Origin: Chitinophaga caseinilytica
Lineage (GTDB): Bacteria > Bacteroidota > Bacteroidia > Chitinophagales > Chitinophagaceae
DNA length: 64,000 nucleotides
Reading direction: 5' to 3'
Assembly (NCBI RefSeq): GCF_038396765.1
Contig: NZ_CP150096.1
Location: forward strand, 1,719,001 to 1,783,000
Shown in pieces: positions 1 through 64,000 of this stretch. Positions within the stretch are counted from its first letter, which is position 1. Each line of letters starts with the position of its first letter. The notes under the pieces were generated by a model. It was not told the origin of the DNA and made no database searches. It saw only the letters and a list, made by a program, of their open reading frames with translations. The position numbers were made by a program, and so were the translations under genes.

Positions 1-2
1 GT

Positions 3-143
3 TTCCAGCCGGAACTGTTCCCGATGAACGGGTACGATATGACGAAGGTGCAGCGCGTGCTGCTGGAACATTTCCTGTATGGCGTGGCCTCCCTCAAAGG
101 CTATCAGTTGATCGATCAGTACAGAAAGAAAGATAACCAGTAA
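3..143 (+). CDS. TetR-family regulator, C-terminal end (partial)
   Basis: An open frame enters from the left edge and stops at 141-143. The 46 visible residues contain PELFPMNGYD and LLEHFLYGVASLKGY, which resemble the end of the ligand-binding domain of TetR/AcrR repressors in Bacteroidota. The DNA-binding half lies outside the window. The stop is 14 bp before an outer-membrane efflux gene on the same strand, so it is probably the first gene of the efflux operon and its local repressor. The family call rests on C-terminal resemblance and context only. Confidence 0.6.
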   Translation, partial: FQPELFPMNGYDMTKVQRVLLEHFLYGVASLKGYQLIDQYRKKDNQ

Positions 144-157
144 TAAATCAATGATCT

Positions 158-1522
158 ATGCACTTTAAATGGAAACTCGTTGCCCTGGCGGGCACGATGT
201 TGCATGCCTTCACCTGCGCCCAGGCGCAACAGCAGCCGGCAATTACGCCGGAAACGCTGCGGTTCTCGGTGCAGGACGCCATATCTTATGCGCTCTCCCA
301 TCAGTACGACGTACGTAATGCAAAGCTGGACGAGCTCAACCAGCTCGCCGTTAACCGCGAAGTGAGCGGCCTCGCCCTGCCGCAGGTAAGCGGCACGGGG
401 CTGTTCCAGCACAACCCGGTCATTCAGAAACAATTGGTCGACATCAGCAACTTCGACCCCAACGCGCCCAAAGGCACCACGGTGCCCATCGCGTTCGGAC
501 TGGCCTACAACGTATTGGGCCAGGTAGACGTGAACCAGACCCTCTTCGACCCCAGCGTGCTCGTTGCCCTGCAGGCGCGCAAAACCCTGGAACAGCTCGC
601 CCGTAAGGGCGTGCAGTATTCCGAAGTGGAAGTGAAAGCAGCCGTTTACAAGGCTTATTTCAACGTGGTAGCGGCGGATAAGGCCCTCACCATCCTCGAC
701 TCCAACCAGGTGCGCCTCCGCAATATCCTCGCCGAAACGCGCGAGATATATAAGGAAGGCCTGGTGGAAAAACTGGATGTGGACAGGCTCGTAGTACAGG
801 TCAACAACCTCGAATCGCAACAGACCCGCCTCCGCGAAATCCGGGAAGTAGGCATCGCCGCCCTGAAATTCCAGATCGGCATGCCCATCAAACAACCGCT
901 TGCCCTCACCGATACGCTGGGGAACAACGCGCTCAAGGCCGACATCCAGGAACAAACGAATTTTACCTATCAGGACCGGATCGAGTACCAGCTCCTCGAA
1001 ACCCAGCGCCAGGCCAACGAATATAACCTGAAGCGTTACCGGCTTTCCGCATGGCCTTCGCTGTACCTTTTCGGACAGGGCGGCGCTTCCCGCGCCAGCG
1101 GCAAGTTCGATTACTTCTCGTCCCAAAGCTGGTATGGCTACGTTTCCTACGGCCTCAACCTGAAAGTGCCCATTTTTACCGGCTTCCAGCGCCTCCGTAA
1201 AGTTGATCAGGCCCTGATCGCCGTGAAAAAGAACGAAATGGACCTCGAAAAGCTCCGCGGCTCCATCGATCTGCAACAGGCCAATTCCGCCACCAGCCTT
1301 CGCAACAATATTTCCACCCTCGATAATGAGGAAGAAAATATGCAACTGGCCAAAGAAGTCTTCGAAACCACGATGATCAAATACAGGGAAGGCGTAGGCT
1401 CCAGCGTGGAACTGCTGAACGCCGAATCCGCCCTGCTCGTGGCGCAGAACAACTATTTCACCGCGCTCTTCAACGTGATCGTTGCCCGCGTGGATTACCT
1501 TAAAGCGTACGGAAAACTGTAA
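158..1522 (+). CDS. TolC-family outer membrane efflux protein
   Basis: This 454-residue protein starts with a signal peptide (cleavage near residue 23, after CAQA) and has the two-fold repeated helical layout of the outer membrane efflux family, ending in a region (GVGSSVELLNAESALLVAQN) typical of the second repeat. It would form the trimeric outer-membrane channel of a tripartite pump. It lies 14 bp after the TetR fragment and 33 bp before the adaptor gene, giving the order regulator, channel, adaptor, pump. Length is normal for the family. The substrate cannot be told from sequence. Confidence 0.92.
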   Translation: MHFKWKLVALAGTMLHAFTCAQAQQQPAITPETLRFSVQDAISYALSHQYDVRNAKLDELNQLAVNREVSGLALPQVSGTGLFQHNPVIQKQLVDISNFDPNAPKGTTVPIAFGLAYNVLGQVDVNQTLFDPSVLVALQARKTLEQLARKGVQYSEVEVKAAVYKAYFNVVAADKALTILDSNQVRLRNILAETREIYKEGLVEKLDVDRLVVQVNNLESQQTRLREIREVGIAALKFQIGMPIKQPLALTDTLGNNALKADIQEQTNFTYQDRIEYQLLETQRQANEYNLKRYRLSAWPSLYLFGQGGASRASGKFDYFSSQSWYGYVSYGLNLKVPIFTGFQRLRKVDQALIAVKKNEMDLEKLRGSIDLQQANSATSLRNNISTLDNEEENMQLAKEVFETTMIKYREGVGSSVELLNAESALLVAQNNYFTALFNVIVARVDYLKAYGKL

Positions 1523-1555
1523 CCTTCAACCCTTTCAGCTATAAATCAACTTCCA

Positions 1556-2665
1556 ATGAATAAAAGATATTTCGTTCTCCCTCTAGTAGCCCTCATGGCA
1601 GCCTGCGGCGGCGGAGAAGAAAAGAAAGCCGATAAACTCGTGCGTCTCAAAACGGAGAAAGCCAAACTGGACGCCGAGATCAAAACCCTCGAAAAAGAAC
1701 TCAAAGCCGGAGATTCCACCACCGTGAAAACGAAAACGGTCACCATCGCCCAGGTGGAAACCTCCACTTTCGAACACTTCATCGATATCCAGGGAGACGT
1801 GGACGCCCGTGAGAACGTAGCGGTGTCGGCACAGTCGCCCGGCATTATCAAAGCGATCCTCGTCCGCGAAGGTCAGGCCGTAATCAAAGGCCAGACGCTG
1901 GCGCAGGTAGACGACCAGGTGATGCGTGCAAGCCTCGCGGAACTGCAAACCCAGTTAGACCTGGCTACCACCCTTTACAACAAGCAGGCGAACCTCTGGC
2001 GCCAGAAGATCGGCTCCGAAGTACAATACCTGACCGCCAAATCGCAGAAAGAAGCCCTGGAAAAAAGCATGGCCACCATGAAAGACCAGATCAATCTCAC
2101 CCGGATCATTTCCCCCATCAACGGTACGGTAGATCAGGTGATCGCCAAGATTGGCGATGCAGCAGCGCCCGGTAACCCTGCCTTCCGCGTGGTAAACGCA
2201 TCCAACCTGCGCGTTTTAGCAAATGTAGCCGAAGCTTTCGCCGGAAAAGTGAAAACTGGCGATGAAGTGGAAGTGACCTTCCCCGATATCAACTATTCTT
2301 TCCGCACCAAAATCGGTTTTGCTTCACGCACCATCGACCCGCTCAGCCGTACGATCCGTGTGGAGATCCCGGTTTCAGGAAACAAAGACCTGCATCCCAA
2401 CATGCTCGCACAGATCCGCATCGTGGACTATCGCGCCAAAGACGCCGTGGTAGTACCTGTGAACGTGATCCAATATTCGCTCGGCAAACCTTACGTACTG
2501 ACCGTGAAAGGCTCGGGCGATAAGTTGCAGGCCGTTCGGAACTATATCGAAATGGGACGGACCTATGACGATAAGGCGGAAATCAAATCTGGGCTCGAAG
2601 CCGGGAACAAGATTATCACCACTGGTTTCCAGGGGCTGAACGACAACGACTTTATCAAGCTGTAA
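1556..2665 (+). CDS. RND efflux periplasmic adaptor (membrane fusion lipoprotein)
   Basis: This 369-residue adaptor has a lipobox ending at Cys17 (VALMAAC), so it is a lipid-anchored periplasmic protein. Residues about 22-57 are a charged coiled coil placed before the barrel-sandwich domain, in addition to the usual hairpin at about 125-180. The lipoyl/barrel-sandwich motif (ESPGIIKAILVREGQ-like) and a C-terminal beta-barrel (SRTIDPLSRTIRVE) are clear. It links the TolC-like channel upstream to the RND pump 25 bp downstream. The extra N-terminal coiled coil is the only unusual point. Confidence 0.93.
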   Translation: MNKRYFVLPLVALMAACGGGEEKKADKLVRLKTEKAKLDAEIKTLEKELKAGDSTTVKTKTVTIAQVETSTFEHFIDIQGDVDARENVAVSAQSPGIIKAILVREGQAVIKGQTLAQVDDQVMRASLAELQTQLDLATTLYNKQANLWRQKIGSEVQYLTAKSQKEALEKSMATMKDQINLTRIISPINGTVDQVIAKIGDAAAPGNPAFRVVNASNLRVLANVAEAFAGKVKTGDEVEVTFPDINYSFRTKIGFASRTIDPLSRTIRVEIPVSGNKDLHPNMLAQIRIVDYRAKDAVVVPVNVIQYSLGKPYVLTVKGSGDKLQAVRNYIEMGRTYDDKAEIKSGLEAGNKIITTGFQGLNDNDFIKL

Positions 2666-2690
2666 CCGGCCAACTTTAAAAAATTAACCG

Positions 2691-5600
2691 ATGAAGGACT
2701 TAGAAAAAGAATTCCGGCCGACCAGCTGGGCGATCGATAACAAGGTGAGCATTTACGTGGTCACCCTCATCATCGCCATCGCCGGTATAATCGCATACAG
2801 GGCACTGCCGAAGGAACAGTTTCCGGAAGTGGTGTTCCCCCAATATTATATTTCCACCATCAACGCGGGTACTTCCCCTGAGGATATGGAAACCCTCGTG
2901 ACCAAGCCTATCGAGAAAAAATTGAAATCCATCTCGGGCGTGCGCAAAATCACGAGCACCTCCATCCAGGACTTCTCCGCCATCATCATCGAATTCAAAC
3001 CCGGCGAGAACCTCCTCGAAGCCGGCATCCAGGTAAGGGAAAAAGTGGACGCAGCGAAAAAAGACCTGCCTACCAACCTCACCGAAGAACCGATGATCAC
3101 CAAAATGGAAATCTCGGAAGTACCGATCATGAACGTAAACATGTCGGGCGATTTCGACTTGCAGACGCTGAAGAAATATGCAGACGAAATGCAGGACCGC
3201 ATCGAAGGTCTGACGGAAATTACCCGGGTAGACATTATCGGTGCCCTCGAGCGCGAAATCCAGATCAACCTCGACAAATATAAAATGGACGCGGCCAGGA
3301 TCAGTTTCGAGGATGTGATGATGGCCGTGGCGAACGAGAACCGCACCATCTCCGGCGGCCTCGTCCGCGTAGACGGTATGAAGCGCTCGCTGTCGGTGAA
3401 AGGGGAATACAAAGACCCCAACCTCATCCGCGACATCATCGTGCGCGGTTCCTCGGGCGCCGTGGTATACCTGCGGGATATCGCCGAAGTGGTGGATTCC
3501 CATAAGGAACAGGAAAGCTACGCCCGCCTCGACGGAAAATCCGTTATCACCCTCAACGTGATCAAACGCAGTGGCGAAAACCTCATCAATGCGTCCGATA
3601 AAATCTTCCAACTGGTAGACGAGGCAAAAAAAGACCTCCTGCCTCCAGGCCTCGACGTAACCATCACGGCCGACCAGAGCGAGTCTACCCGCATCACCCT
3701 CCACGATCTTATCAATACCATCATCATCGGTTTTATCCTGGTGACGGTAGTACTGATGTTCTTCATGGGCGCAGTGAACTCGCTGTTCGTAGCCGCTTCC
3801 GTGCCCATCTCCATGTTCATCGCCTTCCTTTTCATGCCGGCGTTCGGGTTCACCCTCAATATGATGGTACTGTTCTCCTTCCTGCTGGCACTGGGGATCG
3901 TGGTAGACGATGCCATCGTGGTCATCGAGAACGTACACCGTATCTTCTATGAGCGGCGGGACCTGGGGATCGTAAAAGCCGCGAAGATCGCGGCCGGCGA
4001 AGTGTTCCTGCCGGTATTTTCCGGTACCATGACCGTACTAGCGCCGTTCTTCCCCCTGTTGTTCTGGCCGGGCATCATCGGTAAGTTCATGTTCTTCCTG
4101 CCGGCAACGCTGATCGTAACCCTGCTCGCGTCCCTTTTCGTGGCATATATCATCAACCCCGTGTTCGCGGTGGATTTCATGGACCGCCATGAAGGCGATG
4201 CGCATCCGAAGCCCACGTTTAACCGCAAATTCACCATCCTGACCATCGTGTTCGCCGTGGCGGCGCTGATCGGTTATATGGGAAGCATGGGCGCAGGGAA
4301 CCTCGTGATCTTCATCTGGCTCCTGATCGCGATCGAAAGGTTCTGGCTGGGAGGCGTGGCCAGGAAATTCCAGTCCAACATCTGGCCCCGCGTACAAAAC
4401 CGCTACCGCCGGATCCTGGAATGGTGCATCATCGGCTGGAGGCCGGTCAAGATACTCCTCGCCACCTTTGGCCTGCTCGTGTTCAGCATTGTGCTCACCA
4501 TGATACGCAGCCCCAAAGTGGTCTTCTTCCCCACCGCCGACCCGAACTTCATCTTCGCTTACCTTGAATTGCCGAACGGTACAGATGAACTGACAACGGA
4601 TTCGGTGACCAATATCGTGGAGCAACGCATCACCAAAGTAGTGGGCAAAGACAATCCGCTCGTAAAATCCATCATCTCCAACGTGGCCGTGGGCGCTACA
4701 GACCCGGCTTCCATGGACCAGGGCACCTATCCCAACAAAGGCAAGGTGACCGTCGCCTTCGTGGAATTTTCGAAACGTAACGGTCAATCGACCCTCGAAT
4801 ACCTCGATAAAATCAGGAATGCCGTGAAAGGCATCCCCGGTGCGGATATCACCGTAGAACAGGAACAGGGCGGCCCGCCGACGGGAAAACCCATCAACAT
4901 CGAGATCTCCGGCGATGAATTCGAGCAACTGGCCATGACTTCCGAAAAACTGAAACGCTATCTCGATAGCCTGCAGATTGGCGGGGTGGAAGAGCTGAAG
5001 AGCGATTTCCAGGCCAACAAGCCCGAGATTATCGTGAACATCGACCGTGAGCGCGCCAACCGCGAAGGTATTTCCACCGGCCAGATCGGCCAGGCGCTGC
5101 GCATCGCGCTCGCCGGCGTGGAAGCCTCCAAATTCCGCGACCCCGACGATGAGTATGATATTACCGTTCGCCTGAAAGAAGACCAGCGGAACAATATCAA
5201 CACCCTCATGAACCTGAACCTCACGTACCGCGACATGAACATGGGCGGCGTGATCCGCCAGGTGCCCCTGAGCGCCGTGGCCGATATCCGCTACAGCAAC
5301 ACGTACGCAGGCATCAAACATAAAGACGAGAAACGCGTGGTAACGCTGTATTCCAACGTGCTGACAGGTTTCAACCCGAACGAAGTGGTAGCCGAGATCA
5401 CCGCGGCCGTGCAGGAATTCGCACCGCCGGATGGCATCACCGTAAAAATGACCGGTGAGCAGGAAGACCAGGCAGAAACCATGAACTTCCTCGGGCTGGC
5501 GCTGGCACTCGCTATCGGCCTCATTTTCCTGATCATGGTGACCCAGTTCAACTCCGTGGGCCGCGCCTTCGTGATCTTCCTGGAAATCCTCTTCTCCATC

Positions 5601-6239
5601 ATCGGCGTGTTCCTGGGCTTCGCCATCTTCAAAATGGATATTTCCATCGTGATGACCGGCGTAGGTATCATGGCCCTCGCAGGGATCGTGGCCAGGAACG
5701 GGATCGTGCTCGTGGAATTCACCGACCTCCTCGTGATGCAGGGCGTGCCCTTCAACGAAGCGGTGGTAGAAGGCGGCCGTACCCGTATGACGCCGGTAAT
5801 CCTCACCGCCATCGCCGCCGTGCTCGGCCTCATCCCCCTGGCGGTAGGCCTCAATATCGACTTCTGGAAACTGTTCGACGAATTCAACCCGCACCTGTTC
5901 TTCGGCGGCGACAACGTAGCCTTCTGGGGCCCGCTCGCCTGGACCATGGTGTTCGGCCTGATCTTCGCCACCTTCCTGACGCTGATCCTCGTACCCGTAA
6001 TGTACGCCATGAACAAGCGCTGCATCGACGTGCTCGACATTTACCATCTGCCCCGCGGCCTCAAATACGTTCCGTTCCTCGTACTGTTCCTCAAACTGTT
6101 CTCGAAAAGGGAAACCGTTAGGAAACTGCACGACCCGAACTATATGTCGCCGCGCCCATATCATTTCTTCAATCACCCGGAAGACGCCGCGCACGACAAT
6201 GGCCATGCGCACCACGCCGAAAAGGTGAAAATGAATTAA
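2691..6239 (+). CDS. RND multidrug efflux permease (HAE1/AcrB type)
   Basis: This 1182-residue inner-membrane pump begins with a transmembrane helix at about 19-39, followed by the first porter domain. TM4 carries the proton-relay pair Asp406-Asp407 (GIVVDDAIVVIENV), diagnostic of proton-driven RND exporters. Compared with AcrB there is an insertion with extra hydrophobic segments around residues 505-600, common in Bacteroidota members. The C terminus ends in a His/Asp-rich tail (about the last 20 residues), which could bind metal but has no assigned role. It is the last gene of the TetR-TolC-adaptor-pump operon, followed by a terminator at 6291. Substrate unknown. Confidence 0.95.
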   Translation: MKDLEKEFRPTSWAIDNKVSIYVVTLIIAIAGIIAYRALPKEQFPEVVFPQYYISTINAGTSPEDMETLVTKPIEKKLKSISGVRKITSTSIQDFSAIIIEFKPGENLLEAGIQVREKVDAAKKDLPTNLTEEPMITKMEISEVPIMNVNMSGDFDLQTLKKYADEMQDRIEGLTEITRVDIIGALEREIQINLDKYKMDAARISFEDVMMAVANENRTISGGLVRVDGMKRSLSVKGEYKDPNLIRDIIVRGSSGAVVYLRDIAEVVDSHKEQESYARLDGKSVITLNVIKRSGENLINASDKIFQLVDEAKKDLLPPGLDVTITADQSESTRITLHDLINTIIIGFILVTVVLMFFMGAVNSLFVAASVPISMFIAFLFMPAFGFTLNMMVLFSFLLALGIVVDDAIVVIENVHRIFYERRDLGIVKAAKIAAGEVFLPVFSGTMTVLAPFFPLLFWPGIIGKFMFFLPATLIVTLLASLFVAYIINPVFAVDFMDRHEGDAHPKPTFNRKFTILTIVFAVAALIGYMGSMGAGNLVIFIWLLIAIERFWLGGVARKFQSNIWPRVQNRYRRILEWCIIGWRPVKILLATFGLLVFSIVLTMIRSPKVVFFPTADPNFIFAYLELPNGTDELTTDSVTNIVEQRITKVVGKDNPLVKSIISNVAVGATDPASMDQGTYPNKGKVTVAFVEFSKRNGQSTLEYLDKIRNAVKGIPGADITVEQEQGGPPTGKPINIEISGDEFEQLAMTSEKLKRYLDSLQIGGVEELKSDFQANKPEIIVNIDRERANREGISTGQIGQALRIALAGVEASKFRDPDDEYDITVRLKEDQRNNINTLMNLNLTYRDMNMGGVIRQVPLSAVADIRYSNTYAGIKHKDEKRVVTLYSNVLTGFNPNEVVAEITAAVQEFAPPDGITVKMTGEQEDQAETMNFLGLALALAIGLIFLIMVTQFNSVGRAFVIFLEILFSIIGVFLGFAIFKMDISIVMTGVGIMALAGIVARNGIVLVEFTDLLVMQGVPFNEAVVEGGRTRMTPVILTAIAAVLGLIPLAVGLNIDFWKLFDEFNPHLFFGGDNVAFWGPLAWTMVFGLIFATFLTLILVPVMYAMNKRCIDVLDIYHLPRGLKYVPFLVLFLKLFSKRETVRKLHDPNYMSPRPYHFFNHPEDAAHDNGHAHHAEKVKMN

Positions 6240-6290
6240 GAGACTGTTTTTAATCAAAGCAAACAGTGTAACAGTTGTAGGTTAACTAGT

Positions 6291-6321
6291 ACCGTCCCGA
6301 TTCTTCGGGACGGTTTTTTTT
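6291..6321 (+). terminator. Rho-independent terminator after the RND operon
   Basis: A perfect hairpin (ACCGTCCCGA, 4-5 nt loop, CGGGACGGT) is followed by a run of T. It lies 51 bp after the pump stop codon. Confidence 0.9.
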
Positions 6322-6367
6322 ATGGCCGGTCTTTCATGCCTGCCGCCTTCTTCTTATTTTTCGCATT

Positions 6368-7465
6368 ATGAAAAACTGGATACTTACCCTGCTGATGGCA
6401 GGCAGCAGCCTTACCTGGGCCTACGGCCAGGACAATGCCCGTTATACCGACGCGCGCCAATTCCAGATCGTAGGCAAAGGCCTCCCCACCGAGCCCGTGT
6501 ACCAGCGGCTGGATACCGTGCTCGACCGGGCCCTGACGCCGGCGGTGAAAAACCTGTCGAAGCACAGCTCCGGCATCGCCGTGATCTTCGAAACGAACAG
6601 TCCGTACATCAAAGCCAAATGGGGCCTTCGCAGCGGGCTCTTCCACACCAACATCACGCCCATCTGTCACAGCGGCCTCGACCTGTACGCCTGGAACAAC
6701 GGTAAATGGCAATGGGCGGGGATCGGCCGGCCGGGCGACAAAACAACCGCCAACGAATATACGCTCGTCAGCAATATGGACGGCACCATGCGGCAGTTCA
6801 TGCTCTATCTGCCTACCTATAACGAACTGACTTCGCTGGAGATCGGCGTAGCGCCGGAAGCCACGCTGCAACGGTCTGCCAGCCCTAAAATCGATACCAC
6901 GCACCGCATCGTGATCTACGGTTCCAGCATTCTGCAGGGCGCGTCGGCCAGCAGGGCGGGCATGGTGTATTCCTCCATCCTTCAGCGGAAAACGGGCTGG
7001 GATGTGGTGAACCTGGGCTTCAGCGGTAACGGCAAGATGGAATTCCCCGTGGCGGAACTGCTGGCCAAAATGCCCGCGTCCGTGTTCGTGCTGGATTGCA
7101 TCCCCAACCCTTCGCCGGCAGAAATCAGGGAAAGGGCCTATCCCTTCATCAAGCACCTGCTCGACAAACGGCCGGAAGTGCCGATCCTGCTCGTGGAATC
7201 AGTGATCCGGGAGAACGGGTATTTCGACCAGAAGATCGGTAAGATTTCGAAAGAGAAAACCGATGCTATCAGAAACGCCTATACGAAATTGAAATCGGAA
7301 GGCTATAAACAGCTGTATTATTTACCGGCCGATAACCTGATCGGGAAAGACCATGAAGGCACGATCGACGGGGTGCACCTGACGGATCTGGGGTTTGTGC
7401 GCCAGCTGGAGGCGATGTGGCCGCAGCTGCAACGATTGATGAAAAAAAGCAAAGCGATCCGCTAG
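6368..7465 (+). CDS. Secreted SGNH/GDSL-type hydrolase
   Basis: This 365-residue protein has a signal peptide (cleavage near residue 20, AYGQ). Residues about 25-170 form the beta-rich N-terminal domain common to Bacteroidota SGNH hydrolases. The catalytic domain follows: block I is YGSSILQGAS with the likely nucleophile Ser187, and block V is DGVHLTD with Asp334 and His337. Members of this two-domain group are usually carbohydrate esterases or acylhydrolases acting in the periplasm. It is a single gene between a terminator and the AIM24 gene. Substrate is not visible. Confidence 0.85.
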   Translation: MKNWILTLLMAGSSLTWAYGQDNARYTDARQFQIVGKGLPTEPVYQRLDTVLDRALTPAVKNLSKHSSGIAVIFETNSPYIKAKWGLRSGLFHTNITPICHSGLDLYAWNNGKWQWAGIGRPGDKTTANEYTLVSNMDGTMRQFMLYLPTYNELTSLEIGVAPEATLQRSASPKIDTTHRIVIYGSSILQGASASRAGMVYSSILQRKTGWDVVNLGFSGNGKMEFPVAELLAKMPASVFVLDCIPNPSPAEIRERAYPFIKHLLDKRPEVPILLVESVIRENGYFDQKIGKISKEKTDAIRNAYTKLKSEGYKQLYYLPADNLIGKDHEGTIDGVHLTDLGFVRQLEAMWPQLQRLMKKSKAIR

Positions 7466-7507
7466 AAAGCATGTAATTTTGAGCAAGACAAAAAACGCCA
7501 ACAACCT

Positions 7508-8293
7508 ATGCTGAACAATCACGACATCGATTACAAGATACACGGGGAGGAAATGCAGATCGTAGAGATCGAGCTGGACCCCAACGAGAGCGCAGTGGCC
7601 GAATCCGGCAGTTTCATGATGATGGACCAGGAGATCAAGATGGAAACCCTTTTCGGGGACGGCTCCGGGGCCAAACAGGGGATTTTCGGCAAACTGATGT
7701 CGGCCGGCAAGCGCCTGATCACAGGGGAAAGCCTGTTCATCACCTGTTTCACGAACGTAGGGAACGGCAAGAAGCGCGTGAGCTTCGCGTCGCCTTACCC
7801 GGGAAAGATCATCCCGATGGACCTGCGCCTGCTGGGTGGCAAAGTCATTTGTCAGAAAGACGCATTCCTTTGCGCGGCGCGCGGGGTGAATGTGGGGATC
7901 GAGTTTCAGCGCAAGCTGGGGACGGGGATCTTCGGCGGAGAGGGTTTCATTATGCAGAAGCTCGAGGGCGACGGCCTGGCGTTCGTACACGCCGGCGGTT
8001 ACGTGATCGAGAAGGAACTGGCGCCGGGCGAGGTGCTGAAGGTGGACACGGGCTGCGTGGTGGCTTATACCCAGCAGGTGGACTTCGACATTGAGTTCGT
8101 TCGCGGGGTGAAGAACATGGTTTTCGGTGGAGAAGGGCTCTTCTTCGCGGTGCTGCGCGGGCCGGGCAAGGTATGGCTGCAAAGCCTGCCGATCAGTCGC
8201 CTGGCGAGCCGGGTGCTGGCGTATGGAACGGGTGCCCGGAAGGAAGAGGGCAGCATCCTGGGTGGACTGGGCAACCTGCTTGATGGGGATTGA
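7508..8293 (+). CDS. AIM24 / TIGR00266-family protein
   Basis: This 261-residue protein has no signal peptide and shows the repeated beta-strand and glycine pattern of the AIM24 (TIGR00266) family: AESGSFMMMD, KQGIFGKLMSAGKRLITGESLF, GGEGFIMQKLEGDGLAFVHAGG, and VWLQSLPISRLA near the end. The family is widespread and its biochemical role is not settled. A -7-like element TAATTTTG at 7474-7481 lies 26 bp before the start, but no convincing -33 TTG accompanies it, so it may also be read from the upstream hydrolase transcript. Confidence 0.88.
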   Translation: MLNNHDIDYKIHGEEMQIVEIELDPNESAVAESGSFMMMDQEIKMETLFGDGSGAKQGIFGKLMSAGKRLITGESLFITCFTNVGNGKKRVSFASPYPGKIIPMDLRLLGGKVICQKDAFLCAARGVNVGIEFQRKLGTGIFGGEGFIMQKLEGDGLAFVHAGGYVIEKELAPGEVLKVDTGCVVAYTQQVDFDIEFVRGVKNMVFGGEGLFFAVLRGPGKVWLQSLPISRLASRVLAYGTGARKEEGSILGGLGNLLDGD

Positions 8294-8462
8294 TAATCAA
8301 CGGATTGAAATAAGCGCCTGCTGGCCGGCGGGAAACCCGGGGCTGGCGGGCGCTCCAACAGGAATGTGCATTTCGATGCAGAAATCCTTCCGTTTATACC
8401 ATTTTTGCAAAAAATTAACGATTGGATTGGTAGTATTGTGCTAATATTGCCCGGAGGCTTGA

Positions 8463-8482
8463 CCGGATACGCCGGATTTTTT
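8463..8482 (+). terminator. Possible weak terminator
   Basis: A short CCGG-ATACG-CCGG hairpin is followed by six T residues about 170 bp after the AIM24 stop. The stem is only four base pairs, so this is tentative. Confidence 0.35.
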
Positions 8483-8576
8483 GTATATTACATGGGAACA
8501 GCGTTTGGCACTGTGTGGGTGCCAATTCAGTGAATAGTCACTGGCGCAGTGAAGACAATTTATCCTGGTGCTATGA

Positions 8577-8753
8577 ATAAGAATTGAAAAACTTACTCAT
8601 GAATTTGATGCAGGTGTATCTCAAGGCAAAAATGAATTTACCAGGTCTTATATCGGTAGCCCTATAAGCGCGGTTTGGATGAGATGTCCAGTTAACCATT
8701 TGCCAGAACTACCTTTTAGAATTCCTGTCGAGCTGGATGTGAGGATTAATTAG
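8577..8753 (+). pseudogene. Decayed or start-less ORF remnant
   Basis: A 58-codon open frame with no start codon ends at TAG 8751-8753. Its translation looks protein-like (EFDAGVSQGKNEFTRSYIG, then PVNHLPELPFRIPVELDV). A short ATG frame (MNKN, stop) just upstream could be the shifted beginning. I do not recognise the family. Base composition is more AT-rich than neighbouring genes, which suggests a foreign or long-decayed piece. It could also be chance. Confidence 0.3.
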
Positions 8754-8771
8754 AAAATTTCCGCGAAAAAG

Positions 8772-8803
8772 TTGTTACGCTATGCGGCACTAAATTATCT
8801 TTG
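8772..8803 (+). promoter_or_regulatory. Bacteroidota-type promoter (TTG-N21-TATCTTTG)
   Basis: TTG at 8772-8774 is followed after 21 nt by TATCTTTG (8796-8803), matching the -33/-7 consensus of the primary sigma factor in this phylum. Transcription would begin near 8808, giving a leader of about 210 nt for the glycine-rich gene at 9017. The leader is A/U-rich. Confidence 0.6.
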
Positions 8804-9016
8804 CGATTCCATTAAAAAAAGTTGAGAAAATTAATTAATAGGTTTAAACGGAAGCCGGTATAAATTGAACATTATCAATCATCCTGACGTTATGCAGGTT
8901 ACGCGCCGGCGGATGAATAATAAAATTTTAATCATTTTTAGTTTTAACAAGTAGGTGAATTTCATTTTCATGAAATCATTGAAAAATTTGCTTCAAACAC
9001 GCTTTAATCAAGTAAG

Positions 9017-10302
9017 ATGAATTTTGAGAGAAACGAACGCCCCCGAAAGTATTCTCCTGGCTACAGCAGAGATCCGCAAGAACCCAACCAAGACCAGGAG
9101 GGCGGTTATTCCAAGAAACCCGAATTTGGCAAAGACGAGGAACGTCCTTTTAACAACACACGTTCTGAAGGCGGCTATCGCCCGCGCAGCGAAGGTGGCT
9201 ACACCCCCCGCAGCAACGACGGCGGTAATTTCAACCGCGAAGGTGCCTATAACCGCGAAGGTGGTGGTTACACCCCACGCAACGAAGGCGGTGGCGGATA
9301 CCGCGACCGTGATTTCAACCGAGGAGACCGCGATTTCAACCGCGACCGGCCTGAAGGCGGCGGCGGATACGGCGGCGGCAACCGTGGCGGAGGCTATGGC
9401 GGCGGCAGCGGCGGCGGTGGATACGACCGTGGCGGTGGCGGCTATGGCGGCAACCGTGGCGGCGGCGGATATGACCGTGGCGGCGGTGGCGGTGGCTACG
9501 ACCGTGGCGGTGGATATGACCGCGGCGGCGGAGGCGGCGGCTACGATCGCGGCGGTGGAGGCGGTGGCTTCAACCGTGGCGGCGGAGGCGGAGGCTTCAA
9601 CCGCGGAGGCGGTGGTGGATACGATCGCGGCGGTGGCGGCGGTGGTTTCAACCGCGGCGGTGGCGGCGGATATGGCGGCGGTCGCCCGCAAGGCGGCGGA
9701 GGCAGGCCCCAGGGCGGCTTCAGAGGCGGTCAGCGTCCCCCCAAGCCCGACAACAAAATTTACTTCATCGCGCTCCTCCCTACTGCTGAAGTAGGTAAGG
9801 AGATCATCAAGATAAAACAGGAATTCGCCGAGCAATACGGCCCGATGTACGCACTGAAAGTGCTCCCGCACATTACCCTGCAGGTACCTTTCACCGCCGA
9901 CCCGAGCCTCGAAAGAGCCTTCTGCGAAGAACTCACCGAGTTCGCCAAAACGCAGGCGCCCTTCGAAGTAGGCCTCAACGGCTTCGGCACATTCCCCAAC
10001 AAACAGAACCGCGTCCTCTTCATCAACGTGGAGAAATCTGAAACCATGAGCGCCATGCACCGCCAGCTGATCAACTTCCTCCGGAAGGAATTCGGCTTCA
10101 GCACCATGCTCGCCCGCACCGGTTTCACCCCCACGTAACCGTGGCCTTCAAAGACCTCGACGACGCTACTTTCGAAAAAGCCTGGCCCGAGTACGAAAAC
10201 AAGGAATACACGGCTTCCTTCAAAGTAAATAACCTGTACTTCCTCCGCCACAACGGCAAATCCTGGGAAGTACTCCAGAAATGCAAACTCGGCGGCGCCT
10301 GA
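9017..10302 (+). CDS. Glycine/RGG-rich 2H phosphoesterase (2'-5' RNA ligase-like), frameshifted
   Basis: Residues 1-80 are polar, Arg/Asn/Gly-rich. Residues about 85-245 are repeats of the type GGYDRGGGG and GGFNRGGGG, an RGG-like RNA-binding tail. From about 250 a 2H phosphoesterase domain begins (KIYFIALLPTAEVGKEI) with the first H-x-T motif in PHITLQVPF. The frame then hits TAA at 10136-10138. In the -1 frame the sequence continues as FHPHVTVAFKDL, supplying the second H-x-T motif, and runs to TGA 10300-10302. One base is missing near GGTTTCAC (10121-10128). Without it the enzyme has only one of two catalytic histidines. The domain order, low-complexity RNA binder then 2H enzyme, suggests RNA end processing; that is inference. 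Confidence 0.75.
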
Positions 10303-10330
10303 TCTTTCAGCGCCCCCCGTCAATAAAAAG

Positions 10331-10361
10331 AATCCGGATCCTCACAGGTCCGGATTTTTTT
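10331..10361 (+). terminator. Terminator of the glycine-rich gene
   Basis: AATCCGGA ... TCCGGATT hairpin followed by seven T residues, 29 bp after the restored stop at 10302. Its position supports the gene ending at 10302 rather than at 10138. Confidence 0.85.
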
Positions 10362-10369
10362 GCGCCGGG

Positions 10370-10597
10370 ATCAACATGCAATTCCCTCGCTTTCTTCGGT
10401 GAAATCACCCGTCCTGTGGGCCTTGACGATCGTTCGTGCGCTGAAATCATCATGCAACTCCCTCGCTTCCTTCGATGAACCCACCCGTCCTGTGGACCTT
10501 AACGATCGTTCGTGCGCTGAAATCATCATGCAATTCCCCCGCTTCCTTCGATGAAACCACCCATCCTGCGGACTTTAACGATCGTTCGTGCGCCGCA
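10370..10597. repeat. Three tandem 76-bp repeats with an internal palindrome
   Basis: Units start at 10370, 10446 and 10522, each exactly 76 bp with a few substitutions. Units two and three contain the 10-bp palindrome AACGATCGTT, and unit one has GACGATCGTT, each followed by CGTGCG. Short ORFs through them have no coding character. The array lies between two terminators facing each other, so it is outside both neighbouring transcripts. Confidence 0.9.
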
Positions 10598-10648
10598 ATC
10601 GAGTAATGGCCGTTACCAGAGGGCTTTGTTGGTGCAGCGCATAAAAAA

Positions 10649-10671
10649 ATCCGGGCCCCACGGGCCCGGAT
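10649..10671 (-). terminator. Terminator of the sigma-FecR operon
   Basis: ATCCGGGCCC-CAC-GGGCCCGGAT hairpin. On the minus strand it is followed by a run of seven T residues. It lies 43 bp beyond the FecR stop. Confidence 0.88.
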
Positions 10672-10713
10672 GTCGTTGTTTTTTAAGTGGTGCTTATTTG
10701 AACTATGGCAAGG

Positions 10714-11694
10714 TTATTTACGAACGGAATAAACGCCTTTGCTTTCCTCCACGATCTTTACGTTGGTAGATGCCGCGATCACTTTGAACATACTGTCTAC
10801 GTCCGGCTGATCGAACGTTCCCATATAATCCAGGTTTGCCAGCGAAGGGTCGTCTACCTTGATCGTGATCCCGAAATAGTCTTCCATGGCTTCGAACGTG
10901 GCCGACAGCGGAACGTGCTGGAACACGAGGCGGTCGTCTTTCCAGGAAGTGAAATTAGGATCGGTACCTGTTTCCGCTTTGGGATCGTTGTCTGCCTGAA
11001 CGGTAGCGGCATGGCCTGCCGTGAGCACGAGGGCGTCTGATTTGCGGTGGGCGTTCGAGAAAGCGACTTTCCCCGTTACCACATTGAGGCGTACCGGCTC
11101 TTCTCCATATGCTTTGATGCCGAACGAAGTACCGAGCACTTCCGTCTGCGAGGCGCCGGCGTGCACGATGAACGGGTGCGTTTCGTTGGGCGCTACGTCG
11201 AAGAAGGCTTCGCCCTGGAGCGTGATGTCGCGGTTGTTTTGCGCGAAGCGTTCGTTGTATTGCAGGGTGGAATTGCGGTTGAGGTATACCTTACTGCCGT
11301 CGGGCAGGGTGAAAAGCTGTTTTTCGGTGGTGGCCGCGAGGGTCACGTTTTTATCGGAACGGTTGAAGAAGATCGTGATCCCCGTGGCGATGATAGCGGC
11401 CACGCCGGCGGCGGCGAGCCATTTGCTGCGGCCGCGGTGAGCTACTTTCAACGGTGCGGGCGCTGCGGTTTCGATCTTCTGGGAAAATCGTTCCCAGTTG
11501 GCGGCGGTATCGGGCTCGGGCATTTCGTTCCAGGCGTCGGCCGCCAGGTGCCAGGTATCTTTCAGTGCGTCGTAATAGGCCTGGTTGGAGGGGTCTTCCT
11601 GCAGCCAGCCTGCCAGCTCCTGCTTTTCGGCCCCGGAGATCGTACCCTCGATATCTCGGGCGATCAGTGTATCCATATGTTCGTTGCTCAACAT
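10714..11694 (-). CDS. FecR-family anti-sigma factor
   Basis: This 326-residue protein has a cytoplasmic sigma-binding part (1-85), one transmembrane helix at about 91-110, a periplasmic FecR domain (about 120-225: LPDGSKVYLNRNSTLQY, GEAFFDV, VLGTSFGI, GKVAFS) and a C-terminal DUF4974-type domain (YFGITIKVDDPSL). It would hold the ECF sigma encoded 63 bp upstream until a receptor signals. In Bacteroidota such pairs usually precede a SusC-like TonB-dependent receptor. None is present here, because the next gene is on the other strand past a terminator. Confidence 0.93.
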   Translation of the reverse strand: MLSNEHMDTLIARDIEGTISGAEKQELAGWLQEDPSNQAYYDALKDTWHLAADAWNEMPEPDTAANWERFSQKIETAAPAPLKVAHRGRSKWLAAAGVAAIIATGITIFFNRSDKNVTLAATTEKQLFTLPDGSKVYLNRNSTLQYNERFAQNNRDITLQGEAFFDVAPNETHPFIVHAGASQTEVLGTSFGIKAYGEEPVRLNVVTGKVAFSNAHRKSDALVLTAGHAATVQADNDPKAETGTDPNFTSWKDDRLVFQHVPLSATFEAMEDYFGITIKVDDPSLANLDYMGTFDQPDVDSMFKVIAASTNVKIVEESKGVYSVRK

Positions 11695-11757
11695 GCTAGT
11701 TTTTTTCTGATTGGAAATACTTCATGACAATGGTGTGGTCGGTGTAGGGAAGCATCG

Positions 11758-12294
11758 TCATTCCAAATATTCCCTGAGCGAATGGCGCAATTTTTTTAGC
11801 GCCGTGATCATTTGGTTTTCAACCGTTTTGATGGAAATCTGCATGGCGCTCGCGATTTCCTTGTAACTCATTTCCTCGTACCGGCTCAGGACAAAAACCT
11901 CCCGGCACTTTTCCGGCAAGGCGTCTACCGCCTGCCGGATGCGGGTCTGCGTTTCAGCGAGGTGGACCACCGGCGCGGTAGCCTGCTGTTCTTCCGCCGC
12001 CGGCCCGATTTCCTGGGGAGGGCCGCCCCGTCGCTTGTGCTTGTCTATATGGTCCAGCGCCATGTTCACCGCCGCGCGATGCAGGTAAGCCTTGAAGAAG
12101 ACCTCCCCCAGCTGCCCGCGCCGGTTCCAGACCTTGATGAAAACTTCCTGCGCCAGGTCTTCCGCGGTGGCCATATCGGGCACAAGGCGGTAAATCGACT
12201 TGCACACGAGCGCAAAGTAGGTCTGGAAGAGGGCTTTCATGAACTGTTGTTCATCTTCCCGTAGTAGTTGCAATAACCGGTCGTTTTCTGACAT
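11758..12294 (-). CDS. ECF RNA polymerase sigma factor
   Basis: Starting at the ATG at 12294 the protein is 178 residues (MSENDRLLQ). Region 2 is recognisable in AEDLAQEVFIKVWNRR, and region 4 in LPEKCREVFVLSRYEEMSYK and the HTH after it. An upstream in-frame ATG at 12375 would add 27 residues of atypical sequence and would overrun the promoter TATTTTTG at 12299-12306, so I prefer 12294. It is followed by its FecR partner. The pair belongs to the sigma-70 family that controls outer-membrane nutrient uptake, but the target locus is not in the window. Confidence 0.92.
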   Translation of the reverse strand: MSENDRLLQLLREDEQQFMKALFQTYFALVCKSIYRLVPDMATAEDLAQEVFIKVWNRRGQLGEVFFKAYLHRAAVNMALDHIDKHKRRGGPPQEIGPAAEEQQATAPVVHLAETQTRIRQAVDALPEKCREVFVLSRYEEMSYKEIASAMQISIKTVENQMITALKKLRHSLREYLE

Positions 12295-12298
12295 ATTG

Positions 12299-12306
12299 CA
12301 AAAATA
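12299..12306 (-). promoter_or_regulatory. -7 element of the ECF sigma gene, 4 nt before ATG
   Basis: TATTTTTG on the minus strand, separated from the ATG by CAAT. Transcription from it would start at or next to the A of ATG, so the mRNA would be leaderless. No clear -33 TTG is present. Confidence 0.45.
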
Positions 12307-12393
12307 ACCGGTTTGAGCTTTCGTGAATCGCCGGTCTGGACGAATGGCGGATGACAGTACAGCGCTTGTATTCATTGTGTCCTTTCGGTGGTG

Positions 12394-13152
12394 CTATTGT
12401 TTGATGACTTTTCCGGACCCGGTGATGTTGACGTTTACGGCCGGGTTGCCCCAGTAGCGGATGTTCCCGCTCCCGGCGATTTTGGCTTTCAGGTTGTCTG
12501 TCACGGAAATGGACTGGTTGCCGGAACCGCTGATGCGCACGTCGGCATTGACGGATTTCACTTCCTGCGCCTGGATGTTGCCGCTGCCGCTGATGTCTGC
12601 GAAATAATCGCGGGCTTTGCCGGTGGCCCGGATGTTGCCGGAACCGTTGAGGTAGAAGCGCACTTCGTTGGCGTCCACTTTGAGCTGGCCGTCGCCACTG
12701 CCGTTCAGCTCGGCGGTAAACTGGGTGGTATGAATGGTATCTGGTGCGGTGATACTGCCCGATCCGGAGAAAACGACCCGGCGGTAATCTTCGCTTTGTA
12801 CCTGCACCCTGATCTGTTTATGTTTCCTGAGATTGAGGCCGTTGCGCATTTTGATGCGAAGCGTGGTGCCGCTTACATAGGTTTCTACGTAGCGCATCAC
12901 GTTGTCTTCCGCTTCCACGATGAGGGGAACGTTGGGCCCCTGCTCGATGACGATGTCCATAGAACCATCGATGGTGACCTCATTGAAGGGGCCTACCGCC
13001 CGTTCTTCGGTGATCATGCGGCCGGAGCCGAAGACGTTTTCGCGGCTGCAGCCGGTGAGGATGAGCCCGAAGATAGCCAGGAGGCAGAGGAGGAGCCCGG
13101 CGCCGAGGCCGCCAAGGGCGATAACTGATTCTTTTTTAGCCGTCATTTTCAT
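12394..13152 (-). CDS. GIN-domain (DUF2807) head-repeat lipoprotein
   Basis: This 252-residue protein has an N-terminal hydrophobic segment ending in a lipobox (Cys35, LILTGC), although the n-region is long. The rest is a right-handed beta-solenoid-like domain with a recurrent G-S-G motif (FSGSGSI, LNGSGDG, LNGSGNI, ISGSGNI, ISGSGNQ, IAGSGNI, ITGSGKV), the signature of the GIN/DUF2807 family found widely in Bacteroidota cell envelopes. Function is not established. It ends 100 bp before the sigma gene and could share its transcript. Confidence 0.87.
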   Translation of the reverse strand: MKMTAKKESVIALGGLGAGLLLCLLAIFGLILTGCSRENVFGSGRMITEERAVGPFNEVTIDGSMDIVIEQGPNVPLIVEAEDNVMRYVETYVSGTTLRIKMRNGLNLRKHKQIRVQVQSEDYRRVVFSGSGSITAPDTIHTTQFTAELNGSGDGQLKVDANEVRFYLNGSGNIRATGKARDYFADISGSGNIQAQEVKSVNADVRISGSGNQSISVTDNLKAKIAGSGNIRYWGNPAVNVNITGSGKVIKQ

Positions 13153-13245
13153 TACTGTCTTTTTTTAAAGGGGTATTCCGCAATGGAGGCGGATGTAATA
13201 ATGACGGCGAAAGGGGCTGCTACCCCCAGAAGTGCGGGAAAAAAT

Positions 13246-13277
13246 AAGCCGGCCGCCTCTGCAAGGCGGACCGGCTT
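13246..13277 (-). terminator. Strong hairpin terminator after the small secreted gene
   Basis: AAGCCGG-C-CGCCT, 4 nt loop, AGGCGG-A-CCGGCTT. On the minus strand it runs into TTATTTTTT. It separates the small secreted gene (13308-13625) from the GIN-domain gene. Confidence 0.85.
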
Positions 13278-13307
13278 GATTAACCCCTATGAAAACCAAC
13301 TATTTAC

Positions 13308-13625
13308 TTATTGTGCCAGTTTGATTTCGCCAAGGTCGGTAGCTTTACCGTCCTCTACTTTCACGTCGGTGATGGTAGCGTCTTTAAAGGGTTCCTTGGC
13401 GTCAACAATCACGGTGTAAGTGCCGGCTGCTGCTTCTGCGAAAGAGAAGGCTCCGTCGGCAATGGCTGCTTTCAGGGTATCGGTCCCGGAAACTGCCCAG
13501 GCTTCGGTAGCACCGTCTGCGGGAACTACTTTACCGGAAATGGTACCGCCTGCGATTCCTTTGAAGGCGAATGCGCCGAAAGCAACGACCGCAACTGCTA
13601 ACAAACTCATTTTTGCTCTTTTCAT
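13308..13625 (-). CDS. Small secreted carboxypeptidase-regulatory-like protein
   Basis: From ATG 13625 the product is 105 residues: a signal peptide or anchor (MKRAKMSLLAVAVVAFGAFA) and a single beta-sandwich resembling CarboxypepD-reg-like domains (GTISGKVVPADG, AAAGTYTVIVDAKEPF, ITDVKVEDGKATDLGEI). A TTG nine bases upstream is possible, but ATG fits the signal peptide. A -7-like TAAGTTTG lies on the minus strand at 13685-13692, about 60 bp upstream. The gene is monocistronic by its terminator. Probably an abundant small envelope protein; role unknown. Confidence 0.75.
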   Translation of the reverse strand: MKRAKMSLLAVAVVAFGAFAFKGIAGGTISGKVVPADGATEAWAVSGTDTLKAAIADGAFSFAEAAAGTYTVIVDAKEPFKDATITDVKVEDGKATDLGEIKLAQ

Positions 13626-13965
13626 AGCATACAATTTTTAAGGTTTAATAATAAAGAATGGTTCAAGTAAACGTTTTCAATAAACAAACTTATTAGTGCT
13701 GAAATATTGATCACTACTGGGTTTTTTGCAATTACCATGCCACTCGATCAAAATTCGCCGCTTTAACAAATCTTTATAAATCCTTTAACACACTGGGTTT
13801 GCGGCGATCCTAAATACTACTTATTTACGTAGTGTCGTTGACGTTAGTTTGGCAATTTCCTTTCCTGTGAAGGGTTTCAAACGAAACGGAACTGCTGTTT
13901 CACATCATTTTCTCACGGGTCAGAAAATAACAAATACCTTGCCGGAAAAACAACAGTAAGCACAT

Positions 13966-13984
13966 ATGGAATGGGGCATTCCAT
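13966..13984. promoter_or_regulatory. Perfect inverted repeat upstream of korA
   Basis: ATGGAATG-GGG-CATTCCAT, eight-base arms with a three-base spacer, ending 31 bp before the -7-like TACTTTTG at 14016. The size and position suit a dimeric transcription factor acting on korA. The factor is unknown. Confidence 0.45.
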
Positions 13985-14015
13985 TTAGTTATGGGAAAAG
14001 TCTACTGGTTTTGTA

Positions 14016-14023
14016 TACTTTTG
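14016..14023 (+). promoter_or_regulatory. Possible -7 element of korA
   Basis: TACTTTTG matches TAnnTTTG and would give a leader of about 135 nt for korA. No good -33 TTG is seen, which would fit an activator-dependent promoter using the inverted repeat just upstream. Confidence 0.35.
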
Positions 14024-14164
14024 AGGCGGGAAAAGGTCGCCGGAAATGCGGCTGATTCAGTAATTTTACGGGATTTTTGTAGCAGCCTGTGAAACCGACC
14101 CCCAGGTCCGGCCGCAGGCCAACATATTTGTCCATTATATATATCATCATAAAGCAAACATCAA

Positions 14165-16012
14165 ATGTCCGATAGAACGATTCAACAGATAGAGGATGTA
14201 GTGATAAAATTTGCGGGCGACAGTGGCGACGGTATGCAGCTGACGGGTACGCAATTCTCGAATAACACGGCGCTCATCGGCAACGACCTGAGCACTTTCC
14301 CCGATTTCCCCGCGGAGATCCGCGCGCCCCAGGGCACGCTTCCCGGCGTGAGCGGCTTCCAGCTGCATTTCTCGTCTAACCGCATCTTCACCCCCGGCGA
14401 TGCCTGCGACGTACTCGTAGCCATGAACGCCGCGGCCCTCAAAGCCAACCTGAAAGGCCTCAAAAAAGGCGGCATCATCATCGCCAACACCGACGGCTTC
14501 GATGCCAAAAACCTCCGCCTGGCCAATTACCCCGACGGCGTAAATCCCCTCGAAGACGGCTCCCTCGCCAACTACCAGCTCCATACCATGGACGTGACCA
14601 AGATGACCCGGGAAGCCCTCAAGGAAAGCCCCCTCGGCATGAAGGAAAAAGACCGCGCCAAAAATATGTTCGTGCTCGGGTTCCTTTACTGGCTCTACGA
14701 CCGCGATATGGACAGCACGGTAAACTTCCTGACCGACAAATTCGGCAAGAAACCCGATATCCTCGACAGTAACCTGAAAGTGCTCCAGGCCGGCTACAAC
14801 TTCGCCGAAACCGTGGAAGCCTTCGCCTCGCGGTTCAAGGTGGAAAAAGCCCGCATGGAGCCCGGCACTTACCGCAGCATCACCGGGAATACGGCGCTGT
14901 CTTACGGCCTCGTAGCGGCAGGACAGCAATCCGGCCTCCCCATTTTCCTCGGCACCTACCCGATCACGCCCGCGTCAGACATCCTGCACGAGCTGAGCAA
15001 GTATAAAAACTTCGGCATCCGCACCTTCCAGGCGGAAGACGAGATCGCCGGCATCGCCTCCGCCATCGGCGCGTCTTATGGCGGGCACATGGGCATCACC
15101 ACCACTTCCGGCCCCGGCGTGGCGCTCAAGGGCGAAGCCATGGGCCTGGCGGTAATGCTGGAAATCCCCCTGCTGATCATCGACATCCAGCGCGGTGGCC
15201 CGTCTACCGGTTTGCCCACCAAAACGGAACAGTCGGACCTCCTGCAGGCATACTACGGCCGTAACGGCGAATGCCCCATGCCCGTGGTAGCCGCCGCAAC
15301 GCCTTCGGACTGCTTCAATATGGCGTTCGAAGCGTTCAAACTGTCTGTTCAGCACATGACACCGGTGATCCTCCTCAGCGACGGTTATATCGCCAACGGC
15401 GCGGAGCCGTGGCGCTTCCCGAAACAGGCCGATCTGCCGAAAATCGAAGTGAAATTCAAGAAAGGCCTCGCGGAAGATGAAGAAACCTTCCTGCCTTATC
15501 AGCGCGACGAGAACCTGGTGCGCCCCTGGGCCGTGCCCGGTACCCCCGGCCTCGAGCACCGCATCGGCGGCCTGGAGAAACAGAACATTACGGGCAACGT
15601 GAGCTACGATCCGGAAAACCACCAGCTGATGGTGAAAATCCGCCAGGAGAAGGTAGATAAGATCGCAGATCATATTCCGTTACAGGATATCGAAGTAGGG
15701 CCTGAGAAAGGTAAAGTGCTCGTACTGGGCTGGGGTTCCACTTTCGGCGCCATCAAGAGCGCGGTGATCGAACTGCTGGCCGAAGGGCACGAAGTAGCGC
15801 ATGCCCACATCCGCTACCTGCGCCCCTTCCCCCGCAACCTGGAAGAAATCCTGCACAGCTACGACCACGTGCTGATCCCCGAGATCAACAACGGTCAGCT
15901 CATCAAGATCATCCGCGAACAATTCCTCATCCCCGCCAAAGGGTACAACAAGATCATGGGCGTTCCCATCACCAAAGGCGAGCTGGTGGAAAAAATCCGC
16001 GAATTGCTGTAA
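14165..16012 (+). CDS. korA: 2-oxoglutarate:acceptor oxidoreductase, gamma-alpha fused subunit
   Basis: This 615-residue protein has an N-terminal gamma domain (about 10-195: KFAGDSGDGMQLTGTQFSNN, AEIRAPQGTLPGVSGFQLHF) joined to the alpha domain (about 210-610: GNTALSYGLVAAGQ, YPITPASDI, TTSGPGVALKGEA, and a transketolase-C-like end LVLGWGSTFGAIKS). Such KorA proteins pair with a separate TPP-binding beta subunit (KorB) to oxidise 2-oxo acids with ferredoxin in the TCA cycle. korB, usually directly downstream, is not here: a terminator follows at once and then a DUF6134 gene. The beta subunit must be encoded elsewhere. Confidence 0.92.
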   Translation: MSDRTIQQIEDVVIKFAGDSGDGMQLTGTQFSNNTALIGNDLSTFPDFPAEIRAPQGTLPGVSGFQLHFSSNRIFTPGDACDVLVAMNAAALKANLKGLKKGGIIIANTDGFDAKNLRLANYPDGVNPLEDGSLANYQLHTMDVTKMTREALKESPLGMKEKDRAKNMFVLGFLYWLYDRDMDSTVNFLTDKFGKKPDILDSNLKVLQAGYNFAETVEAFASRFKVEKARMEPGTYRSITGNTALSYGLVAAGQQSGLPIFLGTYPITPASDILHELSKYKNFGIRTFQAEDEIAGIASAIGASYGGHMGITTTSGPGVALKGEAMGLAVMLEIPLLIIDIQRGGPSTGLPTKTEQSDLLQAYYGRNGECPMPVVAAATPSDCFNMAFEAFKLSVQHMTPVILLSDGYIANGAEPWRFPKQADLPKIEVKFKKGLAEDEETFLPYQRDENLVRPWAVPGTPGLEHRIGGLEKQNITGNVSYDPENHQLMVKIRQEKVDKIADHIPLQDIEVGPEKGKVLVLGWGSTFGAIKSAVIELLAEGHEVAHAHIRYLRPFPRNLEEILHSYDHVLIPEINNGQLIKIIREQFLIPAKGYNKIMGVPITKGELVEKIRELL

Positions 16013-16030
16013 AACGATCGAACGAACAAT

Positions 16031-16072
16031 AAAAAAGGGCGGTTGCTGCGAAATGCGGTAACCGCCTTTTTC
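16031..16072 (+). terminator. Terminator after korA
   Basis: GGCGGTT ... AACCGCC hairpin flanked by A6 before and T5 after, 19 bp past the korA stop. Confidence 0.85.
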
Positions 16073-16101
16073 GTATATTGTTTTACGTAACCCTTTCCGC
16101 C

Positions 16102-16695
16102 ATGAACCTGAGCTGCCCATTTAACCGAATCGCAACGATCGTGCTGGCGCCGGTCTTTTTCCTGACCACCGCGTTCCAGAACCCTCATTCCTATGTGTAC
16201 GACATCTACTTCGGCAACAATCCCATCGGTACTGTAACCGTCAGGCAGCAGCAAACGCCCGAAGGGCGCACGATCACCATGCAAAGCCGGGTACAATCCA
16301 AGCTCATGGCGCGGATGGAAGTGGATATCACTACAGCCTACCACCAGAATGTGCTGCACGAATCGATCGCCGTGCGGAAGGGCGGTGAGCCCCTCACGTC
16401 TGTCAAAAGGAACGGGAAAACCTATGTGATCGTGCATAAGGGCGAAACACGGCACCTGGCTTCCGATGGAATTCTCTATTGCGTGGGCGACCTCTACTTT
16501 TCCGAGCCGGAGGCCATACATGCGGTTTTCAGCGAAACCCTGGGCAAGGAGCTCATCCTCCGCCACCTCGGCAACCATAATTACGAATTACAACTTCCCG
16601 AAGGCAAACGCAACGTTTACCATTACGATAAAGGAAAATGCACCGAAGTGGAAGTGAACCATGCGCTGGGGAAAGCGCGGTTCGTACTGCGCTGA
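16102..16695 (+). CDS. DUF6134-like secreted protein
   Basis: From ATG 16102 the product is 197 residues with an uncleaved or cleaved signal segment (RIATIVLAPVFFLTTAFQ) and a beta-rich body (YVYDIYFGNNPIGTVTVRQ, RVQSKLMARMEVDITTAY, YDKGKCTEVEV). It resembles the DUF6134 family of Bacteroidota envelope proteins, which have a lipocalin/DUF3108-like look; that is a judgement from pattern only. An upstream non-ATG start at 16078 is possible but would place residues before the signal peptide. Confidence 0.7.
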   Translation: MNLSCPFNRIATIVLAPVFFLTTAFQNPHSYVYDIYFGNNPIGTVTVRQQQTPEGRTITMQSRVQSKLMARMEVDITTAYHQNVLHESIAVRKGGEPLTSVKRNGKTYVIVHKGETRHLASDGILYCVGDLYFSEPEAIHAVFSETLGKELILRHLGNHNYELQLPEGKRNVYHYDKGKCTEVEVNHALGKARFVLR

Positions 16696-16737
16696 TCGGA
16701 TGCCGGCAAGCTGCAATGAACTGACCATTTTATAAAC

Positions 16738-16774
16738 AAAAAGCCGCCCCGGCATTCCGGGACGGCTTTTTTTA
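16738..16774. terminator. Bidirectional terminator
   Basis: AAAGCCG-C-CCCGG, 4 nt loop, CCGGG-A-CGGCTTT with A-run on the left and T-run on the right. It serves the DUF6134 gene and the convergent oxidoreductase gene. Confidence 0.88.
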
Positions 16775-16790
16775 TCTCGAGTCAGCCGGA

Positions 16791-17981
16791 TCAGAGCACC
16801 TTTTCGATGATCTCGCCGGTTTTTTTGTCTTTCAGGATGAGTTTCTGGCTGCCGAAGTGCGTCATTTCTTCCTTGATGAGGTAGAATTGCTCATTGTAGC
16901 TGGTGAGCGCCTTTTCCTTCTTCACGCCTTCCTGTCCGCGCCAAACGGGCAGTTGCACCGGCTCCCACTGCTTGGATGCGGCGGAGCGATAGGCGGCGTC
17001 GAGGATGGCGTTTACCACGTACCCGTCGTAGAACGTTTCCTGCGGGGCTTTCCCGGCTTCCACGGCGTTGAACATATCGGCAAACATGTGGTTGTAGCCC
17101 AGTTCGTTCAGCTCGTCGCCCACGGGGAAGAGCCAACCGGAGTTGCTTTCGGCTTTTTCGGCTACGTAATCGGCGCCTTTACCGGTGGTGAACATGTCGA
17201 ACCCGGTGCGGAGGAAGCTGTTGAGCCAGATGGTGCCCTCGGAGCCCATTACCTCGTCGCGGAGATCGAGGCCGCCGCGGAAGGTCCAGCTCACTTCGAA
17301 CTGACCGATGGCGCCGTTTTCGTATTTCACGAGGCCGATGGCATGGTCTTCGGCGTCGATGGGTTTCACCTGGGTGTCTGCCCAGCACATTACTTCCACG
17401 GGCTTGATGTCTTTGCCGATGAAGCTCCGCGCGATTTCCACGCAATGGCAACCGAGGTCGAGCATACATCCGCCGCCGGCCTGTTCCTTATCCCAGAACC
17501 AATCGGAGTGGGGGCCAGGGTGCGTCTCGCGGGATTTGGCCCAGAGGATTTTACCGAGCGCGCCGGCTTTAACGGACTGGAGCGCTTTGAGGAATTTGGG
17601 CGTATACACGAGGTCTTCCAGGTAACCGTTGAAGATGCCGGCTTTTTCCACGGCTTCCATCATGCGTTGTGCTTCTTCGGCATTGCGGCCCAGGGGCTTG
17701 GTACACATCACGGCCTTTTTGGCCTTGCAGCAGGCCAGTACAGCGGCTTCGTGGAGGTTGTTGGGAAGCGAGATGCAGACCATGTCCACATCCGGGTGGT
17801 TGATCGCTTCTTCCATGTTGGTAGTCCAGTGATCGCAATTATAGTCTTCCGCGAACTTCTTCGCGCTTTCTTCCCTGCGGGAATAGATGCTCACGATCTT
17901 GTCGCGGCTCCGTTGTCCCTGTAAAGAATCTGCATAGAACCGTCCGATGAACCCGGACCCCAGCATTGCAATTTTCGCCAT
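16791..17981 (-). CDS. Gfo/Idh/MocA-family oxidoreductase
   Basis: This 396-residue cytoplasmic protein has an N-terminal Rossmann fold ([15 protein letters not shown]), the family motif [12 protein letters not shown] around residues 93-104 with its catalytic-type Lys, and the C-terminal alpha/beta domain with the [18 protein letters not shown] stretch. NAD(P)-dependent oxidation or reduction of a sugar or inositol is expected. It lies 26 bp after a sugar-type MFS transporter on the same strand, so the two probably handle one imported substrate. Confidence 0.88.
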
Positions 17982-18007
17982 AGTTTTCTTGGATTTATAC
18001 GTTTATA

Positions 18008-19195
18008 TCAGTTTGTTTTTCTGTCGCGGAACGCCAATATGAAGTACAGCAGTACCACTGCGGCGATGTATACGGGCACCATCCAGATGCTGGACCAGTT
18101 GCGCACGCCGTTGACGGCATAATAGTCGGCCACCATGCCCGAAAAGAGCGTCCCGATCACCATGCCGAGGCCGTAAGTGGCGAAAGTGAAGAGCCCCTGT
18201 GCGGCGGACTTGATTTTCTCCCCTGCTTTCTTTTCGGTATAAAGATACCCGGTCACGAAGAAGAAATCGTAACAAATGCCGTGCAGGATGATGCCGGTGT
18301 ACAGCATCCAGAGGTTGGCGCCGCTGTCGCCATAGGCGAAGAAAATATACCGGATGATCCATGCGCCCATCCCCAGGATCAGCATTTTCTTCACGCCGAT
18401 ACGGTTCAGGAGAAAGGGAATGGCGAGGATGAAAAGCCCTTCGGAAATCTGTCCGTAAATCATTTTCCCGGCCGCATTTTCCATGCCGGCTTCATTGAGG
18501 AAGAGATTGGCGAAGCCGTAATAGAAGCTCAGCGGGATGCAGATGAGCACCGCGGCGATGAAGAACACGGCGTACGACCGGTCTTTGAACAGTACGAGCG
18601 CATCGGCCCCCAATGCCTGCGATGCCGTCATGGCGGTATCTTTCGCAGGCGGCGGCGTATTGGGTAGCGTGAAGCTATACAGCCCCAGCAGCGTGGATGC
18701 GGCGGCGGCGATGATGAAAATGAAATGCGTTTTCTCCACTTCCAGGTTGCTGATAAGGATTCCGGAAAGGATCCAGCCTACGGTGCCGAACATACGGATG
18801 AAGGGGAACTGCTTCGTAGGGTCCTGCATCTGCGTGAACGCCACCGAGTTGCTCAGTGCAATGGTCGGCATATATAATAAGGAGTAAAACAGCACGATGC
18901 CGATGAAAACGGTGTTATTCGTGGTGGTAGTGGCCAGGAGCAACGTGCCGGCACCTACGAGGTGCAGCACGCCCATGATCTTTTGTGCGGAAAAATACTT
19001 GTCGGCCACCATCCCCACGAACACGGGAGAGATCATGGTGGCGATGGCCAGCGCCATATAGGCGTAACTGATCTGCTGGCCGGTAGACTGAAGGTGGGTA
19101 GCCATGTAACTGTTCATGGATACGTACCATGCTCCCCAGATAAAGTACTGGAGGAACATCATGAATGATAGTTGGAGGGACTTGCTGGATTTCAC
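18008..19195 (-). CDS. MFS transporter, nucleoside:H+ symporter (NupG-like) group
   Basis: This 395-residue protein has about 12 hydrophobic segments. The start GTG 19195 (MKSSKSLQLSFMMFLQYFIW) leads straight into TM1 with the FIWGAWYVSMNSYM motif typical of the Nuc_H_symport family. In Bacteroidota such proteins often sit beside Gfo/Idh/MocA enzymes and import disaccharides or nucleosides. The pairing with the oxidoreductase downstream supports a sugar-like substrate. An internal ATG is possible for the start. Confidence 0.88.
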   Translation of the reverse strand: MKSSKSLQLSFMMFLQYFIWGAWYVSMNSYMATHLQSTGQQISYAYMALAIATMISPVFVGMVADKYFSAQKIMGVLHLVGAGTLLLATTTTNNTVFIGIVLFYSLLYMPTIALSNSVAFTQMQDPTKQFPFIRMFGTVGWILSGILISNLEVEKTHFIFIIAAAASTLLGLYSFTLPNTPPPAKDTAMTASQALGADALVLFKDRSYAVFFIAAVLICIPLSFYYGFANLFLNEAGMENAAGKMIYGQISEGLFILAIPFLLNRIGVKKMLILGMGAWIIRYIFFAYGDSGANLWMLYTGIILHGICYDFFFVTGYLYTEKKAGEKIKSAAQGLFTFATYGLGMVIGTLFSGMVADYYAVNGVRNWSSIWMVPVYIAAVVLLYFILAFRDRKTN

Positions 19196-19266
19196 CGTGT
19201 GGAATTTTTAAATTTTTTTAATTTCTCCAATATAGTGAAAAACAGAACTCCTGGTATTCCTATTTT

Positions 19267-19911
19267 TTAGGATTTCATCAGTTGTTGATAATATTTGCAC
19301 ACTTTCCGCAACCCGCACTCCCCGCATTTGGGGTTTCGGGCGATGCAGATGTACCGGCCGTGGAGGATGAGCCAGTGGTGGGCGATGTGCACTTTATCTT
19401 CCGGGATGTATTTGAGGAGCTGTTGTTCGGTCTGGAGCGGGGTTTTGGCGTTGGTGGTGAGGCCCAGGCGGGCAGACACGCGGAAAACGTGGGTGTCTAC
19501 CGCCATGTTCGGCTGCTGGTAGATGACGCTGGTGATCACGTTGGCGGTTTTGCGGCCTACTCCGGGGAGTTTCACCAGCTCGGGCACGGTAGACGGGATT
19601 TCGCCGTTGAAATCGTCCATCACCATATTGGCCATGCCGATGAGGTGTTTCGTCTTGTTATTGGGATAGCTGATGCTCCGGATGAGGGGGAAAAGATCGT
19701 CGAACGTAGCCTGGGCGAGATGCGGAATGTCCGGGTACTGCTGGAAGATGGCGGGCGTGGTCATGTTGACCCGCTTGTCTGTACATTGGGCAGACAGGAT
19801 AACGGCAACGAGTAGTTGATACGGGTTGTCGTACAACAGTTCGGTTTCAGCGTCGGGCGCGTGATGTTCAAAATAATCGATTACGTATTGGAATCGTTCT
19901 TTCTTCGTCAT
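19267..19911 (-). CDS. nth: Endonuclease III (bifunctional DNA glycosylase/AP lyase)
   Basis: This 214-residue protein has the helix-hairpin-helix LPGVGRKTA with catalytic Lys121, catalytic Asp139 in AVDTHVFRVS, and the four-cysteine iron-sulfur loop Cys189-x6-Cys196-x2-Cys199-x5-Cys205. It removes oxidised pyrimidines and cuts the abasic site in base excision repair. Length and all key residues are normal. It follows a small unknown gene by 19 bp on the minus strand. Confidence 0.97.
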   Translation of the reverse strand: MTKKERFQYVIDYFEHHAPDAETELLYDNPYQLLVAVILSAQCTDKRVNMTTPAIFQQYPDIPHLAQATFDDLFPLIRSISYPNNKTKHLIGMANMVMDDFNGEIPSTVPELVKLPGVGRKTANVITSVIYQQPNMAVDTHVFRVSARLGLTTNAKTPLQTEQQLLKYIPEDKVHIAHHWLILHGRYICIARNPKCGECGLRKVCKYYQQLMKS

Positions 19912-19930
19912 GCCCGCAAAATACTAAAAA

Positions 19931-20146
19931 CTAACGCTCTTTGGCAGCTTCGTGGGCGTAATCGAAGATGGCTACCATCGTGGAGGGGCGGGGACTGTAT
20001 TGAATACTGTCCAATGCCTGGATGGTTTGCAGATGCAGTTGTTGTTCCTCACGCTTCATTTCTTGCTCTTGCATGTGCAGGGTTTTTTGAGAAGGATCGG
20101 TTAATTCGCCTTGACGGGCGGAAAAAGGTAGGGTAGAATTACTCAT
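19931..20146 (-). CDS. Small hypothetical protein (71 residues)
   Basis: A Glu/Gln-rich helical segment (MQEQEMKREEQQLHLQTIQA) follows a polar N terminus; no signal peptide or membrane helix. It starts at ATG 20146 and ends 19 bp before nth, so the two are probably cotranscribed. I do not recognise a family. Its position upstream of nth and strand agreement suggest a real gene, probably a small Bacteroidota-specific protein. Confidence 0.55.
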   Translation of the reverse strand: MSNSTLPFSARQGELTDPSQKTLHMQEQEMKREEQQLHLQTIQALDSIQYSPRPSTMVAIFDYAHEAAKER

Positions 20147-20311
20147 GCGTTTGATGGTTTGCTAGTTGTTAAATGGATTAAACAATCATCAGGTCACGAA
20201 AATCAGACGACAGATTTATAACGGAGAATGGCTAGACGGTATTGTTAAACTATGGCTTTTTTTTGAATTTAGCAAGTTTTTAACAAACGAAGGGGTGTGA
20301 TAGTCAGGCGG

Positions 20312-20638
20312 TTAACGTTTGGCGTTGGGAGGGGTGGGTACAATGAATACGTCTTCATCGTCTTTTTTCATCAGGTATTGCTCACGCGCGAACTTTTCAA
20401 GTTTAGAAGGGCTGGAAAAGAGGTCCTGGTGGTTCTGACGGTCTTGTTCGATCTCTTTGAGGTAGAAGTCTTTCTGATTTTCCAGCTGGTTGACTTCGCG
20501 GTAGAGCTGGAACTGGTATAGGATGTTATTACGGTCGAGGAAGAGGAGCCAGGCGCCGAACAGGATACAGCTGATGATGTATTTGTTGCGGGCCCATGCG
20601 GGGATCCTGAATTTTGATTTCTGCTTCGTCTCTTCCAT
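20312..20638 (-). CDS. FtsB/DivIC-type septum formation initiator
   Basis: From ATG 20638 the product is 108 residues: a short basic cytoplasmic part, one transmembrane helix (about 24-38, YIISCILFGAWLLFL), then a coiled coil (LYREVNQLENQKDFYLKEIE) and the FAREQYLMKK motif common to this family. It would join the divisome with FtsL/FtsQ. Enolase lies just upstream on the same strand with a terminator hairpin between, an arrangement frequently seen in Bacteroidota. A GTG six bases upstream is an alternative start. Confidence 0.88.
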   Translation of the reverse strand: MEETKQKSKFRIPAWARNKYIISCILFGAWLLFLDRNNILYQFQLYREVNQLENQKDFYLKEIEQDRQNHQDLFSSPSKLEKFAREQYLMKKDDEDVFIVPTPPNAKR

Positions 20639-20658
20639 AATCACACTGTTTTATAAAA

Positions 20659-20685
20659 TCCGGGCACTGACGTGCAGTGCCCGGA
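20659..20685 (-). terminator. Hairpin between enolase and divIC
   Basis: TCCGGGCACTG ... CAGTGCCCGGA, a ten-base stem. On the minus strand it is followed by ATTTTATAAAA, a modest T tract, so it may only partly stop transcription from eno into divIC. Confidence 0.7.
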
Positions 20686-20729
20686 ATGATTTGTATTTGA
20701 CCACTAATTAAACGCAGTGGGAAGAAAAT

Positions 20730-22040
<1,311 letters not shown>

Positions 22041-22074
22041 TTAAATGCTGGAAAAAGTGACCTTTTCTTTACCA

Positions 22075-22977
22075 CTAGTTTGTCAGTTCCCTGAACACGT
22101 CTTCGAGCGACAGCGAATTGCTCTGCAAAGAAAGGATGTTCCGGTTATTTATCAAAGCGAATTGCAGCAGGTTTTTCCGTACGGTTTCGGGGTCTGCGGT
22201 GTATAGCCGCCAGGCGTTCCCTTCGGCCGGGGTTACCTTTTGGACGCCCGGGAGGGCTTCCAGATCTGCGGGGGCGGTTTCCTCGGCGAAGGCCACCTGG
22301 ATGAATCCGGAGGCGCCCTGGCGGAGGGAGCTGATAGCCCCGTCTGCGATGATATGACCTTTATTAATGATGATGGCGCGGCTGCACAGGGCTTCCACTT
22401 CCTGCATGATGTGGGTGGAAAGCATGACGGTCTTGTTCTCCCCCAGTTCCCGGATGAGCTGGCGGATGTCTGCCAGCTGGTTGGGGTCGAGGCCGGAAGT
22501 GGGCTCGTCCAGGATGAGGACTTCCGGGTCGTGCAGCAGGGCCTGCGCCAGGCCTACACGCTGTTTATAACCTTTTGATAACATGCCGATCTTCTTATGG
22601 CGCTCCGGCGTGAGGCCCGTGCGGCCGATCATTTCGTCGATCCGCGCGGAAGCGCCCTTTCCCAGCCCGTGCATGCCCGCCGCGAATTCCAGGAACTCGC
22701 GGATGTACATGTCCGGGTACAGGGGATTGGCTTCGGGGAGGTAGCCCACGCGACGGCGGACTTCCAGCGGCGCCCTGGCCACGTCGAACCCGCATACCGA
22801 TGCCGAGCCGCCGGTGGGCGGCAGGTAACCGGTGATGATCTTCATGGTGGTGGATTTACCGGCCCCGTTGGGCCCGAGGAACCCGACGATCTCGCCCTTC
22901 TGCAGGCTGAACGATATACCGTCCACCGCTTTTTGCTCCCCATACTGCTTCAGCAGCGCCGTTACGTTGATTGACAT
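22075..22977 (-). CDS. gldA: ABC transporter ATPase, GldA-like
   Basis: This 300-residue ATPase has Walker A GPNGAGKST, signature LSKGYKQRVGLAQ, Walker B VLILDEPTSGLDP and the switch His in STHIMQE, with the C-terminal extension and ending (LSLEDVFRELTN) typical of GldA, the ATPase linked to gliding motility in Flavobacterium. Its membrane partners GldF and GldG are not adjacent, so the symbol rests on sequence resemblance only. It could instead be a general ABC-2 type exporter ATPase. Confidence 0.75.
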   Translation of the reverse strand: MSINVTALLKQYGEQKAVDGISFSLQKGEIVGFLGPNGAGKSTTMKIITGYLPPTGGSASVCGFDVARAPLEVRRRVGYLPEANPLYPDMYIREFLEFAAGMHGLGKGASARIDEMIGRTGLTPERHKKIGMLSKGYKQRVGLAQALLHDPEVLILDEPTSGLDPNQLADIRQLIRELGENKTVMLSTHIMQEVEALCSRAIIINKGHIIADGAISSLRQGASGFIQVAFAEETAPADLEALPGVQKVTPAEGNAWRLYTADPETVRKNLLQFALINNRNILSLQSNSLSLEDVFRELTN

Positions 22978-23307
22978 GCGTCGTTTTTGCGGTGACTAAA
23001 TTAGCGTAAAAAAAATAGTTAACCACTAATCCCGCCCGCCACGGCTTATAAATTTTCAAATCCACCCGCCCCCGGGGTTCCGGATTTTCGTTAAGAAGCC
23101 TCCCAAATTGCTGTTTATCAAACCCAGAAAGATTTTTAAGCAGGTCTAAAATTTTGCATATGACAGAATTGGTGTACCTTTACGTCTACAATTCAAACCG
23201 ATGTAGAATATAATTTCTGCGACATACCTTCTCAATTAAATATATAAATTTACACTCATTCGTGTAGATTGGTATTCAGCCGACTTTCTTAAACCCATCA
23301 CCTGTCA
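22978..23307. promoter_or_regulatory. Divergent control region upstream of the SBP-OmpA operon
   Basis: This 330-bp AT-rich region separates gldA from the five-gene operon. It contains the inverted repeat TCTACA-N11-TGTAGA (23185-23207), a further TGTAGA at 23263-23268, and TACCTTTA (23176-23183), one base off the -7 consensus. No ORF is convincing. The repeated TGTAGA sites look like an operator, but this is tentative. Confidence 0.35.
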
Positions 23308-23970
23308 ATGTCGAACTTTCTCAAGAAGGCATTGGGTCTTTTCGTGGAATTTGAACCCAATGAACCTTTGCAGCCGGGCGGCGCTCCCGTTAGGGACTCC
23401 CTTGCCCAAAAATTCCCCCTGTCCAGCCCCAAACAGGCTGTAGCCGGTATTTCCGCCGAGGAACTGGACAAATTCGACCAGCACTTCACCCGGCTGTTCG
23501 AATCCTCCAACCTGCCCGGGCCCGATTACTTCGAGTTCTGGCGCATGATGGAAACCCTGGAAGCTCACGTGCCCGACGAAAAAGCGCGCATCGCCGCCGT
23601 ATTCGCCACACTGAGCATTCAGGGCCTCTCGCGCGACAAACTCCTCGAAACCGCCGGGCAATACCAGGCCCTCGTGGAAAAAGACCGCGCGGAATTCCTT
23701 AAAGCCGCCGAAGACAAAGCCTCCCGCGAAGTCGAAGGCCGTAAGCAGGAAATCGCCGATCTCGAAAAACAGATCGCCGAACACTCCGCCCAAATCCAAC
23801 GGCTCACGGAAGACATCACCAAAGCACAGACCGGCATGAAGACGCTCCAGGCACAAGTCGCCGAACAGGAACAGAAAATCTCCGCCAACAGGCAGGGGTA
23901 CGACGTCGCCTGCCAGGCCATGATCACGAAAATCCAGTCAGACATCCAAAAAATCCAAACCTCCCTTTAA
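23308..23970 (+). CDS. Cytoplasmic coiled-coil protein, first gene of the SBP-OmpA operon
   Basis: 220 residues, no signal peptide. Residues 1-40 are a small leader (MSNFLKKALGLFVEF), 45-105 a helical globular part, and 115-220 one long heptad-rich helix (EVEGRKQEIADLEKQIAEH). It resembles small TelA/PspA-neighbour coiled-coil proteins only in general shape; I do not recognise a named family. It starts the operon and lies 14 bp before the membrane coiled-coil gene, so it probably works on the cytoplasmic face of the same complex. Confidence 0.75.
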   Translation: MSNFLKKALGLFVEFEPNEPLQPGGAPVRDSLAQKFPLSSPKQAVAGISAEELDKFDQHFTRLFESSNLPGPDYFEFWRMMETLEAHVPDEKARIAAVFATLSIQGLSRDKLLETAGQYQALVEKDRAEFLKAAEDKASREVEGRKQEIADLEKQIAEHSAQIQRLTEDITKAQTGMKTLQAQVAEQEQKISANRQGYDVACQAMITKIQSDIQKIQTSL

Positions 23971-23984
23971 CCAGCTAACCAAAC

Positions 23985-24971
23985 ATGGAAACAAACTACT
24001 TCCCGCAACAGGGAAACGACAAACTGAAATCGTACTGGAACCGGCCAGGCGGCAAGTTCGGTGTCATCATCGGCATCGGCATCCTGATCGCAGCAGCGTA
24101 TTTCATCATGCCCATCCTGCTCGCCGTAGTCTGGAGCACCCTCAACTTCGGCATCGCCCTCGTGTGCCTCGGCGTGTTCCTGTATTGCGTCACCCACCGC
24201 AAACTCCGGCTCGCCTTCTTCTACTTCTATGAGTGGCTCATGAAGAAACTCGTAGGGATCGTCATCGAGCTGGACCCCTTCCTCATCGCGGAAGATTATA
24301 TCGGCGACATGGAAGAGCAACGCGAGAAACTCTACAAACAATCGGTAGATGTAGACGCGCAGAAAGAACGCATCGACCTCAAGATCGACGAAAAGGAAAA
24401 AGACATGGCCCAGCTGATGAGCCGCGCCAAAGCCGCGCAGAGCAATAACATGCTGCCGGAACTGGGCAACGCCACCCGGCACATCGCACGGATCAAGGAA
24501 TATATCCAGCAACTCACGCCCATCCGCGACAACCTCGCCAAAATCGGCGATTACCTCACCAAAGTTCACAAGAACTCGGGGTATATGATCGAAGATGCGC
24601 GCAATGAGCTCGAGCTGAAAAAGGACCTCTACAAATCAGTGTCGTCCGGCAACAAAGCCCTCACGTCTGCCCTCAAGATCTTTAACGGCGACCCGGAAAA
24701 GAAACTGCTGGTGGAACAGTCGATGGAATATCTGAAGGAAGACATCGCCACCAAACTGTCCAGCATGAAAAAAGCGATCAACTACTCGACAGATTTCATG
24801 CGCTCGATCGACCTGGACAACGCTACCTACGAGCTGCAGGGCCTGCAAATGCTGGAGTCTTTCGACCCGGACAAGGAATTCCGCCTCGACGTGCAGCGCT
24901 GGGAGCCTTCCAACGCGCCGCGCACGCCCGGCACCGTTCCCAACGACAACTACAATAATCTGCTGAGTTAA
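23985..24971 (+). CDS. Membrane-anchored coiled-coil protein
   Basis: 328 residues. Two adjacent transmembrane helices lie at about 24-45 and 48-66 (FGVIIGIGILIAAAYFIMPI, then FGIALVCLGVFLYCV), with a short amphipathic stretch after them. The remaining 250 residues form long helices (DVDAQKERIDLKIDEKEKDM, then repeated heptads) and a Pro-rich end. The C-terminal part probably lies in the cytoplasm, reminiscent of PspA/ESCRT-III-like or TelA-like helical proteins, but no diagnostic motif proves this. It is 14 bp after the first coiled-coil gene and 62 bp before the SBP-OmpA gene. Confidence 0.75.
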   Translation: METNYFPQQGNDKLKSYWNRPGGKFGVIIGIGILIAAAYFIMPILLAVVWSTLNFGIALVCLGVFLYCVTHRKLRLAFFYFYEWLMKKLVGIVIELDPFLIAEDYIGDMEEQREKLYKQSVDVDAQKERIDLKIDEKEKDMAQLMSRAKAAQSNNMLPELGNATRHIARIKEYIQQLTPIRDNLAKIGDYLTKVHKNSGYMIEDARNELELKKDLYKSVSSGNKALTSALKIFNGDPEKKLLVEQSMEYLKEDIATKLSSMKKAINYSTDFMRSIDLDNATYELQGLQMLESFDPDKEFRLDVQRWEPSNAPRTPGTVPNDNYNNLLS

Positions 24972-25033
24972 CCCTTGGCAAGTAACCATTCATATTTCCG
25001 TACAAACATCAAACAACTTAAAACATCCCTACA

Positions 25034-26800
25034 ATGGCAATTAAAGTAAAACCTGGTGGTAAAGTATTAGGTATCCTTATTCTCCTCGGCGGTCTGTACG
25101 CCGGTAAAGTATTCTGGTGGGACAAGCGCCCCCAGGAAGCGAAAGCCGCTACCGAAATCGGTAAAGTGAACCTCCCCGATGCACCCGAAGCATCGCTCAG
25201 CGGCAACGCGGCCAAGCTGGAGCTGCCTTCGACCGAAGTGTCCGGCAACGGCGGTACCCGCATCCAGTGGAAGATCATGGCGTGGAACTCGCAGTTTGCG
25301 CTCATGTATGCCAACGGCGGCCCCAAAACGACGAAAAATTCCCTGATCGATAAAGCGAAACTGGAAGTGGACGTCATCCGGCAAGACGATTGTAACAAAT
25401 CCATCGCCGATATGGTGAAGTTTGCGCAGGATTACAAGTCCGACCCCAACACTCCCGGCGTTTTCGCGTCGTTCATGGGTGATGGTATGCCGATGTTCTT
25501 TGCCGCGCTGGCAAAGGAGCTCGAGCCCCTCGGTCCCGAATATCAGCCCATCGCCTTTTACTCCATGGGTAAAAGCTACGGTGAAGACAAACTGATGGGC
25601 CCCGCCGAATGGAAACTCAATCCCAAAGCGGCTATCGGTAAAACCGTGGCCTGCGTGCTCCGCGACGGCGACATGAACATCCTCGTGAAATGGGCGGGCG
25701 ACAACGGCATCCGCGTGAACCCCGACGAAACTTCGTTCGACCGGAACGCCATCAACCTCATCGCTGCCAACGACTTCCTCGACGCGGCCAACAAATACAT
25801 CGCCGGGTACAGCGAAACGCGCAAGTTCGTGGAGAACGGCAAGAAAGTAGCCAAAGACACGACGGTGGGCGTAGACGGTGTTGCCACCTGGACGCCGGGT
25901 GACGTGAACATCGCGCAGAAAAAAGGTGGCTTGATCAACATCGCCACCACCCGTGAGTATGCCGCACAGATGCCGAACATCACCATCACCATCAAGAAAT
26001 TCGCGAACGACCACCGTACAGACATCGAGAACCTCATCATGGCGCTGGCGCAGGCCGGCGATCAGGTGCGCTCCTTCAACGATGCCAAGGCTTTCGCTGC
26101 CGACGTATCCGCCAAGGTGTACAACGAGCAGGACGGTGCTTACTGGCTGAAGTATTATAACGGCACCGAAGAGAACGACGCGCAGGGCACGAAGCTGCAC
26201 CTCGGCGGGTCTATGGCCTATAACCTCGCAGACGCCGCCAACATGTTCGGCCTGGGAGACGATAAGCTCGACCGTTACAAGATCGTGTACGGCACATTCG
26301 GCGACATCCTCGTGAAAATGTACCCCGAGCTGGTGCCTGCGTACCCGGTGTACAACAAGGTGGTCGACAAATCGTTCCTCGCCAGCGTGGTGAGCAACCA
26401 TCCCGAACTGCTGACCGGCGCGGCGATCAAAGTAGAATATGCGGACGCGATCACGAAGGAAGTGTCGTCCAAATCGGTACAAGTGCAGTTCGAGACCGGT
26501 AGCGCCGTGATCCGCCCGGAATCTTACGCCGTGCTCGACGATATCCTGAAAAGCGCCGTAGTGGCGGAGGGGCTGAAGCTGGGCGTGTATGGCCATACCG
26601 ACAATGTGGGCAACGACGAAGCCAACCTGAAGCTGTCTAACGAGCGCGCCGCTTCCGTAGTGGCATACCTCCAGGCCAAGGGGCTCGCGGCCAACAGGCT
26701 GGAATCCAAAGGCTTCGGTGCGTCCAAACCGGAAACCACCAACGCTACCGCCGAAGGCCGCGCGAAGAACCGCCGCGTGCAGATCGTGCTGGGTAACTAA
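25034..26800 (+). CDS. Membrane-anchored solute-binding domain fused to OmpA peptidoglycan-binding domain
   Basis: 588 residues. A signal anchor at about 10-28 (VLGILILLGGLYAGKVFWW) without an obvious cleavage site is followed by a linker and a type-2 periplasmic-binding fold (about 80-460) of the kind used for nitrate, taurine and sulfonate (IQWKIMAWNSQFALMYANGG, VACVLRDGDMNILVKWAGDN). Residues about 475-588 are an OmpA/MotB domain with the peptidoglycan-binding Asp in GHTDNVG and Arg in KNRRVQI. The protein would hold its binding domain between inner membrane and cell wall, beside the permease and ATPase encoded downstream. The ligand is unknown. The fusion is uncommon, and I know no described function. 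Confidence 0.85.
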   Translation: MAIKVKPGGKVLGILILLGGLYAGKVFWWDKRPQEAKAATEIGKVNLPDAPEASLSGNAAKLELPSTEVSGNGGTRIQWKIMAWNSQFALMYANGGPKTTKNSLIDKAKLEVDVIRQDDCNKSIADMVKFAQDYKSDPNTPGVFASFMGDGMPMFFAALAKELEPLGPEYQPIAFYSMGKSYGEDKLMGPAEWKLNPKAAIGKTVACVLRDGDMNILVKWAGDNGIRVNPDETSFDRNAINLIAANDFLDAANKYIAGYSETRKFVENGKKVAKDTTVGVDGVATWTPGDVNIAQKKGGLINIATTREYAAQMPNITITIKKFANDHRTDIENLIMALAQAGDQVRSFNDAKAFAADVSAKVYNEQDGAYWLKYYNGTEENDAQGTKLHLGGSMAYNLADAANMFGLGDDKLDRYKIVYGTFGDILVKMYPELVPAYPVYNKVVDKSFLASVVSNHPELLTGAAIKVEYADAITKEVSSKSVQVQFETGSAVIRPESYAVLDDILKSAVVAEGLKLGVYGHTDNVGNDEANLKLSNERAASVVAYLQAKGLAANRLESKGFGASKPETTNATAEGRAKNRRVQIVLGN

Positions 26801-26810
26801 CGGACCATTT

Positions 26811-26838
26811 CCCCGGGCGGGCTTGCCGGCCCGGGGAT
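26811..26838 (+). terminator. Intra-operon hairpin (possible attenuator)
   Basis: CCCCGGGC, 10 nt loop, GCCCGGGG followed by ATTTTC, 10 bp past the SBP-OmpA stop and 25 bp before the permease start. The T tract is short, so it would reduce rather than stop transcription of the permease and ATPase relative to the binding protein. Confidence 0.6.
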
Positions 26839-26862
26839 TTTCATCCTCCAAAACATTTCGTA

Positions 26863-27645
26863 TTGAACAAGCTTAAAAACATATTCGAACCACTTCGCAG
26901 CATCAACCCGCGGACCATGGTGATCCTCATCGTAGCCGAAGCGGTGGTGGCGCTGGCAGCGTGGCAACTGTCGGGCGGAGGGCTCATCCCCACGCCGGAT
27001 AAGGTGGTTTCCGCTATCGGCCGGATTTTCGTCATGCCCGATTTCATCGACAACCTGTTCGCCAGCCTGGTGCTGACGGTCAAGGGTATGACGATTTCGA
27101 TCCTCATCGCCCTGGTGATCAGTTATTTATCGATCGTCCCGTTTTTCCAGCCGCTGGCCAGGTTCGTCATCAAATGCCGGTACCTCACGCTCACGGGGCT
27201 CATCTTCCTGTTCACGCTCCTCACGCAGAACGGGCATCAGTTGAAGATCAGCCTGCTGATTTTCGGGATCGTACCGTTTTTCGTGACCTCGCTGCTGTCT
27301 GTCATCGATGGGATCAACAAACAGGAATACGAGTTGTGCACAACGCTGCGGATGAACAGTTGGCAAACGCTCTGGGAAGTGATCATCGTGGGGCGGCTGG
27401 ACCAGGTATTTGAAGTGATGCGGCAGAACTTCGCCATCGCCTGGCTGATGATCACGTCTGTAGAAGGTTTGAGTATGAGCGAAGGGGGGCTGGGCGTGAT
27501 GCTGATCAAAGCGAATAAATACGTTCAGCTGGATGTGGTGTTCGGGCTGCTGGTGATCATCTTCCTGATCGGGATGGCATTCGATTACATACTGGGGCTT
27601 TTCCGCCACTGGTTATTCCCTTACACCAAACTGCAAACACGCTGA
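26863..27645 (+). CDS. ABC permease, nitrate/taurine (SsuC/TauC) type
   Basis: 260 residues with about six transmembrane helices. The cytoplasmic EAA-like loop is visible in ELCTTLRMNSWQTLWEVIIV and GRLDQVFEVMRQNFAIAW, as in SsuC/TauC-type permeases. The annotated start is TTG (MNKLKNIFEPL); an in-frame ATG at 26917 would give 242 residues beginning directly at TM1. The stop overlaps the ATPase start by one base (TGATG), so translation of the two is probably coupled. Together they form a complete two-component importer core. Confidence 0.88.
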   Translation: MNKLKNIFEPLRSINPRTMVILIVAEAVVALAAWQLSGGGLIPTPDKVVSAIGRIFVMPDFIDNLFASLVLTVKGMTISILIALVISYLSIVPFFQPLARFVIKCRYLTLTGLIFLFTLLTQNGHQLKISLLIFGIVPFFVTSLLSVIDGINKQEYELCTTLRMNSWQTLWEVIIVGRLDQVFEVMRQNFAIAWLMITSVEGLSMSEGGLGVMLIKANKYVQLDVVFGLLVIIFLIGMAFDYILGLFRHWLFPYTKLQTR

Positions 27646-28448
27646 TGAACGCATATTCGAAAAGCCATTTACTGCTGAGCGCGGAGAATATTCATTTGCA
27701 GTATGGCGAAAAAGTGATCCTCCGCGACATTAACTTCAAGATCCACAACGTTCACCGCGAAGGCGTGGAACAGGGCCAGGTAGTGGCGCTCATCGGGCGG
27801 AGCGGCCTGGGCAAGACGCAGCTGTTCAAGGTACTTTCCGGGCTGGTGCCCCCCACGCAGGGGACCGTCCGCATCGGGGCAGACCAGCATCCCGTACAGG
27901 CCGGCCAGGTGGGTATCGTGCCGCAGAACTACATCCTGTTCCAGCACCGTACCATCTACCAGAACCTCCGCATCGGCCTCGACCATTCCGGCGTTGCGCT
28001 CAGCGATGCCGAGAAAAAGCGGATCATCGAAGATTACGCCACCACTTTCGAGCTGATGGACCATCTCAAAAAGTACCCCGCGCAATTGAGCGGGGGCCAG
28101 CGGCAGCGGGTGTCCATCATCCAGCAGGTACTTACCGGCAACCGGTTCATTTTGCTCGACGAGCCTTTCTCCGGCCTGGACATTCTGATGATCGACCGGG
28201 TGATAGCACTGTTATTGAAAGTTTCGACGCTGCACGAAGAAAACACCCTCATCGTGGTGAGCCACGACATCGAGAATGCCGCGGCCGTGTCTGACACGGT
28301 GTGGCTCATGGGAACGGAAGACGGCAAGCCCGGCGCCACCATCCGCAAGGAATACGACCTCTGCGAAATGGGGCTCGCCTGGAACCCGGAGATCCGTACG
28401 GACCGGAGGTTCGTGGAACTGATCGATGAGATACGTAAAGGGTTGTAG
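27645..28448 (+). CDS. ABC ATPase of the SBP-OmpA transporter
   Basis: 267 residues with Walker A GRSGLGKTQ, Q-loop IVPQNYILF, signature LSGGQRQRVSI, Walker B FILLDEP with the catalytic Glu, and switch His in VVSHD. An insertion before Walker A (FKIHNVHREGVEQGQVVA) lengthens the first strands compared with SsuB/TauB. It closes the operon and is followed by a bidirectional terminator. Confidence 0.92.
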   Translation: MNAYSKSHLLLSAENIHLQYGEKVILRDINFKIHNVHREGVEQGQVVALIGRSGLGKTQLFKVLSGLVPPTQGTVRIGADQHPVQAGQVGIVPQNYILFQHRTIYQNLRIGLDHSGVALSDAEKKRIIEDYATTFELMDHLKKYPAQLSGGQRQRVSIIQQVLTGNRFILLDEPFSGLDILMIDRVIALLLKVSTLHEENTLIVVSHDIENAAAVSDTVWLMGTEDGKPGATIRKEYDLCEMGLAWNPEIRTDRRFVELIDEIRKGL

Positions 28449-28468
28449 TTTGACGTTCGTAAAATAAA

Positions 28469-28506
28469 ACAAGGGCGGGGAATGATCTCCGCCCTTGTTG
28501 TTTTTG
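28469..28506. terminator. Bidirectional terminator
   Basis: ACAAGGGCGG ... CCGCCCTTGT hairpin with T run, between the ABC ATPase and the convergent DUF4332 gene. Confidence 0.88.
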
Positions 28507-28518
28507 CGAGTCGCTGAA

Positions 28519-28926
28519 TTAATAAGATATAGCCGGCTCCAGGTCGCGCGCCTGGTCGATCATCGACTGTATCTCCGACAGTGAGGGCGCCCGGCCGCTG
28601 AGGTTCTTCAGCTGGTTCAGTTCGGTCACCTTGGCGTGGAGGTTTTCGGCGTTGCGGTTCCGCAGTTCCTTCACCGTATCTACACCGGCGGCTTCGAGCA
28701 GCTCGGCGAACTGGTCGCCCACGCCGTTCAACCGCATCAGGTCTGCATGGTTCACCCATGTGAGGATCAAAGTTTCCGGAATGCCTGTAGATTCCGCGAT
28801 GCGGGAACGGCCGCTTTTGGCCTGCCCGTCTTCCAGCAGCTTCGCCACGGTGTCAATACCGATGCCTTTCAGTTTTCCTGCGAAGTTGGGCCCTATGCCC
28901 TGGATCTCTTGTATCGGATAGCTCAT
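28519..28926 (-). CDS. DUF4332 helix-hairpin-helix protein
   Basis: 135 residues with two helix-hairpin-helix repeats: IQGIGPNFAGKLKGIGIDTV near the N terminus and LNGVGDQFAELLEAAGVDTV in the middle, followed by the RNRNAENLHAKV helix. This is the layout of DUF4332 proteins, which resemble the HhH modules of DNA polymerases and ribosomal protein L17-associated sequences. Non-specific nucleic acid binding is likely. No partner in the neighbourhood. Confidence 0.85.
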   Translation of the reverse strand: MSYPIQEIQGIGPNFAGKLKGIGIDTVAKLLEDGQAKSGRSRIAESTGIPETLILTWVNHADLMRLNGVGDQFAELLEAAGVDTVKELRNRNAENLHAKVTELNQLKNLSGRAPSLSEIQSMIDQARDLEPAISY

Positions 28927-29041
28927 AAAACAGATTGGTTTTGGTAAATGGAAATTAAGGAAAAGGGCACAGTTGTTGGCAAAAAAAATGTTAATTCGCT
29001 GTCAATCATGGATTGCCGTTTTCAGGCTCTCCTTTAACCCT

Positions 29042-29049
29042 TACATTTG
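29042..29049 (+). promoter_or_regulatory. -7 element of the M23 peptidase gene, 4 nt before ATG
   Basis: TACATTTG followed by CAGG and the ATG at 29054. Predicts a leaderless mRNA. The nearest TTG (29013) is rather far upstream (26 nt). Confidence 0.45.
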
Positions 29050-29053
29050 CAGG

Positions 29054-30751
29054 ATGAAAAGATCGATCGCCCTCTTGCTCATGCTCCCGCAATTCGTGCA
29101 GGCGCAGTCGATGCCGGAGAAACATTACCCGAAAGGTTATTTCAGGAACCCGTTGAACGTACCCATGGAACTCGCCGGCAACTTCGGCGAACTGCGTCCC
29201 AATCACTTCCATTCCGGGCTGGACCTCAAGACCCAACAGCGCGAAAACCTCCCCGTTCACGCCGCGGCCGACGGCTATGTGAGCCGCGTCGGCGTGTCGC
29301 ACACCGGCTTCGGGAACGTGCTCTACATCACGCATCCCAACGGCTACACAACGGTATACGCCCACCTCAATAAATTCTTTCCGCAGCTCGACGAATACGT
29401 GGAGCGCAAACAATATGAGCTCGAAAGCTGGGCGGCAGACCTCACCATCCCGCCAGACCTTTTCCCCGTTAGAAAAGGGGAATTCGTTGCCTGGAGCGGA
29501 AATACGGGCGGCTCCGCAGGCCCGCACCTCCATTTCGAGATCCGCGATTCCCACACCGAAAAGCCCCTCAACGGCATGCTCTTCGGTTTCAATATCCCCG
29601 ACACCCGCGACCCGGAAATCTCCCGCATCGTGGTGTACGACCGCAACCGGAGCATCTTCGAGCAAACGCCCCTGGTAGTGCCGGTCCATAAGGGGAAAGA
29701 CGGGAAATACGCCGCCAGCCGGCCGCTCGTACAGGTGCCCACCAGCAAGGTGAGCCTGGGCGTGAGCGCGCTCGACCGGCAGTCCAATTCCCCCAATCCC
29801 AACGGCATCTACGAAGCCATGCTGCTCCGCGATGGGGCGCTGGACCTGGGTTTCCAGCTGGATAATATCGGGTACGACGAAACGCGCTACCTCAACGCGC
29901 ACATCGATTATAAAATGAAGAAAGGCGGCGGGCCGTACGTGCAACTGCTGTTCGCGCTCCCCGGCAACCAGCTCGATATTTACCACGACAAAGCAGGAGA
30001 AGATGGGGTGATCGACCTGTCTGACGGGCAGGCGCACCCGGTGACCGTCCGCGTAACGGACGCTTACGGCAACGCTTCCGACGTGAAGATTTCGCTGCAG
30101 CAGAGCGGCGGTAAAACGGCCGAAGCGGCCTGTGCCAACCGGATGTTCCCCGAATCGATGAACATTTTCGAGAACAACCAGGTGGAGTTCAGTCTGGACG
30201 AAGGCTCGCTGTACGACGAGGTTTGTTTCCGGTATTCGGAGATCGCGGCGGGTGGCGGATATTCGAATATTTACCGTTTGCATTCCGCGCTCGTGCCGCT
30301 GCATGCAGGGTTCAGTCTGCGGATAAAACCCACGCGCGCGGTGCCGGCGCATTTGAAGGATAAGATGGTGCTGGAGCGGAAAGGGTTAGGGGAAAGTGTG
30401 ACGGCGGCCACGGCGGAGGAAGATGGCTGGTATCGCGGAAGCTCGCGGGACCTGGGGGATTTTCAACTGGTGGTCGATACCATTCCCCCGAAAATCACGC
30501 CGCTGGGCGGTATCAGGCAAAACGCCAACCTGGGCGGAGCGGGGCGCATCACGTTCAGTATGAGTGACGACAGCGGGGTGAAATCCTACCGCGCGGAACT
30601 CGACGGAAAATGGTTGCGCTTTTCGCGAAAAAGTAACGTAGTTTCTTATATTTTTGATAAGCATTGCCCTCCGGGTACGCATACCCTTACGCTCACCGTG
30701 ACGGACATTGCCAATAACTCATCCACATATACTTTGACGTTTAAACGCTAG
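29054..30751 (+). CDS. Secreted M23 (LytM) peptidase
   Basis: From ATG 29054 the product is 565 residues with a signal peptide (MKRSIALLLMLPQFVQAQS). The LytM domain is at about 30-175 and keeps the zinc ligands: the HSGLD motif in NHFHSGLDL and the H-L-H motif in GPHLHFEIRD. The C-terminal 380 residues are beta-rich and appear to be immunoglobulin-like domains (RAELDGKWLRFSRKSN, THTLTLTVTDIANNSS). It should cut peptide cross-links in peptidoglycan. The longer upstream frame to 28973 is unlikely because it crosses the promoter and would bury the signal peptide. Confidence 0.9.
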   Translation: MKRSIALLLMLPQFVQAQSMPEKHYPKGYFRNPLNVPMELAGNFGELRPNHFHSGLDLKTQQRENLPVHAAADGYVSRVGVSHTGFGNVLYITHPNGYTTVYAHLNKFFPQLDEYVERKQYELESWAADLTIPPDLFPVRKGEFVAWSGNTGGSAGPHLHFEIRDSHTEKPLNGMLFGFNIPDTRDPEISRIVVYDRNRSIFEQTPLVVPVHKGKDGKYAASRPLVQVPTSKVSLGVSALDRQSNSPNPNGIYEAMLLRDGALDLGFQLDNIGYDETRYLNAHIDYKMKKGGGPYVQLLFALPGNQLDIYHDKAGEDGVIDLSDGQAHPVTVRVTDAYGNASDVKISLQQSGGKTAEAACANRMFPESMNIFENNQVEFSLDEGSLYDEVCFRYSEIAAGGGYSNIYRLHSALVPLHAGFSLRIKPTRAVPAHLKDKMVLERKGLGESVTAATAEEDGWYRGSSRDLGDFQLVVDTIPPKITPLGGIRQNANLGGAGRITFSMSDDSGVKSYRAELDGKWLRFSRKSNVVSYIFDKHCPPGTHTLTLTVTDIANNSSTYTLTFKR

Positions 30752-30758
30752 TAAAACC

Positions 30759-32117
30759 ATGACGCATCTGCAACCTGGGGTAAGCGCCCCCGACTTTTCC
30801 GCCGTGGACCAGCATGGTAACACCATATCGCTGGCCGATTTCAGAGGAAAGAAAGTCATCCTCTATTTTTACCCGCACGACATGACGCCAGGCTGTACAA
30901 CCCAGGCCTGCAATCTCCGTGATCACCATTCCCAGCTGTTGAACAGAGGGTATGCCGTGATCGGCGTTAGTGAGGATGACGAGGCGAGCCACAAGAAATT
31001 TAGCGACAAGTACGACCTGCCCTTTCCCATTCTCGTGGATACCAGCCACGACATCCTGAATGCCTACGGCGTTTGGGGCGAAAAGACATTCATGGGCCGT
31101 ACTTACGACGGTACCCATCGTACCACTTTCCTCATCGATGAAGAAGGCAACATCGCCCACATCATCGCAAAACCAGACAACGGAGACCACGCCCGCGAGA
31201 TCATCGAGCTCTGGGAAGGCCACACCGATGGTTGGGTAGACGTGAAGCCGGAAGAAGAGAAAGCCGCTGAGCCCGTAGCCGCCGCAACCACGGAAACAAC
31301 CGTTGAAGCTGCCGCGCCCACTGCTGCACCTGCTCCGGCCGCGCCTACTAAAAAAGCGCCCGCCAAAAAGAAGGCCGCCGCTCCCGCTGAAAAGAAAGCG
31401 GAACCTGCAGCTCCCGCCAAAAAGCCTGCTGCCAAAGCAAAACCGGCTCCGAAAGCGAAAGCCGCTACCAAAGTGAAGCCCGCCGCCAAGAAAGCCGCTG
31501 CTAAAGCTGCACCTGCCAAACCCGCTGCGAAAAAGGCTGCCGCTAAACCCGCCGCCAAAAAAGCTGCTGCTAAGGCAAAACCCGTAGCGAAGAAAGCCGT
31601 CGTTAAAGCGAAACCCGCTCCGAAAGGCAAAGCCAAAGCGGCCGTAAAGGCCAAACCGGTAGCGAAGAAAGCGGCAGCCAAGAAGGCTGTTGTTAAAACA
31701 AAACCGGTAGCGAAAAAAGCAGTAGTGAAAGCGAAGCCCGCTCCGAAAGGCAAAGCCAAAGCGGCCGTAAAGGCCAAACCGGTAGCGAAGAAAGCGGCAG
31801 CTAAGAAGGCCGCCGTGAAAGCAAAACCGGTAGCGAAGAAAGCCGTAGTGAAAGCGAAACCCGCTCCGAAGGGCAAAGCGAAAGCCGCTGTAAAAGCCAA
31901 ACCGGTAGCCAAAAAAGCCGCCATTAAAACGAAACCTGCCCCCAAAGCGAAAGCTAAGGCAGCCGTAAAGGCGAAACCCGCTCCCAAGGCCAAAGCGAAA
32001 CCCGTAGCCAAAAAAGCCGCGGCGAAAGCAAAGCCGGTAGCCAAGAAGGCGGCTTCCAAAACCAAGCCGAAACCCGCAGGCTGGGGCACGCCCAAAGCGA
32101 AAGCTAAAAAACGATAA
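30759..32117 (+). CDS. bcp: Bcp/PrxQ peroxiredoxin with lysine/alanine/proline-rich histone-H1-like tail
   Basis: 452 residues. Residues 1-155 are a complete PrxQ/Bcp thiol peroxidase (GVSAPDFSAVDQHG, and TPGCTTQACNLRD with peroxidatic and resolving Cys four residues apart). Residues about 170-452 are a low-complexity tail of Lys, Ala and Pro (KKAAAK, KAKPVAKK, KAKPAPKGKAK) with very high positive charge, like eukaryotic histone H1 tails or bacterial H1-like proteins. The tail is partly built from 123-bp tandem DNA repeats. A normal Bcp is about 150 residues, so this protein is three times longer. The tail probably holds the enzyme on DNA or RNA; that is inference. Confidence 0.9.
   Translation: MTHLQPGVSAPDFSAVDQHGNTISLADFRGKKVILYFYPHDMTPGCTTQACNLRDHHSQLLNRGYAVIGVSEDDEASHKKFSDKYDLPFPILVDTSHDILNAYGVWGEKTFMGRTYDGTHRTTFLIDEEGNIAHIIAKPDNGDHAREIIELWEGHTDGWVDVKPEEEKAAEPVAAATTETTVEAAAPTAAPAPAAPTKKAPAKKKAAAPAEKKAEPAAPAKKPAAKAKPAPKAKAATKVKPAAKKAAAKAAPAKPAAKKAAAKPAAKKAAAKAKPVAKKAVVKAKPAPKGKAKAAVKAKPVAKKAAAKKAVVKTKPVAKKAVVKAKPAPKGKAKAAVKAKPVAKKAAAKKAAVKAKPVAKKAVVKAKPAPKGKAKAAVKAKPVAKKAAIKTKPAPKAKAKAAVKAKPAPKAKAKPVAKKAAAKAKPVAKKAASKTKPKPAGWGTPKAKAKKR
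31571..31935 (+). repeat. 123-bp (41-codon) tandem repeats inside the bcp tail
   Basis: The block beginning AAACCCGCTCCGAA occurs at 31611, 31734 (with one change) and 31857, spaced exactly 123 bp apart, and the sequence around each copy is nearly identical. The repeats keep the reading frame. Tail length is therefore likely to vary between strains. Confidence 0.85.
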
Positions 32118-32156
32118 CGAATAGCGGTAACGATATCCGCGCCGTAAAGCGCAAAT

Positions 32157-32185
32157 GAAAGGCTGGCCATGATGGTCAGCCTTTC
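32157..32185 (+). terminator. Hairpin after bcp
   Basis: GAAAGGCTG-G-CCAT-G-ATGG-T-CAGCCTTTC, 39 bp after the bcp stop. The T tract is short. Almost the same hairpin recurs at 32356. Confidence 0.65.
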
Positions 32186-32355
32186 ATGTTTCGGAAAATA
32201 CCTGTCCCGGGCCGTACACTGCTATTGCTGCCAGTAAATGTTGTCAACAAAGCATCTGTCGATAAAAGTAGGGAACAGCGTTCCGGGCATAAAAAGTCCG
32301 GCTTCGAAATGACAGGGCATTCGGTACAAAAATTCGCCTACCAGGTACAAAAGAA

Positions 32356-32381
32356 AAAGGCTGACCATGCGGTCAGCCTTT
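32356..32381 (-). terminator. Terminator of gldJ
   Basis: AAAGGCTGACC-ATGC-GGTCAGCCTTT. On the minus strand it runs into TTTTCTTTTG. It shares its arms with the hairpin at 32157. Confidence 0.8.
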
Positions 32382-32402
32382 CCTGTATGCTAAAAGAGCG
32401 GA

Positions 32403-33956
32403 TTAGCGTTTCTGGCGCTGGGCGCGGAAAACCTGACCCGTTTTAAACTTGTTGCCTTCGGGGCTGCCTACACGGTCCATCGCACAACGGAAGCCTACGG
32501 TGTTGGTCGCCATTTCTTCCTGCATGTAGCGGCGGGTACCGGGAGAAAGCCAGTAGGCACGGTCGTTCCAGCTACCACCTTTGATCACGCGGGATTTGTC
32601 GTTGATCAGGGTAGTGACGCCGTAACCGTATTCCACGAGCGAAAGGGAGTCACCATCGAGGTAGTTGATCACGTCGCCTTTCTGGTAGTTCAGCCGGCTG
32701 GCGGATTCTTCATCCGTTACGTCGCGCATTTTCAGCACGCCGAGGCTGTCTTTTTCGAACTCCTTGTTCTCGTTTTGATATACCGTCTGGAATTTGTTAC
32801 CACGGAAGTAGTTGAAGTCGTCACCATCGATGGTGGTCAACGGCCTGTACACGTCGTTCACCCACTCGCTCACGTTACCCGACATGTTATACACGCCGAA
32901 GTTGTTGGGAAAGAAGGAACGAACGGGAGCGGGGATGGAAGCCCGGTCGTTCAGACCGCCGGCCATACCCATGTTGTCGCCCGAGCCGCGTTTGAAGTTC
33001 GCCAGGAACTGACCTTGCCAGTTACCGCGGCGGATATCGCGCAGGCCGGCGTTGTTGGTGCCCCAGGAGTAGATCTGTTTGTTGAGGATCAGCTCTTCCC
33101 CGCGTTTGCCTTCTTTCTTGGAAGGACTGGGGTTCTGACCGATATATCCCAGCGCGGCGTATTCCCATTCAGCTTCCGTGGGCAGGCGGTAGTTCGGCAG
33201 CATGATACCGTCTTCGAACTGCGCGCCACGGGGAGAACCGTCGGCATTGGCGAATTGTTTCTTCGCGGTTTTGGACATTTTGCCGGGGGTACCTTCGTAC
33301 AGGCCGGCCATGTAGGCTTTGGAATCGAACGTGTTATCGTCTGCCTGGTTCATGATGTCTGCCTTGGAAAGAAGGCCGGCGTCCATGAGGAGTTTTTCGT
33401 TCACACGGTTGGAGCGCCATTTGGCGTAATCGGTCGCCTGTTTCCAGGAAACGCCTACCACCGGGTAATCGTTATAGGCAGGGTGACGGAAGTAGTATTC
33501 CACGAGCGGCTCGTTGTAAGCCAGTTCGCTACGCCAAACGAGGGAGTCGGGCAATGCGCCGCGGTAAACGTCGGGGAAAGATTCTCCGTACACGCGGTTC
33601 AGCCAGAACAGGTACTCGCGGTAGTTCACGTTGGATACTTCATTCTCGTCGATGTAAAACGACGAAACCGTAATACGGCGGGGGATATTGTTCCAGTCGC
33701 CCATCACATCCTGCTCCGTGGCGCCCATGGCGAACGTACCGCCCTGAACGAACACAAGTCCCGGACCAGTGAACTGGTCTTTGCTCTTGGCAACGGAGAA
33801 ACCACCCATCTTGGGGTCGTTATAATTCCAGCCTGTAGCGGAAGAAGCGTCCTTCTTCTTCCCGAACAGCCCGCCGCCGCCGTTCTTGCTGCAGGCAGAC
33901 ATGGACATTACCACGCTGGTGCCCACAATCAAGGATAAGGAGGTTAATCTGTGCAT
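32403..33956 (-). CDS. gldJ: Gliding motility / T9SS lipoprotein GldJ (FGE-sulfatase fold)
   Basis: 517 residues with a lipobox at Cys22 (VVMSMSAC). The body is a formylglycine-generating-enzyme-like fold: LVFVQGGTFAMGATEQD, GVSWKQATDYAKWRSN, YRLPTEAEWEYAALG, NMSGNVSEWV, RVIKGGSWNDRAYW and a final VGFRCAMD. GldJ and GldK share this fold. I choose GldJ because porU and porV are divergent neighbours, as in Flavobacterium johnsoniae, whereas GldK normally heads the gldKLMN operon. GldJ stabilises the T9SS/gliding machinery at the outer membrane. Confidence 0.82.
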   Translation of the reverse strand: MHRLTSLSLIVGTSVVMSMSACSKNGGGGLFGKKKDASSATGWNYNDPKMGGFSVAKSKDQFTGPGLVFVQGGTFAMGATEQDVMGDWNNIPRRITVSSFYIDENEVSNVNYREYLFWLNRVYGESFPDVYRGALPDSLVWRSELAYNEPLVEYYFRHPAYNDYPVVGVSWKQATDYAKWRSNRVNEKLLMDAGLLSKADIMNQADDNTFDSKAYMAGLYEGTPGKMSKTAKKQFANADGSPRGAQFEDGIMLPNYRLPTEAEWEYAALGYIGQNPSPSKKEGKRGEELILNKQIYSWGTNNAGLRDIRRGNWQGQFLANFKRGSGDNMGMAGGLNDRASIPAPVRSFFPNNFGVYNMSGNVSEWVNDVYRPLTTIDGDDFNYFRGNKFQTVYQNENKEFEKDSLGVLKMRDVTDEESASRLNYQKGDVINYLDGDSLSLVEYGYGVTTLINDKSRVIKGGSWNDRAYWLSPGTRRYMQEEMATNTVGFRCAMDRVGSPEGNKFKTGQVFRAQRQKR

Positions 33957-34006
33957 GCGATAACAGCTTTTGATCGATACAATTTAGGTATTCAAATAGG
34001 TAAACG

Positions 34007-34036
34007 CAAATGTAATTCTTTTTATTTTATAGCAAA
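34007..34036 (-). promoter_or_regulatory. gldJ promoter (TTTG-N18-TACATTTG, minus strand)
   Basis: Read on the minus strand, TTTG (34036-34033) is followed after 18 nt by TACATTTG (34014-34007), a full match to the Bacteroidota -33/-7 consensus. The leader to the gldJ ATG is about 45 nt. Confidence 0.75.
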
Positions 34037-34095
34037 AATAAATAATCTGTAAACAGATGCGTGTAACGGGCGTTGTGAAACTCCCTGATATATAT

Positions 34096-34103
34096 TAGGT
34101 TTG
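34096..34103 (+). promoter_or_regulatory. -7-like element at the porU start
   Basis: TAGGTTTG ends one base before the GTG at 34105. If used, transcription would begin at or just inside the predicted start, so either the message is leaderless or the start is a little further downstream. Confidence 0.35.
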
Positions 34104-34104
34104 T

Positions 34105-37100
34105 GTGATACAAGCTTTCCGACCTTATGCGCATCGCCCCCGGAGAACCCGCTTCCTGGCCCTGGCCATTTGCCTGCTGCCCGCCCTCGATTCGGCGGCG
34201 CAACGGCAATATGCATCCCGGTCGGTACTGGCAGCCGGTCAATGGCGGAAAGTGTCTGTTTCCCAGCCCGGCGTCTACCGCATTCCCCTGCAGGCCCTGC
34301 AGCGCTGGGGGCTCCCGGCCGAAGGGAAACCCGCTTCCTCCGTCCGCATCTTCAGCCACGGCGGCGATATCATCCCGGAAGATAACGCCATCCCCCGGCC
34401 CGATGACCTCCCCGAAATCGCCGTGACCGTCGTTGACGGGGGCGACGGTATTCTAAACGGCAACGATTACATTTTATTTTATGCGCCCGGCCCCCTCCGC
34501 CGGCAATTTTCCGCCGGGGAATGGGAACTCCGCTCCAACTTGTATGCGGATTCGGTCTGTTATTTTATTACCCTCGGCGCCGGAGGGCTCCGGATCCCTA
34601 CAGACGGCAGCGCCCCGCCGGTAACGGGATATATCAAGGAGTACGATTACCTCAGCGTGTTCGAGCAGGACAGACACAATATCCTTTCCGGCGGGAAGGA
34701 GTGGCTGGGCGACCGCTTTTCCGCGCTGCCGGAAGACGCCCTCGCGCGCACGTACCCCACGAATGCACCCGCGAACCTTACCGACGTGGTGTTACGGATC
34801 CGCTTCGCCGCGCGATCCACGTCTGGCGCGAAGTTCGTGATCACAGCAGGCGGCCAGGCGCTGGGGACACTCTTCCCGCCGCCCGTGCCCGGTAATATCT
34901 TTGATACCTACGCAACTACGGTAAACGGTTCCTTCCCTGCCGCCAACCCCGGCAATCTGACCGTTACCTTCTCCGGAAACGCAAGCGCACAGGGTTGGTT
35001 GGACTATTTTACCATCGAAGGCCGTGCTCCGCTTGCGCTTTCAGGACAAGGCCCCCTGCTTTTCCGCGACTCGCGCAGCTTTGGCGCGGGGAAAACCGCT
35101 GGTTTCGAGATCGCCGGAGCGGATGCCGGCACCCGGGTCTGGGACATCACCGATCCGCAGCGGCCCATCCAGCTAACAACGGAATCATCCAATAATACCC
35201 TGCGTTTCTCGCGCGATGCGGGCGTACTGCGCGAGTATGCCGCCTTCCGGCCGGATGGATTGCCAGAACCCACGTACATTGGGCCGGTTGCGAACCAGGA
35301 CCTTCACGGCCAGGCGCCCGCGCAAATGCTCATCATCACGCCGAAACAATTCCTGCCCCAGGCCGAAAAACTCGCCGCCTGGCGCCGGGAACATTCTGGC
35401 CTGAGCGTCAGTTGCGTAACTACCGACCTGATCTGGAACGAGTTCGGCAGCGGATTGGCGGACCCCTCGGCGCTGCGGGATTTCCTCAAGATGCATTACG
35501 ACCGCAAAGCCCTGCGGTTCGTGCTGCTCATGGGGCGCGCCGGTTACAACTATAAAAAATCATCCGTGGAAAGTGTGCCGGTTTGGCAAAGCCCGGCGTC
35601 GCTGCACGGCCTCAACACCCATCCCAGCGACGATTTCTACGCTTTCCTCGACGATAACGATGATATTTCGAAACACGGTCCCCTCCTCGATGTAGCCGTT
35701 GGCCGCCTGCCGGTTTCGACGGTGGAAGAGGCGGCTTCGGTGGTGGATAAGATCATCCGGTACGAATCGCCCGCGTCATTCGGGGAGTGGCGCCAGGAGC
35801 TGACTTTCGTGGCAGACGATGAAGATGCCAATCTCCATTTCGACGACGCGGAATCCGTCGCCAACATGATGGCCGGAGAATCCCCGGACTTCCACATCAA
35901 CAAGATTTACCTCGACGCCTATCCCCAGGTGGCGGGCTCTTCGGGCAGCCGCTATCCCGCGGTGAACGATGCCGTCCGCCACCGGATGAACGCCGGCAAC
36001 CTGGTCTGGAATTACAGTGGCCATGGCAGCGCCACCCGCCTGGCAGAAGAGGCCATTCTCAGCGAAACGTCTGCCGCGCAATGGGAAAATACCGATCGGT
36101 TGCCCCTGCTGATCACCGCTACCTGTGACTTTGCGCCGTTCGATCAGCCGGAGGTCCATCCGCTGGGCGCGCAGTTGCTGTTACGGAAAAATGGCGGAGC
36201 GATCGCGTTGCTGACCACTACCCGCGCCGTGCTCGCCGCTTCCAATAAAGTGATGAATGCCAATTACTTCCGTGAGGCCTTCCGCACAGGCGCTTCCGGG
36301 AAAATGCCGCTCCTCGGCGAAGGTGCGATGCGTGCCAAAAACGCTACGTATGCGCAATCGGCCGACGCGGTCAATAACCGTAAATTCCAGCTGCTCGGCG
36401 ATCCGGCGATGGCCATCGCTTTTCCGAAGCAGCGGATTTTCCTGGATTCCGTGAACGGAAAAGCCGCCAATGCCGCGGATTCCCTGAAGGCGCTGGGCTT
36501 TTACCGGCTTTCGGGCAGTGTGCGGGATGGGAACGGGAATGTGCGGACGGATTTTCATGGCCGGGTGCGTATTTCCGTTCATGACGCGCCGGGGCAACAG
36601 TTCACCCGCGCCAACGACCCCGGCAGCCAACGGGCGACGTTCGCAGCCGATGACCGGTTGCTGTTCCGCGGGAGCGATACCGTGATCGCCGGGCGCTTTT
36701 CAGCAGGGTTCGTGGTGCCGAAAGACATGTCGCAATCCGGTGCAGTGGCCGTGATGCGGTTCTATGCGGAAGGGAAATCCGAAGACGCGGGCGGCGCCTG
36801 GCGGGGCATGCGGCTGCGTGGGACGGCCGAAGCCGGGCAACCCGACGGGGAAGGCCCGGAGATCGGGGCCTGGATGGACAATACGAGGTTTACGGACGGT
36901 GGCCGCACATCGGCTTCGCCCACGCTACTGCTGCGTTTGAAGGATATTTCCGGGATCAACGCAGCGGGCAACGGCACGGGGCACGACATCACCGCTGTGC
37001 TCGACGATAATGCCCAGTTTTTCGTCCTGAATGAATTTTATGCCGCCACGCCGGGCACCTGGCAGGAAGGGACCCTACAATTCCCCATGGCGGGCCTTTC

Positions 37101-37499
37101 CCCCGGGCCGCATACCCTGACCATCCGCGCCTGGGATGCCTGGAACAATTCCTCGACCCGGACGATCCGGTTCGTGGTGGCGGGGGAGAAGAGGGTGGCC
37201 CTGCGGTGTGGACGTACCCGAACCCGGCCCGGGGTTTCGTGCGGTTCATGATCGAATGTCCGTGGCAGGATGTGGATGTTGACGTGGTTATCACTATCTT
37301 TGCATCTTCAGGACAGGCCGTAAAGCAGATCAAAGGCACAATAAATACAGCAAACGGCCGTTATGGGGATGTACCATGGAATACTGGCGCCGCCGGTTCG
37401 GGAGCAAGACTGACCCCTGGGATTTACTTCTATCAAATCAGCTTGAGCAATAGAGAGCGCGGCCAACGTATTTTGGGCGGGAAGATGATATTATATTAA
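34105..37499 (+). CDS. porU: Type IX secretion C25-family sortase PorU, frameshifted near the C terminus
   Basis: The GTG start gives a signal peptide (RFLALAICLLPALDSAAQ). The gingipain-like C25 peptidase domain spans about 410-800, with catalytic His640 (NYSGHGS) and Cys674 (TATCDF). PorU cleaves T9SS C-terminal signals and attaches cargo to lipopolysaccharide. The main frame stops at 37249-37251 with an out-of-character end. In the -1 frame the sequence continues as VWTYPNPARGFVRF and LTPGIYFYQISL, a normal FlgD-like C-terminal domain ending at 37499. The shift is at the five-G run 37182-37186, where one base seems to be missing. Restored length is about 1131 residues, as in known PorU. 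porV follows by 117 bp. Confidence 0.85.
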
Positions 37500-37616
37500 T
37501 TTGTACATTATAAAATGAGTATATTTAAGCACATAATATTATACGTTACATCCCCGTTTATTGCTTTTAATAAATTAGAACTTATTTTTACATTTAAGCT
37601 AACTAAATAGTATTGC

Positions 37617-38780
37617 ATGTTTTCAAGGATATCGACAGCTGTTATTTGCATTTCTTTCCTATGCCTATCCAACAATGCAAATGCGCAACTTGACCCTTCC
37701 AATCCTGTAGATGGGAGGACAAATGTGATCAGCACGGCTGTGCCTTTCCTGCGTATTTCGCCGGACGCCCGCAGCGGCGCGATGGGTGACGCAGGTGTTG
37801 CCATTTCCCCAGACGCCAATTCCGTTTACTGGAACCTTTCCAAACTTCCTTTTGCCAAAAAGAAATCCGCAGTAGCGGTAACATATACGCCCTGGCTGAA
37901 AGAGCTCGTGAACGACGTATTCCTTGCCCAACTGGCGGGTTATACCCAGCTCGATGAGAACCAGGCCATCGGCGGATCGCTCCGTTATTTTTCCCTCGGC
38001 GATATCGAGTTCAGGAATAACAATGGCCAGTTCGACGGGAACTTCCGGCCGCGGGAGTTCGCTTTCGACGCGGGTTATGCCCGTAAGCTGAGCGAAAACT
38101 GGTCGATGGGCGTAACGCTTCGCTACATCCACTCCAGCCTCGCCAGCGGTACGATCAACGATCAGACGATCCGCCCCGGGCGCGCCGTGGCAGCCGACCT
38201 TTCCGCTTACTATACCAAAGATTTCGAGAATAAGAACGGCGGCACCAACAATTTCAGCGCTGGCCTCGCCATCTCCAACATCGGTAACCGCATCTCCTAC
38301 ACCCAATCGGCGCAGAAAGACTTTCTGCCGACCAACCTGGGCCTGGGCGCGGCGTATACCATCGGCATCGACGAATACAATAAAGTAACCTTTACGGCAG
38401 ACATCAATAAGCTGATGGTGCCGTCTGTCCAATACCAGGGCGATTCTGCCTATCTCCCCAACAAAAGCATGCTGGAAGGGATGTTCAGCTCTTTCGGCGA
38501 TGCGCCGGGCGGGTTTAAGGAAGAGATGCAGGAGCTGATGTATTCCGTAGGTGCGGAATACTGGTATAACGAGCTGTTCGCCGTTCGTGCGGGTTATTAC
38601 AACGAGCACGCATCCAAAGGGAACCGCAAATTTTTTACGGCCGGTGTTGGCGTTAAATACAATATCTTCGGCCTGAACTTTTCGTACCTCGTGCCTTCGG
38701 GAACGGGTATCCAGCGCAACCCACTGTCCAACACGCTCCGCTTCTCGCTGACGTTCGACCTGGGCGCAAATGAGGAATAG
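37617..38780 (+). CDS. porV: Type IX secretion outer membrane protein PorV
   Basis: 387 residues with a signal peptide (cleavage near residue 23, NNANAQ) and a beta-barrel pattern with alternating strands to the C terminus (RFSLTFDLGANEE). The N-terminal AVPFLRISPDARSGAMGDAG motif is a hallmark of PorV/LptO. PorV carries substrates from the translocon to PorU on the cell surface. A TACATTTA element (37589-37596), one base off the -7 consensus, suggests an own promoter in the AT-rich gap after porU. Confidence 0.93.
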   Translation: MFSRISTAVICISFLCLSNNANAQLDPSNPVDGRTNVISTAVPFLRISPDARSGAMGDAGVAISPDANSVYWNLSKLPFAKKKSAVAVTYTPWLKELVNDVFLAQLAGYTQLDENQAIGGSLRYFSLGDIEFRNNNGQFDGNFRPREFAFDAGYARKLSENWSMGVTLRYIHSSLASGTINDQTIRPGRAVAADLSAYYTKDFENKNGGTNNFSAGLAISNIGNRISYTQSAQKDFLPTNLGLGAAYTIGIDEYNKVTFTADINKLMVPSVQYQGDSAYLPNKSMLEGMFSSFGDAPGGFKEEMQELMYSVGAEYWYNELFAVRAGYYNEHASKGNRKFFTAGVGVKYNIFGLNFSYLVPSGTGIQRNPLSNTLRFSLTFDLGANEE

Positions 38781-38784
38781 ATAG

Positions 38785-38792
38785 TATATTTG
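38785..38792 (+). promoter_or_regulatory. -7-like element upstream of ispF
   Basis: TATATTTG matches TAnnTTTG. It lies just after the porV stop and before the hairpin at 38814, so an ispF transcript from it would carry that hairpin in its leader. Confidence 0.4.
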
Positions 38793-38813
38793 CCATAATA
38801 CTTTTTAAGATGC

Positions 38814-38845
38814 AATAAATCCTCCGGTCTTTTGGAGGATTTATT
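38814..38845 (+). terminator. Terminator of porV or leader hairpin of ispF
   Basis: AATAAATCCTCC, 8 nt loop, GGAGGATTTATT, a 12-bp perfect stem followed by ATTTTA. It ends 28 bp before the ispF ATG. Confidence 0.7.
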
Positions 38846-38873
38846 ATTTTACGGAATAGCAAAAAACTGGATC

Positions 38874-39356
38874 ATGACTAAGTTAAGGATTGGATTGGGT
38901 GTGGATTTTCATCAGCTGGTAACCGGCCGCGATTTCTGGCTGGGCGGGGTGTTGGTACCCCACAGCAAAGGGGCGCTCGGCCACAGCGACGCAGACGTGC
39001 TCCTGCATGCCATTTGCGACGCCATGCTCGGCGCCGCGGCCCTGGGCGACATCGGGACGCATTTCCCCGATACCGACAATACCTATAAAGACATCGACAG
39101 CAAAATATTGCTTTCCCGTTGCAGCGAGCTGATCAAAGCCAAAGGCTACAGCGTGGTGAACGTGGATGCCACCCTTTGCCTGCAGGCGCCCAAGATCAAA
39201 CCGTACGTTCCGCAGATGCAGGAAGTGATCGCGCAGCGGCTGGGGCTGACGGTGGAAGACGTTTCCATCAAGGCTACCACTACCGAAACGCTCGGGTTCG
39301 TGGGGCGTGAGGAAGGCGTGGTGGCCTATGCCAACGTGCTCCTCGAAAAGCAATAA
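38874..39356 (+). CDS. ispF: 2-C-methyl-D-erythritol 2,4-cyclodiphosphate synthase
   Basis: From ATG 38874 the protein is 160 residues, the normal length. Zinc ligands are Asp11 and His13 (GVDFHQ) and His45 ([10 protein letters not shown]). The GHSDADV and [14 protein letters not shown] motifs are intact. It makes the cyclic diphosphate in the non-mevalonate isoprenoid pathway. A TTG start at 38832 would run through the upstream hairpin and is unlikely. Confidence 0.97.
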
Positions 39357-39375
39357 CCTTTTTAACGATAACTGT

Positions 39376-39383
39376 TACCTTTG
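39376..39383 (+). promoter_or_regulatory. -7 element of dut, 4 nt before ATG
   Basis: TACCTTTG followed by TTCA and the ATG at 39388. Same spacing as at the ECF sigma and M23 genes; predicts a leaderless mRNA. Confidence 0.45.
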
Positions 39384-39387
39384 TTCA

Positions 39388-39831
39388 ATGGCTGATATTC
39401 AAGTAAAAATCATCAACCGTTCCGGCAATCCGCTTCCCACATACGCAACTGCGGATGCGGCCGGTATGGACCTTCGTGCCAACCTGGAAACTGCCGTTAC
39501 GCTGCAGCCCATGGAGCGCAGCCTCATCCCCACGGGCCTTTTCATGGAACTGCCTTCGGGCTTCGAAGCGCAGGTGCGCCCCCGCAGCGGCCTCGCCATC
39601 AAACAGGGGCTTACCCTCCTCAATACGCCCGGCACGATTGATGCAGACTACCGGGGAGAGATCAAGATCATCATCATCAATTTATCCACCGAACCGCAAA
39701 CCATCCAGCACGGCGACCGTATAGCGCAGATGGTGATCGCTCCTTTCGTGCAGGCTACGCTTGCCGAAGTCGTGGAACTGAGCGATACCGTTCGCGGTGA
39801 AGGCGGATTCGGTCATACCGGCAAATCCTGA
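39388..39831 (+). CDS. dut: dUTP diphosphatase
   Basis: 147 residues with all five trimeric dUTPase motifs: [40 protein letters not shown] and the C-terminal [11 protein letters not shown] arm. It hydrolyses dUTP to dUMP, keeping uracil out of DNA. It starts 31 bp after ispF and ends 2 bp before the TPR gene, whose start follows in GAGCATG. Confidence 0.96.
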
Positions 39832-39833
39832 GC

Positions 39834-41576
39834 ATGCGCATTACCGGCATACTGATCCTGGCATTATCGGGGATGATCGCCGCTTCCTGCGGCAGCCAGC
39901 GCAAAAGCGCCACCCTGATCCCTGCTCCGTTGCAACAGGAAATCCTGGCGCAGCGGGCGGACAGTCTTTTCTTTGCTGCGCAGCGTTCCAAAATGCTCGG
40001 CGATTACAAGACGGCCATCACGCAGTATTCCGACTATCTGCGCCTCAACCGCGATAATGCGGCCGTTTATTACGAACTGAGCCGCCTGTTCATGGAAGCG
40101 CGCAACCCGCAATATTCGCTCGGTTTCGCAAGGCGCGCCGCCGCCATGGACTCCACCAACAAATGGTACCAGATGGCGCTGGCCGAAGCGTTCTCCGTCA
40201 ACGAAATGTTCGACAGCGCTGCCGTGGTGTACGACCGGCTCATGAAAGCGAGCCCGCAGGACGATGATCTCCTTTTCAACAAAGGGCTTTCCCTCTCGAA
40301 GGCGCGCAAGTTCGCCGAAGCCATCGCTATTTTCGATACTCTCGAAGCGCGCGTGGGCCTGAACGACGAGATCGTTTTCCAGAAACAGCGGATTTTCATG
40401 CGGCTCGATCTGCCCGATCATGCGGCTGCGGAAGTGCGGCGCCTCATTGCCCAGGAGCCCGAAGAGCTCCGGTACTGGGGCCTCCTGGCGGAAATATATG
40501 AAGCGGTAGACCGGCCCGCCCAGGCCAAAGGCGTGTACGACACCATCCTCATGATCGATCCGCAACATCCCCGCGCCCTCATCGCCATCGCCAACATGGA
40601 AAAGAAGAATGGCAACGAGGCCCGGTACCGCGCATTCCTCCTGAAAGCTTTCCATAACCCGGAATTCAATATCGACGAAAAGGTATCTTTCGTATATCCT
40701 TATCTGCAGATGCTCGAAACCGATACCACCAAAAAGGCGGAAGGCATCATGCTGGCCAACCTCATCGTGGAGTCGCACCCGGATGATGCGAAAGCCTATG
40801 CGCTGAGGGCCGATATGTACTCGCAGGCCAATGTGCCCGACAGCGCGCTGATCAATTATAAACTCGCGCTGGACCTGGATTCCACGCGCTTCAGCGTATG
40901 GTACCAGCTCATGTACCTTTATTCCAGGACCGAACAGCCCGATTCCCTCCTCCGTGTGAGCAGCCACGTTATGCAGCAGTTCCCGCGGGAATTCATGGGA
41001 TATTATTTCAACGGGCTGGCCAATTATTTCAAACAACGATATGATGCCGCAGCCTTCGCGCTCAACGGCGCCCTCGGGATCGGCGGCGAAAAACGCTTCG
41101 TAGCGGATGTGTACGCCCTACTGGGAGACACCTATCATGCCAGCGGCCTCCATAGCCGGAGCGACAGCTGTTACGAGATCGTGCTGGGCATGCGGCCGAA
41201 AGACCATATCGTCATGAATAACTACAGCTATTACCTGTCTATGCGCGGCGAAAAACTCGAAAAGGCCGAATCCCTCGCCCGGACGGCCATCGAGCTGAAG
41301 CCGGACAGTCCCACCTACATGGACACCTACGCATGGATACTTTTCCGCCTCGGCCGCTACCGCGATGCAAAGCTGTGGATCGAAAAGGCGCTCGAATTTT
41401 CCGACGCGCAACAGGATCCCGACGTGCTGGAGCATTATGGGGACATTCTTTTCAACCTGAACGAAAAGGAAAAAGCCATGCAATTCTGGCAGCTGGCCAA
41501 GGCCAAAGGGGCCAATTCCCATGGCCTCGCCCGCAAGATCGCGGAGAAGCGTTACATCAAAAACATCGACCGTTGA
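39834..41576 (+). CDS. TPR-repeat lipoprotein
   Basis: 580 residues with a lipobox at Cys19 (MIAASCGS). The rest is a run of about 12 tetratricopeptide-like helix pairs (ALIAIANMEKKNGNEARYRA, NYSYYLSMRGEKLEKAESLA, MDTYAWILFRLGRYRDAKLW). It is a periplasmic or outer-membrane-linked scaffold. The order dut, TPR, DUF4292, EnvC-like on one strand with short gaps suggests a conserved envelope operon. Partner unknown. Confidence 0.9.
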   Translation: MRITGILILALSGMIAASCGSQRKSATLIPAPLQQEILAQRADSLFFAAQRSKMLGDYKTAITQYSDYLRLNRDNAAVYYELSRLFMEARNPQYSLGFARRAAAMDSTNKWYQMALAEAFSVNEMFDSAAVVYDRLMKASPQDDDLLFNKGLSLSKARKFAEAIAIFDTLEARVGLNDEIVFQKQRIFMRLDLPDHAAAEVRRLIAQEPEELRYWGLLAEIYEAVDRPAQAKGVYDTILMIDPQHPRALIAIANMEKKNGNEARYRAFLLKAFHNPEFNIDEKVSFVYPYLQMLETDTTKKAEGIMLANLIVESHPDDAKAYALRADMYSQANVPDSALINYKLALDLDSTRFSVWYQLMYLYSRTEQPDSLLRVSSHVMQQFPREFMGYYFNGLANYFKQRYDAAAFALNGALGIGGEKRFVADVYALLGDTYHASGLHSRSDSCYEIVLGMRPKDHIVMNNYSYYLSMRGEKLEKAESLARTAIELKPDSPTYMDTYAWILFRLGRYRDAKLWIEKALEFSDAQQDPDVLEHYGDILFNLNEKEKAMQFWQLAKAKGANSHGLARKIAEKRYIKNIDR

Positions 41577-41609
41577 ATGGCGGGCGCAAAAAAATCGTCG
41601 AATTGAATC

Positions 41610-42443
41610 ATGAATCGTAAAATAGAACTTCCAATTGTTGCATCGCTGATCAGTCTGGCACTATTTTCCTGCCGTTCCACGCGCATCACCCGCGCCACCT
41701 TTCCGTCAGACACTACCGCTCCCGCTGCCCGCCCCGATTCGGTGGACACGGAAAAAGCCTTCGCCGAAGCCCGCGAAATCCGCGAAAAGGTGATGGGCAA
41801 CCGCGTGTCTTACGAAACGTTCACGGCCGATGTGAAAATGGATTTCGAAGACGACCGGGGGAAGAAGGGCAATAACCTCGGGGTGAACATCCGGATGCAG
41901 TACGACAGCGCCATCTGGGTCCGCATCGGCGGCCCGCTGAACGTGGAAGGCGCCCGGATCCTCATCACGCGGGACAGCATTAAAGTGACCAACCGGCTGG
42001 AAGGTACGGTGATGCTGCGCAGCACGGCGGAAGGGAAAGAACTGATGAAACTGGAAATGGGCCTCACCGAACTGCAGGACCTCCTGGTAGGGAACCCCGT
42101 TTTCCTCGGCGATTCCGTAGGGCAGGTAGTGCGCACCCAGTCGATCGTTTCGTTTATGTCGAAGATGAAAGACCTCGTGAGCCAGTTCAACGTGTTTGCC
42201 GACGATTACGCGATCCAGCAGGTAAAACTTACCGATGCCGACGGCTCGCGGCCAACACCGAGGGTGGTGGAGCTGACCTACGGCGATTTCAGGACGGTGG
42301 AAGGCCGGAAACTGGCTTTCCAGCGGAAGATTTACGTGGAGGAAAAGCAGGTCATGAAAGTGGCGCTCGACTTCCGGAAGATGGAATTCAACAAGCCCGT
42401 GAGCTTCCCGTTCCCCATTCCGTCGTCTTACACCCGCCAATAG
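41610..42443 (+). CDS. DUF4292 lipoprotein (LolB-like fold)
   Basis: 277 residues with a lipobox at about Cys21 (ALFSCRS). The body (YETFTADVKMDFEDDRGKKG, IRMQYDSAIWVRIGGPLNVE, RILITRDSIKVTN) matches DUF4292, a family with a LolA/LolB-like half-barrel. It may take part in outer-membrane lipoprotein or lipid handling; that is inferred from the fold. It sits 33 bp after the TPR gene and 54 bp before the EnvC-like gene. Confidence 0.87.
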   Translation: MNRKIELPIVASLISLALFSCRSTRITRATFPSDTTAPAARPDSVDTEKAFAEAREIREKVMGNRVSYETFTADVKMDFEDDRGKKGNNLGVNIRMQYDSAIWVRIGGPLNVEGARILITRDSIKVTNRLEGTVMLRSTAEGKELMKLEMGLTELQDLLVGNPVFLGDSVGQVVRTQSIVSFMSKMKDLVSQFNVFADDYAIQQVKLTDADGSRPTPRVVELTYGDFRTVEGRKLAFQRKIYVEEKQVMKVALDFRKMEFNKPVSFPFPIPSSYTRQ

Positions 42444-42497
42444 AACACAATTTCGTTGTATATTTAACGTTATAAACATCATTTCGGAACTATAAAT

Positions 42498-43937
42498 ATG
42501 GTGCAATTGAAAAAGTTCATCCCGTTACTTATCCTGGTGCTGGCACTGGCGCCGGGTATGCTGCATGCGCAGAACCAGAGCCGGGAGGAACTGGAGCGGA
42601 GGAAGCGTGAGCTCCAGAAGGAAATGGAGGACGCGCAGAATATGTTGAAGGAAACGAAAAAATCCAGCCGGGAAAACCTCGGTCAGCTGCGCGCCCTGCG
42701 CAACAAGATCGACGTGCGCACCCGGATGATCCGCAATATCAACGAAGAGATCACCTTCATCAACGGGGATATCAACACCGCCCTGCGCGATGTGAAAACC
42801 CTGCAGCGCGACCTCGATACGCTGAAGGAACAATACGCGCAGCTGGTAGTGGCGGCGTACAAGAACAGGAGCTCTTACGCTTTCCTGAACTTCATTTTCT
42901 CCGCCAAAAGTTTCAATGACGCCGTTAAACGGTATAAATACCTCCAGCAATACCGCGATTTCCGTCGCCGGCAGGCCGATAATATCATCGAAACGCAGGA
43001 ACAGCTGCGGGTGAAGGTGAAAAACCTCCAGGACCAGCGCGAAAAACGTTCCACAGCGCTTACCACAGAGCAGGCAGAACGCGAGACCCTCGAGAAAGAC
43101 CGGAAGGAAAAAGACGAAGTGATCAGCAAGCTGAAAGGACGTGAAAAGGAACTGGCGCAAGACATTGCCCAGAAACAGCGCGACCAGAAGAAAGTGCAGG
43201 ACCTCATCCGCGCGGTGATCCGCAAGGAGATCGAAGCGGCGCGAAAGAAAGCCGAAGCGGAAGAACTGGCCCGGAAGAAAGCGATCGAAGCGGAAAAGAA
43301 ACGGAAGGAAGAAGAGCGCCAGCGCGCCCTGGCCGCAGCCCGCGAAGCTGCGAAAGCCGCGGCGGCGCAGAATGCGGCGAACAATAATAACAACACGGCG
43401 GCCAACAATAAACCGGAAACGCCGCCCCCGCCTCCGGAAACCAAGCCCGAGCCCCCGGCTCCGGCGCCTGAAAAGCCGACACGCGTGTACAACGTACTGG
43501 AAGCCACGCCGGAAGCTGCCGCCCTTTCTGAAAACTTCGAAAGCAATAGGGGAAAACTCCCCTGGCCCGTGGAAACCGGTTCCATCATCGGTTACTTCGG
43601 CATCCAGAAAAACCCGGATATCAAGATCACCGAAGAAAACGACGGCATGATCTTCGCCACCCGCAAAGGCGGCAACGTGAAAGCCGTGTTCAGCGGGCAG
43701 GTGCGCTCCGTGTTCGCCATCCCCGGCGGCGGTTACGCCATCACCATCAAACACGGCCAGTATTTCACCAACTACGTGGGCCTTTCCGGTTTCAGCGTGA
43801 AATCCGGTCAGTCGGTAACCACCGGCCAGGTGATCGGTACCGCCCGTACCAACGATGAAGAAAGCGCCGGTGTGGTGGAAGTGCAGATTTATAAAGTAGA
43901 TAAACTGCAGAACGCCAATACCTGGTTCAGAAAATAA
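42498..43937 (+). CDS. EnvC-like murein hydrolase activator
   Basis: 479 residues: signal peptide (about 1-25, APGMLHAQ), a long coiled coil (about 27-275), a Pro/Ala-rich linker (PETPPPPPETKPEPPAPAP) and a LytM domain (about 355-479). The LytM zinc ligands are lost: the H-x-G-x-D position reads TEENDGMIF and the H-x-H position reads VEVQIYK. It therefore should not be a peptidase but an EnvC-type activator of a separate amidase during division. Last gene of the dut-TPR-DUF4292 run, ended by a strong terminator. Confidence 0.9.
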   Translation: MVQLKKFIPLLILVLALAPGMLHAQNQSREELERRKRELQKEMEDAQNMLKETKKSSRENLGQLRALRNKIDVRTRMIRNINEEITFINGDINTALRDVKTLQRDLDTLKEQYAQLVVAAYKNRSSYAFLNFIFSAKSFNDAVKRYKYLQQYRDFRRRQADNIIETQEQLRVKVKNLQDQREKRSTALTTEQAERETLEKDRKEKDEVISKLKGREKELAQDIAQKQRDQKKVQDLIRAVIRKEIEAARKKAEAEELARKKAIEAEKKRKEEERQRALAAAREAAKAAAAQNAANNNNNTAANNKPETPPPPPETKPEPPAPAPEKPTRVYNVLEATPEAAALSENFESNRGKLPWPVETGSIIGYFGIQKNPDIKITEENDGMIFATRKGGNVKAVFSGQVRSVFAIPGGGYAITIKHGQYFTNYVGLSGFSVKSGQSVTTGQVIGTARTNDEESAGVVEVQIYKVDKLQNANTWFRK

Positions 43938-43959
43938 CAGTCACCTGGTTTCCAGGAAT

Positions 43960-43995
43960 AAAAAAAGAGCGACGGAATGCCGTCGCTCTTTTTTT
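43960..43995. terminator. Bidirectional terminator
   Basis: AGAGCGACGG-AATG-CCGTCGCTCT flanked by A7 and T7, between the convergent EnvC-like and bshA genes. Confidence 0.92.
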
Positions 43996-44009
43996 ATTTC
44001 TTGCCGCGT

Positions 44010-45149
44010 TTAGTTGCGAACTACGGATTGCTGGAGCACGGTATCGTACAACGCTTCGTATTGCGGGATGATATTGTCGATGTGGAAGCGGAGCGCCTGT
44101 TCGAGGGCGCCTGCGCGCAGGGAGGCGAGGAGTTTCTCGTCTTGCAGGATGGCGATCGCATGAGCGGCCATCTGGTCTACATCGCCCACGGGGCTGGAGT
44201 AGCCGGTGACGCCGTCGATGTTGATCTCGGGAAGGCCGCCGGCGTTGGACGACAGCACGGGCACCTGGCTGGCCATGGCTTCCAGGGCGGCGAGGCCGAA
44301 AGATTCGTATTCGGACGGGAGGAGGAAAAGGTCGGAGATCGACATTACATCTTCCAGCTGCTCCTGTTTCCCTACGAACCGGATATCGTCGCACAGGCCC
44401 ATTTCGCGGCACATGCATTCGATCATGGGGCGGTCTGGCCCGTCGCCCACAAGGAGGAGCTTGGCGGGCATGACGTCGCGCACCTGGCGGAAGACCTTCA
44501 CCACATCCGGAACGCGTTTCACTTTGCGGAAGTTGGATACGTGGAGGAGGATCTTTTCGCCGTTCGGGGCGATGGCCTGACGGAAATGGGGGAGCTCGCG
44601 GCGTTTGAAGCGCGCGGTATCCACGAAATTGTAAATCACCGAGATGTCCTTTTCGATGGGGAACGATTTGTAGGTTTCGTCCCGCAGGTTGTTGGACACG
44701 GCCGTGATGGCGTCAGACTCGTTGATGGAAAAGGTGACTACGGGCGCGTAGGTCTTGTCTTTCCCCACCAGCGTAATATCTGTGCCGTGCAGCGTGGTGA
44801 TGAAAGGGATATGCCGGCCCTGCTTGGCAACGATCTGCTGCGCCATATATGCCGTGGAGGCGTGGGGGATGGCGTAGTGAACATGGAGCAGGTCGAGTTT
44901 CTGATTGAGGATCACGTCCACCATCGTACTGCTGAGTGCGCTTTCATAAGGCGGGAAATCGAACAGCGGATATGTGGGGACCTGAACTTCGTGATAATAA
45001 ATATTGGCGTGGAAAGCATTCAGTCTGACGGGTTGCTGGTAGGTGATAAAGTGCACCAGGTGCCCCTTGTCGGCCAGGGCCTTGCCCAGTTCCGTCGCCA
45101 ATACGCCGCTACCGCCGTAGGTAGGGTAGCATACAATTCCAATGCGCAT
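44010..45149 (-). CDS. bshA: N-acetyl-alpha-D-glucosaminyl L-malate synthase (bacillithiol)
   Basis: 379-residue GT-B glycosyltransferase with IGIVCYPTYGGSGVLATELG at the N terminus, the LHVHYAIPHASTAY motif, TTLHGTDITLVG, and the C-terminal nucleotide-sugar site LLPSEYESFGLAALEAMASQ. It joins UDP-GlcNAc and L-malate in the first step of bacillithiol synthesis. bshB and bshC are not in the window. The likely promoter includes TACCTTAGCA, also found upstream of the PorP/SprF gene. Confidence 0.95.
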   Translation of the reverse strand: MRIGIVCYPTYGGSGVLATELGKALADKGHLVHFITYQQPVRLNAFHANIYYHEVQVPTYPLFDFPPYESALSSTMVDVILNQKLDLLHVHYAIPHASTAYMAQQIVAKQGRHIPFITTLHGTDITLVGKDKTYAPVVTFSINESDAITAVSNNLRDETYKSFPIEKDISVIYNFVDTARFKRRELPHFRQAIAPNGEKILLHVSNFRKVKRVPDVVKVFRQVRDVMPAKLLLVGDGPDRPMIECMCREMGLCDDIRFVGKQEQLEDVMSISDLFLLPSEYESFGLAALEAMASQVPVLSSNAGGLPEINIDGVTGYSSPVGDVDQMAAHAIAILQDEKLLASLRAGALEQALRFHIDNIIPQYEALYDTVLQQSVVRN

Positions 45150-45228
45150 CCGGGAATGGATTTAATGAGTTGCTAAGGTAAGTATTTTAAAATTAGTTAG
45201 CTTTAAACCCGTAAATCCGGATCTAAAC

Positions 45229-46602
45229 ATGATGAAGCCAATTTTAGCTGTGCTGGCCTGCATTTCGGTGCAATCCGCCAGTGCGCAGGCGTCAGACTCC
45301 CTCGCCATCCGCCGCCTGGCAGACGAGGTGTTGACCCGCAGTACCGCGTATGAGAACCTGCGGGTGCTGACCAAACAGATCGGTGGCCGCCTGGCCGGTT
45401 CGCCGCAAATGGTAAAGGCCGAAAAATGGGGCGCCGAAGCGTTGAAGACCGCGGGGGCCGACAAAGTATTTACCCAGGAATGTATGGTGCCGCATTGGGT
45501 GCGGGGCGAAAAGGAACAGGCCCGCATCGTGAGCCGCCGGCGCGATTTCGTGCCGCCGCTGAACATCCTCGCCCTGGGGAATTCCGTGGGAACGGGAAAG
45601 AAAGGTGTAACGGCGCCGGTGATCGAGATAAAATCTTTCGACGAACTGGAAGCGCGGAAAAGTGAATTGAAAGGGAAGATCGTGTTTTATAACTATCCCT
45701 TCAACCCCACGTTCGTCAAAACATTCCATAGTTACGGCGATGCCGTGAAATTCCGTGCCCAGGGGCCCAGCCGCGCGTCGAAATACGGTGCGGTGGCGGT
45801 GATTGTGCGGTCGATGAGCCATAGTATGGACAATCACCCGCATACCGGCAGCACGCGGTACAACGATTCCTTCCCGAAGATCGCCGCGGTGGCCATCGGG
45901 TTGAAAGACGCCGACCGGCTGAGCCAGCGGATCGTGAACGACCCGACGATGCAGGTTTTCCTTCGAACCACCTGCGAAATGCTGCCGGATACGATCGGTC
46001 ATAACGTGATCGGAGAATTGCGCGGCAGTGAGTTCCCCGATCAATATATAACGGTTGGCGGTCACCTCGATTCGTGGGACAACTGCGAGGGTGCGCACGA
46101 CGATGGTGCCGGCGTGGTGCAGTCGATCGAGATATTGAGGGCTTACAAGGCGCTGGGGGTCCGGCCCAGGCATACGATCCGGGTGGTGTTGTTCGCCAAT
46201 GAGGAGAACGGGACGCGCGGGGGTGTGAAGTATGCGGCGCTTGCGAAGGAAAACAATGAAAAGCATGTGTTTGCGCTCGAAAGTGATGCGGGGGGATTTA
46301 CGCCCAGGGGTTTCATCATGGAAATGACGGATGCCCAGCGGGCCAGGGTGAAGAGCTGGACGCCGTTGCTGCAGCCTTACGGGTTGTATGATTTCGATGA
46401 AGTGGGCGCCGGGGTGGATATTACGCCGTTGGGCCGGGCGTTCGGCATTCCGATGGCTGAACTTTCTCCCGATTCGCAACGTTATTTTGATATTCATCAT
46501 GCGGCATCGGATACATTTGAGGCGGTGAACAAGCGGGAGTTGGAAATGGGAGCCGTGGGCATGGGGGCGTTGATCTATTTGGTTGATAAATACGGTTTAT
46601 AA
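45229..46602 (+). CDS. Secreted M28 metallopeptidase
   Basis: 457 residues with a signal peptide (cleavage near SASAQA). A PA-type insert is seen at about 120-260 and the M28 catalytic domain follows with all ligands: GGHLDSWD (His, Asp), AHDDGAG (Asp), ANEENGTRG (catalytic Glu and ligand Glu), LESDAGGF (Asp) and IHHAASDT (His). It is closest to plasma glutamate-carboxypeptidase-like dipeptidases. The gene is followed 7 bp later by a small membrane protein gene. Two ATG codons (45229, 45232) are possible starts. Confidence 0.92.
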   Translation: MMKPILAVLACISVQSASAQASDSLAIRRLADEVLTRSTAYENLRVLTKQIGGRLAGSPQMVKAEKWGAEALKTAGADKVFTQECMVPHWVRGEKEQARIVSRRRDFVPPLNILALGNSVGTGKKGVTAPVIEIKSFDELEARKSELKGKIVFYNYPFNPTFVKTFHSYGDAVKFRAQGPSRASKYGAVAVIVRSMSHSMDNHPHTGSTRYNDSFPKIAAVAIGLKDADRLSQRIVNDPTMQVFLRTTCEMLPDTIGHNVIGELRGSEFPDQYITVGGHLDSWDNCEGAHDDGAGVVQSIEILRAYKALGVRPRHTIRVVLFANEENGTRGGVKYAALAKENNEKHVFALESDAGGFTPRGFIMEMTDAQRARVKSWTPLLQPYGLYDFDEVGAGVDITPLGRAFGIPMAELSPDSQRYFDIHHAASDTFEAVNKRELEMGAVGMGALIYLVDKYGL

Positions 46603-46609
46603 TCCTGAT

Positions 46610-47008
46610 ATGAAAAAATTCGTACTCATTATTGTGTTGATCATCCTGGTGGTGCTGGGAGGATTCTTTTATTACCGGTATTACTTTGTGTTTGGCCGGG
46701 GTACCAAGGCGGGGGAGCTGAACTTCTTCGTGGAGAAGGGGTATATCTGGAAAACGTATGAAGGGCGGCTGATCCAGTCTGGGTTTAAGCCGCAGACGTT
46801 GGGTGGGGTGCAGTCGAACGAGTTCCAGTTTTCGGTGACAGACGAGAAGGTGGCGCAGTTGCTGATGGGCAGTAGCGGGAAGTTGTTGGAGTTGCATTAC
46901 CGGGAGCATTTGGGGGCATTGCCCTGGCGCGGGTATAGTAATTTCATTGTGGACAGTGTGATATCTGTGACCGACCCGAAAACGGGTGAGCGAAAAACAT
47001 CTTTTTAA
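46610..47008 (+). CDS. Small membrane-anchored protein
   Basis: From ATG 46610 the product is 132 residues: one N-terminal transmembrane helix (FVLIIVLIILVVLGGFFYY) and a small soluble domain of about 100 residues (FVEKGYIWKTYEGRLIQSGF, EKVAQLLMGSSGKLLELHYR). It starts 7 bp after the M28 peptidase and ends at a terminator, so the two form an operon. This protein type is common in Bacteroidota, with no assigned function that I can support. Confidence 0.8.
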   Translation: MKKFVLIIVLIILVVLGGFFYYRYYFVFGRGTKAGELNFFVEKGYIWKTYEGRLIQSGFKPQTLGGVQSNEFQFSVTDEKVAQLLMGSSGKLLELHYREHLGALPWRGYSNFIVDSVISVTDPKTGERKTSF

Positions 47009-47013
47009 CAGAG

Positions 47014-47043
47014 AAAGCCGGGCGAAAAGGTCCGGCTTTTTTT
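47014..47043 (+). terminator. Terminator after the M28 operon
   Basis: AAAGCCGG, 10 nt loop, CCGGCTTT followed by T5. Confidence 0.85.
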
Positions 47044-47055
47044 ATCCCTCCGTTT

Positions 47056-47091
47056 TTCGGAGATATCCTCTTCCCATTCGGAGATATTCTC
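47056..47091. promoter_or_regulatory. Direct repeat, possible operator
   Basis: TTCGGAGATATCCTC (47056-47070) and TTCGGAGATATTCTC (47077-47091), 14 of 15 identical, start-to-start distance 21 bp, i.e. two helical turns on the same face. It lies between a terminator and the membrane-protein pair at 47185. Confidence 0.5.
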
Positions 47092-47184
47092 GCCTTTTAA
47101 TTCCTTACCCGATCGCAATACGACTTAATTTTACTCTACCGTCATAATTGGCGTTGAATGATTGTTTGTTAAAAATCCATTTAC

Positions 47185-47715
47185 GTGAAGTCCTTGTTTG
47201 AGATCGGGGAGCTGATTGCGATCCATGAGCGCCGGTTGGAGCAGTATGTGGGTGCATATCAGCGGTATACGGATAAGTTGACCCATTTGCTTTTTATTTA
47301 TTCTGCGGTAGCGATTTTTTTGATGCCGATAACGCTGGATTTGTTCAAATCCGGGAGGGAGGTGCATTGGGTGTACTTCGCCTGTTATTGGCTGTTGCTG
47401 GGTATGTTGGTGGTGTCGATGATTTATGCGGGGAGGTTGATCATGCCGCGGGAGTCGGTGTTGCCGGAGCCGTTGGGTACTTATACAGATTTGCAAAAAA
47501 AGCTGGCGGCGGCGGGAATGGATGAGGGAGATATAGAACGGATGTTGATGAAAGATTACCTCCGAGATATGATGAATCTGTTGACGGTAATAGCAGGTAT
47601 GACTAAGCGGAAGGAGAAATATTATCGTTGGATGTTTTATTGGGGACTGGCGGCAATTGTTCCCTACATTATTTGTTTAATATTTCATTTGATATATGAA
47701 TTTACTGCTACGTAA
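47185..47715 (+). CDS. Hypothetical three-helix membrane protein
   Basis: 176 residues from a GTG start. An N-terminal amphipathic region (MKSLFEIGELIAIHERRLEQ) is followed by transmembrane helices at about 33-52, 60-83 and 150-170, with a charged cytoplasmic loop of 65 residues between TM2 and TM3 (KLAAAGMDEGDIERMLMKDY). I do not recognise a family; the layout resembles small two- or three-helix effectors found in accessory regions. Codons are more T/A-rich than those of flanking genes. The next gene overlaps it by 20 bp. Confidence 0.65.
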   Translation: MKSLFEIGELIAIHERRLEQYVGAYQRYTDKLTHLLFIYSAVAIFLMPITLDLFKSGREVHWVYFACYWLLLGMLVVSMIYAGRLIMPRESVLPEPLGTYTDLQKKLAAAGMDEGDIERMLMKDYLRDMMNLLTVIAGMTKRKEKYYRWMFYWGLAAIVPYIICLIFHLIYEFTAT

Positions 47716-48091
47716 AATTTACCAGGAGACGCTGAGGGATTTTGTTGATTTTTATCGCATGTGCTGGATCATGGACAAGTGGGAACGGCGTTCGCGTTCG
47801 TTGCCGAGGTTGGATACGACAGACTATTTCATCGCTTTTTTTGCCGACGACTGGCCAGAGGATTTTAAGCACAGGCGGCGGCTCGAAGCATTCGAGAAGC
47901 GGATGACTGAATACAAAAAGGGGCGTTGGCTGCCTAACTGGTTGAGAAGGCTTACGGGGTTGGAATTGCTGGAGAAGCCGGTCTTCAAGCCTTTTAACAG
48001 GGCGGAAGTTGAAGATGCGCTGAGAAAACATTGTGAAGCGCGCCGATTGGAGAAGAAAGAATTAAGCTTTCTGCATGAGCCTTATCTGTAG
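47696..48091 (+). CDS. Hypothetical soluble protein overlapping the membrane gene
   Basis: 131 residues, rich in Arg, Trp and Phe (FVDFYRMCWIMDKWERRSRS, FFADDWPEDFKHRRRLEAFE, KGRWLPNWLRRLTGLELLEK), with no signal or membrane helix. Its start lies 20 bp inside the end of the preceding membrane-protein gene, so the two are translationally linked and probably act together. Family unknown. Composition is also lower in GC than the surroundings. Confidence 0.6.
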   Translation: MNLLLRKIYQETLRDFVDFYRMCWIMDKWERRSRSLPRLDTTDYFIAFFADDWPEDFKHRRRLEAFEKRMTEYKKGRWLPNWLRRLTGLELLEKPVFKPFNRAEVEDALRKHCEARRLEKKELSFLHEPYL

Positions 48092-48115
48092 CGGGTTTCA
48101 GTAGTCCGCCGGGAA

Positions 48116-48826
48116 TTACTGCCCGGCATACAGTAAAAAGATCGCCGGTCTTTTGTGGAAATCGGAAGTATCCTTTTTCCATTGGGCGATCGTTTGTGTG
48201 CGGATGTATTCTGTTGGCGCGGTGAGGTCTGCGGCTACGCAAAGGAGGGTGCGGTCGCTGGTGTTTTGAAGTATGTCTTTCAGCAATTGATTGTTGCGAT
48301 AGGGTGCTTCGATAAAGAGTTGGGTTTGTTGTTTTTTCGCGGAAGTGGATTCCAGGTCTTTGATGGCTTTGGCTCTGTCGAGGGGTTTTACGGGCAGGTA
48401 GCCGACGAACTGGAAGTTCTGGCCGTTCATGCCGGAAGCCATCAGCGCGAGGAGCATGGAGTTGGGGCCAACCAGGGGTATTACGGTGGCCAGCACCTGG
48501 TGGGCGGCTTGCACCACGAGATTGCCGGGGTCGGCGACAGCGGGGCATCCTGCTTCGCTGATGACACCGATGGAATGGCCTTCCTGGAGGAGTTTTTTTG
48601 CCCTGGCGGTGTCGGGGGGATTATGCTCGTTCATGAGCAGGAGCTGGAGGCTATCTATATCGATGGAGCGGTCGAGGGCTTTGAGGAACCTGCGGGCGGT
48701 ACGTTCATTTTCCACGAAGAAAATGCGCAGTTGCCGTACTGTGTCCGTGATGTACGGAGGGAGGCTGAAAAGTGCATCAGCACTGAGGACCGTCGGAATG
48801 AGATATAGTTTCCCGCTTTGAGACAT
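48116..48826 (-). CDS. RsmI-like SAM-dependent methyltransferase (tetrapyrrole methylase fold)
   Basis: 236 residues with the tetrapyrrole-methylase fold: GKLYLIPTVLSAD at the N terminus, VISEAGCPAVADPGNLVVQA (the conserved EAG-P-DPG region), PLVGPNSMLLALMASGMNGQ and FIEAPYRNN. This group is related to RsmI (16S rRNA C1402 2'-O-methyltransferase), but many Bacteroidota carry it next to a true RsmI, and it differs from RsmI in the N-terminal motif. So rRNA methylation is possible but not certain. Confidence 0.85.
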   Translation of the reverse strand: MSQSGKLYLIPTVLSADALFSLPPYITDTVRQLRIFFVENERTARRFLKALDRSIDIDSLQLLLMNEHNPPDTARAKKLLQEGHSIGVISEAGCPAVADPGNLVVQAAHQVLATVIPLVGPNSMLLALMASGMNGQNFQFVGYLPVKPLDRAKAIKDLESTSAKKQQTQLFIEAPYRNNQLLKDILQNTSDRTLLCVAADLTAPTEYIRTQTIAQWKKDTSDFHKRPAIFLLYAGQ

Positions 48827-48893
48827 AATCGATGTTTTAGGGTTCGGGGCTGGAGAGTGTGCGAACGCAGCCGTTGGTTAAGCAATGTGTTGT

Positions 48894-48923
48894 GCTTCGA
48901 CATGCTTCGACATCCTTCGACAT
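48894..48923. repeat. Three tandem decamers
   Basis: GCTTCGACAT, GCTTCGACAT, CCTTCGACAT in tandem, followed by GCTCAG. No neighbouring structure explains them. Confidence 0.8.
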
Positions 48924-49159
48924 GCTCAGTTGCATACAAAAGGGACGCGATGATTTCGTTGAATGCGGCTTTTGTCCTTCCATTGCTTGTCTGTCGCTCC
49001 TGATCCCGAATTCCGGCAAAGATAGGAATTCAGGGAGGATTCGGTGGGCTGAAGTGAAGGGGGCTTCGTTTTTTCAGGGGTGTGGGATTGTTGCTGCGGG
49101 TGATTTTAAGATAGTCCGCGCTGTGATCCGCAAACTATGATCGGACTTGGTAAGTATAG

Positions 49160-49186
49160 CCTCCTCGCAAAACAGTCGCAAGGAGG
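49160..49186 (-). terminator. Possible terminator of the EI24 gene
   Basis: CCTCCT ... AGGAGG stem with a short internal extension, 20 bp beyond the EI24 stop on the minus strand. Only a weak T tract follows. Confidence 0.4.
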
Positions 49187-49205
49187 GAATTCATCTCCAT
49201 CAAAA

Positions 49206-49985
49206 TTACTCGGCCGTCCCCATGGGCAGCCGTTGCTGCTGCAAATGTATGGTAGCCGCAATCACCGCGTAGCAGGGCGCCAGCAACCATCCCAATACCG
49301 GGATGAACAGGAACAGGTAGAAAACCACCCCGTTCCCCATCGCCATGCCCTTATGCTGACGGATATATGCGATGCTCTGCCGCATCGTCCAGCGGCGGCG
49401 CTCGAAACTATAATCCATCATCGAAAATCCGAAATAGTAGCATTCCACCAGCATCGCTATCAACGGCGTCAACCACCCCAAAATCGGTACAAACGCCAAT
49501 ATCGCCAATATCAGCATCAACGCCGTCTGGTACAATAAATTCCGTAAAGACAACCGGATCCCCCGCCACAAATCCTTTAACAGCTGCGCCATGCTAAAAG
49601 GAAAATCCTTCCCTTGCATAATGCTCTCCGTCTTCTCCGACAAATACGCGAAAAGCGGAGACCCCACTATCAAAAACAGGTATTTGAAAAAGGAAAAATA
49701 CATGATCAGGAACACCATCCTCACTGCGAACCCCACCAGCAAAAAAAGAAAATTCACCAGTCCGTTCTGCAATTCCTCGATCCACGTTTTCAACGTCAAC
49801 AGGTTCAGCACGTAATCGATGAACACGCCGGAATAATCCCACACATATATAATCCCCGCCACAAACATCAGGCAGTAAACGATCCCCGGGATCAAAATCC
49901 ACTTCCACAGCCGATGTTCAGTGATGAAACGATGGGCAACACCATAAGACTGTATGGCGCCTAGTACTTCTCTTAATGAAAACAA
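49206..49985 (-). CDS. EI24/CysZ-like membrane protein
   Basis: About 259 residues from a TTG at 49985, where the sequence (FSLREVLGAIQSYGVAHRFI) matches the usual N terminus of Bacteroidota EI24 proteins. The frame stays open to a TTG at 50039, giving 277 residues. No ATG is available near the N terminus. Four to six hydrophobic segments are present (ILIPGIVYCLMFVAGIIYVW, LVNFLFLLVGFAVRMVFLIM, LMLILAILAFVPILGWLTPL). EI24/CysZ proteins include sulfate permeases; substrate here is unknown. Divergent from the AAG gene. Confidence 0.8.
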   Translation of the reverse strand: MFSLREVLGAIQSYGVAHRFITEHRLWKWILIPGIVYCLMFVAGIIYVWDYSGVFIDYVLNLLTLKTWIEELQNGLVNFLFLLVGFAVRMVFLIMYFSFFKYLFLIVGSPLFAYLSEKTESIMQGKDFPFSMAQLLKDLWRGIRLSLRNLLYQTALMLILAILAFVPILGWLTPLIAMLVECYYFGFSMMDYSFERRRWTMRQSIAYIRQHKGMAMGNGVVFYLFLFIPVLGWLLAPCYAVIAATIHLQQQRLPMGTAE

Positions 49986-50076
49986 CGTTCGCTTTTTTAT
50001 AATGGTAGCAAAAAATGTACTGGAGTTTTGCTCAAGCAACGGATGGGTCGAACGTAAATTAGTATTATTTTTCAGT

Positions 50077-50688
50077 ATGCCTAAACTCGATCAAGCATTT
50101 TATCTCGAAAAAAATGTACTGAAAGTAGCGAAAGCGCTGCTGGGAAAGGTTTTGGTAACGGAAATCGATGGCATCCGGACATCCGGGCGCATCGTGGAAA
50201 CGGAAGCCTACAACGGAGCGGTAGACAGGGCCTCCCACGCCTGGAATAACCGCCGCACCCAACGCACCGAAATCATGTTCGGCGAAGGCGGCGTAGCCTA
50301 CGTATACCTCTGCTACGGCATCCACCACCTCTTTAACGTTGTCACCAACCTCCAGGAAGTGCCCCACGCCGTGCTCGTCCGCGGGCTCGAACCCCTCGAC
50401 GGTATCCCCGAAATGCTCCGGAGAACCGCCAAACCCAAACTCGACTACACCCTCACCGCAGGCCCCGGCAGCCTCTCCCGCGCCCTCGGGATCAACACCG
50501 CCCTCACCGGACAAAGCCTCCTCGGCAATAAAATCTGGATAGAAGACGCTCCCGCCATTGCAGCGAAAGACATCGTGGCCGGCACCCGCGTCGGTGTGGC
50601 CTATGCCATGGAAGACGCGTACCTGCCCTATCGCTTCTCCATCCGCGGCAGCAAATGGGTCAGCAAAGGGAAAGGGCTTACAAGATAA
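50077..50688 (+). CDS. 3-methyladenine DNA glycosylase (AAG/MPG family)
   Basis: From ATG 50077 the enzyme is 203 residues, starting MPKLDQAFYLEKNV. Key motifs are intact: GRIVETEAYNG with the catalytic Glu, DRASHAWNNRRTQR, YVYLCYGIHHLFNVVT and GPGSLSRALGI. It removes alkylated purines in base excision repair. The open frame extends 41 codons upstream, but that part lacks family resemblance and overlaps the divergent EI24 start. Confidence 0.93.
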   Translation: MPKLDQAFYLEKNVLKVAKALLGKVLVTEIDGIRTSGRIVETEAYNGAVDRASHAWNNRRTQRTEIMFGEGGVAYVYLCYGIHHLFNVVTNLQEVPHAVLVRGLEPLDGIPEMLRRTAKPKLDYTLTAGPGSLSRALGINTALTGQSLLGNKIWIEDAPAIAAKDIVAGTRVGVAYAMEDAYLPYRFSIRGSKWVSKGKGLTR

Positions 50689-50877
50689 CCAGGCAGAAAA
50701 ACGGCTCCACATTCATCCTTTCAAATAATGATTTTCTCAACTGCATACAGTTCTCCGTCGGTCGGCTGGTTACGAACGATATCCTTGGTTTTGAATTCGT
50801 CCAACCTTACATGGAGTAAGCAAGCAACGATTTCATTCGTGCCGCCAGGCAAGCATGCTGCGGTCGGGGAAAAGAAA

Positions 50878-50907
50878 GCGCCCACGCCTGAAACCGGGCG
50901 TGGGCGC
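50878..50907 (-). terminator. Terminator of the PorP/SprF gene
   Basis: GCGCCCACGCC ... GGCGTGGGCGC, an 11-bp stem. On the minus strand it is followed by TTTCTTTTCC. Confidence 0.88.
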
Positions 50908-50928
50908 TGCTTATGTAAAAATATTAAC

Positions 50929-51945
50929 TTAGAATTTCGGGCAAAGCGTACCGTTCTTATTGCTATCTCCGCGCTTACCGATGTAAATCACGGACAGTTC
51001 CATACCACCGCGATAATTGGAAGCGGGCTTCAGTGTAGATACGTTCAGGTCATAGCTCAAACCCACTTTGAAACTGCTGAATTCCAGGCCTACATATGGG
51101 TTGACGGCATCTTTCAACCTAAACCAGGAACCTACATAAAAGATGGTCGGCGCATCGGGCATATCATTCAGCAGGAAGCCGTAAGCCGCGCCCATCGTGG
51201 TTTCTACCGCCTGGTTCTGCCGCATGTAGTGCGCGCTGAAGTGGATGCGGTTGCCGCCGTTTACCGGGAAAGAACCGCCACCATGCACCGTATAGCGGTA
51301 GCTGAGGCGGTTGTTGTTGTTATCAAGGAAAGTTTCGGTAGGCTGTGTGAAGTGATAGTAGGAAGCGCCCAGGTAAATGTTGGAAGATTCTCCCACCAGC
51401 CCGCTATACAGCAAGCCCACATTATAATCGAGATAACCGATGTTCGGGTTCATGATCGTTTCGCCGCTGGGCAGGGAAGGATCGTACCCGTTATCGCCGA
51501 TCTGTTGTTCGAAAATCAGTTTGGTCTGGTCTACCCGCTTCTGCGCATACGCCATCTGCACGCCCAGCCCCAACGTATGGTTCCCCTCCACATCAAGTCC
51601 TTTATGGTAAGCCGTGCTCAACGCCACGAAGTTGGACGTCAGCGCGCCCGCGCCGGTTTTATCGTACAACGCCAAAATACCCACGCCCCAGGTATCCGTA
51701 TAGGGAATACTGTTCTTCAGGATGCCGAAATCAGCCGCCAGCGTGCCCGTCACGTACGGAGACGCAATACTGCGCCATTGGCTGCGGTAATTGCCGGATA
51801 AACGAAGATCGCCGGAGAAGTACCCCGTAAACGCCGGGTTCAGCGTAAGCGGAGACGCGAAGAACTGCGTGAAGTGCGGATCCTGCGCCTTTGCAGGGCT
51901 GAATGCATAAAGGGCTATGGTTAATAGGAGTAGTAGTTTTTTCAT
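50929..51945 (-). CDS. PorP/SprF-family type IX secretion outer membrane protein
   Basis: 338 residues with a signal peptide (cleavage near SPAKAQ) and the family N terminus QDPHFTQFFASPLTLNPAFT, followed by beta-barrel strands and the ending YRGGMELSVIYIGKRG. PorP/SprF proteins help attach or export specific gliding adhesins and are usually encoded directly after a large adhesin gene. No adhesin lies beside this copy. The minus-strand upstream region has TACCTTAGCA, a near-consensus -7 also found before bshA. Confidence 0.92.
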   Translation of the reverse strand: MKKLLLLLTIALYAFSPAKAQDPHFTQFFASPLTLNPAFTGYFSGDLRLSGNYRSQWRSIASPYVTGTLAADFGILKNSIPYTDTWGVGILALYDKTGAGALTSNFVALSTAYHKGLDVEGNHTLGLGVQMAYAQKRVDQTKLIFEQQIGDNGYDPSLPSGETIMNPNIGYLDYNVGLLYSGLVGESSNIYLGASYYHFTQPTETFLDNNNNRLSYRYTVHGGGSFPVNGGNRIHFSAHYMRQNQAVETTMGAAYGFLLNDMPDAPTIFYVGSWFRLKDAVNPYVGLEFSSFKVGLSYDLNVSTLKPASNYRGGMELSVIYIGKRGDSNKNGTLCPKF

Positions 51946-52138
51946 TTCAATACTTCATCGGTTAAAGGCTGATAGGGACACTATACAATGCTAAGGTAGA
52001 AAATCAATTTTATATTTCAAATTAAATCTATATAACAATGCAGCGCATTGAAACAGACCCATTTGCAAAGCCTTGCGGAATCGCCCGATATACTGTTAGC
52101 TAGTGTCTTTTTTGTTAAACGCGGATAATTACCTTTTG

Positions 52139-52792
52139 TTACTGCTGCACCTTCTCCCCGAACGCCAGATCGCCGGCGTCGCCCAGGCCAGGAACGATGT
52201 ACCCCTTGGCCGTCAGCTCATCGTCGATATCACCCGCCCAAATGCTGATATTCGCATCCGCAGTCCGCTGCACATACTCAATCCCGATCGTACAGGCAAT
52301 CGCCGTAACGATATGAATATGAGCGGGTTTGCCGAATTCTGCCAAATGCTCGATCGTTTTTACCAGGGAAGCCCCGGTAGCCAGCATTGGGTCGCTCAGG
52401 ATCAGCACCTTCCCGTCCAGCGGTGGACAGGACACATATTCCAAACTGATCTCGAATGAACCGTCGCGGTTATGCTTTCTGTAGGCGGAAATGAACGCAT
52501 GGTCGGCCTTGTCGAAATAATTGACGAGCCCCTGGTGCATGGCCAGTCCCGCTCTCAGGATGGTCCCGATCACTGGCTGGTATTTCAACACCTGCACATG
52601 CGCGCTTCCCAGCGGAGTTTCAACCTCTTTGTCTACATACATCAGCGTTTTGCTGATCTCGTAGGCTGCTACTTCACCCAGTCTTTCCAGGTTTCGGCGG
52701 AACCGCATCCTGTCTGACTGGATCACTTCGTCCCTGATCTCGCTCATCCACTCGCCCACAAGTGAGTTGGTGTCACTCAGATTGATAATCAT
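52139..52792 (-). CDS. upp: Uracil phosphoribosyltransferase
   Basis: From ATG 52792 the enzyme is 217 residues (MIINLSDTNSLVGEWMSEIR). The PRPP-binding loop LILSDPMLATGASL and the uracil site near GYIVPGLGDAGDLAFG are conserved. It makes UMP from uracil and PRPP in pyrimidine salvage. The upstream extension to 52828 lacks family resemblance. Confidence 0.95.
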   Translation of the reverse strand: MIINLSDTNSLVGEWMSEIRDEVIQSDRMRFRRNLERLGEVAAYEISKTLMYVDKEVETPLGSAHVQVLKYQPVIGTILRAGLAMHQGLVNYFDKADHAFISAYRKHNRDGSFEISLEYVSCPPLDGKVLILSDPMLATGASLVKTIEHLAEFGKPAHIHIVTAIACTIGIEYVQRTADANISIWAGDIDDELTAKGYIVPGLGDAGDLAFGEKVQQ

Positions 52793-52867
52793 AACCCTGC
52801 TGTTTTGCGTTTCACGCCAAAATAGCACTTTTTTCGCTACCGGGGACGCTTTTTCCCTTTGATAACA

Positions 52868-54736
52868 TTATTCCTTCCGCGCCATGTCCGCCAACGCCAT
52901 TGCCTGTTTCACCATGCTGATGAACTGGCTCCGGTACCCCTCTTCGTCGGCCCCCTTCAACCCGCCGGCAAGCTCCAGCGCCGAGGCGTAGCTCGACGTC
53001 CCCGCGAACCGGCTCTTCCGCAATACCATCCCGAACTGCGCCACGGATGCGGCTAAACGGAAGCTTTCCGGGCTGGCGGCGATCGGTACGGCTGTTCCCT
53101 TCAGCACCTGCGAGATCAGTTTGCTCCGGCCGCCGCCGGGGTTTTTGTAGCGGACCTTCACCGTCAGCACTTCCCCGCTGGAAATGGTGCCCGCAGTTTC
53201 CGGCAGTTGATATTTCAACGCGTCCACGGTAGCGTCTGTCAGCTTCACGCCGGGGGGCACCAGCTCGTACAGCGCCGTCACGCTATGGCCGGAACCCATC
53301 TCGCCGGCGTCTTTTTTATCGTCGTTGAAATCTTCATCCGCCAGCAGCCGGTTTTCGTAACCAATCAGCCGGTAAGCCTGCACCCTGGCGGGGTTGAATT
53401 CCACCTGCAGCTTCACGTCTTTGGCAATGGTAAACAGCGTGCCGCCGAATTCCGTGGTGAAAGTGCGGCGCGCTTCCTCGAAATTATCGATATAGGCATA
53501 GTTCCCGTTCCCTTTGTCAGCCAGCGTTTCGAGCCGGTTGTCCTTGTAATTGCCCATCCCGAAACCCAGCACCGAAAGGTATACATTCCCTTCCCGTTCC
53601 TGTTGGATGAGGCTTTCCAGATCGCCTACACTTGAGATGCCCACATTGAAATCGCCGTCCGTAGCGAGGATCACGCGGTTGTTGCCGTTTTTGGCGAAGT
53701 TTTCCCTGGCGGTAGCATACGCCAGTTTGATGCCCGCTCCGCCAGCTGTACTGCCGCCTGCCTGCAACTGATCGATGGCAGTGAGGATCGTCGCTTTCTG
53801 GTTGCCCGGCGTAGATGGCAAAACAACGCCCGCTGCGCCTGCGTACACCACGATGGCCACACGGTCCTGCGGCCGCAGCTGCTTCACCAGCAGGCGGAAA
53901 GCCTGTTGCACCAGCGGAAGCTTGTTTTGCGCATTCATGGAGCCAGACACGTCGATGAGGAACACGAGGTTCGAGGGCGGGAGATTTTCCACCGGGATTT
54001 TCTTTCCCTGGATGCCGATCCGCACCAGCTGGTGCGCCGGGGCCCAGGGGCACTGCGCCAGATCGGCATGCACCGCCACCGGCGCGCCATCGGCCGGTTG
54101 CGCATATCCATAGTCGAAATAATTGATCAGTTCCTCCACCCGAACGGCGTCCTTGTCCGGGAACCGCCCCATATCCAGCGCACTGCGGACGAGCGAGAAC
54201 GAAGCCCTGTCTACATCAGAGGAAAATGTGCTCAGCGGCTGCTGCTTCACATACTGGAAACGGTTGTCCCTGACAGGAGAAAACTCGTCACGAGAATCGA
54301 TCGTCACATTCCCCCGGATGCGGATGTCCGCGCTCCTGCTGCCATAGATTTGTGTCGATGAGTAAGTTGTGCTGGAGGCAGTATACGATACTTTCCGCTG
54401 CGGCGCATATCCCGTCACCACTACTTCCTGCAATGCCTGCTTTTGCGGCTTCAATTCGAAAAGATACAAAGTATCGGAGGAGGAATACTTTCTCACACAG
54501 GTTTCATATCCCACAGCTTTCACTTCCATCGAAAAGTTTTTTTGCGGTACCTGGATCGAAAAAATGCCTTTTTCATTGGTGGCCGTGCCGGATTTTGCGG
54601 GTATGACCAGGATGGTAGCACCCGGAATGGGATCTTTGGTATCTGCATCGATCACTTTACCGGAGATGCGTACGTTTTGGGCAATAAGTTGCCCGCACGC
54701 CAATAAGATGGCGCATAGCAGGAGAATGCGTTTCAT
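52868..54736 (-). CDS. VWA-domain protein with SusC-like N terminus (YfbK type)
   Basis: From ATG 54736 the product is 622 residues. After a signal peptide (LLLCAILLACGQLIAQ) there is a CarboxypepD-reg-like domain (about 22-100, ISGKVIDADTKDPIPGATIL) and the TonB-receptor-like junction LQEVVVTGYAPQRK. A YfbK N-terminal domain (FSTFSSDVDRASFSLVRSAL) and a VWA domain with the MIDAS motif DVSGSMN at about 260 follow, then a DUF3520-type C terminus. The first 110 residues look like the start of SusC without its barrel. Likely a periplasmic or surface ligand-binding protein; its partner is not known. Confidence 0.88.
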   Translation of the reverse strand: MKRILLLCAILLACGQLIAQNVRISGKVIDADTKDPIPGATILVIPAKSGTATNEKGIFSIQVPQKNFSMEVKAVGYETCVRKYSSSDTLYLFELKPQKQALQEVVVTGYAPQRKVSYTASSTTYSSTQIYGSRSADIRIRGNVTIDSRDEFSPVRDNRFQYVKQQPLSTFSSDVDRASFSLVRSALDMGRFPDKDAVRVEELINYFDYGYAQPADGAPVAVHADLAQCPWAPAHQLVRIGIQGKKIPVENLPPSNLVFLIDVSGSMNAQNKLPLVQQAFRLLVKQLRPQDRVAIVVYAGAAGVVLPSTPGNQKATILTAIDQLQAGGSTAGGAGIKLAYATARENFAKNGNNRVILATDGDFNVGISSVGDLESLIQQEREGNVYLSVLGFGMGNYKDNRLETLADKGNGNYAYIDNFEEARRTFTTEFGGTLFTIAKDVKLQVEFNPARVQAYRLIGYENRLLADEDFNDDKKDAGEMGSGHSVTALYELVPPGVKLTDATVDALKYQLPETAGTISSGEVLTVKVRYKNPGGGRSKLISQVLKGTAVPIAASPESFRLAASVAQFGMVLRKSRFAGTSSYASALELAGGLKGADEEGYRSQFISMVKQAMALADMARKE

Positions 54737-54806
54737 GGTCGGGAGGTTTGTTTCCCTACGGATGCGCTCCACCGCCCCGATTCCATAAAATGATCCGGCC
54801 TTCCAT

Positions 54807-54814
54807 TATCTTTG
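54807..54814 (+). promoter_or_regulatory. -7 element of anmK
   Basis: TATCTTTG 14 bp before the ATG at 54829. Supports 54829 as the start rather than 54748 and predicts a leader of only about 10 nt. Confidence 0.5.
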
Positions 54815-54828
54815 TTAAAATTTTTGAA

Positions 54829-55917
54829 ATGGTTTATCACGTAATCGGCTTAATGTCAGGTAGTTCGCTGGATGGTTTGGATGTAGTTTATGCGGAATTG
54901 ACGGAAGTGAGCGGGCAATGGTCTTACCAGATCCACGCCGCGGAATGCATCCCTTACACCGATCAGCTGAAAGCCTCCCTGGCCGAAGCCACCCGGCTCA
55001 ACGCCCGTGATTACCAGCTCCTGCACACCGCCTACGGCCGTTTCACCGGCGAACAGGTGAACGATTTCATCGACCGCAATGGCCTGCATCATAAAATCCA
55101 TTTCGTAGCCTCGCACGGGCACACCACCTTCCACATCCCCGAACAAAACACCACAGCCCAACTGGGGGACGGCGCCACCATCGCCGCGGTGACCGGCCTC
55201 CCCGTCATCAGCGACCTCCGCGCCGTAGACGTGGCCCTCGGCGGACAAGGCGCCCCCATCGTCCCCATCGGCGAAAAACTCTTCTTTTCCGACTTCAGCT
55301 ACCTGCTCAACCTGGGCGGTATCGCCAATATCTCCGCTAAAAACGGTGAAACCTACCGCGCTTTCGACATCTGTCCCGCCAACCGCGTGCTCGACGCGCT
55401 GGCGCAGCAGCTCGGCAAAGCGTACGACGAAAACGGCGCCCTGGCGGCCGGAGGCGTTACCGACAACGCGCTCCTCAACCAGCTCAACGCGCTGCCGTAT
55501 TACGCGCAACCTTTCCCGAAATCGCTCGCAAACGACTTCGGTACGGAAACCGTATTGCCCATCATCGCAGGGCATACGCTGTCTGTCCAGGGTAAACTGC
55601 GGACCTACGTGGAACATATCGCCACGCAGATCGAAGCTGCCGTAAAAAGCCTGGAATTGCCCACACAAGGCGCAAGTATGCTCGTAACGGGCGGCGGCGC
55701 TTTCAACCGTTTCCTCATCGAATCCATCGACGCGCGCCTCGATCCGCTGGGCATCACCATCGTAGTGCCCGACGAGCAAACGGCCGCCTACAAGGAAGCC
55801 CTCGTGATGGCGCTGATCGGCGCGCTCCGCTGGCGCCAGCAGCCCAACATCCTTTCGTCGGTTACCGGCGCCCCGCGCGACAGTGTAAACGGTGCGCTCT
55901 GGGTGTCTGAAGCCTAA
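54829..55917 (+). CDS. anmK: Anhydro-N-acetylmuramic acid kinase
   Basis: From ATG 54829 the kinase is 362 residues. The N-terminal phosphate loop GLMSGSSLDGLDVVYAEL, the sugar-site GGQGAPIVPIGEKLFF, NLGGIANIS and the adenosine motif TGGGAFN are present. It phosphorylates and opens anhydroMurNAc, recycling peptidoglycan fragments. The stop overlaps the convergent ade stop by 3 bases. Confidence 0.95.
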   Translation: MVYHVIGLMSGSSLDGLDVVYAELTEVSGQWSYQIHAAECIPYTDQLKASLAEATRLNARDYQLLHTAYGRFTGEQVNDFIDRNGLHHKIHFVASHGHTTFHIPEQNTTAQLGDGATIAAVTGLPVISDLRAVDVALGGQGAPIVPIGEKLFFSDFSYLLNLGGIANISAKNGETYRAFDICPANRVLDALAQQLGKAYDENGALAAGGVTDNALLNQLNALPYYAQPFPKSLANDFGTETVLPIIAGHTLSVQGKLRTYVEHIATQIEAAVKSLELPTQGASMLVTGGGAFNRFLIESIDARLDPLGITIVVPDEQTAAYKEALVMALIGALRWRQQPNILSSVTGAPRDSVNGALWVSEA

Positions 55918-57554
55918 GCCGTCGCTACCTCCGTAAATGCAAATTGATCTCCGTCGAAAAGCCCCCTGTCACTGAGTTTCAGGTGGGGGATGACGAGCAG
56001 CGCCATGAACGACAAGGTCATGAAAGGCGCGTCCAGCTTGCTGCCCAGGGCTTTTGCGGCCTTGTCGAGCTGGCTGTACCTGCGCGCCGTGTCGTAGCCG
56101 TCGCCGGCGCTCATCAGTCCTGCCACGGGAAGCGGCAGGATGAATTCGTTGTTCCCGTCGATCACACAAATGCCGCCTTCCGCGCCGATGAGCGCGTTCA
56201 CCGCGCGGCGCATGCTTTCATCGTCTGCCCCTACGGCAATGATATTATGACTGTCATGCGCAACGGTGGAAGCGATGGCGCCGGAGCGCAGCCCGAAATT
56301 ACGGATGAACGCCAATGCCGGCGGCGCGTCCTGGTAGCGGTTCACGACGGCGATCTTCAGCACGTCCTGCGAAACATCGCTGTGGAGGAAGCCGTTTTCG
56401 GCGGTGAGCTGGAAAGTGAGGGGATGGGTGATCAGCTGGCCATCCAGCGCTTCGATCACTTTTACCGTGGAAACGGCCGCCGGAGCGGGGACCCGGAAAT
56501 CCGCTTCTGTTTTCGCGGTGCAGTGGAAACGGTTGATGGGTTCCACGGGTACCGGCTGGATGAGGGTTTTGCCTGCAGCGGCCACCTGTTCGCCGCCGAT
56601 CCAGGTTTCGAGGATATTGAAATCGGTGAGGTTGTCGGCCAGGATGAAATCTGCCGGGTCCCCCTTCCGGAGGAGCCCCGCGGGAATGCCGTAATGCAGC
56701 ACGGGATTGATACAGGCGGCGAGGAGGATATCGTAGATATCGTGCCCCTTCGCCAGGGCCCGCTTCACGAGCAGGTTGATATGGCCTTCTTCGAGATTGT
56801 CGGGATGTTTGTCGTCGCTGCAGAACATTACTTTTCCCGGATGGGTGGAAATGAGCGGTTTCAGGGCTTCGAAGTTCCGTGCGGCGCTGCCTTCGCGGAT
56901 GAGGATGTGCATACCGGCGGCGAGTTTGTCGGTCGCTTCTTCCAGCGTAAAACATTCATGATCGGTGCTGATGCCGGCGGATGCGTATCGTGCGGCGGCA
57001 TCTCCGCGGAGGCCGGGCGCATGTCCGTCTACCGGTTTGCCATATTTTTTGGCGGCGGCTATCTTGGCCATCACTTCGGCATCGTGCTGCAACACACCGG
57101 GGAAATTCATCATTTCGGACAGGTAGTAGATATCGGTGCGCTGCAGGAGCCGGTCCACACCTTCCACCCCGATGGCGTCTCCCGCCGTTTCGAAAATGGT
57201 GGCGGGCACGCAGGACGGGGCGCCGAAGCAGAAGCGGAAGGGTACCTGGCTGCCGTTTTCCAGCATGAATTCCACGCCTTTTTCGCCACAGACATTGGCG
57301 ATCTCGTGCGGGTCAGACACACTGCCTATTGTGCCATGCACAACGGCCATCCGCGCAAATTCCGAGGGTATGAGCATGGAACTTTCCACATGAACGTGGG
57401 CATCCACGAAACCGGGGAGGATGTAGCGGGGAGGGACGGGCCCATCCGCCGGAACAATGTCCGCGATCCGGCCATCGGCGATGGTAATGACCGCGGGATA
57501 TGTTTTTCTGCCGGGAATATCGACCAGGTTCCCTGCGAGCTGCCATGTTTTCAT
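55914..57554 (-). CDS. ade: Adenine deaminase
   Basis: 546-residue amidohydrolase with the metal site VDAHVHVESSML, GTIGSVSDPHEIANVCG, and the C-terminal adenine deaminase domain (HDSHNIIAVGADDESMRRAV, IDGNNEFILPLPVAGLMSAG). It converts adenine to hypoxanthine in purine salvage. Normal length. Its end overlaps that of anmK in convergent orientation. Confidence 0.95.
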   Translation of the reverse strand: MKTWQLAGNLVDIPGRKTYPAVITIADGRIADIVPADGPVPPRYILPGFVDAHVHVESSMLIPSEFARMAVVHGTIGSVSDPHEIANVCGEKGVEFMLENGSQVPFRFCFGAPSCVPATIFETAGDAIGVEGVDRLLQRTDIYYLSEMMNFPGVLQHDAEVMAKIAAAKKYGKPVDGHAPGLRGDAAARYASAGISTDHECFTLEEATDKLAAGMHILIREGSAARNFEALKPLISTHPGKVMFCSDDKHPDNLEEGHINLLVKRALAKGHDIYDILLAACINPVLHYGIPAGLLRKGDPADFILADNLTDFNILETWIGGEQVAAAGKTLIQPVPVEPINRFHCTAKTEADFRVPAPAAVSTVKVIEALDGQLITHPLTFQLTAENGFLHSDVSQDVLKIAVVNRYQDAPPALAFIRNFGLRSGAIASTVAHDSHNIIAVGADDESMRRAVNALIGAEGGICVIDGNNEFILPLPVAGLMSAGDGYDTARRYSQLDKAAKALGSKLDAPFMTLSFMALLVIPHLKLSDRGLFDGDQFAFTEVATA

Positions 57555-57597
57555 GGGGTTAAAACTCGGTAAAAACTGTTAAATCGAAGTGAAATGA

Positions 57598-57628
57598 TTT
57601 TGCCAGTTTCGGGGAAAAGATACATTTG
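57598..57628 (+). promoter_or_regulatory. Promoter of the LolA-like gene
   Basis: TTTTG (57598-57602), an 18-nt spacer and TACATTTG (57621-57628) match the -33/-7 consensus very well. The leader to ATG 57663 is about 30 nt. Confidence 0.8.
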
Positions 57629-57662
57629 TGGTCATAATATCCATCATCAAAATCCTCTACAA

Positions 57663-58394
57663 ATGAAAAGAATTCTCGGGTTAACCATTGCCATAGCCCT
57701 TTCGGGAGCAGCCCTGAACGTTCAGGCACAAACAGCTGATGAAGTGATCAGCAAACACCAGGCTGCCATGGGCGGCGAAGCCAAACTGAAAAGCATTAAG
57801 TCAATGATTTCCGAAGGCCAGCTGCAGGTGCAGGGCATGGAATTTCCCTTCAAGGTGTCTGTGATCAGCAATACCGGCATGCGCGTGGAATTCGAAGCCA
57901 TGGGCACCAAAAACATCCAGGTGGCAACGCCCACGGGTGGTTGGTTCCTCCTTCCCGTTCAGCAGCAGACGGAGCCGGTAGACGCTTCCGCGGAAGATAT
58001 GAAAGACGTGGGCTCCGAGCTCGACCTCGAAGGTGAACTGGTGAACGCCAAAGCGAAAGGCCATACGGTAGAACTGGTAGGGAAAGACAATACCGATGGA
58101 AAGGAAACCTTTAAACTGAAACTCACCCGTAAAAACGGTTCCGTAGCTTATTACTTCATCGATCCGGCCACTTACTACATCACGAAACGCCAAAGCACGG
58201 CCAGCATGCAGGGCCAGCAGATGGAGCTCGTGACCAAAATGAGCGAGTTCAAGAAAACCGACGATGGCTACGTGTATGCGTCGGTGATCGAACAGGCGCC
58301 GATGGAAACGAAGGTGGTGATCAGCAAAGTGGAGCTGAACCCGGAAATTACCGCGAGCATCCTCGAAAAGCCCGCGAAAACTCCCGCGAAATAA
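57663..58394 (+). CDS. LolA-like outer membrane lipoprotein-sorting family protein
   Basis: From ATG 57663 the product is 243 residues with a signal peptide (cleavage near NVQAQT). The sequence HQAAMGGEAKLKSIKSM and the following beta strands (GQLQVQGMEFPFKVSVISNT) belong to a LolA/LolB-like family of Bacteroidota periplasmic proteins. Whether it carries lipoproteins is not shown. A strong own promoter and a terminator indicate a single-gene unit that is probably well expressed. Confidence 0.82.
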   Translation: MKRILGLTIAIALSGAALNVQAQTADEVISKHQAAMGGEAKLKSIKSMISEGQLQVQGMEFPFKVSVISNTGMRVEFEAMGTKNIQVATPTGGWFLLPVQQQTEPVDASAEDMKDVGSELDLEGELVNAKAKGHTVELVGKDNTDGKETFKLKLTRKNGSVAYYFIDPATYYITKRQSTASMQGQQMELVTKMSEFKKTDDGYVYASVIEQAPMETKVVISKVELNPEITASILEKPAKTPAK

Positions 58395-58413
58395 GCACAG
58401 CACATACAAAATG

Positions 58414-58450
58414 AAACCGCCCGGCAGCGAAAGCCCCGGGCGGTTTTTTT
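58414..58450. terminator. Bidirectional terminator
   Basis: AAACCGCCCGG ... CCGGGCGGTTT with T run to the right, between the LolA-like gene and the convergent WYL regulator. Confidence 0.9.
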
Positions 58451-59453
58451 ATGGGTACCGGCCGAGCATGGCGGCCGCTTCCTGTTTGATCTTGTCTGCC
58501 AGATGCTGCGGCTGCAACACTTTCACGCGGGCCCCGCTGCTGAGGAGCAGCATCACCAGCTCGTGGTTCACGACGATGCGGAGCTTCACGCGGCATTCTT
58601 CTTCATTGTCGATAAGGATTTCCTGGGATGGGTGCATGGGCTGCGTTTTCACGTATTTGCCCTGCAGCGGTGTGTAGGAAAGCACGATCTCTTCCGGGTC
58701 TCCCTCTGCCACGGTGATGCCGATGGCATTCTGGAACCAGGCGGCATCGTCGAAATTCTTGGCGTCGAATTTATCGTTGGTGGGCCAGTGGTTGACGATG
58801 CGGTCGAGCGCAAAGGTGAGCACCGTTCCCCCGCGCGATTTCTGGCTTTTGCCGATGAGGTAGAAGCGGTGGTTGTATTCGCGGAGGTGATAGGGCTCCA
58901 CCCAATGTTCCTTGGGCTCGGTGCGGTCGAAGGTCTGGTACGCGATGCGGATGACTTCGAGGTTTTTGATGGCGTCTACGATGTCGGGAATGAGCTCGGC
59001 GCCCTTGTACTGGGAGCCGCGGCTGAATTTGATGAGGCCCCGGTTCTCGAGGTCTTGCCGGTTCATCTTCACGCTGGCGGCAATTTTCAGGATGGCGTCT
59101 TCGAACCGCTGGATGACGGGCAGGCTGCGGAACTGCTCGAGGATGCCGATGGCTACTTCCAGGCCCTGGAGGTCGGCTTCGTCTATCGGAACATTACCGA
59201 TGGAGTAGTTTTCATCTTCATATTGATACTTGCGCGTGCTGCGGTTGTACACGATGGGCGCAAAATAATTCAGATCGGGATCGTTGCGCATGTCCTCGAT
59301 GTCTTTCTGGATCGTGCGAACGGCGATGGTTTTGTCCATTTTCTCCGACACGAATTCCACCAGGTCGTCCAGGCTGGGATGGGGAACGCGCTTGTTGCGG
59401 AGGCGCTCGTCCAGCCAGCGGTAACGGGAAAGGGCGTCTTTGTTTTTGGGCAT
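58449..59453 (-). CDS. WYL-domain transcriptional regulator
   Basis: 334 residues: N-terminal winged helix (about 1-70: LDDLVEFVSEKM, TIAVRTIQKDIEDMRNDP), then the WYL domain (about 140-230: GAELIPDIVDAIKNLEVIRI, EPYHLREYNHRFYLIG) and a WCX dimerisation extension. WYL proteins sense ligands, often nucleic acid fragments, and regulate repair, CRISPR or phage-defence genes. It is divergent from the unknown gene at 59552, with a palindromic operator-like site between them, so it probably controls that gene and itself. Confidence 0.92.
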   Translation of the reverse strand: MPKNKDALSRYRWLDERLRNKRVPHPSLDDLVEFVSEKMDKTIAVRTIQKDIEDMRNDPDLNYFAPIVYNRSTRKYQYEDENYSIGNVPIDEADLQGLEVAIGILEQFRSLPVIQRFEDAILKIAASVKMNRQDLENRGLIKFSRGSQYKGAELIPDIVDAIKNLEVIRIAYQTFDRTEPKEHWVEPYHLREYNHRFYLIGKSQKSRGGTVLTFALDRIVNHWPTNDKFDAKNFDDAAWFQNAIGITVAEGDPEEIVLSYTPLQGKYVKTQPMHPSQEILIDNEEECRVKLRIVVNHELVMLLLSSGARVKVLQPQHLADKIKQEAAAMLGRYP

Positions 59454-59492
59454 GGTACGGTTGTTTTTCGGGTTAAAAGTAAAACATTTTCA

Positions 59493-59513
59493 CTACGCAT
59501 ATCCTGTGCGTAG
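59493..59513. promoter_or_regulatory. Inverted repeat, likely WYL-regulator operator
   Basis: CTACGCA-TATCCTG-TGCGTAG, perfect seven-base arms with a seven-base spacer, in the 98-bp gap between divergent genes. It sits just upstream of the plus-strand -7 element at 59522, where a bound protein would block or stimulate RNA polymerase. Confidence 0.6.
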
Positions 59514-59521
59514 GCCACTTC

Positions 59522-59529
59522 TACTTTTG
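59522..59529 (+). promoter_or_regulatory. -7 element of the gene at 59552
   Basis: TACTTTTG, 22 bp before the ATG. The -33 region overlaps the palindrome at 59493-59513 and lacks a TTG, which suggests regulator-dependent activity. Confidence 0.5.
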
Positions 59530-59551
59530 TATTGTCATCAATCAACAAATT

Positions 59552-60129
59552 ATGAGAAAGGTATCCGTAACAACCGCAGCCCATCTGGAAGCCACCGCCA
59601 TCAAGGTTGGGCAGATCATTCTGGACGACTCGCATTACCTCACCTGCTGGGGTTATATGCAAACGGCCGAGGGCTGGCGGAAATGCGACTTCGTGACCAA
59701 TTACGACGTGCTCAATACCATGCTCCGCGCGATCGAAGACAAGAGCGAAGCCGTGCAAATGGCCATCGTTCAGAAGCTGGAACACATGGAGCAGATTCCC
59801 GAAATCATTGATTTTGAAGCCCAACTGGGCGAAGCCGTATTGTTCGACAATATCGCCTTCACCCTGGAGCGGCCGCAGTTCAGCGGCGGCGATTGGGCAG
59901 ATTACACGAACGACGACTGTTATTACATCCGTGCAGCCGAGCGGGTTAGCCGTACCGAGGCCCTGGCCCGGGGGTAGACCAATGCATGCAGGCGCTGGGC
60001 AAAAGCTACGAACTGTACCTGGGTTACCTGGAGCTGGAGTTCGATGAAGAATATGCCCGGGAACAGGCCGACCTGGCGGATGACATGAAATTTACGCTGG
60101 CATTTTACGCCTACCGTCAGGCGGCGTAA
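59552..60129 (+). CDS. Hypothetical protein under WYL control, frameshifted
   Basis: The first frame encodes 141 residues (MRKVSVTTAAHLEATAIKVG, FVTNYDVLNTMLRAIEDKSE) and stops at TAG 59975-59977. In the -1 frame coding continues as VDQCMQALGKSYELYLGYLE and DEEYAREQADLADDMKFTLA to TAA 60127-60129. One G appears to be missing from the five-G run 59970-59974; restored length is about 192 residues. Soluble, acidic, helical; no family recognised. Divergent from a WYL regulator with a shared operator-like palindrome. Confidence 0.65.
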
Positions 60130-61390
60130 GCGAGTAAAATATCTGGGGAAGACAGGGGCGCTGCATTCTCCGTCATTCTCGGCGATCCCTGGTTTTCCCC
60201 GCTATCCGTTCGTTTGAAAACCCTTGAAGCAGGCGGTTCTCCGGCAAAAGGCCGGCCCGTCGAGACGATCATCCCTTGTTACCCGGCCCGGCGCTGTGTT
60301 AAAACCCATCAAAAGGATGGGGCCAGCGGCCGACATCCGTTGTGAGGAACCCCGGCGGCGGCCGGTCCCGGCCATCCGCCGCTTTTTTTCGATCTGTTGT
60401 TGTTACCCGCAGATCATCCGTTGTCTTGCTTGCTGCGAAAAAGCCGCAGGTACCGTTAACCCGAAAGATGCCGCCGAAAGGGCGGACGATCATCCAACGT
60501 AACGCCAGGCCCGGTTTGGCCATGTTAGCCCTGAAAATCCGCAGAAAGCGCGGGATTTCATCCAGTCAAATGCCCGCCCGGTTGGGCATTATTAACCCTG
60601 AAAGCTCGCGGAAAGCGCGGTATTTCATCCATCGAAAAGGCTGTAATGCAAGTTGTGGCCCATGTTAACCCGAAAATCCGCGGAAAGCGCGGAATGCATC
60701 CATTAGACGAGAGATAAGTCGCGGAAAGCGCGGCTATTCATTGAAAAACGGTGAAAAAATACGGGCTCCCCGGTCTTTCACCCATTTGTTAACCCGAAAA
60801 CGGGCCCTGTTGCCCGAGTTAACCCACAGATGCGGACCGTTGAAAGAACGGACCCTCATCCATTGTTGTCTCCCGGCGGCGCTGCATATGGCAACCGCCG
60901 CAGTTTTGCCTGATGTGAGCACCGGAGGCAGGCCGTTCCAGCCGGAACCGCCATAAGCCAACCTTCCGGGCAGTTAAACCCAGCGGCGGCCCCCGCACTT
61001 TCGCGTGCGGGGCCGTCCGCGAGGCAAAATGAAACTTCGCCGTTTCCCGCAGTACACCTTACTGCCGTTAACCCAGGAAACAACTTTTCAAGCCCAAACT
61101 ATTTTTTTTGACAGACATCCCCCTTGTTCCCGGCGCCCCCGGATCCCCGGAGCGGCGCCCTGCACGCAGGTCTCGTCCTGTTTTGTGCCCTATACCTATC
61201 ATGCCCCGTGCATTTTCCCGGGGCGGCGGCCGGCCCTGATCCGCCGGATAGCCCGGACCAGGCATCCTCCTTTCACCCTGGTCCGGCCCGCCGCCTCCTT
61301 AAATTATCATTAAACCCCAAAAAAAAATCTATAAAGTCTATTAAAATTGTAGGAAAATGGTATTTTTGAATTCCTTAAACAGGAAATGAT
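60130..61390. other. Long non-coding region with hairpin array
   Basis: About 1260 bp with no convincing gene; every frame is short and low in coding character. The first two thirds is GC-rich and contains the repeat array at 60451-60862 and degenerate copies from about 60270. A further strong hairpin (GGCCCC-CGCAC ... GTGCG-GGGCC) lies at about 60988-61012. The last 90 bp are AT-rich with TATTTTTG at 61361-61368, the probable -7 element of the peroxiredoxin gene. Confidence 0.7.
60451..60862. repeat. Array of six imperfect hairpin repeats with co-varying stems
   Basis: Six hairpins share the loop GAAAG while the stems change in a compensating way: CCGCC/GGCGG (60471), CCGCA/CGCGG (60539, one mismatch), TCGCG/CGCGG (60606), CCGCG/CGCGG (60678), TCGCG/CGCGG (60719), CCGTT/AACGG (60837). 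Most are preceded by TTAACCC or a one-base variant and followed by TCATCCA. Spacing is mostly 67-76 bp. Degenerate copies of the flanking motifs continue to the left (TTACCC at 60277 and 60403; CATCCG at 60334 and 60415). Confidence 0.75.
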
Positions 61391-62026
61391 ATGAGTTTAA
61401 GACTTGGGGACGCTGCTCCCAATTTCACGGCAAAGACCACCATTGGAGAAATCAATTTTTACGACTACCTCGGCGACAGCTGGGGCATTCTCTTCTCCCA
61501 CCCCGCAGATTATACCCCGGTTTGCACCACCGAACTCGGTAAAACTGCCCTCCTCAATGGCGAATTCACCAAGCGCAACGTAAAAGTGCTCGCACTCAGC
61601 GTTGACCCGCTCGATAAACACAAAGGCTGGATCAACGATATCAACGAAACGCAAAACTGCAACGTCGATTTCCCGATCATCGCCGACGAAGACAAAACGG
61701 TGGCCAACCTCTACGGTATGATCCACCCCAACGCTTCCGAAACTTTCACCGTGCGCTCCCTCTTCGTGATCGGGCCCGACAAGAAAGTGAAACTCACCAT
61801 CACCTATCCCGCATCCACCGGCCGCAACTTCCATGAAGTGCTCCGCGTGATCGATTCCCTGCAACTGACGGCCAACTACAGCGTAGCTACGCCGGCAGAC
61901 TGGAAAGACGGTGAAGACGTGATCGTAGTTCCGGCAGTGAAAACTGAAGATATTCCCGCGAAGTTTCCCAAGGGCCACAAAATTATCAAGCCCTATTTGA
62001 GAACAACTCCGCAACCGAATAAATAA
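61391..62026 (+). CDS. 1-Cys peroxiredoxin (Prx6 family)
   Basis: 211 residues with the peroxidatic Cys in HPADYTPVCTTELG, the Prx6-type sequences ALSVDPLDKHKGWINDI and VRSLFVIGPDKKVKLTITYP, and the long C-terminal domain (DWKDGEDVIVVPAVKTEDIP). It reduces peroxides with a single catalytic Cys. -7 element TATTTTTG at 61361. It is the second peroxiredoxin in the window beside bcp. Confidence 0.95.
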   Translation: MSLRLGDAAPNFTAKTTIGEINFYDYLGDSWGILFSHPADYTPVCTTELGKTALLNGEFTKRNVKVLALSVDPLDKHKGWINDINETQNCNVDFPIIADEDKTVANLYGMIHPNASETFTVRSLFVIGPDKKVKLTITYPASTGRNFHEVLRVIDSLQLTANYSVATPADWKDGEDVIVVPAVKTEDIPAKFPKGHKIIKPYLRTTPQPNK

Positions 62027-62045
62027 TCTACCTATCTTTGCCCGC

Positions 62046-62166
62046 GAAACGGAGCTTCCGTCTCAACCTGCGAAAGCGATTCCCTTCCGGCAAGGAAGTA
62101 CAAAATATTGGAGCGAAAACCTTGTAAGACAAATAATTGCAAGGTTTTACTCCTGATCCTTTTTTT
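62046..62166 (+). ncRNA. Candidate small structured RNA
   Basis: TATCTTTG at 62033-62040, just after the peroxiredoxin stop, could start a transcript near 62046. Three hairpins follow: ACGGA/TCCGT (62049-62061), CTTCC/GGAAG (62084-62098) and a long imperfect one, GGAG-AAAACCTTG ... CAAGGTTTT-CTCC (62110-62153), before T7. No -33 element is clear, and no ORF lies inside. It may equally be the 3' end of the peroxiredoxin mRNA. Confidence 0.35.
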
Positions 62167-62189
62167 AATGGTTGGTTTTTGATTTTACG

Positions 62190-62217
62190 AAACGGGGATT
62201 TTTCCCCGTTTTTTTTA
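62190..62217 (+). terminator. Plus-strand terminator
   Basis: AAACGGGGA-TTTT-TCCCCGTTT followed by T run. It would stop transcripts from the peroxiredoxin gene or the candidate small RNA. Confidence 0.88.
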
Positions 62218-62229
62218 TGCCCTGCCGAC

Positions 62230-62259
62230 AAAAAAAGAGGCTGCCGATCCGGCAACCTC
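62230..62259 (-). terminator. Terminator of the S41 peptidase gene
   Basis: GAGG-GCCG ... CGGC-CCTC hairpin with a small internal bulge; on the minus strand followed by T7. It is 27 bp beyond the S41 stop. Confidence 0.75.
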
Positions 62260-62285
62260 CCGTTTATCAATAAAATAACTGTTAG

Positions 62286-63869
62286 TTACTGCACACGTAT
62301 TTTGCGGCGGTCTTCCACCATGCCGTTGAATTTCTCTTCCCCGGCGGCCTGTGACCGTATTTCGTTGGCGTTTACGGACCGTCCGTTGATCATGACGGTA
62401 GCTGCGGCAGCCCTTCCGCCGGTAGTAGTTCCGTAGTAAATGTAGTCCAGCGCGGCTTTGAGGCTTTTTTCTTCCGGGTCGCCGAAATCCATCGGGATGT
62501 AATCCTGCGCGGCGATGTCGGGCGTCATGCCGGAATAATAGTCGCCTTCTCCCAGGGCGTTCTTGCTGGAAAACTGCGCCATATACACGGTAAACTTATC
62601 GATCCCGATACCGAAAAACCCAACGGGCTTGCCGTAGGTTTTCGCGCCCACGGTACGCACGGTCACATTCGCCGGCCAGGCTTTATAGGAATTAATGACC
62701 AGTTCGCTGGCGGATGCGGTAGCACCGGAAACGATGAACACGATTTTTTTGGCGGTCGTCAGCGGCCCGGCTTTTTCGAAGAAATAGGTATTCCCGTTCT
62801 CCGTGAAATCAAGGTCGGCGTAGGTCAGCGCCCTGGAGCCCTGGTACACCTGCTGGTAATTGGCGTCGAGGTACGGGATGGACTTGAGGATGGGCGCTTT
62901 GCTGGTGCGGACCAGCTCGTTGTACACCTGTTTGTACATCACTTTCGTCTGCATGCCGGAGGGGGCGAGCAGGTTGGTGAGGTATTCCGCCGTGGCCACG
63001 TAACCGCCGCCGTTGTACCGGAGGTCTACCACCACCGAGTTCGCACCTTTTGCTGCAAATTCCGCGAAAGCTTTATCCAGCGAAGGTTTTGCTACGGTTT
63101 GACGGGAGAAGTGCCCCAGCACGAGGTACCCCGTCACGTTGCCGTTTACCGGGGCGAACGTTTTCCAGGTCACGACAGGGTCGTTTTTATAGGCGGCCTT
63201 GTTGATCGTGACGGTAACGGACGTGCTGGTTTTCGGTTTGGTAAAGGTCAGTTTTGCCGTAGCGCTGTTCATGAGCGTGGTGGCCGCCGATTGAGAACCG
63301 GGCGGGGGGCCGTCGTTCACCTTGGTGATGAGGCATCCGCGGGTAATCCCGGCTTTGTCTGCCGGGGAGCCCTTTTCCACATTGCGGACATATAAATAAG
63401 TGGTGGGGTCGGAGCCAAACGTAACAACGGCAAGGATGAGGCCGAGGTCGTTCCCGTCACCTTCCAGATCTACCGATGCTTTGATCCCTCTTGCCAGGTT
63501 CCCTTTTTCCACATACGAAAACTTCGACCTGCTGGGGGCGGGCGTGTAGTATTCGAATGGTTTGCTGGTAGCCGGGTCGTTTTTCAGCTGGGTGATTTTG
63601 TACAGCTCTTCGGTGAGACTGTTGAAATCGTCGGACCCGGCGTACTGGCGCGGATTAAAGGATTCGTAAGTGGGGATGGCGTCGTACCACAGGTAAGTCT
63701 CTTTTGCGTAGAGGTACAGGGAATCGAGGCTAAGTTGCAAACGCGTGCCGGTTGTGGGGGTTGTGGGCGGGGGATTGCCACCGCCTGGACTGGGGTTTCC
63801 GCTTTTTTTACAGGAAGCCAAAGCCGCGATACCCACGAAGGCGGCTGCTGCGATCCGGAGCTTGATCAT
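62286..63869 (-). CDS. S41-family (C-terminal processing) peptidase lipoprotein
   Basis: From ATG 63869 the product is 527 residues with a lipobox (ALASCKK) and a Pro/Gly-rich linker (GGGNPPPTTPTTG). A helical N-terminal domain, a PDZ domain (about 160-235, VRNVEKGSPADKAGITRGCL) and the S41 catalytic domain follow, with VVDLRYNGGGYVATAEYL, the nucleophile Ser in SGATASASELV and the Lys region GAKTYGKPVG. This is an outer-envelope serine protease of the Bacteroidota S41 type. Substrates are not known. Confidence 0.92.
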   Translation of the reverse strand: MIKLRIAAAAFVGIAALASCKKSGNPSPGGGNPPPTTPTTGTRLQLSLDSLYLYAKETYLWYDAIPTYESFNPRQYAGSDDFNSLTEELYKITQLKNDPATSKPFEYYTPAPSRSKFSYVEKGNLARGIKASVDLEGDGNDLGLILAVVTFGSDPTTYLYVRNVEKGSPADKAGITRGCLITKVNDGPPPGSQSAATTLMNSATAKLTFTKPKTSTSVTVTINKAAYKNDPVVTWKTFAPVNGNVTGYLVLGHFSRQTVAKPSLDKAFAEFAAKGANSVVVDLRYNGGGYVATAEYLTNLLAPSGMQTKVMYKQVYNELVRTSKAPILKSIPYLDANYQQVYQGSRALTYADLDFTENGNTYFFEKAGPLTTAKKIVFIVSGATASASELVINSYKAWPANVTVRTVGAKTYGKPVGFFGIGIDKFTVYMAQFSSKNALGEGDYYSGMTPDIAAQDYIPMDFGDPEEKSLKAALDYIYYGTTTGGRAAAATVMINGRSVNANEIRSQAAGEEKFNGMVEDRRKIRVQ

Positions 63870-63903
63870 AAATGCAAAGCAGTTTGACGGTAATTTACGC
63901 GAA

Positions 63904-63933
63904 AACACCCAAATGTAGCTACATCCGGGTGTT
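63904..63933 (-). terminator. Terminator of the gene at the right edge
   Basis: AACACCC-x2-ATGTAGCTACAT-x2-GGGTGTT; on the minus strand followed by TTTT. It lies about 30 bp past the stop of the partial gene at 63962. Confidence 0.75.
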
Positions 63934-63961
63934 AACGTATTGAAAACGGAAAATCGTTGAA

Positions 63962-64000
63962 TTAGTTGTGCTGCGGCTTCTTGTGCTTGCGGAGCTGTTG
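63962..64000 (-). CDS. C-terminal end of a minus-strand gene (partial)
   Basis: The last 12 codons (QQLRKHKKPQHN) and TAA of a gene entering from the right. The basic tail gives no family. The terminator at 63904 follows in the right direction, which supports it being a real gene end. Confidence 0.5.
   Translation of the reverse strand, partial: QQLRKHKKPQHN

Follow-up and report, generated by a model that had tools for sequence, protein, structure and literature searches.

The window, a stretch of 64,000 nucleotides from Chitinophaga caseinilytica, carries at 23308-28448 five genes on one strand (+), here called A to E, as an earlier note on this DNA had described. The spacings are 14, 62, 62 and -1 bp; the earlier note had these four values right and counted the 14 once too often. 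All features given below lie on the same strand. Gene A (23308..23970) is an ORF for a cytoplasmic protein of 220 residues, whose consensus has a conserved NLPGPDYYEF-type stretch and a C-terminal coiled coil. Gene B (23985..24971) encodes 328 residues that appear PspA/IM30-like by profile and Foldseek. A two-helix membrane hairpin at residues 22-71 (24048..24197), seen by hydropathy and with model helices at 23-70 and 72-94, is followed by a PspA-like helical hairpin at residues 97-232 (24273..24680), delimited by Pfam and VIA-align. Gene C (25034..26800; 588 residues, model pLDDT 88.2) joins a signal-anchor helix for the inner membrane, lacking a lipobox (residues 7-29, 25052..25120), to a solute-binding domain of the TauA/SsuA/CmpA fold (about residues 73-465, 25250..26428) and an OmpA domain (about residues 483-587, 26480..26794; Pfam E 1.1e-22). 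Genes D (26863..27645; 260 residues) and E (27645..28448; 267 residues) encode an ABC importer permease of SsuC/TauC/SaoP likeness and an ABC ATPase. The operon probably ends at a terminator-like hairpin 3' of E (28468..28499), with a 14-pair stem followed by GTTTTT.

The linkage of the coiled-coil genes to the transporter holds in relatives, with the order ABCDE found in 64 of 79 named loci, which are mutually related, so that such counts do not represent independent events. The other 15 comprise 13 loci cut by contig ends and two real exceptions. The five-gene linkage is shared by 12/12 loci of the distant subtype S4 of the window's family, the same order recurs in all three loci of family f20 (L103-L105), and B-C-D-E is found in all three of family f24 (L100-L102). 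Around the module, the largest other gene clusters, antisense ORFs aside, reach at most 14 of the 79 loci and are lineage-bound, and this neighbourhood survey revealed no further conserved module gene able to carry a signal. Pairwise-distance correlations among the five genes range from 0.86 to 0.94, computed on the module genes alone with no control gene, over the 63 loci left after dropping L084 (an apparent frameshift), the two exceptions and the cut loci. The module is scattered among members of one phylum, the Bacteroidota; the only kin reached outside it are the MAG locus L027 (titled Chlorobiota) and L061 (titled Williamsia), both with doubtful labels. On plasmids, the solute-binding part of the window C found no match, and a search with a distant C returned 544 records, none with 80% query coverage, the 30 listed falling toward the OmpA end.

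The fusion of a binding protein to an OmpA domain, for which an artefact had been a concern, is real: it is present in 75 of 79 loci, the remaining four being cut by contig ends. Structure comparison of the model places C in the fold class TauA/CmpA/SsuA plus OmpA, and its solute-binding part has a binding-protein fold of the TauA/SsuA type. An SBP-only profile against the PDB gave a best E of 0.43, which is meaningless. The binding part has 62 invariant residues, among them the stretches AWN, MGDG, GED, DGD and WTPxD that follow predicted strands and would be placed like the ligand loops of the TauA/SsuA/CmpA fold. Such strong conservation implies a specific ligand. In the OmpA domain T522, D523, G526, N531, R538, N579, R580 and R581 are invariant in 42/42 aligned members; its conserved TD..G, N..L...R and NRR residues are those that we take to bind peptidoglycan. 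Unlike in other OmpA/Pal/MotB proteins, the domain is joined here to a solute-binding domain rather than to a barrel, a lipoprotein or a motor. The alignments in use (A3, A4 and A5) hold 41, 42 and 41 hand-picked rows, the window included, from a pool of 74-79 loci plus L100-L105; L102 is absent from A3 and A5 owing to overlapping ORF starts.

The assignment of D as an SsuC/TauC-type permease agrees with its BPD_transp_1 match (E 5.8e-8) and with NCBIfam matches to SaoP (E 1.5e-10) and TauC (6.8e-7), both under the cut-off. Its EAA loop has diverged, the Gly being retained in 40/76 sequences and the Pro lost in 76/76. E is an ATPase as proposed, with an ABC_tran match (E 9e-28) and intact motifs: the Walker A lysine K57 is present in 69/69 rows, and the signature, D172-E173 and H207 are kept in every aligned row, two or three of the 69 being unaligned there. 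Together, the intact ATPase motifs and the strongly conserved binding domain favour ligand-dependent ABC work over a purely mechanical sensor. Compared with the TauABC, SsuABC and NrtABCD-CmpABCD systems of the NitT/TauT type, the module differs by the low identity of C (10-13% in structure alignments), the fused OmpA domain, the membrane anchor, the extra genes A and B, the diverged EAA loop and an acid-rich invariant set.

The earlier note had likened the coiled-coil proteins to PspA and TelA. For B the first comparison holds with weak scores by profile and fold, and B may be a remote, membrane-hairpin-anchored relative of PspA/IM30; for the second, no TelA model is among the matches listed. 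The window B scores 20.4 bits against PF04012, under the Pfam cut-off of 33.9, and 20 of 41 B members match at E <= 0.1, the best of the 41 being L100 B with 33.5 bits, likewise under the cut-off; among close relatives of L100 B, PF04012 is assigned in 115 of 120 listed. Kin of Hymenobacter give a stronger signal, and two of the four subtypes give none (the S2 and S4 versions tested). The Pfam alignment sets B 97-196 on PspA 23-119, VIA-align sets B 97-230 on Vipp1 24-157, and with the low-confidence model of B the Foldseek ranks 1-9 are all Vipp1. Comparison by hhalign of S1 and S3 B with canonical PspA gave a probability of 33% (P 4.5e-4, over PspA 24-146), against 0.2% for the reversed control, 0.3% for S2 and 3.0% for family A. 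By hmmsearch the median bits against PspA were 8.2 for S1, 16.0 for S3, -0.9 for S2 and -6.8 for S4; reversed B reached at most 2.8, yet family A reached up to 8.5. Against the PDB the B profile found nothing under E 0.05, its best hit having 0.077 and CdvB, an archaeal protein of the ESCRT-III type, ranking third with 0.25. B appears to resemble the PspA/Vipp1/ESCRT-III superfamily in a helical hairpin that aligns from its residue 97 onto PspA/Vipp1 residue 23-24 in both profile and fold, and departs from it in the membrane hairpin that precedes this part, in the score below the Pfam cut-off and in the unmatched S2 and S4 versions.

Gene A lacks a hydrophobic segment in 41/41 aligned members and shows generic coiled-coil matches in Pfam; against the PDB its profile gives coiled-coil-type matches, as far as the 60 rows listed of 157 show. 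Comparing the profiles of A and B gave a probability of 46% over the coiled coil, which we judge uninformative. In the phylum sample, the genomes from the same family and the same order lack any PF04012 match at E 1e-6, and in 13 genomes, Chitinophaga caseinilytica included, no match passes the cut-off. In module carriers, the module may therefore be the seat of a PspA-like function.

Among the non-coding elements, a stem-loop in the gap between C and D (26810..26837) is conserved among relatives in position and not in sequence. A hairpin with z <= -2 follows C in 55/74 loci, against 6/74 after A and 4/78 after B, the number of loci varying by gene since 70 bases past each stop are needed. This hairpin suggests synthesis of A-B-C in excess of D-E. 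No Rfam family was found in the window at the gathering threshold, and the region upstream of A has no element clearly conserved past the closest relatives. The promoter match of sigma-70 type at 23185-23214 hardly exceeds chance expectation, with five found against a mean of 3.1 (sd 1.9) in shuffles.

A gene set of this kind is not wholly undescribed. In a single sentence, Ravi et al. 2024 (PMC11237479) mention operons with PspA, TM-Snf7, AAA+, ABC ATPase, permease and PBPB-OmpA genes (for example OGG56892.1), and they tie such operons to ATP-dependent membrane remodelling, so that the statement of the earlier note that it knew of no such system gives way to longer related operons. As far as that sentence describes them, the shared parts are the ABC ATPase, the permease, a PBPB-OmpA protein that binds solute and peptidoglycan, and coiled-coil proteins of the PspA/Snf7 type, of which one has a TM segment; the window module contains an ABC ATPase, a permease, a PBPB-OmpA and a TM coiled-coil protein. 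On the same description, the window module differs in having no AAA+ ATPase and in an A without a PspA match, and its subtypes and hairpin are absent from the passages concerned. The link is strengthened by an AAA+ ATPase (AAA plus AAA_lid_6) downstream of E in 3/3 f20 loci. No such gene lies at the locus in the 12/12 S4 loci of the window's family or in L100-L102. A homologue of the f20 protein better than E 1e-10 is found neither in the window's genome nor in 16 of 17 module-bearing genomes of other groups, the match in the 17th (G010) being a 2177-residue protein of different layout. In the literature searched we found no experiment on this sister gene set. New here are the five-gene core without an AAA+ gene, the subtypes of that core and the position-conserved hairpin after C. 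In this compact, portable gene set, evolution has tied an ABC importer to a peptidoglycan anchor and to a membrane protein of PspA/ESCRT-III likeness, and the published hint of a link between remodelling and transport becomes testable in a minimal five-gene system, with or without the AAA+ partner.

Our preferred reading, to which we give an even chance, is that the module is a self-contained envelope machine in which an ABC importer works within a wall-attached, scaffolded patch of inner membrane. D and E would form an importer of the TauC/SsuC type, and C would be its binding protein, anchored in the inner membrane by its N terminus and on peptidoglycan by its C terminus; fixed at both ends, C would serve the importer in place rather than diffuse. 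B, through the membrane hairpin preceding its helical part, and cytoplasmic A may form a scaffold beneath the same patch. With C held by the wall and B and A bracing the membrane, the five products could act as one physical complex transporting inward. The solute imported under envelope stress would probably be protective or wall-related.

The machine might instead be an ordinary nutrient importer in which C is simply a tethered binding protein, while A and B have no part in stress and serve passively to stabilise or assemble the rest. Tethering is common among binding proteins, the fold of C is nearest to TauA/SsuA/CmpA, and the hairpin suggests a polarity of expression favouring the binding protein over the permease. 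This is unlikely, for A and B are linked as tightly as the transporter genes and B resembles a membrane-stress superfamily. Rather unlikely, too, is a ligand-gated remodeller in which C would detect a solute or a fragment of the wall and D-E would act as an ATP switch assembling or releasing a B/A coat, in the role held elsewhere by Vps4-like AAA+ ATPases, with net import minor or absent. The diverged EAA loop of D and the link of such operons to remodelling drawn by Ravi et al. (PMC11237479) speak for it, as does the AAA+ gene next to E in three f20 loci but without a good counterpart in 16/17 genomes of other groups. ABC catalytic motifs and a conserved binding domain nevertheless resemble a working importer, and in the literature searched we found no earlier case of a PspA coat being remodelled by an ABC importer. 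In its strongest form, which we consider distinctly doubtful, the ABC transporter would be the ATP-driven, ligand-gated motor of an ESCRT-III-like coat, a membrane-to-wall receptor reporting the solute or wall fragment and D-E hydrolysis building or releasing the B/A scaffold. What defines the system would then be the replacement of an AAA+ by an ABC ATPase, and the f20 family would have kept both.

C has an anchor at either end, the signal anchor and the OmpA domain, the latter with T522, D523 and N579-R581 invariant. That would also suit a mechanosensor or tether with a regulatory ABC part, gauging the distance from inner membrane to wall as the earlier note suggested. We regard this as improbable, as the conserved binding domain implies a specific ligand and no additional conserved gene for carrying the signal was seen in the module. 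Already disfavoured, and of nearly negligible probability, is an ion-driven motor like MotAB, ExbBD or GldLM, with B (two TM helices and a helical tail) and C (TM helix and OmpA) as stator. The gross architecture fits, and three of the database entries related to L100 B carry the name 'Gliding motility protein GldL'. However, the membrane hairpin of B has no column acidic in more than 30% of members, the sole such column in C is residue 30, just outside the helix, and no GldL, MotA or ExbB model matching B is among the matches listed.

Identities as TelA, GldL, a MotB/stator protein or a defence system (PADLOC) were considered and rejected. Among the model matches listed, none supports them apart from hits of OmpA type to ZorB for C, hits of ABC-ATPase type for gene E, of which mad3 is the best with E 1e-22, and generic coiled-coil hits for A and B.

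The five-gene module is real, conserved and understudied, and represents a variant of a kind already briefly described. In the window, its genes A to E form five open reading frames on the forward strand at 23308-28448, exactly where the earlier note had placed them, while the accompanying list of intergenic spacings held one number too many. Protein A is soluble and carries a conserved NLPGPDYYEF-type stretch; family and profile searches yielded no informative family for it. The permease D belongs to BPD_transp_1, with SaoP, TauC and SsuC as its nearest relatives and a diverged EAA loop, and the ATPase E retains its catalytic motifs. A terminator-like hairpin with a stem of 14 pairs lies 3' of E.

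A scan of species genomes provided 79 named loci carrying the module or parts of it. ABCDE stands in order on one strand in 64 of these, 13 are interrupted by contig ends, and the only true exceptions are L042 (B, C) and L061 (C, D, E). L042 (6987-9767) is a second copy in an organism with a full module at L045, and possibly represents an orphan binding arm. Four subtypes can be distinguished: S1, that of the window, in Chitinophaga and Cytophagales kin; S2, in many Chitinophagaceae; S3, in the bacterial family f24, where relatives of B are named Hymenobacter; and S4, in the family f20 (L103-L105) and at 12 loci of the window's family. The ABCDE order is kept at all S4 loci, 12/12 in the window's family and 3/3 in f20. 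All three S3 loci (L100-L102) keep B-C-D-E in order, the position of A being taken by a 240-aa frame with a weak likeness to A (best E-values 4e-6 in L102 and 5e-4 in L100, no match in L101).

The distribution of the module is widespread, yet sporadic. Full-length C was found in 8 of 25 genomes of the genus, own genome included, and in none of 15 other genomes of the order; a profile of its solute-binding domain detected it in 31/294 genomes of the family (17/101 genera) and in 8/395 genomes of the phylum, again counting its own. The flanking genes, namely an ABC ATPase upstream on the opposite strand (22075-22977) and, downstream, DUF4332 (reverse strand) and M23 peptidase (forward strand) genes, recur at module loci of the nearest Chitinophaga relatives only; the window's C shares 94% identity with its Chitinophaga deserti counterpart. 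At 30759-32117 (forward strand) lies a peroxiredoxin whose sole Pfam match is its redoxin part (AhpC-TSA, E 9e-42, residues 7-134), followed by a tail some 300 residues long, rich in Ala, Lys and Pro, that to us looks histone H1-like.

The 70 bases 3' of C fold well above shuffles (median z -3.74), 55 of 74 loci reaching z <= -2, against 6/74 after A and 4/78 after B; the same test gave 33/66 for the region 3' of E. Inspected singly by eye, about 3 of 24 loci lacked a strong stem after C. The position of the stem-loop (26810-26837) is kept in the C-D gap of relatives and its sequence is not, which suggests selection for unequal expression, with A-B-C above D-E. Uneven expression of this sort is known for binding-protein operons.

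Pairwise distances of A to E, compared only with one another, intercorrelate at 0.86-0.94 (63 loci), as shared descent alone would also give. The B and C trees both separate S1 from S2 and place S3 and S4 differently. Between S1 and S2 (B genes of L013-L091), the mean distance of B, 0.70, is roughly double that of C, 0.34, yet within subtypes the two evolve alike (B 0.24/0.22, C 0.23/0.19), suggesting that B may have been swapped or quickly re-tuned. Gene B is the sole match to the PspA/IM30 family PF04012 below E 1e-3 in its own genome; no match exceeded the cut-off in 13 genomes (own and relatives), and a Bacteroidota survey with a threshold of E 1e-6 likewise showed none in genomes from the window's family or order. 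Among the matches listed in that survey, two score groups occur, >110 bits and about 55-79 bits, the lower comprising frames of 250-580 aa; this may point to a second PspA-like family in Bacteroidota.

Most likely, the module is an ABC importer operating in a wall-anchored membrane patch with a PspA-like scaffold; a bolder and less likely reading has the scaffold powered by the ABC unit. The module is tied to operons mentioned in one sentence of Ravi et al. 2024 (PMC11237479), according to whose text PBPB binds the solute and the OmpA domain could bind peptidoglycan. The tie comes from the f20 loci, which encode an AAA + AAA_lid_6 protein downstream of E, directly in L103 and L105 and one gene later in L104, after a PhyH gene. 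A literature search of main texts, mostly outside subscription journals, found no further papers on this gene set. Among 17 module-bearing genomes of other groups, the AAA matches in 16 were all weak, none better than E 1e-10. The remaining one, G010, encodes a 2177-aa open frame (L149, G010:C12:64777-67257) with three AAA stretches in tandem, each matching the f20 AAA+ protein at 35-37%.
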